Shown here piece after piece: positions 1-36,079 of a DNA stretch of 36,079 nt (the first letter of the stretch is position 1; each line of letters opens with the position of its first letter). Under the pieces are notes generated by a model, which saw only the letters and a list, made by a program, of their open reading frames with translations, had not been told where the DNA came from and did no database searches. A program made the translations under genes and the position numbers. The DNA is from Candidatus Omnitrophica bacterium CG22_combo_CG10-13_8_21_14_all_43_16 (GTDB lineage Bacteria; Omnitrophota; Gorgyraeia; Gorgyraeales; Gorgyraeaceae), in the NCBI GenBank assembly GCA_002771475.1, contig PCTH01000062.1, forward strand, positions 1-36,079, written 5' to 3'.

Positions 1-2
1 TC

Positions 3-638
3 ACAGGCGCAAATAAAAAAGACAAGCATTTTATAAATACAAACCTGGATAGGGATTTTAAAGTAAGTGAGTGGGCTGATTTAAGGGTGATTACTGATAA
101 AGACCTCTGTCCTAAGTGTAATAAGAGCATAAAGATAGAACATGCGATAGAGATGGGCCATGTATTTAAACTAGGCCTTAAATATTCAAAGGCGATGAAA
201 GCGGAATTTGTGGATGAAAGCGGAAAATTAAAACCAATAGTGATGGGATGTTACGGAATAGGCGTGAACAGGATCATGGCTACAGCTATAGAGATCCATA
301 ATGATAATAAGGGTATAATCTGGCCTCTGGCAATAGCGCCTTTTCAGGTTTTAATCATTCCTATAAATTACAAGGAAGAAGGCGTCAAAAAAGCCACAGA
401 TGTTATATATGAAGAATTAAATAAAGCCGGGATAGAAACGCTAGTGGATGACAGGGATGAGAGCGCGGGAATTAAGTTTAATGACGCTGAACTCGTAGGC
501 ATACCTTTCTCAATAGTGATAGGGGATAGGGGCCTTAAAAAAGGCAAGCTTGAGATTAAAATAAGGGCTACGGGCGAGATCCTGGAAGCAAAAAAAGAAG
601 AGTTAAAAGATAAAGTTCTAACATTATTAGCTACTTAA
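3..638 (+). CDS. proS: Prolyl-tRNA synthetase, C-terminal part (5' truncated by window start)
   Basis: The reading frame is open from nt 3 (TGANKKDKHFINTNLDRDF...). Class II ProRS motifs include GHVFKLGLKYSKAM, GCYGIGVNRIMA and the anticodon-binding domain IAPFQVLIIPIN...VDDRDESAGIKFNDAELVGIPF. Confidence 0.95.
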   Translation, partial: TGANKKDKHFINTNLDRDFKVSEWADLRVITDKDLCPKCNKSIKIEHAIEMGHVFKLGLKYSKAMKAEFVDESGKLKPIVMGCYGIGVNRIMATAIEIHNDNKGIIWPLAIAPFQVLIIPINYKEEGVKKATDVIYEELNKAGIETLVDDRDESAGIKFNDAELVGIPFSIVIGDRGLKKGKLEIKIRATGEILEAKKEELKDKVLTLLAT

Positions 639-665
639 AATCCAATAAAAATTTTAAATTTTTGT

Positions 666-694
666 TTGACACGAAAACGTTTACATGGTATACT
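666..694 (+). promoter_or_regulatory. sigma70-type promoter for the giant-protein operon
   Basis: TTGACA (666-671), 17-nt spacer, TATACT (689-694). A strong SD, AAGGAGG (738-744), lies upstream of the ATG at 751. Confidence 0.8.
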
Positions 695-750
695 TTTACA
701 TAGCAATTTAAAAAGTATTTTAAATATACATAAATACAAGGAGGAAGTAA

Positions 751-828
751 ATGTCTCTTAAATTACTAAACAAGGTTGTTTCAATCTTTACTCTCGTCGC
801 ATTTCTAGCTACTAATGTCGCATATGCC
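751..828 (+). other. Sec signal peptide of the giant protein
   Basis: K residues, hydrophobic core VVSIFTLVAFLATNV, AYA|A cleavage-like site. Confidence 0.85.
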
Positions 829-3800
829 GCACCTGAATCCAAGTCTATATTCAAAAATAAAAAAGTTAACTACCAGAAAATCAGTGATAAAAATGAAGGA
901 GTAATACAGCAGAAAAAGGCTGTGCTTACAGGAGAGAACTCCAAGGAGCTTAAATCCCAGAAAAGAGAAGCCCAGAAGATACTTTCTTCGCATCTTTCTG
1001 ATATATCACTTATTCACATACCCCAGGAATTAGGTAAGGTAGTAGAGGTATACCAGAATCCTGACCATGATAATTCCAGGCTCATCGTGTACATTCAAGA
1101 CCTTCATACAAATCCTGAGGCGACCCTTAATTTAGCCGGCATATTGGAAATCCTGGTTAGAGATTATAATTTAGGACTGGTCTGCTCAGAAGGAGCGGAT
1201 GGAGTTGTGGATACATCCAGCGTTTCGAGTTTTCCGGATCCTGAAGTCAGAAAAAAAGTAGCCAGGCTTTTTGTTGATTCAGGAGAGCTTACGGGAGAGG
1301 AGTATCTATCCATAACAAAATATCCGGACCTGCCTATATGGGGCATTGAAAATAAAGACATATATTTTAAGAATATAGAAGAATTCAATAACATCATGAA
1401 GTTTAATCCGGATTCCCAGGTTTTCATTTCCCAGGCTAAGAAAGCCCTGGAAGAATTAAAACCTAAAATATATTCAAGGGAACTGCTGGCAATAGACCAG
1501 AGAGAAGCTGATTACGAGAACCAAAAGACAGAAACAGCCGACCATCTGAAATACCTGTCAAGTTATATCCAGAAATTAAACATCCCCACGGCTAACTATA
1601 AAAATATCGCTATCCTCAATGAAACCATAGATAAAGAATCAAAGATTGACCAGCAAAAGATTATGCAGGAATCCCAGAACCTGCTGTTAAATCTACAATC
1701 AGCGATTGCCGCTAAATCCAGCCGCAGCGACATGGATACATTAGTGGCCAAGGCAAGCCTTTTTAAAGACCAGAAGATCTCGCCTTTTTCATTTTACAGT
1801 TACCTGGAAGACCTGGCTAATAAACACCTGAAAGACCAGATGTCAAAATATCCGAATCTGATGGATTTCGTAGATTACCTTACCAAGGTGAATTCTTTGG
1901 AGTCCGTGAAGCTTTTCGTAGAGATGGAAGACCTGTCTTATGAAATAAAACAAAGGCTTGCAAAAAATGATGAAGAAAAAACACTTACCCAGGCGCTGCG
2001 GAGTATAAAATTTTTGGAAGGATTTTTTAACCTCAAGATATCAAATGAAGAATTGGATTATTACCTGCAGAATAAGGCTTCTTGCAATATAGCTTTTTTT
2101 GAGGCGTTTCTAAAACCGGCAATCAAAAAATATAATCTTTCCGATTTTGTAGATTTCAATCCAAGTCTGATAGATTCTCACCTTCAGGAAATAGAGGATT
2201 TTTATAAAACCGTAAAATCCCGCGACCAGGCAATGTTTACCAACACTACTTCTGAAGTGGAAAAACGCAATGTCAGGGTAGCTACCCTTATCACAGGAGG
2301 TTTTCATACTCAGGGTATTACCAGGCTTTTGAAAGAGAAAGGCTATTCCTATATAGTAATATCTCCATTTTCCAAAACAGAAATAGATGAGGAAAATTAC
2401 CATTTCCTTTTATCCGGCAAGCGCAAACCCATAGAAGAATTGATCAAGGACCTTGATAAGCCTTCTGAAGATAAAGCAAGTCAGGTTTCTGCAAAGTTGA
2501 GAGTCCCCTTAAATAGCGCTGAGAGGCTCAAAGATGCCATCAGCAATGTAACAAATGTATCGCCAATTTTGCTCTATAGTTCAGAAAAACCAGAAGCCTA
2601 TTTAACAGGAAAGGTTATAGCTATACAAGGCATAGGGGGTACAGGAGGCTTATTGCTTCGGCCTTTACTCGAAGGAGGAGCTATAGTCATAGCTTCTGAT
2701 GTTGATCCGATTAAAGTCAGCGCGGCAATAAAAGAATTTAAATCATATATTGATTCCAATAGGCTGTTCGTATTTTCTGAAGACAGACTCCCTAACGGCG
2801 CATACACCAATAAAATAATGAATCCGATGAAGCCTTTTTCGTATAAGCTTAAAACTATGGGGGTTAATAAGATAGATGTTTTCTCGCCCTGCGCAGTCGG
2901 GCCGGTTGTGAATCCATCTAGTATAGAGGCGTTAAAAAGCGCAGGCGTAAGCATTATCAGCGGTTCCTGCAATAATGTTACAGAAGACAAACAGCGCGAT
3001 AACCAGTTGTTAAAACAGGCGGGCATTGCCTATGTCCCTGATTATATAGCTAATGCCGGAGGGGTAACCGGGGTTGACGGGCACTTGGGCCATGAGGTCA
3101 CTAATAAAGCCATATCAATGAGAATATCTAAAAGGGTGGCGGATATTATCAATTCTTCTATTGCTACCGGCAGGACTACGCAGGACATTGCTGATGAAAC
3201 AAGCCGTAAGTTTTTTGAATCTCTTGAAAAAGCAGAAACATCGAATGCACAAGAAAATCCTAAGAAACTTGATGGATTGATTCTTGGAGACGGCTCTACA
3301 GTAAAGGTATTGATAAATAAGGAGGATTTTTCGGCTGAAGCATTGAAACACTGGGATAATCATTACGGCGTTTTTGAAATTAGTAATAAAAATTTAGGAT
3401 ATACCGCTTATATGTCAATCCACCGGTTTACGAAGATTAACAGTAAGGCAGAAATAGTTAACGGCCAATATCGCGCCACCGGCGGAACCAGAATCCGTAA
3501 CTATAAGTCCAATGATGATGCCCTTATTGATGCGTTAGAGTTATCGCAGGAGATGAGTTTCAAGAACGCGGGAGCGCTGTTGGCAATCGGAGGCAGTAAA
3601 TGCGCTATCAATGTCAGCATAGATCCTAGAAGCAACGGCAGGGATGCCGAAACAAGAAAGTTGATTTTGATTAGTTATGCTAAGGCAATAGAAGAGATCG
3701 GCAGGTTAATCGGCGGAGGTGTTTTGACAGGACAGGACGTCAACATAAGCGAAGATGACGCTAAATTGTTATTTGAATACGCCCCGACCTCTATAGTTCC

Positions 3801-6800
3801 TTATATAGCGCCTGAGCTTTGCATACCTCCTACGCCGCCTACAGCTGTTGGAGTTTTTATTTCAATAGCTACAGCATTAAAAGAGACCGGCAATCTGTCA
3901 TTCAAACCCGGAAAAGGCGCTTCTCTGGCTTCCAACAGCAGCCTTGGTTTAAAAGAAATTAAGTCAGCCGCGATAGAAAGATTAGCCGGCGTTTTACAAA
4001 AGGAAGACGCGATAGCCGATAAAAATAAAGCAGCGGAAACAATAGTTGAATATCTTATAACGGCCCGCGGAGTCGCTGTAAATACGCTTAAAGATATCCA
4101 ATTTTCTGACGGGCCTCAATATTCAGGCGCAACTGACAGGATGCTGCACGACATAATAATCCGCGGAAAAGGGCTTTCCATCGTTCTTACTATCACAAAC
4201 TCCACCCGTTTTGATCCCAGCGAAGAATTTAACGACTCTAAAATAGCATCTGATTTAGGATTAGGCCCTGATTTTATTTACTCGGAGCAGGGTAAGCCTA
4301 ATAAATATCTGGACATGATGATTGTGGAAGGATTGAAACAAGCCGGAGAGCTTACCAAAGAAGAAGAATTTTTGGCAGGAAGAAAGCTTGCTGAAAAAGT
4401 ATATACCATGTTTGATGTTTCAAAGGAAACAACAGTGATTCACAGGCTTGACAATTTGACATCTCATATGTTTGTGGTCAGAAGAGATGGAGACATTGAC
4501 GTCAGATTTATTGATTGGGGAAGGGCTATAAATGTTAGCGCAGGTAATCGCAGAACCTATAGCCAGAGGTTTATTTACAGATTTTTTGAGGAGATCGCTA
4601 CCAGCAATCTTTTTAAAAATCCGGAAGTAGCGCTTGCAGCTTTTTTATCAAGGCTTAAAGAGGTGGCTTTGCAGAATTCAAGAGAAGAATTTGATTATTA
4701 TAATGATTTATTAGATAAGGTATATGCTGAAGCAATTACAAAACCCATATCCGGACTTAATAATAGCGCAAAATATAAAGCGTTATATGAAAAAGCCAAT
4801 CCATTGATAGGAGAAATAAATGCGAGGTTGGGAAACTTTTCTCCAGCAAGCCTTACTGCTAGAAAAGTAGGGCAGGCAATGAAAGGCGCTAAAGGGTGGC
4901 TTGAAAGAGGATGGACGATTGCGAATCATATACTGGTGTCATTCCATTCAGCGTTTATATTGAGCGTATTAGTGCTCCCTGCGGTTATGAGAGGAGAGAT
5001 TTTATCTTTCATGTTCTTTTCTCCGGAAACGCTGCTTTCCATAGGATTTTTGTGGGCGTCTTATCATACAGGCGTGGCTATTCATGAGATGGGGCATTAC
5101 GTAACTTCTGTAAAAGTGGGAGCCCTAAACGACCAGCTTCTGCCGGAAGCAGAAAAGATGATGCAGAAAAGTTTTCTAAAAAGATTAGCGTGGCATGCAA
5201 AGATGTTCGTTCTGATACCTTACGGTAAATTTAACGGCGTAATAAAAACAGGCCTGAGTTATCATCCTGACGCGGAATATAATCTGGCGCAGACAGCAGC
5301 AGGCCCGCGCTGGAGCAGGAATTTGGCTTTTATAGCCTTGCCAATAGCTGCTATTTTAGTGGGCATAGGATTATTCGGCGGGAACGTATTGGCTACGTAT
5401 ATAGGAAGATTTGTGTTTGGCATGGGTATAGTAGGATACCTTGATTTTAAAATGGCAGATCCGGGAGAATATAAGAAATTCCGGGAGAGAGAACGCTTGG
5501 CAGCTTTGCGCGCTGAAGAAGCTACAAAAAAAGCTGACAAGGCAGGCCGCTGGATAGATAGAGTTGCTGAAGTTAAAAAACGCATGATAGATTCAAGACC
5601 TCAAATGGTCAGGACTAAAGACGGGCTTCTTGTCTGGGCGCCATGGCAGTTCCGTAATTGCGGAATGGGCGGAAGGCATACTGAAAAACAGTATCCGAAC
5701 AGCAATATCTCGATGCAGGAAACAATGTTCAACCCTCTTTCTCCCAAGAACTATGAAGATGCCCAGGAAATGACGATGAAACTACAGACCAGGCTTCAGG
5801 AGATTATTGAAACTGCCGAGGGCTGCAGGGTTATGGGTATAGGACTGGAAGGCGGATTAGCGCCTTATATTACAAAGGAAGCAGGGGATATAGTCCCGGA
5901 ACAGAGATTATGGAGGATGGCAAAACAGGCGATATTGGATAATGGATATATTCCAGGCGTGGATGTTGCAATCTCTTTGGATCCTGCGTCTTCAGAACTC
6001 GAGAATGCCTACAGGGAAGAAAATAATGATCCTAAAGCTATAGGCATGTATTTATTCTGGAGAGATAAAGAAAAAGTAGTTATGACGAGAGAGGAGCTTT
6101 ACCAATTCTTCAGAAAGACAATAGAAGATGAAGATATTCCGATTGTTTCCATTGAAGATGGTTTTGCCGAAGATGATGACGCAGGCTGGAAATTGATCCA
6201 ACAAGGTTTAGGAGATAAGCTTTTTATAATAGGAGATGATTCAGTCACTACCAGGGATTCATCCATTGAATATGCAGCGGATAATGACTTAAATAATACA
6301 TTTTTGTGCAAAGGAAACCAGATCGGAACGCTTTCCGAAACACTGCTGGCGATTCTGGTAGCTTTAGGAAAAAATTTGGACATAGTCGTATCTCATCGTT
6401 CTAAATCACCCAATGATGATATGGAAGCCCAGATTGCGCTGGCTTCTTTTGCCACAGGACTTAAGACAGGAGGCGGGGCAAATACAGAAAGGCTTATGAA
6501 GTACGGCTCTGTAATGAGGGTCATGGCTGAGGCAGTAAAAGATGCGCAGGCCGCTACGGCAGAGATGGCTCCTGATACGCGCGCAGAAATGCTGGAATCA
6601 GAAAAAATCGCAGGGAATCTTATAGACAGGCTGGTAATTACAGAGGTTACAGGATGGGAAGAAGCTACGAACGCAGGCATCCCGACTGTAAAGGTAAGGA
6701 TATCTTTCGGCATAGAAGGCAGCGAAAGGTTTAAAAAATTATTTGTATACGAAGGTTCTACCCCGTTAGGAACTTCAGCAGGGACAGGAGAGGCGATACA

Positions 6801-9800
6801 TCTGGTAGACTCTGTTATTTATGAAAGCCAGATTCCTGATGCGAAATACAAGGATTTATTTTCACTGAAGTCAGACGGGTCTTACCGTTTCAAGAAAGGC
6901 GTGACACGCGACCAGATTGATGCGCTTGGAGACCAGGCCTTGACAGAACTTTTCAGGAGATCTCAGCGTTACGATGGCAAAGGGTGCTTGAATGCGGTGG
7001 ACCATGTAAATAACACTCTCGCAAAAGATTTCACAGGTTTAAAATTAAAGGATCTTGGGGATTTGACGGACATAGATAGAAAACTTCTTGGTTTGGAGAT
7101 GCAGATTGCGCAGGAGCGAGGACAGTTGAAAGAAGGCGCGTCTTTGGATGAAAAAATTACAATAATGCAGAGAAAAGGCAATATAGGCATGAACGCTATT
7201 CTTTCGCAGTCATTGGCAGCTGCAAGGCTATTGGCAGCTTTGCAAGGAAAAGAGCTTTACCAGGTTTTAAGAGAAAAACTTACAGAGACCATGGCAAAGA
7301 CAATAGCAGCGAATGGCGGCCTTGATATCCTGCCGGAAGAGATAAAGAAAAAGGTTTCCATTGCCCAGGGGCAGGAACTCTGGGAGGCGCTAAACGAACA
7401 CCTGGATTTCTTTGAATTAAAGCGCGGCCTTCAGATCGTAAACAACAATAAGTCAAAAGACGTAAAACTTTACGAGCTCTTAAGGGGCGAGCTGCCTGTA
7501 TATGGGGACAAGGCGATTTCTAGAAAGAGCCTTGCGTCCAACGAGGGGCTTGGGAATATCGCGGCTGATTATGCTTACTTTGAGCCTAAATATGTAGAAG
7601 CTATAAATCTTCTCGTTGCATTGCATCAGGAACATCTTTTTGCAAGCTGGGATATGCCGGGCGTTAATGATAAACTTAAAAAGAAATTTCTCGAGCAGGT
7701 AATCGAGGCAGATAGCGCTTATCCAGGAGGATTGGTTCAATATCAGCAGAATGCAGTAAAGATCATAGGTAATTCTATAAAAGAAGTTAATGTTTTTGAA
7801 GGATTGACCCCGGAGATTCCAGAAATAACAAATATTGACAATACTGCCGGCATAGGAGATAAATACAAAAATTTGGAAAAAGAAGGATTAAAAATCGCGG
7901 ATAAATTCTCTATAGTGCTTGTAGCGGGCGGTAGAGGGGATAGGCTTGGCTATAGTGGCATAAAGATAGGAATACCTCTGGATCTTGTTACTGAAAGAAG
8001 GTATATAGAACACTATTTGGAAGGGAAAAAAGCTATTGAAAATGCTGCAAATACAAAAATACCTTTTGCAATAATGACTTCTGATGATAATCACGAGTCT
8101 ACGAAAGAGTTATTAGAAGAATTAGGCTATGTTGTAGTGTCTGATAATAATAGCAGGACCGTGATGGAAAAAGATGGTGATAAAATAGACCTTATTATGC
8201 AGGGGCTAGTGCCTGCAATAACAAATATTAAGGGTGATTTTGTCCTGGAAGATAAGTATAAATTATTATCTAAACCTCACGGGCATGGCGATGTACACGT
8301 TCTTATATCGAAATATGGGCTAATCAATGAATGGATTAAAAGTGGAAAAAAATATACAGTATTTATTCAGGATACTAATGGGCAGGTTCTTAACGCTATA
8401 TTATCAGGACTTAAGATAACAGATGAAAAAGGATTAGGACTTAATTTTATAACTGTTCCAAGAGATGCCGGGGAGGCAGCTGGCGCTATTACCAGATTGG
8501 AACCTAAAGGTATTGTTTGTAATGTAGAATATAATCAGTTAGATCCTTTGTTAAAGGAATCTAAAAAAGGCATGGGAGATGTGGCAGATCCTGTCACTGG
8601 CAAGTCTCCATATCCTGCAAATCTGAATGTATATTTTATAGAAAATGGTATATACAAGAAGGTCCTTGATATGACAAAAGGCATTATGCCGGAATTTGCT
8701 AATCCTAAATTTACAGATGCTTCCAAGACCTCTTTTCAGCCAACTAGATTAGAAACCATGATGCAGGATATAGCTATGATATTGCCAGAAGGGTCCAAAG
8801 TAGCAGTTGTAAATTATGCAGATAAAAGGGCTGTATTTTCTCCTGTAAAAAATAGTTTTAGTGAAGCAGAAAAGAAAATTAAAACAGGCAATTATCCAGA
8901 CCATATGGCTACAGGAGAAAGCGATTATTATAAGTATAATAGAAAATTGATTGCATTTGCTGGCATGCAGGTTGATGTTGAAGAATCAGAAGCGAGAGCG
9001 CAAGGCATAGTACCTTACAGCGAAGGAGCAAAAGTTGTTTTTTATCGCAGCTTTTTCACAACTGCAGACGATGTTTTATCAAAGATAAAAGGTGGATCTA
9101 TAAGCAATAAGTCTACTCTTGTGATAGGCGGGAAGAATGTTTATCTGGAAGACGTGGATATAGATGGCAGCTTGATAATAAACGTTGTGGCTGGGGCTAC
9201 GTTGAAGGTCAAAGGTCTTAAGGTGCAGAACGAAGGCTGGGAATTTGTTCAGCTTACACAGGAAGAAATGGTTAGTCCAGATACGCCAGAATATTTAAAA
9301 ATCAGAGGATATAAATTGGTTAAAAAAGGGCAAAAGGTCATTGATATACAAGAACCAGGTAAATATGAGATAGGATCCGACGGAGTTTTAAAGAAAACTA
9401 ATGTTAACCTGGCGTCTAATGCAGGACTTCAAAAGAGCCTTGCTTCCAATGAGGCGCTTGGAAACATCGCAGCTTATTATTCTTACTTTGAGTCTAAAAA
9501 TATAGTATTGACATACGATCAGGTGGGGTTTTTGCCGGAGAGGATAAAAGGATACCTGGCGCAGCAAGATTCTTTTATCGATGATTTAAAAAGCGATAAG
9601 ATTTCCGGCAAGCTCCAGGACGCGAAATTCGAGATAGCTAAGGCAGGATTGCAAGGCATAAAAGATGTGCCTTCCAAAATAAACTATGTAGATAAAAATA
9701 AAGATAAGATGTCAATGGAGGATTATGCTCAGGTATTTAACTTAGCGTTGGCTCAGGCGCAGATAGAGATCGGAAATATATCATATTACATAGATCAATT

Positions 9801-10395
9801 TAAGCCGTATGAGCTTTCGCATGAAGTAGCTTTGTTAAAAATAGCAGGATGGATAACACAAGGTTACAAGGTTATCCCTTTTGAATTCGGCGGAGAAGAG
9901 GGACTGCCTACAGGCAAGGATCTCTTAGAGAAATCAGAGAAGGGCCTCGTGAAGATATTTCTGATAGGTTCTGCGACAGGCGAGGAATTTATTAAAATTC
10001 AGCCTGTTAATGTGTCTGAAAAACTCAGCTCGAACGCAGGCTTATCTAAAAAACAGCAGGTAGATTCAATGGACCAGATTATAGTTGTTTCGGCGAGAAA
10101 CGTCGCAGCCGATAAAAAAGGTTTTGAGAATTGGATCGAGACCGGACTGCCCGCAAATAACGCGGTTGTCATATTAGCCGTTTCCGAAGAAGAGGCAGAC
10201 GCGGTAAAAGAATATGAAGATATCGCTTATATAAAGGTAGTAGGAAAAGATATTAATCAAGAATACGGGCTTAAATTAATCGAGCTATTTGGAACTTATG
10301 GCAGATCAGAATTTTTCGAAGGCTTTAAATTAGGAGTTCCTGCCAGTATAGATAAATACAAATCTTTAGCGGCTGAGATATCTTCAAGCGTATAG
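751..10395 (+). CDS. Giant secreted multi-enzyme fusion protein (3214 aa): signal peptide, TraB/ChaN-like domain, Glu/Leu dehydrogenase, kinase-like domain, M50-like membrane segment, enolase, UDP-sugar pyrophosphorylase, C-terminal module
   Basis: Single uninterrupted ORF with SD AAGGAGG and N-terminal signal peptide MSLKLLNKVVSIFTLVAFLATNVAYA|A. Domains were recognised by motifs listed in the separate entries. Confidence 0.95.
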   Translation: MSLKLLNKVVSIFTLVAFLATNVAYAAPESKSIFKNKKVNYQKISDKNEGVIQQKKAVLTGENSKELKSQKREAQKILSSHLSDISLIHIPQELGKVVEVYQNPDHDNSRLIVYIQDLHTNPEATLNLAGILEILVRDYNLGLVCSEGADGVVDTSSVSSFPDPEVRKKVARLFVDSGELTGEEYLSITKYPDLPIWGIENKDIYFKNIEEFNNIMKFNPDSQVFISQAKKALEELKPKIYSRELLAIDQREADYENQKTETADHLKYLSSYIQKLNIPTANYKNIAILNETIDKESKIDQQKIMQESQNLLLNLQSAIAAKSSRSDMDTLVAKASLFKDQKISPFSFYSYLEDLANKHLKDQMSKYPNLMDFVDYLTKVNSLESVKLFVEMEDLSYEIKQRLAKNDEEKTLTQALRSIKFLEGFFNLKISNEELDYYLQNKASCNIAFFEAFLKPAIKKYNLSDFVDFNPSLIDSHLQEIEDFYKTVKSRDQAMFTNTTSEVEKRNVRVATLITGGFHTQGITRLLKEKGYSYIVISPFSKTEIDEENYHFLLSGKRKPIEELIKDLDKPSEDKASQVSAKLRVPLNSAERLKDAISNVTNVSPILLYSSEKPEAYLTGKVIAIQGIGGTGGLLLRPLLEGGAIVIASDVDPIKVSAAIKEFKSYIDSNRLFVFSEDRLPNGAYTNKIMNPMKPFSYKLKTMGVNKIDVFSPCAVGPVVNPSSIEALKSAGVSIISGSCNNVTEDKQRDNQLLKQAGIAYVPDYIANAGGVTGVDGHLGHEVTNKAISMRISKRVADIINSSIATGRTTQDIADETSRKFFESLEKAETSNAQENPKKLDGLILGDGSTVKVLINKEDFSAEALKHWDNHYGVFEISNKNLGYTAYMSIHRFTKINSKAEIVNGQYRATGGTRIRNYKSNDDALIDALELSQEMSFKNAGALLAIGGSKCAINVSIDPRSNGRDAETRKLILISYAKAIEEIGRLIGGGVLTGQDVNISEDDAKLLFEYAPTSIVPYIAPELCIPPTPPTAVGVFISIATALKETGNLSFKPGKGASLASNSSLGLKEIKSAAIERLAGVLQKEDAIADKNKAAETIVEYLITARGVAVNTLKDIQFSDGPQYSGATDRMLHDIIIRGKGLSIVLTITNSTRFDPSEEFNDSKIASDLGLGPDFIYSEQGKPNKYLDMMIVEGLKQAGELTKEEEFLAGRKLAEKVYTMFDVSKETTVIHRLDNLTSHMFVVRRDGDIDVRFIDWGRAINVSAGNRRTYSQRFIYRFFEEIATSNLFKNPEVALAAFLSRLKEVALQNSREEFDYYNDLLDKVYAEAITKPISGLNNSAKYKALYEKANPLIGEINARLGNFSPASLTARKVGQAMKGAKGWLERGWTIANHILVSFHSAFILSVLVLPAVMRGEILSFMFFSPETLLSIGFLWASYHTGVAIHEMGHYVTSVKVGALNDQLLPEAEKMMQKSFLKRLAWHAKMFVLIPYGKFNGVIKTGLSYHPDAEYNLAQTAAGPRWSRNLAFIALPIAAILVGIGLFGGNVLATYIGRFVFGMGIVGYLDFKMADPGEYKKFRERERLAALRAEEATKKADKAGRWIDRVAEVKKRMIDSRPQMVRTKDGLLVWAPWQFRNCGMGGRHTEKQYPNSNISMQETMFNPLSPKNYEDAQEMTMKLQTRLQEIIETAEGCRVMGIGLEGGLAPYITKEAGDIVPEQRLWRMAKQAILDNGYIPGVDVAISLDPASSELENAYREENNDPKAIGMYLFWRDKEKVVMTREELYQFFRKTIEDEDIPIVSIEDGFAEDDDAGWKLIQQGLGDKLFIIGDDSVTTRDSSIEYAADNDLNNTFLCKGNQIGTLSETLLAILVALGKNLDIVVSHRSKSPNDDMEAQIALASFATGLKTGGGANTERLMKYGSVMRVMAEAVKDAQAATAEMAPDTRAEMLESEKIAGNLIDRLVITEVTGWEEATNAGIPTVKVRISFGIEGSERFKKLFVYEGSTPLGTSAGTGEAIHLVDSVIYESQIPDAKYKDLFSLKSDGSYRFKKGVTRDQIDALGDQALTELFRRSQRYDGKGCLNAVDHVNNTLAKDFTGLKLKDLGDLTDIDRKLLGLEMQIAQERGQLKEGASLDEKITIMQRKGNIGMNAILSQSLAAARLLAALQGKELYQVLREKLTETMAKTIAANGGLDILPEEIKKKVSIAQGQELWEALNEHLDFFELKRGLQIVNNNKSKDVKLYELLRGELPVYGDKAISRKSLASNEGLGNIAADYAYFEPKYVEAINLLVALHQEHLFASWDMPGVNDKLKKKFLEQVIEADSAYPGGLVQYQQNAVKIIGNSIKEVNVFEGLTPEIPEITNIDNTAGIGDKYKNLEKEGLKIADKFSIVLVAGGRGDRLGYSGIKIGIPLDLVTERRYIEHYLEGKKAIENAANTKIPFAIMTSDDNHESTKELLEELGYVVVSDNNSRTVMEKDGDKIDLIMQGLVPAITNIKGDFVLEDKYKLLSKPHGHGDVHVLISKYGLINEWIKSGKKYTVFIQDTNGQVLNAILSGLKITDEKGLGLNFITVPRDAGEAAGAITRLEPKGIVCNVEYNQLDPLLKESKKGMGDVADPVTGKSPYPANLNVYFIENGIYKKVLDMTKGIMPEFANPKFTDASKTSFQPTRLETMMQDIAMILPEGSKVAVVNYADKRAVFSPVKNSFSEAEKKIKTGNYPDHMATGESDYYKYNRKLIAFAGMQVDVEESEARAQGIVPYSEGAKVVFYRSFFTTADDVLSKIKGGSISNKSTLVIGGKNVYLEDVDIDGSLIINVVAGATLKVKGLKVQNEGWEFVQLTQEEMVSPDTPEYLKIRGYKLVKKGQKVIDIQEPGKYEIGSDGVLKKTNVNLASNAGLQKSLASNEALGNIAAYYSYFESKNIVLTYDQVGFLPERIKGYLAQQDSFIDDLKSDKISGKLQDAKFEIAKAGLQGIKDVPSKINYVDKNKDKMSMEDYAQVFNLALAQAQIEIGNISYYIDQFKPYELSHEVALLKIAGWITQGYKVIPFEFGGEEGLPTGKDLLEKSEKGLVKIFLIGSATGEEFIKIQPVNVSEKLSSNAGLSKKQQVDSMDQIIVVSARNVAADKKGFENWIETGLPANNAVVILAVSEEEADAVKEYEDIAYIKVVGKDINQEYGLKLIELFGTYGRSEFFEGFKLGVPASIDKYKSLAAEISSSV
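1030..2420 (+). other. TraB/ChaN/EreA-like domain (putative)
   Basis: Motifs IVYIQDLHTNPEA, VCSEGADG and, distally, ITGGFHTQGITRLL resemble the paired H/E motifs of that superfamily. Confidence 0.45.
2560..3240 (+). other. Glu/Leu/Phe/Val dehydrogenase NAD-binding (canonically C-terminal) domain
   Basis: GKVIAIQGIGGTGG, IDVFSPCAVGPVVN, SIISGSCNNV, IAYVPDYIANAGGVTGV. Confidence 0.85.
3274..3918 (+). other. Glu/Leu/Phe/Val dehydrogenase dimerisation (canonically N-terminal) domain
   Basis: GYTAYMSIHRF...ATGGTRIRNYKSNDDALIDALELSQEMSFKNAGALLAIGGSKCAINV, VLTGQDVNIS, PPTPPTAVGV. Confidence 0.85.
3990..4770 (+). other. APH/choline-kinase-like domain (putative, degenerate)
   Basis: VIHRLDNLTSHMFVVRRDGDIDVRFIDWGRA resembles the APH HxDxxxxN...DxG region. 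The HxD spacing is non-canonical. Confidence 0.4.
4905..5480 (+). other. M50-like integral membrane metalloprotease segment
   Basis: HEMGHYVTSVKVG (HEMGH at 5083-5097) flanked by several hydrophobic helices (ILVSFHSAFILSVLVLPAV, LAFIALPIAAILVGIGLFGG). A later DPGEY could be the third-ligand region. Confidence 0.55.
5596..6537 (+). other. Enolase C-terminal (TIM-barrel) domain
   Basis: MQETMFNP, GIGLEGGLAPY, SLDPASSEL, PIVSIEDGFAEDD, GDDSVTT, FLCKGNQIGTLSETL, VVSHRSKSPNDD, LKTGGGANTERLMKY. Confidence 0.9.
6610..7310 (+). other. Enolase N-terminal domain located after the barrel
   Basis: VTGWEEATNAGIPTVKVRISF, EGSTPLGTSAGTGEA, YDGKGCLNAVDHVN, GNIGMNAILSQSLAAARLLAALQGKELYQVL. Confidence 0.85.
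7528..7590 (+). repeat. Intragenic repeat copy 1 (SLASNEGLGNIAADYAYFEPK)
   Basis: About 54/63 nt identical to 9436-9498 by eye. Confidence 0.85.
7885..9260 (+). other. UDP-sugar pyrophosphorylase (eukaryote/plant USP-like)
   Basis: FSIVLVAGGRGDRLGYSGIKIGIPLDL, IPFAIMTSDDNHEST, LSKPHGHGDVHVLISKYGLI, VFIQDTNGQVLNAI, NVEYNQLDPLL, TRLETMMQDIA; left-handed beta-helix-like tail. Confidence 0.85.
9436..9498 (+). repeat. Intragenic repeat copy 2 (SLASNEALGNIAAYYSYFESK)
   Basis: Matches 7528-7590 at both nucleotide and protein level. Confidence 0.85.
10048..10392 (+). repeat. C-terminal module copy 1 (KKQQVDSMDQII...GVPASIDKYKSLAAEISSSV)
   Basis: Nearly identical protein and DNA end recurs at 14768-15106. 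Confidence 0.9.
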
Positions 10396-10414
10396 AAAAA
10401 AGAAAGAGAATATA

Positions 10415-13400
10415 GTGTATAGAAAAATTATTTCCATCACGCTTGCCATAATATTTCTTATTACTAATGTCAGTTATGCCGCTCAGATTTCCAAAACCGA
10501 AACTTTTCACTTAAGGATTCCCATGGCTTCCCAGATAAATCAAAATAGATTAAAAGATATTGCCGATAAACTTGAAGTTACGTTAACGCCTGCTCAGATG
10601 AATAAATTTGCAGAATGGGATAAATGGAAAAGGATAAGCGTTTCTATGGCCGATTTGAATAATGATATGTTTAGGGATTATGACTACAGATCAACGGGGC
10701 GGGTTTTAAAGCCGGAAATGGTATTCCGTTTCGGGCTTGTGTGGGCGAATATGGCTAAGGAAAAAGCAAAGGCCAATGGCATTACGAATAAAAATGTCTT
10801 GATTGCCAGGGACGCTAGAAAAATAGAGCCGGAATTAGTAGAGGCGCTGGCGGCTGCTTTGAGATACTCCGGGCTGGATGTTATTTATATTGCAGCCAAC
10901 GGCCCAAATGCCGTCACATCTTATTCATGGGCAGCGCAGGAATATAAGCCCTTAATGAGCGTTTTTATAACAGCCAGTCATGTGTCCAGGCCCAAGACAG
11001 AGATCGTAAGAGGTTTTAAAGTAGCCATTTTAGATGATAGCGGAGCTCCGCAAAGTTTAACTACTAAAGAAATAATGCAGGAATCAAGAGCCGCTGTTAA
11101 AGACCTTATAGAAAATCCGGATAAAATAAAAGGACAGGAAAGCGCGCAGAAAGGTAAGTTTACGCCTAGCAATATCGATGCAAATTGCGTCAAGATGGGC
11201 GCTTTAGTAGGAAAGGCGATAGCTTCAGGCAGATCTCTTTATAATTTAGCCAGAGAGCTGGAGGCTTCTAAATCTCCTGTGACTGTTTTGGATAGCTGGG
11301 ATCAAGAGACGGGTAAAATAGAGCCTTTAAAAGGTATGAAGGCGGTAGTTGAAGGAGCGCATACCCCAAGCGGAAAATTAGCCGCTGATACATTTAAGCG
11401 GTTAGGCGTGGACGTAGTTCTGATAAACGGAGATGTCCAGGAAATAGAAGGCGAGCATAATGCTGATCCGTCCAAGGATGAAAACCTGGCTCAGCTGAAA
11501 CAGACGATCATTGCGGAAAAAGCTGATTTTGGCATAGCGTTTGATTTAGACGGAGATAGAGGCGCCATAGTTGTTCCCAGGAGATATAAGACTCAGCCGG
11601 ACGTAAAATTTTACACATTAGCCCCGGATAATTTAATAGTGAGCTTAATGCCGTATATAATTAACAAGGCAGGATATAATCCAAATGTTATAGGCAAAAA
11701 GGTCGGAATAATAAGAGATGTACTGGGAACATTTGCCGTTAATGAGATGGCTTCGAAGTTAGGCGTCGAAACGTTCCAGACAGACGCGGGCTATGTATTT
11801 TTAAAGGCATTGAAACGAAAACTAATACCTCAGGGTTACAGCATACCTATATATGGAGAGCGTTCCGGACATTGCTGGCTGGATGTTACTGGAGAATTTG
11901 AAAATCCTATAGCCATAGCCGTATTATTCGCCACTATGGTAAAAGAAGGAAAGTATAAGAATAACGTTGCCCAGTCAGAGAGTCCTTTCCTGGAAGCTTA
12001 CCAGGAAAGTATAATACCGTACCTGCAGTCTACAAGATTCCAGCCTTTATTTCATCCGGTTTTTTTGTCGCAGCTTTCAAAGGATGCAAGGAACAACACC
12101 GGATGGGCTTATGACGCTGAAAAACCTAAGAATCCTCCACAGGCAATAATAGCGTTGGGCAAGGATCTTGGTATCCAGAGATTGCAAAAAGAGTTTATTG
12201 TTGGTAAAATATATTCCACGCCCGCAGGCAATTTAAAAGTAAGCGAGTTTAATACTTATCAGGATGCCCCTGATGAGGGCGGGTTGTATAGATTTGCAGA
12301 TATTGTATTTGAACAACAAGACGGAAAGTTTGCGGGTAGATTTGTGTTCAGGGCATCATCAAACGATCCTACATTCGTGTGTTCGTTTGAAACGCCTTTA
12401 ATGGAAGGGGAAAAATATGATTCAGAATCATTGCATAATAGATATATTTCAGTCGGCGGCGTAGTTCTTGATTGGGTTGAACGGAACGAAATTGCGGGAG
12501 TTACGGGTAATATAAAATATCCAAATAAAGATGTCACAGAGCCAATAGCGATAGAATACAGAAAGAAAGGTAAGGCTATGAGAAAAGAAAATACAAGCTT
12601 AGCTTCCAATGAGAGCGAAAAACGCGGAGCCCTTGTTATAGCTAAAAAATTACAAGATAATCCTCTTGACGCCAGGGGAAACGCAGGAATGACAGCTTCT
12701 TTCTTAAGAGGAGGTTATGGCCAGGAAGGATATGGCGTGGCAGAAGGAGCGGCTATTCACGGTTCTTTTGCACTTGTAGGAAACCAGGGGTATTATACGC
12801 AGGATGCCAGCGGCAGAGAAACTGGAAAACAGGCGTTTCTTGGCACAGTCAATAGCATGCGGGATTTTTTTGAAAGACGCGCCCAAAGATCAGGCAAGCC
12901 AATAAAATATGTTATTAAAACCGGCATTGGCGGACAACATACGCCTTTTCAGGGTATCGCGAATGTCTTTCAGGTTATAAACGCTGAAACCGGAAAAGTT
13001 TCTGGCGAATATGAATTAGGCAAGGATTTTGAAGGCGCGATTGTAGATGTTTTAAAAGACCTTGACGCCGGCTGGGGCCAGGCGGCTGTTATCCCCAGCT
13101 CAAAATCCGGCTCTACGGATGAAACCATGATGGTTTTCGTAGAGATTTTCAACGCGCTATTGAAACATCAGGCTATATCCGAAGGGATCGACGGGGAGAA
13201 ATTTGCAGGCACGGTCCTTAATACCCTGCACGACGTGAATTTTATCGATGGCAAAGAACGCGCCGGCAAAGATTTATTCAAGGTGGATGCCGCAAGATTT
13301 GGGACAGATAATCTTGTTACGCTGATTTACAACAATGCCGAAAATCTGGGAGTTTCCAGAAAACAGGTAAAAGGTATATTGGCAAAAGTTTTAGGAAATA

Positions 13401-15109
13401 TGTTTTTTGAGACAACAGATCGCGTGGATCAGAGCAGGCTTTCGGCTTTTATCCATAATTCAGGATTGGATAAGGAATTAGGAGAAGACGCTCCCGGCTT
13501 CGGCGCTATGTTTGATAATGTGGGAGGCCGCTGGACAGGAGATCTCCATATGATGACATTTTTGGCTTTTTATGGCCTGGACGCGGAAAAATATTGGGGG
13601 ATAAATAAAAAAGAAAGGGTTAGCGTTAAAGAAGGCAGGCATGCAGCGAATACTATAGGCAATAAAATCCTGGACGAGGGCATAACTGATATAGCGCTTG
13701 TGGTGCCGGATGAATTTTTCTGGTTCGGTAAATCCAATGAACAGAATTTCAACGAGAGTATATGGCAGAAAGGCTTTGCTAATCTAGTGGCTATTAAGGA
13801 GTCTCAGTGGGATTCTCAAAAACAAAATTACGCAAATAAACCTAAAAGGCTGGTAATTAATATGTCTAGCACAGCGATAAAGCAAGGCCCGTTTAATCTA
13901 TTCAAATTAGATACGCCTAATTTTTCTGAGCTTGATAATCAGGGCATAGCGGATACCTTTGCAGGCTTATTCGCCACTTTCTACGGAATAACGACCGTTG
14001 TCGGGGATCGATTGATTACCAGGGCGCTTGCAGAAGCCGGCTATAGCGCGAATGACGTAGATCTGAATGACTTGAACAATCCTGCCACAAAGATTGTGCA
14101 GGAGAACCTTTATGTGCGCCAGCCTTACGTGGAATTCGGTAAAGGATTTTTGGAGAAAAGATTAAAAGCTCTACAGGAAAAAGAGAGTGCCAGCCCGGGC
14201 GCTATAGAGGCAGAGTTTAACAGCATAAAGCAATTAGCCAGACAGGGTAAATTAGAGACAAATATACCAGGGTTGAGCGTTACCCCTAATGCTGCTAATC
14301 TGGATGAACTTAAAGCGGTGATGATTGACGCTTCCGAGTTTGCCGCGGCGAGCGGAAGGAAATTCGCCCCTTTTATATATTTAGAGGGCGATAGATTCTA
14401 CAATATCAGGGATTATCTGATTTCCCTGGGGATTGAATGGGTCATGCAGGGAACAGGCGACCAGCATATAAGTTACCAGCAGGTGCTGGCGCAGCCGCAG
14501 AAATACCTGCCGTTTATTATTTCTTTTGTCCCGGAGAAAACTCTCCCGGGCAGGCCGGCTATCGGATTCGCAAAGGGTTACCTGGATAATATAAGCTCTC
14601 ACATGGTGCGGGATTTATTCGCGGAGGCTTCTTACAAGGCATTGACAGAATCCAGAAAAGATCAGGGCGGACTCGGCTTATTTCTTAGAATGACCGATTC
14701 CCAGGGCAATATAGGCATGCTTAAGCAAGCCGCAAAGGATGCTTTAGGCGATTCTATTAAATCAGCAAAAAAACAGCAGGTAGATTCAATGGATCAGATT
14801 ATCGCTGTTTCCGCAAAGAGCGTCATAGCGGATAAAGAAGGATTTGAATACTGGATAACTCAATTGCCTGCAAATAATGCAGTTGTTATTATAGCGGCTT
14901 CTGAAGAATACAACGATGTCAAGGGGTATGAGAACATCGCTTATATAAAGGTAATAGGAAGAGATATAAATCAAGAATACGGGCTTAAATTAATCGAGCT
15001 GTTTAAAGATTACGGTAAATACGAATTTTTCGAAGGCTTTAAATTAGGAGTTCCTGCCAGTATAGATAAATACAAGTCTTTAGCGGCTGAGATATCCTCA
15101 GGCGTATAA
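10415..15109 (+). CDS. Secreted fusion protein: phosphoglucomutase/phosphomannomutase family + glucose-6-phosphate isomerase + C-terminal module (GTG start)
   Basis: Signal peptide MYRKIISITLAIIFLITNVSYAA. Phosphohexomutase motifs: ITASHVSRP, FDLDGDRGAIV, YGERSGHCWLD. GPI motifs: KTGIGGQHTPFQ, VIPSSKSGSTDETM, GGRWTGDLHMMTFLAFYGLD, YVEFGKGFLEKRL, GTGDQHISYQQ. Confidence 0.92.
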   Translation: MYRKIISITLAIIFLITNVSYAAQISKTETFHLRIPMASQINQNRLKDIADKLEVTLTPAQMNKFAEWDKWKRISVSMADLNNDMFRDYDYRSTGRVLKPEMVFRFGLVWANMAKEKAKANGITNKNVLIARDARKIEPELVEALAAALRYSGLDVIYIAANGPNAVTSYSWAAQEYKPLMSVFITASHVSRPKTEIVRGFKVAILDDSGAPQSLTTKEIMQESRAAVKDLIENPDKIKGQESAQKGKFTPSNIDANCVKMGALVGKAIASGRSLYNLARELEASKSPVTVLDSWDQETGKIEPLKGMKAVVEGAHTPSGKLAADTFKRLGVDVVLINGDVQEIEGEHNADPSKDENLAQLKQTIIAEKADFGIAFDLDGDRGAIVVPRRYKTQPDVKFYTLAPDNLIVSLMPYIINKAGYNPNVIGKKVGIIRDVLGTFAVNEMASKLGVETFQTDAGYVFLKALKRKLIPQGYSIPIYGERSGHCWLDVTGEFENPIAIAVLFATMVKEGKYKNNVAQSESPFLEAYQESIIPYLQSTRFQPLFHPVFLSQLSKDARNNTGWAYDAEKPKNPPQAIIALGKDLGIQRLQKEFIVGKIYSTPAGNLKVSEFNTYQDAPDEGGLYRFADIVFEQQDGKFAGRFVFRASSNDPTFVCSFETPLMEGEKYDSESLHNRYISVGGVVLDWVERNEIAGVTGNIKYPNKDVTEPIAIEYRKKGKAMRKENTSLASNESEKRGALVIAKKLQDNPLDARGNAGMTASFLRGGYGQEGYGVAEGAAIHGSFALVGNQGYYTQDASGRETGKQAFLGTVNSMRDFFERRAQRSGKPIKYVIKTGIGGQHTPFQGIANVFQVINAETGKVSGEYELGKDFEGAIVDVLKDLDAGWGQAAVIPSSKSGSTDETMMVFVEIFNALLKHQAISEGIDGEKFAGTVLNTLHDVNFIDGKERAGKDLFKVDAARFGTDNLVTLIYNNAENLGVSRKQVKGILAKVLGNMFFETTDRVDQSRLSAFIHNSGLDKELGEDAPGFGAMFDNVGGRWTGDLHMMTFLAFYGLDAEKYWGINKKERVSVKEGRHAANTIGNKILDEGITDIALVVPDEFFWFGKSNEQNFNESIWQKGFANLVAIKESQWDSQKQNYANKPKRLVINMSSTAIKQGPFNLFKLDTPNFSELDNQGIADTFAGLFATFYGITTVVGDRLITRALAEAGYSANDVDLNDLNNPATKIVQENLYVRQPYVEFGKGFLEKRLKALQEKESASPGAIEAEFNSIKQLARQGKLETNIPGLSVTPNAANLDELKAVMIDASEFAAASGRKFAPFIYLEGDRFYNIRDYLISLGIEWVMQGTGDQHISYQQVLAQPQKYLPFIISFVPEKTLPGRPAIGFAKGYLDNISSHMVRDLFAEASYKALTESRKDQGGLGLFLRMTDSQGNIGMLKQAAKDALGDSIKSAKKQQVDSMDQIIAVSAKSVIADKEGFEYWITQLPANNAVVIIAASEEYNDVKGYENIAYIKVIGRDINQEYGLKLIELFKDYGKYEFFEGFKLGVPASIDKYKSLAAEISSGV
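10590..12580 (+). other. Alpha-D-phosphohexomutase (PGM/PMM) domain
   Basis: Ser loop TASHVSRP, metal loop DLDGDRG and sugar loop GERSGH occur in canonical order. Confidence 0.85.
12615..14750 (+). other. Glucose-6-phosphate isomerase domain
   Basis: GIGGQ, SSKSGSTDET and GGRWTGDLHMM motifs in canonical order. Confidence 0.85.
14768..15106 (+). repeat. C-terminal module copy 2
   Basis: KKQQVDSMDQIIAVSAKSV...FFEGFKLGVPASIDKYKSLAAEISSGV; the final ~80 nt differ from copy 1 at about 3 positions. Confidence 0.9.
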
Positions 15110-15137
15110 TTTATTGTGATTATATAAGAAAGGGATT

Positions 15138-18047
15138 TTGTTAAAAAAAATATTTTCTATCTTACTGAGTATAGCGTTTATTTCTGCAAATACAGGATAT
15201 GCCGCTTCTAATCAAAAGCGGGATATTTCTCATCTAAGGGTTCCTTTAACCGCAACTAAACGAGTAGAAAAAGTCCTTAACGCGAAGCAGGTTACGATTA
15301 GAGGGAACTTCCTTACAGATCCTGATGTTATAGAAGAGGCATTAGCAGAGAAATCCAAAGTTAATACGCTTATAGCAGAGAATAAAGACAATGTTGAGTG
15401 GATGGCTGCCAGGGAGATAGCGGATTTAATTAAGTCAAAGAATGCCAAAGGAGAAAAAATAGTTGTTAGTTTTGCCACAGGCGGGACTTATGAAGGAGTA
15501 TATAAGAAACTTATAGAAATCACAAAGAGAGAAGGTATAAGCTGGCAGAATGTCGTAACCTTTAATCTTGATGAATATGCGTGGAATGCATATGGCTATA
15601 ACAATGGTTATCGCGCTCAATATTATGACAGAGAATCCTATCAGGCTTTTATGCGCGATAATTTATTCACATGGCTGAAAGAAAACGCGGGCTTACAAGA
15701 AAATAATATATATTTCATGGGAGGCCTTACAGAGTATCCTAGAAAAGAAGCTAATGATTATGAAGATTTAATAATGAAGGAGACTGACGGTAAGGGAGCG
15801 GATTTGCAAGTCCTAGGGATAGGAGTAGAAGGCCATATTGCTTTTATAGAAGCCAGGCCGGGCATGCCTTTGAAAGATTTCCTTAATATTAGTACCAGGG
15901 TTGAAAAATTGTCAGATAGCACAAGAAAGGCAAACTCCAGATTTTTTGATAATAACATAGATGCTGTGCCTCCTTATGCAATGACCCAAGGTATATCTAC
16001 TATCCTGAAAGCAAAAGAGATTTTATTGGTTGCTACCGGCCCTGCTAAAGCAGACGCTATTTTTAAGACTGTCATAAATAAAGTTACGCCTGCAGTGCCT
16101 GCTTCAGTTTTACAGATTCATCCTAACGCCAAGATTATTGTAGATAAAGACGCCGCAAAAAATTTAATAGAATTAACCATACAAGATTCAAGGCAAGGCG
16201 CTGTAAGAACCGCCATAAATCCGTTTCTATTATTTGAAACAGGAAAAGATAGGGGCAATCTTACCATAGATAAAAAGACGATATTTATCGGAATGGGCGG
16301 AGGGGATACAGCTGGTTTAAATGATTTTGTTGCGAACACGGTTGAAAGGCTGACAAAACTGGGATACAAAGTAATCGGCATCAGGAATGGCTTTAAAGGG
16401 TTATTAAAGGGAGCTAAATTGGAAGACAATCTGGTCGAGCTCACTCCCCGGATAGCTGCCAGCATGAAGGGACTGCCAAGCATAGTTTTAGGCTCGTGCA
16501 GGGAAAAATTAAAAGAAGAGGATATAACTAAGATTGTAGATATACTTAAGCCTTCAGCCGGCGCCATATTTATCGGAGGGAATGACCATTTAAAGAATGT
16601 AGGGCAGGTTGCTGACGAGGCTGGAAAGCAGGGAATAGATATAACTGTCGTAGGAGTCCCCAAAAGCATAGACAACGATTTCATGACTGTTATGCATGGT
16701 TTTTGGAGCGCAGTAATCGCCGGCCGGCAGACAGTAGCCAGGGCGTCTATTAATCCGAAAGAAGGAAAAGGCTTAACTACAGCGGCTGTGTTTGAATGCA
16801 TGGGAAGAAAATCAGGATCGTTGACTCTCGAGCTTTCAAAAGGCTGCCCTTCTTCTCACGTTGTTATAGTGCCTGAAAAACCTGTAACGATAGATGATAT
16901 TATAAACGCCTCCGACAAAGGCATAAGAAATTTCTTTGTGTCCGAAGGTTTTTCGTTATCCGAGGCGGACCCTAAATTGAGCCAATTATTGGAAGCTTAT
17001 CCTGTGCTCAAGACAATGTGGGAAAAATCCAGGACAAGCCCTGACAGAGACGCTCACGGCAATCCTAAACTCACAGGGGCGTCTCTATTTGTAAAAGGCG
17101 TATTAGAACATTTCTGCGGATTAAAGGTTGAAAAAACAGACCTGACGTATCAATTAAGAGGCGCTTTCTTGCAGCCGGATAATAAAGGTATTGTCTTTGA
17201 TACTTTTCTTGCCGGGAAATTTGCGGAGAAAGCCGTATCCCTTGTAGATACAAAACAAAGCGGTTTTGCAGTGACTTACAGCGGAGAATATGGAGATACC
17301 GAGGGCATGATAGAGGCTAAGCCTCCAAAAGACGTTTATCAATCCAGAGATTTGTCTACGATGTTATCCGACAAATCTTTGGCTGATCTCGGCGTACTGG
17401 GGGTCTCCGGATATCAGATTAATTACAATGCGATTCCTGAGTTATTTTCTGATAAGAAGGTTGTTTTAGAAGCTGCTATGAGAGAAGCTTTTTACAGCAT
17501 AGCTGTATCTACGCAGGCTCATAGGTACGCTTCTGTGGCGGAATTAAGAGAGCCTTCGGATGCGATAGTTTCCAGCTGCGGCAAGGATCAAGATAATCCG
17601 GATAAGCTTCCGAATGATTTAAGGACTGTAATAGAAGGCACCAGGGAATCGGTTCTTTTGCTTATTCCTGAAAAACAGGCAACTCTCAGCCAGATAGCGG
17701 ACAGAGCGAAAGATATATGCGATAAATCGGGGTACTTAAATATAGCTATATCAAAAGATTTTATGCTGGACCCGAAAGATGAGTTATTGGAAAGCGTCCT
17801 GAATACGGACCCTGTATTGAGGATAAAATTTAATAAAGAAGGCATAGCAGACGATAAAACCGGCATGGTTAGATTTGAATCAGGCGTTTCTAATTTTATC
17901 GTAGGGTTATATAAATATTTGATTAAACAGGGCAAGATAAAGGTAGAAGGCACTAAGATTACCGATCTTGGCTATGCCTTTAAAGGCCTGGCAAGGGCCA
18001 GCGCCCTCGATTCAATTAATAGAGAGGCTTTGAATTCAGGGGTTTAA
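15138..18047 (+). CDS. Secreted fusion protein: glucosamine-6-phosphate deaminase-like (NagB) + 6-phosphofructokinase (TTG start)
   Basis: Signal peptide MLKKIFSILLSIAFISANTGYAA. NagB motifs: FATGGTYEGVYKKL, VTFNLDEYAW, LGIGVEGHIAF. PFK motifs: GMGGGDTAGLN, IGGNDHLKNV, GVPKSIDNDFMTV, FECMGRKSGSL. Confidence 0.92.
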   Translation: MLKKIFSILLSIAFISANTGYAASNQKRDISHLRVPLTATKRVEKVLNAKQVTIRGNFLTDPDVIEEALAEKSKVNTLIAENKDNVEWMAAREIADLIKSKNAKGEKIVVSFATGGTYEGVYKKLIEITKREGISWQNVVTFNLDEYAWNAYGYNNGYRAQYYDRESYQAFMRDNLFTWLKENAGLQENNIYFMGGLTEYPRKEANDYEDLIMKETDGKGADLQVLGIGVEGHIAFIEARPGMPLKDFLNISTRVEKLSDSTRKANSRFFDNNIDAVPPYAMTQGISTILKAKEILLVATGPAKADAIFKTVINKVTPAVPASVLQIHPNAKIIVDKDAAKNLIELTIQDSRQGAVRTAINPFLLFETGKDRGNLTIDKKTIFIGMGGGDTAGLNDFVANTVERLTKLGYKVIGIRNGFKGLLKGAKLEDNLVELTPRIAASMKGLPSIVLGSCREKLKEEDITKIVDILKPSAGAIFIGGNDHLKNVGQVADEAGKQGIDITVVGVPKSIDNDFMTVMHGFWSAVIAGRQTVARASINPKEGKGLTTAAVFECMGRKSGSLTLELSKGCPSSHVVIVPEKPVTIDDIINASDKGIRNFFVSEGFSLSEADPKLSQLLEAYPVLKTMWEKSRTSPDRDAHGNPKLTGASLFVKGVLEHFCGLKVEKTDLTYQLRGAFLQPDNKGIVFDTFLAGKFAEKAVSLVDTKQSGFAVTYSGEYGDTEGMIEAKPPKDVYQSRDLSTMLSDKSLADLGVLGVSGYQINYNAIPELFSDKKVVLEAAMREAFYSIAVSTQAHRYASVAELREPSDAIVSSCGKDQDNPDKLPNDLRTVIEGTRESVLLLIPEKQATLSQIADRAKDICDKSGYLNIAISKDFMLDPKDELLESVLNTDPVLRIKFNKEGIADDKTGMVRFESGVSNFIVGLYKYLIKQGKIKVEGTKITDLGYAFKGLARASALDSINREALNSGV
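15280..16200 (+). other. NagB-like domain
   Basis: ATGGTYEGVY...NLDEY...GIGVEGHIAFIEARPG. Confidence 0.85.
16258..17560 (+). other. Phosphofructokinase domain, PPi-type signature
   Basis: GGGDTAGLN; GGND in place of GGDG; PKSIDND in place of PGTIDND. Confidence 0.8.
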
Positions 18048-18074
18048 TTAATAGGTAATAGATAATATTTTTTC

Positions 18075-18103
18075 TTGACACATTCCCTCCGAAGTAGTAT
18101 ATT
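18075..18103 (+). promoter_or_regulatory. sigma70-type promoter of the rimP-nusA-infB operon
   Basis: TTGACA (18075-18080), 17-nt spacer, TATATT (18098-18103). Confidence 0.75.
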
Positions 18104-18139
18104 ATAAACATCTCTATGAAAGGGGGATATTAGTTGAAA

Positions 18140-18165
18140 GTGGGTGCAGTATGCCCGCTTTTTTT
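18140..18165 (+). promoter_or_regulatory. Terminator-like leader hairpin upstream of rimP (rimP-leader-like attenuator)
   Basis: GTGGGT-GCAGTAT-GCCCGC (with GU pairs) followed by TTTTTTT, between the promoter and the rimP ATG at 18173. Confidence 0.6.
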
Positions 18166-18172
18166 ATTGCCC

Positions 18173-18622
18173 ATGATAGATAAGATTAAAGAAGTCATAG
18201 AGCCGGTTATACAGGAAGAAAAGGCAGAGTTGGTGGAGATTATTTTCAGGAAAGAAGGAGGCAGGCAGGTCCTGAAGCTTTTGGTTGATAAAGATAATGG
18301 GATCCAGATGGCGGATTGCGTGAGTCTGAACGAAAAAATCGGCCAGGCTCTGGACCAGGCGGATATTATACAGGAAAGTTACGTTATTGAAGTGGATTCG
18401 CCAGGGATTGACCGGCCGTTTAAAACAAAGAGGGATTACGAGAGGGCATTAGGGAGGCTGGTCAGGGTGACGCTAGTCGAAAGGATAGCTGATAAAAAGG
18501 AATACATAGCCAGGTTGGAAGAAGTGTCTGACGCAGGCGTTAAGATAGACGTGAAGAAGAAGGGTATTATCGAAATACCTTTTGAAAAAATTGTAAGAGC
18601 CAGGGAAGAAATTGAATTTTAA
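18173..18622 (+). CDS. rimP: Ribosome maturation factor RimP
   Basis: MIDKIKEVIEPVIQEEKAELVEI...YVIEVDSPGIDRPFKTKRDYERALGR; immediately upstream of nusA. Confidence 0.92.
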   Translation: MIDKIKEVIEPVIQEEKAELVEIIFRKEGGRQVLKLLVDKDNGIQMADCVSLNEKIGQALDQADIIQESYVIEVDSPGIDRPFKTKRDYERALGRLVRVTLVERIADKKEYIARLEEVSDAGVKIDVKKKGIIEIPFEKIVRAREEIEF

Positions 18623-18638
18623 TTAACGGGAGAAAGAA

Positions 18639-19910
18639 ATGAACCAAGAACTATTGTCGATATTAGATAGCATTGAACGGGATAAAGGGATCAAGAAAGA
18701 GATACTTGTGAGGGCGATAGAGTCAGCCCTTATAAGCGCTGCCAGGAAAAATCTCGGTAAGCACGTAGAGGATATAAAGGTGGAGTTTGATTCCAATACA
18801 GGAGATTTCAGGGTGCTTACAGCCGAAGGGGAGGAGGTCTCGGGAGACTTCGGAAGGATTTCCGCGCAGACAGCAAAGCAGGTGATCATACAGAAAATAC
18901 GCGAGGCTGAAAGAGACGTATTGTTTGAAGAATACACCAAAAAGGTAAACGATATTTGTTCAGGCGCTGTCCATAGATTTGAAAAAGGTATGCTGATCGT
19001 TGACCTGGGCAGGGTAGAAGGTGTTTTACCTAAAAGAGAGCTTCCTCCCAGCGAGGAGTACCGGCAGGGCGACAGGATCAAGGCCTTGATAGTAGAGGTA
19101 AAGAAGTCCTCAAAAGGGCCTGAGATATTGCTTTCCAGGACGAGCCCGGGTTTCGTGAAGAGGCTTTTTGAATTAGAGGTGCCTGAGATATATGAAAGCA
19201 TAGTGGAAATAAAGGCTGTATCAAGAGAAGCAGGGGATCGCTCAAAGATAGCTGTGTATTCCAAGGATGACAAGGTTGATCCTGTCGGCGCGTGCGTAGG
19301 CATGAGGGGCCAGAGGGTTAAAAATATTGTCAGGGAACTGGGCGGGGAAAAAATAGATATTATACGCTGGAGCGCGAATATGGGGGAATTTATATCTTCA
19401 AGCCTGAGCCCTGCGGATATTACGAGCGTTAAAACAACTGAGGCTGAGAGAAGGGCTGAGGTTATAGTGGCTGATGACCAGCTCTCTCTTGCAATAGGCA
19501 AGAAGGGGCAGAATGTGAGGCTTGCCGCGAAACTTACAGGATGGAATATAGATATAAGGAGCAAGTCTGAAATAGAGGAAGTAAAAGAGATTCCTATAAT
19601 AGAGATAGACGGTATCGGGCCGAAGACAGAGAAGGCCCTTAAGAAGGCAGGTTATGACACAGTGGGTAAGATCATGAAGCTGGACCTGAAAGAATTGGTC
19701 GATGTTAAAGGCGTCGGCAAGAAAACAGCTGAAAAGATCCTTAAGTCAGCAAAAGAACTCATGGAGCAGAAGGTGCATGATGTAAGGGATAGGAAAAATA
19801 AAGAAAATAGAGAAGCCAGGGCTGAGAAAGAAAAGGAACTGGCTGCTAGCGCGGAAAAGGATAGAAAAGCAAAAGAAAAAGAACAGGAACCTGTAAAGGC
19901 CAAAGAATGA
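18639..19910 (+). CDS. nusA: Transcription termination/antitermination factor NusA with C-terminal HhH region and K/E-rich tail
   Basis: ALISAARKN, DRSKIAVYSKDDKVDPVGACVGMRGQRVKNIVRELGGEKIDII, DDQLSLAIGKKGQNVRLAAKLTGW. Confidence 0.96.
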   Translation: MNQELLSILDSIERDKGIKKEILVRAIESALISAARKNLGKHVEDIKVEFDSNTGDFRVLTAEGEEVSGDFGRISAQTAKQVIIQKIREAERDVLFEEYTKKVNDICSGAVHRFEKGMLIVDLGRVEGVLPKRELPPSEEYRQGDRIKALIVEVKKSSKGPEILLSRTSPGFVKRLFELEVPEIYESIVEIKAVSREAGDRSKIAVYSKDDKVDPVGACVGMRGQRVKNIVRELGGEKIDIIRWSANMGEFISSSLSPADITSVKTTEAERRAEVIVADDQLSLAIGKKGQNVRLAAKLTGWNIDIRSKSEIEEVKEIPIIEIDGIGPKTEKALKKAGYDTVGKIMKLDLKELVDVKGVGKKTAEKILKSAKELMEQKVHDVRDRKNKENREARAEKEKELAASAEKDRKAKEKEQEPVKAKE

Positions 19911-22054
19911 GCACTCGCGTTCACCAATTAGCAAAGGAACTCGGAATCTCCAGTAAAGATCTTATGGATAAGCTTCATTCCCTTAAGATAGATGTCAAGG
20001 GCCATATGAGCATCCTGGAAGATGATACAGCATCCCTTGTAAAAGAGGAATTAAAGCCCAAGAAAACTGCAAAATCTAAGACAAAAGAAAAAGTATCAGC
20101 GCCCAAAAAGGCAGCTGCGCCAGCGAAAGAAAAAGCAGTCAAAAAAATAAAAGAGCCTGAGGCAAAGGCCAAACAGCCAAAGGCTGCGGAAAAGAAAACA
20201 GAACCAAAGATAGTGCCCAAGGTTGAGGTTAAGGCAGGGATTGAGATAGAAGAAAAGATAGTAGAAATAGAGGTAAAAGAAGAGCTGAAGCCTGAACTTA
20301 AAGTGCTGAAGATAGATTTCCCTGTAGTTATTAAAGATCTTGCTTCTAAATTAGGGGTAAAGCCGGCGGATCTTATTAAAAAACTCCTGGACAAAAAAGT
20401 CCTTGTTACAATAAACCAGGCCCTGAATGAAGATGTGGCGTGTTCTATCTGCAGCGATTACGGTTATTTACTGGAAACTCCTCCTACGTTTGAAGAGTCT
20501 TTTTTAGCCGATCTGGATAAACCCGATGACCCTAAAAAGCTTAAACCAAGGGCGCCTGTTGTAACAATGATGGGGCATGTTGACCATGGAAAGACATCGC
20601 TTCTTGATATGATAAGAAAGACAAGGGTAGTTGATAAAGAGGCGGGCGGGATAACCCAGCATATAGGCGCGTATGAGGTAATGCTTCCCAAGGGAAGCGT
20701 GACATTTTTGGATACCCCCGGCCATGCGGCATTTACCGCAATGCGCGCGAGAGGCGCAAATGCCACTGATATAGTTATCCTCGTAGTGGCTGCTGACGAC
20801 GGAATAATGCCGCAGACAATAGAAGCCATAGACCACGCGCGGGCCGCAGGCGTTACAATAATAGTCGCTGTAAATAAAATCGATAAGCAGAATATAAATT
20901 TGGATAAGGTTAAAAAGCAATTGGCGGAACATGACCTTACTCCGGAAGAATGGGGAGGAAAGACTATTACGGTAGGCGTTTCCGCTAAAACCGGGCAGGG
21001 CATAGACAGCCTGCTTGAGATGCTGTTATTGGAAGCGGAATTATTGGAATTAAAAGCTAATCCTGATAGGCCCGCTACAGGCATAGTTATAGAAGCGGAA
21101 CTTTCCAAAGGCAAGGGCCCTATCGCGACAGTACTCGTGTCAAACGGAACTTTAAAAAAAGGCGATATGGTTATGGCAGGACTTAATTACGGCAAGATAA
21201 AGGCAATGCTGGATGATAAAGGCCGCAGCGTGCTGGAGGCAGGGCCTGCAAAACCTGTTGAAATATTAGGGCTTTCCGGGGTTCCGCAGGCAGGAGAAAA
21301 ATTTTACGTGATAACTGACGAGAAAAAGGCCAGGGATATTGTAGCTACCAGGCAGATGGAAGCGGAAAGGAAAAAACTTGCAGGAAAAACATCCAAGGTT
21401 ACGCTGGAAGAACTTTATAATAAGGTAAAGGTCGGCGAGGTAAAGGAATTAAAGATAGTTATAAAAGCTGATGTGCAAGGGTCCCTGGAAGCAATAAAGG
21501 ATTCGCTTGAGAAGTTAAGCGCGGACGAAGTAAAGCTTTCTGTGATACACAACCAGGTGGGCGATATCAATGAATCCGATGTAATGCTCGCTTCCGCTTC
21601 AAACGCTATAATCATAGGTTTCCATGTTAACGCGATGAATGAGGCAAAGGCGCTCGCAAAACAGGAAGAGGTGGAGATAAGGATTTACAGCATAATTTAT
21701 GAAATAGTAAATGAGATTCAGGCTGCCATGGAAGGCATGCTTGAGCCTGTGATAGAAGAAACTTTTCTGGGAAGGGCAGAGGTCAGGCAGGTTTTCAACG
21801 TGTCAAAGGCGGGAGTCGTGGCAGGATGTTTTATCTCAAAAGGCAGGATCCCGCGCGACGCAGTGTGTAAGCTGATAAGGGAAAAAGAAATTCTTTATAA
21901 AGGCAAGATGAGTTCGCTGAAACATTTTAAGGATGACCTTAAAGAAGCAAAAGAAGGCTTTGAATGCGGGATAAGCCTGGGATTTAAGGATATACAGAAA
22001 GGCGACCTGATAGAGGCGATTGAGGTTAGAAAAGTAGCCAGGAGATTGAAATAA
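19907..22054 (+). CDS. infB: Translation initiation factor IF-2
   Basis: MSTRVHQLAKELGISSKDLM; PVVTMMGHVDHGKTSLLD, DTPGHAAFTAMRARGA, VAVNKIDK. Overlaps the nusA stop by ATGA. Confidence 0.97.
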   Translation: MSTRVHQLAKELGISSKDLMDKLHSLKIDVKGHMSILEDDTASLVKEELKPKKTAKSKTKEKVSAPKKAAAPAKEKAVKKIKEPEAKAKQPKAAEKKTEPKIVPKVEVKAGIEIEEKIVEIEVKEELKPELKVLKIDFPVVIKDLASKLGVKPADLIKKLLDKKVLVTINQALNEDVACSICSDYGYLLETPPTFEESFLADLDKPDDPKKLKPRAPVVTMMGHVDHGKTSLLDMIRKTRVVDKEAGGITQHIGAYEVMLPKGSVTFLDTPGHAAFTAMRARGANATDIVILVVAADDGIMPQTIEAIDHARAAGVTIIVAVNKIDKQNINLDKVKKQLAEHDLTPEEWGGKTITVGVSAKTGQGIDSLLEMLLLEAELLELKANPDRPATGIVIEAELSKGKGPIATVLVSNGTLKKGDMVMAGLNYGKIKAMLDDKGRSVLEAGPAKPVEILGLSGVPQAGEKFYVITDEKKARDIVATRQMEAERKKLAGKTSKVTLEELYNKVKVGEVKELKIVIKADVQGSLEAIKDSLEKLSADEVKLSVIHNQVGDINESDVMLASASNAIIIGFHVNAMNEAKALAKQEEVEIRIYSIIYEIVNEIQAAMEGMLEPVIEETFLGRAEVRQVFNVSKAGVVAGCFISKGRIPRDAVCKLIREKEILYKGKMSSLKHFKDDLKEAKEGFECGISLGFKDIQKGDLIEAIEVRKVARRLK

Positions 22055-23037
22055 TGGAAGGCAGGATTCTTAGCGGGATGAGGCCTACCGGGCCGTTGCA
22101 TCTGGGGCATTTATTCGGGGCGCTGGATAACTGGGTAAAACTTCAGGATAAATATGACTCGTTTTTTATGATCGCTGACTGGCATGCCATGATGAGCGAA
22201 TACGAAGACCCATCAAGGCTTTCCAGGTTTACAATGGAATGCGCTGCGGACTGGCTGGCATGCGGCATCGATCCTGAAAAAAGCGTTATATTTGTCCAGT
22301 CTCATGTGAAGGAGCATCTGGAATTATATATGGCGTTTTCTAATTTTGTGCCGCTTGGGCGGCTTGAGAGATGCCCTACGTATAAAGAACAGCTAAGAGA
22401 GGTTACGACTAGAGAATTGCATACGTATGCGTTTCTTGGTTATCCTGTTTTACAGGCAGCGGATATTTTAATATACAAAGCAGATATAGTGCCTGTGGGT
22501 AAAGATCAGGTTCCGCATATAGAACTTACAAATGATATCGGGGGAAAATTTAACAGCCTTTATGGAAAAGCCATATTCCCTTCTGTAAAGCCGCTTCTTA
22601 CCAGTATCCCGAAACTCTTGGGGATAGACGGAAGAAAGATGAGCAAGTCATACGATAATTTTATTGCACTGGGAGATTCTGAAGAAACCATAAAGAAGAA
22701 ATGCTCAGGCATGTTTACGGATCCTGAGAGGATAAAATTAACTGATAAAGGCCATCCCGAGAAATGCAACGTGTATGCTTATTATAATTTGCTTAAAAAA
22801 GATTACGCGCCTGAGGTTTATGAATATTGCGCCAGCGCAAAGGTTGGATGCACGGAATGCAAGAAAAAACTCGGGGATATAATTTCCGATTATCTCGAGG
22901 GTATCAGGCATAAAAGAGAAGCGCTACTGAAAGATGAGGATAAGATTCGCGCAATTCTGGAAAAAGGCGCGGCAAAAGCCAGAAAAGCGGCATCTGAAAC
23001 AATGGCAGAGGTTAAAAAAGCAATAGGACTTGTTTAA
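22054..23037 (+). CDS. trpS: Tryptophanyl-tRNA synthetase
   Basis: LSGMRPTGPLHLGHLFGAL, VGKDQVPHIELTNDI, GRKMSKSYDN; TAATG overlap with infB. Confidence 0.94.
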   Translation: MEGRILSGMRPTGPLHLGHLFGALDNWVKLQDKYDSFFMIADWHAMMSEYEDPSRLSRFTMECAADWLACGIDPEKSVIFVQSHVKEHLELYMAFSNFVPLGRLERCPTYKEQLREVTTRELHTYAFLGYPVLQAADILIYKADIVPVGKDQVPHIELTNDIGGKFNSLYGKAIFPSVKPLLTSIPKLLGIDGRKMSKSYDNFIALGDSEETIKKKCSGMFTDPERIKLTDKGHPEKCNVYAYYNLLKKDYAPEVYEYCASAKVGCTECKKKLGDIISDYLEGIRHKREALLKDEDKIRAILEKGAAKARKAASETMAEVKKAIGLV

Positions 23038-23762
23038 TGTCTTACAAAGTAAAATTAGAGGTATTCGAAGGCCCGCTGGATTTATTGTTATATCTAATCA
23101 AGAAAAATGAGATAGATATTTACGATATTCCGATAGCCACCATTACAGAGCAGTATCTGGAATACCTTGAGCTCATGCGGATGCTGGATCTGAATATCGC
23201 GGGCGAGTTCCTTGTGATTGCCGCGACACTGATACATATTAAGAGCAAGATGCTTCTTCCTCCGGACGAAAAAGAGCTTTTACCTGAAGAAGAAGAGGAT
23301 CCGAGAGAAGAGCTGGTGCGCAGGCTGGTGGAATATAAAAAATTCAAGGAGGTTGCAGGGATACTGCAGGACCTGGAAAGCCAAAGAAAGAAGATGTTTA
23401 CGAGGGATATTCCTTTCGAGGTTGCCCCGGGCGAGGTTTTCTTTGAGGCGAGTTTATTTGACCTGATAACAGCTTTTACCAGGGTGCTGAAAGATGTACC
23501 CAAGGAGATGTTTCAGGAGATAATAAAGGACGAGTTTACCGTGGAGCAGAAGGTGCACGACCTTTTGCACATGCTGGTGAAGACTCCCGCGATGAGCCTT
23601 TTCGACCTTTTCAAGAACGCAAAAAATAAGCCTGAGATAATAGCCATGTTTTTGGCAGTGCTTGAACTCATAAGATTGAAAGAGATAATCGTAGTGCAGA
23701 AGCAGAATTTCAGCGACATAGAAATCATACGAAACGAAAAACACAGACTAAACATAGAATGA
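23037..23762 (+). CDS. scpA: Segregation and condensation protein A
   Basis: YKVKLEVFEGPLDLLLYLIKKNEIDIYDIPIATITEQYLEYL. Confidence 0.95.
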   Translation: MSYKVKLEVFEGPLDLLLYLIKKNEIDIYDIPIATITEQYLEYLELMRMLDLNIAGEFLVIAATLIHIKSKMLLPPDEKELLPEEEEDPREELVRRLVEYKKFKEVAGILQDLESQRKKMFTRDIPFEVAPGEVFFEASLFDLITAFTRVLKDVPKEMFQEIIKDEFTVEQKVHDLLHMLVKTPAMSLFDLFKNAKNKPEIIAMFLAVLELIRLKEIIVVQKQNFSDIEIIRNEKHRLNIE

Positions 23763-23769
23763 CCTAATC

Positions 23770-23809
23770 CCGTTCGCCGATCGGAGAGGTTACTCCGATC
23801 GGCGAACGG
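23770..23809. repeat. Perfect 17-bp inverted repeat (hairpin) between scpA and scpB
   Basis: CCGTTCGCCGATCGGAG - AGGTTA - CTCCGATCGGCGAACGG; no poly-U follows. Confidence 0.95.
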
Positions 23810-23814
23810 AATGT

Positions 23815-24453
23815 GTGATGAGCTGCAAAAAAATGGATAGAGCGCAGATAAAAAATATAATAGAAGCGATGCTTTTTGTGAGCGACAAGCCTTTATACTT
23901 AAGCGAGATTAAAAATGTCCTGGAAGGGCCGGACGCAAATGAAACAAAGGAAGTCATTACTGAATTAGCCGGAGAATACGAGAAACAAACCAGCGCGCTC
24001 AGGATAAAAGAGATAGCTGGCGGCTATCAGATCGTGACTGATCCTGTGCTTGCCCCGTGGCTCAAAAAGTTATACAAAACAGCAGGCGCTGACAGGCTTT
24101 CGGGCCCTAGCCTGGAGACCCTGGCTATAATAGCGTATAAACAGCCGACCACAAAACCTGAGATAGAGGCGATAAGAGGGGTTAATGTGGACGGGGTATT
24201 GAAAACCCTGATAGAGAAAAATCTGGTGAAGATTTTAGGCCGGAGGGAAACAGTCGGGTGCCCTATTATTTATGGAACTACCCAGGAGTTCCTGCAGTAT
24301 TTTGGTTTAAATTCTCTTCAGGAATTGCCAAAACTGGAAGAGTTTAATTTTACCGAGAAAGACATAGAATTACCGGAGCATTTTAAAAAAGAAGAGGAAG
24401 CAGGGCAGCAAGAAGGAGGGAATACCGATGTCCAGACTAGCGGAACTTCGTAA
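23815..24453 (+). CDS. scpB: Segregation and condensation protein B (start could be 23818 or 23833)
   Basis: IKNIIEAMLFVSDKPLYLSEI, GPSLETLAIIAYKQPTTKPEIEAIRGVNVDGVLKTL. Confidence 0.93.
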   Translation: MMSCKKMDRAQIKNIIEAMLFVSDKPLYLSEIKNVLEGPDANETKEVITELAGEYEKQTSALRIKEIAGGYQIVTDPVLAPWLKKLYKTAGADRLSGPSLETLAIIAYKQPTTKPEIEAIRGVNVDGVLKTLIEKNLVKILGRRETVGCPIIYGTTQEFLQYFGLNSLQELPKLEEFNFTEKDIELPEHFKKEEEAGQQEGGNTDVQTSGTS

Positions 24454-25492
24454 AAAAATAAACGAGACAGACAAAAAAATAATCTCATTGTTAAACGACA
24501 GGGCGGCTGTAGCGAAACATATAGGCAAGATTAAAAAAGAAGCCGGGGTTAATATCTATGCGCCTGAGAGGGAAGTGGAGATCTACGAGAATATAATAAA
24601 AGAGAACAAGGGCCCTTTGCCCAATAAGGCGCTTTTTGCCATATACAGAGAGGTGATGTCAGGCTCTCTGGGCCTGGAGAAAAAATTAAAGATAGCGTAT
24701 CTCGGGCCTGAGGCCACATTCACGCACCAGGCAGGGATAAAGAAATTCGGCTCAAATGTAGAATTTTATGCCTGCCCTACAATAACTGATGTTTTCAGAG
24801 AAGTGGAGGCTGGAAGGTCGCACTACGGAGTTGTGCCCGTGGAGAATTCAACAGAAGGCATGATAAGCCATACCCTGGACATGTTTGTAAACTCTGATTT
24901 AAAGATCTGTTCTGAGATCATGCTTGAGATTTCGCATAATCTTTTAGGCAAGGGCAATATTAAAGCCGTAAAAAAGATTTATTCAAAGCAGGAGGTATTC
25001 GGCCAGTGCAGGTTATGGCTGGAGATAAATATGCAGGGCATAGCCCTGATGGAGGTATCTTCTACAAGCAAGGCTGCGGAGATCGTTTCGCAGGAAAAAA
25101 ATTCAGCTGCCATAGCGAGCGCGCTGGCGGCTAAAAAATACAGGCTGAATACGCTTGCCAAAGATATAGAAGATAATCCGAATAATGTCACGAGGTTTCT
25201 TGTGATAGGAGGGTCTATGCCGCGGCCTACAAAAAAAGACAAGACGTCTATAATGTTTTCAGTTAAGGACAAGGTGGGCGCATTGCACGACATACTCGTG
25301 CCTTTCAAGAAATACAGGATAAATCTTACCAAGATTGAATCCAGGCCTTCCAAGAGAAAATCGTGGGAGTACTATTTCTTTGTGGATATATCCGGCCACT
25401 CGGAAAATCAGAATGTAAAAAAGGCGTTAAGTGAACTTGAAAAGCATTGTTCGCTTTTAAAGATACTGGGTTCTTACCCGGTAGGGATATGA
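24428..25492 (+). CDS. pheA: Bifunctional chorismate mutase / prephenate dehydratase
   Basis: N-terminal LAELRKKINETDKKIISLLNDRAAVAKHIG; AYLGPEATFTHQA, GVVPVENSTEGMI; ACT domain SIMFSVKDKVGALHDIL. Confidence 0.94.
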   Translation: MSRLAELRKKINETDKKIISLLNDRAAVAKHIGKIKKEAGVNIYAPEREVEIYENIIKENKGPLPNKALFAIYREVMSGSLGLEKKLKIAYLGPEATFTHQAGIKKFGSNVEFYACPTITDVFREVEAGRSHYGVVPVENSTEGMISHTLDMFVNSDLKICSEIMLEISHNLLGKGNIKAVKKIYSKQEVFGQCRLWLEINMQGIALMEVSSTSKAAEIVSQEKNSAAIASALAAKKYRLNTLAKDIEDNPNNVTRFLVIGGSMPRPTKKDKTSIMFSVKDKVGALHDILVPFKKYRINLTKIESRPSKRKSWEYYFFVDISGHSENQNVKKALSELEKHCSLLKILGSYPVGI

Positions 25493-25493
25493 T

Positions 25494-26579
25494 ATGGGCA
25501 TAGTTCCGCGAAAAGCAGTTTTAAGCGCAAAGCCATATCAGCCAGGCAAACCTATTGAAGAGGTAAAAAGGGAATTAGGTTTGAGGGATGTTATTAAGAT
25601 GGCTTCCAATGAAAATCCATTGGGCCCGTCTCCGAAGGCTGTGAAGGCCATCAAAAAATACGCAGGCCTTATAAACAGGTATCCTGAGGGAGGGTGTTTT
25701 TATCTGCGCCAGGCTATTGCCAGGAAATTGAAAATAAAGCCCGAGCAGATTATTTTTGGTAACGGCTCTGATGAGCTTATCGGGCTGACGCTGAGGGCCT
25801 TTGTGGAAGAAGGGGGAGAAGTGATCGTGGCAAGCCCTACTTTTCTCATGTATGAAGTGGCTTCTATCGTGCATGGGGCAAAGATAAAGATTATTCCGAC
25901 GCGTTATTTTAAATATGATTTAAAGGCGATAAAGCACGCAATAACCAAAAATACAAAGGCTATCTTTATAGCTAATCCAGATAATCCGAACGGCACTTAT
26001 GTGTCAAAATATGAACTTGAGGATTTTTTAAAGGGACTGCCTCAAAATATAATAGTTTTTCTGGATGAGGCATATTTTGAATTTGCGGAAGAACAGGATT
26101 ATCCAAACGGGCTTGATTACGTCGGTAAAAATAATATTATCGTAACCAGGACATTTTCAAAGGCGTACGGCCTTGCGGGATTAAGGGTTGGGTACGGCAT
26201 ATCAAGCCCTGAAATAATAAGATATATGGAGGCGGTGAGAGAACCTTTCAATGTGAATTCCCTGGCTCAAGCAGGCGCCATAGGAGCCCTTAAGGATAAG
26301 GATTTTTTGGCAAAGGCTAAAAAAGTAGTGAGGGAAGGCAAGAAATTTATATATTCGGAGTTAAAGGTAATAGGCATAAGGTATGTACCTAGCGTTACCA
26401 ATTTTATACTGATAGAGCTTGGGCCTAAATCAGGAGAGGTTGCGGGAAAGCTTCTAAAAAAAGGCGTGATTGTAAGAAATATGAAGGCATGGGGGTTAGG
26501 GAATTTCATACGCGTGACTATCGGCAAAAAAGAGGAGAATAAGAGATTTGTCAAAGAGTTAAAGAAAATAATAATATAG
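25494..26579 (+). CDS. hisC: Histidinol-phosphate / aromatic aminotransferase
   Basis: KMASNENPLGPSPKAVKAIK, NPDNPNGTYV, FLDEAYFEFAEE, TRTFSKAYGLAGLRVGYGI. Confidence 0.9.
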   Translation: MGIVPRKAVLSAKPYQPGKPIEEVKRELGLRDVIKMASNENPLGPSPKAVKAIKKYAGLINRYPEGGCFYLRQAIARKLKIKPEQIIFGNGSDELIGLTLRAFVEEGGEVIVASPTFLMYEVASIVHGAKIKIIPTRYFKYDLKAIKHAITKNTKAIFIANPDNPNGTYVSKYELEDFLKGLPQNIIVFLDEAYFEFAEEQDYPNGLDYVGKNNIIVTRTFSKAYGLAGLRVGYGISSPEIIRYMEAVREPFNVNSLAQAGAIGALKDKDFLAKAKKVVREGKKFIYSELKVIGIRYVPSVTNFILIELGPKSGEVAGKLLKKGVIVRNMKAWGLGNFIRVTIGKKEENKRFVKELKKIII

Positions 26580-26589
26580 GGGGATTTAA

Positions 26590-27603
26590 ATGATCATAGT
26601 TTTGCGTCCTGACGCTACAAAAAAACAAATAGACCACTTAATTAATAAGGTTAAAAAACTCGGCTTAAAGCCCATGGTTTCAAGGGGCGTAGAGCGCACT
26701 ATTATAGGAGTTATAGGCGAGGAAGATGCCTTGAGGGTCCAGCCTTTGGAGGCTTTTCCGGGCGTTGAAAAGGTAATGCCTATCCTTAAGCCTTACAAGC
26801 TTGTGTCCAGAGAGTTTAGATCCGAAAATAGTATTATAGATGTGGATGGCGTAAAAATAGGCGGCAAGAAGATAGTGGTTATGGCCGGGCCATGCTCAGT
26901 GGAAAGCTTTGAAATGCTCCTTGAAACAGGGAAAAATGTTAAAAAAGCGGGCGCCTCTATTTTAAGAGGAGGGGCATTCAAACCCAGGAGTTCTCCCTAC
27001 AGTTTTCAGGGCCTGGGGGAAGAAGGCCTTAAGTTCCTGAAAGATGTTAAAAAAGAAACAGGTTTGAAGATTGTCACAGAAGTAATGGATACAAGGGATG
27101 TGCGTATGGTTGAAAAATACGCGGATATCCTGCAGGTTGGCGCGAGAAACATGCAGAATTTTAATTTACTTAAAGAGGTAGGTATTTCCAAAAAACCCGT
27201 GCTTTTAAAAAGAGGCATGTCGGCTACAATAAAGGAATTTTTGATGTCAGCTGAATATGTCCTTGCGGCGGGGAATTTTAACTGCATACTTTGCGAAAGG
27301 GGCATACGGACATTTGAAGACGCTACGAGATTTACCCTTGACCTGAACGCAGTGCCGCTCATTAAACAGCTGAGCCATCTGCCTGTTGTCGTAGACCCGA
27401 GCCACGGTACGGGCAAATGGGATCTTGTGGAGCCGATGGCAAAGGCAGCGATTGCGGCTGGAGCAGATGGGCTTATGATAGAGGTTCACCCGAATCCTGA
27501 GGAGGCGTTTAGTGACGGAGAACAATCTCTGGTGCCCAGCAGGTTTAAAGAGATGATGAAGGAACTTAAACTTGTAGCCAAGGCAGTTAACCGAGAAATA
27601 TAA
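26590..27603 (+). CDS. aroF: 3-deoxy-7-phosphoheptulonate (DAHP) synthase, type I-beta
   Basis: [51 protein letters not shown]; ferredoxin-like N-terminus. Confidence 0.94.
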
Positions 27604-27617
27604 CAAAACGAATAAAA

Positions 27618-28445
27618 ATGTTTAATAGAGTGACAATCATAGGGTTAGGGCTGATTGGCGGGTCGCTGTGCCTTGCAATAAAAGAAAAAAGGCTTGCGAA
27701 AGAGATTGTAGGGGTGTCTAGAAGAAAGAGCACTATTGATAAGGCAGTTAAGAATAGGGTAGCGGATTTTGCAACGTTAAATCTGAAAGATGGAGTGAAG
27801 GATTCAGACCTGGTTATTATCACAACGCCTGTTTTTAAAATAGTTGATATCGCTAAAAAAATAGCGCCATTTTTAAAAAAAGGCGCTATAGTCACTGATG
27901 CGGGCAGTACAAAAAAGCACATAGTTGAGAATATAGAGAAAGCCAGATTAAAAGACATGGATTTTGTAGGAAGCCATCCTATTGCAGGTTCTGAAAAATC
28001 AGGCATTAAGCATGCGGATAAAGATTTGTTTAAGGGCGCGTATTGTATCGTAACAGAGGCAAAAAATAAAAGCGCCCTCAATAAGGTTAAAAAGTTTTGG
28101 GCATCCATAGGGATGAAGGTAATAGTGATGCCTGCGCAGTCGCATGATAAACTGCTTTCAAAGATAAGCCATCTGCCGCATGCGTTAGCTGTGAGCCTGG
28201 TAAATACTGCAGCCGGGAACGGGTTAGATCTTGCGGCGGGCGGTTTTAAGGATACTACGAGAATTGCTTCAGGCGAACCGGAATTATGGCAGGATATATT
28301 TTTGACTAATAGAGGGAATCTGATAAGAGATATCAATATCCTGAAAAAAGAATTATCAAAGATAGAGGAAGTTTTGAAAAGCAATAATAGCCGGAAACTG
28401 CTCGGGCTATTAAAGAAAGCCAAGTCTATCAGAGATTCTTTGTAA
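27618..28445 (+). CDS. tyrA: Prephenate dehydrogenase
   Basis: VTIIGLGLIGGSLCLAIKE, VTDAGSTKKHIV, FVGSHPIAGSEKSGIKHA. Confidence 0.92.
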   Translation: MFNRVTIIGLGLIGGSLCLAIKEKRLAKEIVGVSRRKSTIDKAVKNRVADFATLNLKDGVKDSDLVIITTPVFKIVDIAKKIAPFLKKGAIVTDAGSTKKHIVENIEKARLKDMDFVGSHPIAGSEKSGIKHADKDLFKGAYCIVTEAKNKSALNKVKKFWASIGMKVIVMPAQSHDKLLSKISHLPHALAVSLVNTAAGNGLDLAAGGFKDTTRIASGEPELWQDIFLTNRGNLIRDINILKKELSKIEEVLKSNNSRKLLGLLKKAKSIRDSL

Positions 28446-29047
28446 TGATATATTTTATTTCCAGAAATATATTAAAGCTGTTCTTTAAAATATTTTTCAG
28501 GCTGAAGATAGTGGGTTCTGCAAATTGCCCGAAGACCGGGCCGCTGATTATCGCACCGAACCATACAAGTTTTCTTGATCCTTTAATAGCTGGGTTTGCA
28601 GTGCCTCGGCCATTAAATTTTATGGCGCGCAGGAGCCTTTTTAAGAATAAGTTCTTTGGCAATATTATAAAGTCAGTGAACGCGTTTCCTTTAAAAAGGG
28701 AAGGCGCGGATGTGGGCGCGATGAGGCTGGCAATAGATAAATTATGCCAAGGCAAAGCGGTTTTAATTTTCCCTGAAGGAACGCGGTCAAAAGACGGGAA
28801 TCTCGGAGAGCCAAGGGCTGGCATAGGGTTTCTGGCAGCCAGTTCAGGGGCAAACATATTGCCGTGCTATATAAAAGGCCCCAGGGAAGCCTTACCTAAA
28901 GGAGCTATTTTTCCGAGGTTTAAGAAGATAACGGTGTATGTAGGGAAGCCTCTAAAAATGGATAAGAATAAATCTGAAAAAGAATATTACATGCAGATTG
29001 CCGAAGATACCATGGCGGCAATCAAGGATTTAAAAAACAAGGCATAA
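28445..29047 (+). CDS. plsC: 1-acyl-sn-glycerol-3-phosphate acyltransferase
   Basis: APNHTSFLDPLI, FPEGTRSKDGNLG, PCYIKG. Confidence 0.9.
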   Translation: MIYFISRNILKLFFKIFFRLKIVGSANCPKTGPLIIAPNHTSFLDPLIAGFAVPRPLNFMARRSLFKNKFFGNIIKSVNAFPLKREGADVGAMRLAIDKLCQGKAVLIFPEGTRSKDGNLGEPRAGIGFLAASSGANILPCYIKGPREALPKGAIFPRFKKITVYVGKPLKMDKNKSEKEYYMQIAEDTMAAIKDLKNKA

Positions 29048-29084
29048 CAACTGGAAAATCGACAATGTTGAATTGTTGGTGAAG

Positions 29085-29888
29085 ATGAAGATTAAGGTAG
29101 CCAGGTGCGCGGGGTTTTGTTTCGGAGTAAAACGGGCGATAAATATCGTTGAAGGCGCCTTGAGAGGATTGAAGGATGGGGAGAAGATTTATTCGCTTGG
29201 CGCGCTGATACACAATCCGCAGGTGGTAGAAGAACTTTTTAAAAAAGGGCTTCGCGTAGCCGCCAGGCCGGAGAAGATAAAGAGCGGGACAGTAATAATA
29301 TCATCGCACGGCGCGCCCGCAGAGGTGCTGGAAGAAATAAAGAAAAAGAAAGTACAGCTCATTGACGCGACCTGCCCTTTTGTAAAATACGCGCAAAATA
29401 TCGTAAGGAAGTTGAAAAAAGATGGCTACAGGATAATAATAGTGGGTGACAGCGCTCATCCGGAAGTAAGGGCGCTGAATAGCATTGCTGGAAAGAGCAA
29501 GAGATCGAAAAAGCTCGGCATTATCTCGCAGACAACGCAGAGTAAGGTTAACTATATAAAGGAGATTCAAAAGATACTGAACAAGGACTTCAGCGAAGTA
29601 AAGATTTTTAACACAATCTGTAGCGATACATCAAAAAGGCAATCAGCGACCCGCGGCCTTTTAAAGGACTGCGATTTGATGATAGTTATAGGCGGAAAAA
29701 ATAGCGCCAATACAAAGCGGCTCTGGCAGATTTGCAAAGAAAGCGGGGTGGACAGTTTCCATATTGAAACAGAGCCGGAATTAAAAAAGGGTTGGTTTAA
29801 AGGAAAGAGCTGTATAGGAATTACAAGCGGGGCATCAACACCGGATTCAATGGTGAAAAAAATCATAGAAAGAATAAGGAGGTTTTAA
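29085..29888 (+). CDS. ispH: 4-hydroxy-3-methylbut-2-enyl diphosphate reductase
   Basis: MKIKVARCAGFCFGVKRAINI, SHGAPAEV, DATCPFVKYAQ, TICSDTSKRQSAT, GITSGASTPDSMV. Confidence 0.94.
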   Translation: MKIKVARCAGFCFGVKRAINIVEGALRGLKDGEKIYSLGALIHNPQVVEELFKKGLRVAARPEKIKSGTVIISSHGAPAEVLEEIKKKKVQLIDATCPFVKYAQNIVRKLKKDGYRIIIVGDSAHPEVRALNSIAGKSKRSKKLGIISQTTQSKVNYIKEIQKILNKDFSEVKIFNTICSDTSKRQSATRGLLKDCDLMIVIGGKNSANTKRLWQICKESGVDSFHIETEPELKKGWFKGKSCIGITSGASTPDSMVKKIIERIRRF

Positions 29889-29893
29889 AAATC

Positions 29894-31486
29894 ATGGATA
29901 AAGAGTTGAAACAGAAAAAAGAGACGCAGGAAGTATTTAATCTGGAAGAGGCTTATGGCAAAACATTCAGGCGCCTGAGCGAGGGCGATATAGTAAAAGG
30001 CAAGGTGTTCGCTATAGGCGTTAAAGATGTCTATATCGACCTGGGTTATAAATCCGAAGGGATTATAACCCTGGGAGAGCTCAAAGACATCGTGGATCTG
30101 AAAATCGGAGATGAATTTGATGTATTCGTGGAATCCAAGGAAAACGAGGATGGGCTTATCACTGTTTCCAGGCGCAAGGCAGAAAATATGCAGGGCTGGG
30201 ATAGGATTTCCGCCACTTATAAAGAAGGGGATTTTATAGAGGGCAAGGTCTCCAGAAAGGTTAAAGGCGGTTTGATGGTAGACGTGGGCATCGAGGCATT
30301 TTTGCCTGCTTCTCTTGTGGCCCTGAAAGGGTTTGGCAATGTGAATCAGCTGGTAGGCCAGACACTTTTATTCAAGATCGTGAAAATGAATAAGCCGAGA
30401 AAAAATATAGTAGTCTCAAGAAAAGACGCTATAATGAAGGAAAGAGAAACTGTAAAGACCAAGGTTTTAGGGGAGTTAAAAATAGGGGAACTCCGCAAAG
30501 GCCTTGTAAAAAATATCACTGATTTCGGAGTGTTCGTGGATCTGGGGGGAGTGGACGGGCTTCTGCACATAACTGATATGAGCTGGGGCAGGATCTCTCA
30601 TCCGAGCGAGATGGTAGCAATAGGCGATACTATAGAGGTAGTGATATTGAATTTTGACAAAGAGAGCATGAAGGTTTCTCTGGGCCTGAAGCAGAAGACA
30701 GAGAATCCATGGAAGGATATTAAAAATAAATTTCCTGTGGGCACAAGGATTAAAGGCAAGGTTGTAAATATTATGCCTTACGGCGCGTTTGTGGAGCTTG
30801 AAAAAGGCGTGGAAGGCCTTGTGCACGTTTCAGAGCTTTCCTGGACAGTAAGGGTAAACAATCCGCAGGATGTGCTTGCAATAGGGGATACGGTGGAAGC
30901 GGTTGTTTTAAGCGTGGATAGCTCGGGCCAGAAAATATCCCTTGGCGTAAAGCAGATAGAGTCTAATCCATGGCTGGAGATAAAAGAAAAATTTTCTACC
31001 GGCATGAAAGTGGAAGGCAAGGTCAGGAACCTGACAGACTATGGAGCGTTTATAGAGATAGAAGGCGCCATAGAAGGCTTTGTCCATATAAATGACATGT
31101 CATGGACCAAGAAGATAAACAACCCGAAAGAGTATCTTAAAAAAGGCCAGAAGCTGGACGTAATGATCCTGGCGGTGGACGCTGAGAACCAGAAGATATC
31201 TCTGGGCATAAAACAAATAACCTCTGATCCGTGGTCTGAGATTATGAAAAAGTATTCTCTTGGCACAACAGTCGAGGGGATTATTACAAAGATTACCAGC
31301 TTCGGGCTTTTTGTGGAACTCGAAAAAGACCTGGAAGGGCTTGTGCATATATCCGAGCTGGATATGGAGCCTTCCGGAAATCTGGAAGAATCCTATAAAG
31401 CCGGCGATAAGATCACGGCTATTGTTATAAAGGTTGATGATCTGGAGCGGAAGATCAGGCTGAGCATCAAAAAGACAAAAGAATGA
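29894..31486 (+). CDS. rpsA: 30S ribosomal protein S1 (six S1 repeats)
   Basis: Six S1 motifs, e.g. [56 protein letters not shown]. Confidence 0.94.
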
Positions 31487-31487
31487 T

Positions 31488-32654
31488 ATGGAAATAAAGA
31501 AACAGCTGGAAATAATCAAGCGCGGGACAGTTGAGATAATCTCTGAAAAAGAGCTTATCGTAAAGCTAGAGAAGAACAGGCCGCTCGTGGTCAAGGCCGG
31601 TTTTGACCCGAGCGCGCCTGATATTCATCTGGGCCATACTGTAATACTACGCAAGCTTAAACATTTTCAGGATCTCGGCCATAAAGTGGTTTTTCTCATA
31701 GGGGATTTCACCGGAATGATAGGAGACCCTACAGGAAAAAGCGAAATAAGGAAACGGCTCACAGAGGACGAGATTAAAGAAAACGCAAAAACTTACAAGA
31801 AGCAGGTTTTCAAGATCCTGGATGAGAAAACAACAGAGGTTGTATTCAACAGCGCGTGGCTGGCCGGCATGACTCTCAAAGATACGCTTGAACTGGTCGC
31901 GCATGTCACTGTTTCGCAGGTTCTGGCCAGGGCTGACTTCAGCGAACGTTACAAATCAGGCAAGGACATAAGCTTTTTGGAATTCATGTATCCTTTGCTT
32001 CAGGCATATGATTCTGTGGAGCTTAAGGCTGATGTGGAACTCGGAGGAACAGACCAGAAGTTTAATCTTCTGATGGGAAGGGAGCTTCAGAAAGACTTTG
32101 GCCAGGAATCACAGGTAGTCATAATGACGCCTCTTCTTGTGGGGCTTGACGGCGTGAACAAGATGAGCAAGTCCCTCGGCAACCATATAGGCATAGACGA
32201 AAAGCCTGAAGAGATGTTCGGCAAGATCATGTCTATATCGGATGAACTGATGTTTCAGTATTATGAACTTTTGACAGATGAAGGCCTTGACGAGATACGC
32301 AAATTGCATCCGATGGAAGCGAAGAAAAAATTAGCGAAGGATATAGTAAAGCAGTATCACGGAGAAAATCCTGCAGAAGCCGCTTTAAAAGACTTCGAAA
32401 ATAAATTCCAGAAAAGAGACCCGTTTACGGAATTGAAACTTGAGACAAAGCCTTTTAAGCCAAGCCTGGCTGATTTCTTAGTAGGAGAGAAGATATTGCC
32501 CAGCAAAGCCGAATACAAGCGCCTGATAGAGCAGGACGCTATAGAGGTAAACGGAGCCAGGATAAAAGAGATAGATTTTAAGCTGGAACCTTCCAAAGAA
32601 TACTGCATAAAAGTCGGTAAAAAACGCTTCCTGAAAGTTCTATTTAAAGCATAA
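31488..32654 (+). CDS. tyrS: Tyrosyl-tRNA synthetase with C-terminal S4 domain
   Basis: [63 protein letters not shown]. Confidence 0.95.
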
Positions 32655-32670
32655 AAAATTATTCATTTCC

Positions 32671-32699
32671 TTGACAAAAGATTGAATAAATGCTATACT
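32671..32699 (+). promoter_or_regulatory. sigma70-type promoter of the saccharopine-dehydrogenase-like gene
   Basis: TTGACA (32671-32676), 17-nt spacer, TATACT (32694-32699), followed by TTTACA as at the giant-operon promoter. Confidence 0.78.
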
Positions 32700-32748
32700 T
32701 TTACAATAGATTTTAAATCATTAATAGCATATCTAACAGGGTAAAATT

Positions 32749-35424
32749 ATGAATATTGTAAAGTCAGCGAAGAAAATTGTATAATTACTGCTCGCCATAG
32801 TTTTTATATCCACAAATACAGCTTATTCTTTAGAAAGAACATTGAGGGTTCCGCTGCAGCAAGTTGAAGAAAGGCTAACGAAAGTCATTTCTAAGTATCC
32901 TGCTGGTCTGGGACATGTTGAGCTGGCGACAAAAGAAAGAGATGAAACCCGCAAGTTTCGCTATGTAGTGCTTGGCATAGGCATGCAGGGACCTAGCGCG
33001 GCTTATGACCTGGCAAGCCAAGATGATACCAGAGAAATTACACTTGTGGATAAAGATATAGGGCGCGCTAAGAAATTGGCAGAGAGCCTGCCTATATCTA
33101 AAGACAAGATTAAGGTATTACAAGCTGATTTAGCCGATGCCGATGCGCTTAGGGAATTATTTCAAAAATCAGATGTTGTTATAGGCGCGGCGCATTATGC
33201 CTTAAATGCCGAATTAGCCAGGGTTGCCTCAGAGACAGGCGCGCATTTTATAGATATGGGAGGAAATACAGAAGTGGTTTTAAAAGAGCTTACTTACGCT
33301 GATATGGCGATAAAAAATGGCGCCAGCATTATTCCTGATATGGGTTTAGCGCCGGGCATGGCAGATCTTCTGGCATTAGACGGCATTCAGGAGATGGATA
33401 TTATTAATGATGTAAAGATACGCGTTGGCGGTCTTCCTCTAGCTGGTTCCAAGGCTTATAGCAATCCATTGCGCTATATGCTTGTTTTCGGTATATTCGG
33501 ACTTATCAATGAATATATGGGAGAGGCATTGGCTATTAGAGATGGCAAAGTGGTTGTTATTCCTACATTTGGCGAACGAGAATCCTTTGAAATAAACGGG
33601 GAGCAGTATGAAGCATTTCCTACATCCGGAGGCACATCTACGCTAACGAGCGGAAAATTCCGCGGGAAAGTAAAGAACATGGATTATATGACAATACGCT
33701 ATCCAGGGCACGCGGAAATTATCAAGGCATTTATAGAAATGGGGTTTTTTGATGAGGCTAAAGTCAGCCTTAAAAATAAAGAAGCCAGGCCTTCCGAATT
33801 TTTTAGCAGTCTGGCTAAGGAAAGAAAAGAGGAAACTTTATTTAATAAAGAGAATATCCGGGAAGCCATGGAGTACCTTGGTATTTTAAGTAATGATCCG
33901 ATACAGTTTAATGAGGCAAGTATATCTCCCCGCCAGTTTTTTGCCCAATTGGCGGAGAAGGCATTGAATTTTCCAGGAGAAAAAGATAAGGTAATAATTT
34001 TTGTCAGCGTGTCCGGAGAGAAAAATGGAAAGCCGAAGACTATAGAATATTATTATGACTCGTCCATGACCGGCGAGTACGGCAGTCAGTTTTCAGAAAT
34101 GGCGCGCACAACAGGCTTTCCTGTGTCTACGACAGCCCTGATGCTGGCGCGGGGCCAGATCAAATATGTAGGCGCCGCAGGGCCAGAACATTTTGTTCCT
34201 ACGGGACTGCTAATAGAAGAACTTAGAAAAAAAGGGGTAGGTATTGATAAACGTGTTATAGATGAAGCGCCAACTAGAAAGCTTGCCAGCAATGAAACAT
34301 TTTCTAGCGATATGTTAAAGGAAATAGCCGACATCAGGGAAATTCTTGTAGAAGATAAAGGATATTCTTTTGATAAACTTGCGCCAGATCGACCTGATGT
34401 CTACAAAAAAAATATTGATAGATTAAAAAAAATAGCCCGTAGATCCGATTGCTCTCCGAAGGCTTATGACAGGATTACAGGAGTTCTGAATGAGACGCAC
34501 GAGAAGTATTTTAACCTTACGGCGTATAACAGCACATTAGGCACACTCACGCGAGAAGATATAAAAAAGCTAGATAATTATATCGTATCTGCCCTGAAAG
34601 ATATATCTGATCAGAATTTAGAGGAGTGGTTAAAGGACACTGTTGTTTTAGTAACAGATAAAATAAGAGAATGTTTTAAATATATGAAAGGCAAAGATAC
34701 CGGCCAGGAAATGCAAAGCGTAACCGTTGAAATTTATTCTTTCGGCATCAATATGTGGTATTATAACACTAAAAAAACTCCTGATAGCTCAATAAAAATA
34801 GAAGAAAAAACTATTTTTGTAGGACCAGCTGAAAGAAAATTTATTAAAGCCGCGCTTTCAAGGCGTATCTCTAGAATAAGTTTTAATTTTGGCGCTACAA
34901 GGGAGGATATAGAAAAAAAGCTGCTGTCAGCGGCAGGTTTTGGTAATTATGTGCATGGGATGGCAGGCTGCAAGATTCCGGAAGAAACGCGTAAGCATAT
35001 AGCTAATGAGTTAGCTAAGTTTATGAAGGTTTATACAAAGGACACTCAAATCACAATAGAAGATGACAGAGAAAAGCTTTTATTGGATAAAGGAATTTAT
35101 TCTGTAAAAGTAGATATTTCTTCAATAGCCAAACATTTCGGCTTACCAGAGGATTCTCTGGCCAGATTAAAAGAAATTTTTAAAGAATATGAAGAGGGAG
35201 TTAAAATTGACGCAGCTTCCATAGCTATAACTGCGCTACCTACCAGAGTAGTAGATTTTATTTATATGGAAAAAGAAGTCAGGATTTTGGTAAAAGACGT
35301 TAATTCCGGGTATTCTTGGGTTAAGCCTGGAGATGAAGAGTCGATCAGGAAGATAAAAGCTATTGGTTTTTTGAATGAAATAACAGATCCAAAGACTGCT
35401 TCTATTCTTGGAAAGTCATTATAA
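32749..35424 (+). pseudogene. Saccharopine dehydrogenase/lysine 6-dehydrogenase-like protein fused to an unknown domain; the frame includes an ATG at 32749 with an in-frame TAA (32782-32784) inside the signal peptide. Intact ORF 32842-35424.
   Basis: RYVVLGIGMQGPSAAYDLA, DMGGNTEVV, IIPDMGLAPGMADLLA. The upstream in-frame translation MNIVKSAKKIV*LLLAIVFISTNTAYSLERTLRVPLQ is a clear signal peptide interrupted by a stop. Whether it is a true pseudogene is uncertain. Confidence 0.65.
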
Positions 35425-35440
35425 GTTTTCAAGAAAGTTC

Positions 35441-35469
35441 TTGACAGATTTTGGGCCCGGTGGTATAGT
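35441..35469 (+). promoter_or_regulatory. rRNA promoter P1
   Basis: TTGACA (35441-35446), 17-nt spacer, TATAGT (35464-35469). Confidence 0.75.
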
Positions 35470-35512
35470 ATCACCCACTAGTTGAGCAAGTTGTTCATTT
35501 GAAAATTTCCTC

Positions 35513-35541
35513 TTGACGTTCAGGTTTCCGTGTGGTAAACT
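35513..35541 (+). promoter_or_regulatory. rRNA promoter P2
   Basis: TTGACG (35513-35518), 17-nt spacer, TAAACT (35536-35541). Confidence 0.65.
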
Positions 35542-35622
35542 TCTAATTCCTATAAGAGGGTAATTTATTGAATAAGTTTCCTTGATAATATAATTAAAAT
35601 TTATTATTAAGGGAGGATGTAG

Positions 35623-35651
35623 AAAAGCGCATCGTCTCGGTGCGCTTTTTT
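35623..35651 (+). terminator. Intrinsic-terminator-like hairpin in the rRNA leader
   Basis: AAAAGCGCA - TCGTCTCGG - TGCGCTTTT, perfect 9-bp stem plus T tract. Confidence 0.75.
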
Positions 35652-35660
35652 ATTTTCATT

Positions 35661-35672
35661 TGTTCTTTCGAA
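35661..35672 (+). promoter_or_regulatory. boxA-like antitermination element
   Basis: TGTTCTTTCGAA resembles the bacterial rrn boxA (TGTTCTTTGAAAA); it lies between the hairpin and 16S. Confidence 0.45.
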
Positions 35673-35712
35673 ATTAAATAGCCAGACTAACGGGTCTGAG
35701 TTACGTTAAGTT

Positions 35713-36079
<367 letters not shown>

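Follow-up and report, generated by a model that had tools for sequence, protein, structure and literature searches.

A phosphofructokinase with pyrophosphate-type specificity residues in a predicted exported NagB fusion protein of Omnitrophota

Open reading frames and domain layout of the locus

The window considered here (the whole stretch of DNA that was analysed, 36,079 nucleotides from an Omnitrophota genome) encodes a 969-aa protein in which a predicted signal peptide leads into NagB and phosphofructokinase (PFK) domains, with a degenerate second PFK half behind them. Two longer open reading frames (ORFs), which encode candidate exported polyproteins, lie directly upstream on the same strand. 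The features are as follows.

751-10395, forward strand: upstream predicted exported polyprotein, 3214 aa, with dehydrogenase, enolase, UDP-glucose pyrophosphorylase and an HExxH membrane segment
10415-15109, forward strand: upstream predicted exported polyprotein (P0002), 1564 aa, with phosphohexomutase and a further region
15138-18047, forward strand: whole ORF, 969 aa, TTG start, with signal peptide, NagB, PFK and degenerate PFK half
15138-15203, forward strand: predicted signal peptide LLKKIFSILLSIAFISANTGYA, first 22 residues, by a hydropathy heuristic
15234-15248, forward strand: LRVPL motif after the signal (HLRVPL), found in several predicted exported Omnitrophota ORFs
15369-16178, forward strand: NagB (glucosamine-6-phosphate deaminase) domain, aa 78-347; D72, H143 and E148 present, D141 replaced by Glu
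16218-17465, forward strand: catalytic PFK domain, about aa 361-776
16575-16586, forward strand: GGND, positions 101-104 (N103, D104), aa 480-483
16587-16598, forward strand: HLKN (H105, N108); residue 108 larger than Gly, the third PPi signature
16659-16679, forward strand: PKSIDND (K124, S125, D127, D129), aa 508-514, aligned with E. coli PfkA 123-129
16800-16817, forward strand: MGRKSG (M169, G170, R171)
17142-17162, forward strand: LTYQLRG (Tyr at 249, R252), closely preceded by Glu at position 243
17466-17999, forward strand: degenerate second PFK C-half, about aa 777-954, from BLASTP and the AlphaFold2 (AF2) model

The TTG start is directly preceded by GAAAGGG. The sole alternative in-frame start within the first 130 codons is the ATG at codon 89, which lies inside NagB and rules out an internal cytosolic start for that domain. 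An assembly chimera as the source of the PFK was likewise dropped, because the PFK is followed by nusA and infB in identical order in the sister species (G091). The Pfam PFK family PF00365 was matched at aa 382-701 (3.3e-31; 109.1 bits against a cut-off of 30.9), and this match, together with the PFK fold of the AF2 model (17 sequences; pLDDT 91.3, pTM 0.91), places the protein in the PFK superfamily. The best PDB match of the model was the PPi-PFK1 of T. vaginalis (E 4.5e-20). With regard to the NagB domain, Pfam Glucosamine_iso was matched at aa 83-326 (47.9 bits against a cut-off of 27), and NCBIfam nagB TIGR00502 at 7.9e-59 with 199 bits, which is under its cut-off of 236.9. Since NagB makes fructose-6-phosphate (F6P), the substrate of PFK, the fusion would couple consecutive steps.

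In the 3214-aa upstream protein, the C-terminal domain of the enolase (aa 1639-2173) precedes its N-terminal domain, a natural circular permutation in which the active-site motifs are intact. The C-part of the Glu/Leu-type dehydrogenase (aa 618-1008) likewise comes before its N-part. A HEMGH segment with hydrophobic helices (aa about 1410-1630) gave a weak M50 protease match (E 0.018), and a HExxH-like stretch also precedes the PFK of L069 (G293). Both upstream ORFs share a C-terminal segment starting KKQQVDSMDQII.

The preliminary description held that most enzymes of the operon need no ATP, which would suit an extracytoplasmic location. This stands in part: the predicted exported dehydrogenase implies NAD(P), and the UDP-glucose pyrophosphorylase, a PPi-making enzyme type, implies UTP. 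An isomerase in P0002 found no confirmation in Pfam, the PDB or AF2. Specifically, glucose-6-phosphate isomerase-like motifs can be read by eye at aa about 745-1456, a region with no Pfam or PDB match; a two-sequence AF2 model of the P0002 C-terminal region reached a pLDDT of 34, and PF00342 had no match in the window genome.

Donor site and sugar site of the phosphofructokinase domain

Using MAFFT, we aligned the window PFK and related modules (16 PFK modules encoded within large ORFs of Omnitrophota) with E. coli PfkA, whose numbering is used throughout (checked identical to 1pfk), and the two cytosolic PFKs of the window genome. The window PFK carries N103, D104, H105, N108, K124, S125, D127, D129, M169, G170, R171, E222 and R252. 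HMMER alignments to the T. vaginalis PPi-PFK (GGDD), the T. brucei ATP-PFK (GGDG) and 3k2q/3hno (GGGD) gave the same register at positions 103, 104 and 124. The preliminary description had placed GGND and PKSIDND at the 104 and 124 equivalents, within 16573-16683, and the alignments agree with it: D104 and K124 are in place, with no other residues at these positions.

According to a 2025 review (PMC12203962), Asp at the 104 equivalent fills the ATP alpha-phosphate site, the Gly that ATP enzymes have at 108 gives way to a larger residue in PPi enzymes, and Lys at 124 is not diagnostic alone, being found in T. brucei PFK, which depends on ATP. All 16 modules retain D104 and K124, and residue 108 is other than Gly in 15 of them (Asn in the window PFK). 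All three published PPi signatures (D104, N108 and K124) are thus present in the window protein, the second of which had escaped the preliminary description, and position 104 is Asp rather than the Gly of the ATP-type GGDG motif. PKSIDND does supply the lysine but is not by itself a mark of PPi use, because K124 also occurs in the T. brucei ATP enzyme and in the GGDG PFK of the window genome (L002). As judged from these alignments, ORF 15138-18047 is confirmed as a PFK with PPi-type specificity residues.

The Asp-to-Asn change in GGND, previously described as unusual, is not exceptional. N103 occurs in 9 of the 16 modules and in ordinary-length PFKs (~400 aa, e.g., 401 aa) of other Omnitrophota (L026-L029), of which L027 reaches 430 bits against PRK14072 of NCBIfam, where the cut-off is 273. 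Position 103 is Gly in 3k2q/3hno and Glu in the cytosolic L001 of the window genome. On this comparison, position 103 is naturally variable among predicted PPi enzymes, because Asn is found in modules and ordinary PPi-PFKs and Gly in 3k2q/3hno. Decay or sequencing error as the origin of GGND was ruled out, as the motif is common to both groups of Omnitrophota proteins. The other PFKs of the window genome, L001 (GGED) and L002 (GGDG), both have K124 and both are without a signal.

When compared with known systems, the best NCBIfam PFK match of the window protein was PRK14072 / NF010675 (3k2q, 3hno), yet at 97.1 bits against the cut-off of 273. The two have PS..LGSCR.KL, D104 and K124 in common, and Omnitrophota members of that family have GGND; unlike them, the window PFK is predicted to be exported, is fused to NagB, and has an extra half and another F6P site. 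T. vaginalis PPi-PFK1 (9mf6/9dqm) and B. burgdorferi PPi-PFK (1kzh/2f48) have the same fold and a GGDD/PKTIDND-type donor site, with Asn181 of the Borrelia enzyme corresponding to N108; unlike the window protein, these cytosolic enzymes are about 420-555 aa long, are without NagB and have Asp at 103. By sequence, the top phmmer match was the T. brucei ATP-PFK (2hig), which has K124 in common but Gly at 104, and uses ATP. The eukaryotic tandem PFK-1 likewise has, within a single chain, a non-catalytic half after the catalytic one, although only the C-half is clearly duplicated in the window protein and no special kinship was seen.

The canonical F6P site (R162, R243, H249, R252) is not matched: R252 is kept, R162 is lost, and positions 243 and 249 are Glu and Tyr. 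The sugar substrate could therefore differ. The region at aa ~777-954 is a degenerate repeat of the PFK C-half (BLASTP 1e-6 against its own C-half and 5e-16 against the G199 PFK); it is confidently modelled by AF2 and has a dN/dS of 0.095. The 243 equivalent is Lys or Arg in the degenerate half of all five close orthologues, with Glu in the catalytic half, and the degenerate half also has an Arg near the 162 equivalent. In E. coli-type PFKs, R243 comes from the neighbouring subunit. The same origin is described for R162 (PMC12203962). We infer that the degenerate half would most likely stand in for the neighbouring subunit within the chain, so that its basic residues would make up for the missing R162 and R243 at the sugar-phosphate site. 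Judged by eye, L068:3860-8665 (G199) seems to have a sequence similar to the degenerate half ahead of the PFK and not behind it, a possible permutation.

Related modules and export-type N-termini

When 384 genomes of the class were searched with a profile, PFK modules were detected in large ORFs of several families (at least in G398, G400, G309, G375, G013, G266, G141, G057 and G172), in addition to the family of the window genome; this count is a lower bound, with few candidates scored per genome. The modules share 22-47% overall identity and were found in open frames of up to about 10,590 aa. In a scan of genome contigs, the sister locus was the only match. The window PFK family fell outside every curated PFK subfamily. 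In the tree, the modules were separate from the PRK14072 clade (100/100), and all but G172 were also separate from the classical clade (99/96), with the order of the backbone not resolved. A position beside 3k2q/3hno was weak in a first tree (73/68) and gave way to one outside both known clades with more rows. The G172 PFK looks like a separate recruitment in this tree. One 10,499-aa open frame of that genome (L108) holds two classical-type PFK modules.

Other enzymes accompany the PFK elsewhere in the class. In G057, which belongs to another family, PFK and NagB modules occur in one cluster of ORFs with predicted signal peptides, with FBPase nearby. A single 3218-aa ORF of G013 (L104:3685-13338), also with a predicted signal peptide, combines transketolase, transaldolase and PFK.

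Signal-peptide calls were made with a hydropathy heuristic. At the N-terminus of ORF 15138-18047, the maximum 12-residue hydropathy was 2.55, whereas cytosolic controls did not exceed 1.6, and the predicted Sec-type features comprise a basic n-region, a hydrophobic core and an AxA-like site. Of the PFK-bearing ORFs, ten have a complete N-terminus, and every one of these carries a hydrophobic export-like signal; an AxA-like site is present in most of them, and most signals are followed by an L[RA]xP-type motif. In the sister genome, the PFK forms an ORF by itself, which begins with a predicted signal peptide unlike that of the window protein and has LLRPP. The earlier view of the PFK as secreted is upheld as far as the export-type signal goes, and the location itself is predicted. 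A strict signal-plus-motif rule returned only three ORFs in a 511 kb sample of the window genome, two of them within the window, so that the motif is not ubiquitous.

Two further ORFs of the window genome carry motifs of this kind. L111:2507-5251 combines a predicted signal peptide with ALRPPL and an acyl-CoA dehydrogenase. A saccharopine-dehydrogenase-like ORF at 32740-35424 of the window has LRVPL; its would-be signal peptide contains an in-frame stop, so that this copy may be defective or remain unexported.

Possible activity and role of the predicted exported enzymes

We consider, with moderate confidence, that the protein is a Sec-exported bifunctional NagB and PPi-PFK, and part of an exported multi-enzyme set that handles sugar phosphates. 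Its NagB domain would convert glucosamine-6-phosphate into F6P and ammonia, and its PFK domain would reversibly convert F6P and pyrophosphate into fructose-1,6-bisphosphate. D104 would block the place of the ATP alpha-phosphate and N108 that of the adenine, with K124 and D127 carrying out the transfer. The predicted exported set (phosphohexomutase, UDP-glucose pyrophosphorylase, enolase and amino-acid dehydrogenase) duplicates part of the cytoplasmic enzymes and probably acts on sugar phosphates beyond the inner membrane, which may come from prey or host cells.

Glycolytic enzymes often moonlight as structural or adhesive modules at cell surfaces. It is conceivable, if unlikely, that the proteins are exported yet catalytically idle, their enzyme folds having been taken over for structure or adhesion in large surface proteins. 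Giant Omnitrophota ORFs of the Velamenicoccus type, whose function is poorly understood, have been proposed as adhesins or coats (PMC10066038), and an idle role would also fit the loss of the F6P contacts R162 and R243, the Glu in place of NagB D141 and the degeneration of one PFK half. These giant ORFs belong to the same phylum, are large and multi-domain, and are thought to act outside the cell; unlike the multi-enzyme proteins of the window, they are described with few annotated domains, and a term search of PMC10066038 returned nothing on phosphofructokinase, signal peptides or polyproteins. Against idleness, the donor-site and catalytic columns are nearly invariant despite the low overall identity of the modules: of the 11 catalytic columns compared across 14 diverged modules, 10 do not vary at all and one stands at 93%, compared with a mean top-residue share of 0.49. 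The dN/dS of the PFK core (G000 vs. G091) was 0.058 (~0.06), a value that is approximate because dS (1.19) is near saturation, and the enolase motifs upstream are intact. Because the catalytic positions are nearly invariant and dN/dS is about 0.06, the window PFK is probably an active enzyme.

An active PFK could instead use ATP, or another sugar phosphate such as sedoheptulose-7-phosphate, in place of the PPi-F6P pair. This appears distinctly unlikely given D104 at the ATP alpha-phosphate site in 16 of 16 modules and a large residue 108 in 15, although K124 is common to ATP enzymes, the F6P contacts are changed, and the G013 module is fused to transketolase and transaldolase.

In a further reading, which seems very unlikely, the hydrophobic N-terminus would serve to anchor the protein in the membrane or go unused, and the enzymes would work in the cytoplasm. 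In its favour, the cytoplasm is the normal place of PPi, sugar phosphates and UTP, no signal peptide precedes the G091 homologue of the C-terminal region of P0002, and some related polyproteins at other loci have response-regulator, histidine-kinase or GGDEF domains, which normally work in the cytoplasm. Against it, signal-like N-termini mark all ten complete PFK ORFs, orthologous PFKs are preceded by unrelated signal sequences, and ordinary cytosolic PFKs, enolase and NagB are encoded elsewhere in the window genome.

Central sugar-phosphate chemistry is taken as cytoplasmic because its substrates and ATP are found there, and it would be out of the ordinary for glycolytic enzymes to have genuine export signals together with a conserved active site. 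If the exported bifunctional enzyme is real, a PPi-using PFK fused to a substrate-making enzyme would be a way round the missing ATP. More broadly, and as a tentative possibility only, Omnitrophota may run a second, extracytoplasmic central carbon metabolism in signal-peptide multi-enzyme polyproteins (PFK, NagB, enolase, phosphohexomutase and UDP-glucose pyrophosphorylase, and elsewhere transketolase, transaldolase and FBPase). Pyrophosphate would be its phosphoryl currency, several of its enzymes would be circularly permuted, and the PFK sugar site would be completed by the in-chain degenerate half. Members of the phylum are described as predators or host-dependent, among them the predator Ca. 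Velamenicoccus archaeovorus (PMC12583861). The recurrence of the module in giant ORFs of several Omnitrophota families would offer a testable function for these so-called adhesins or coats.
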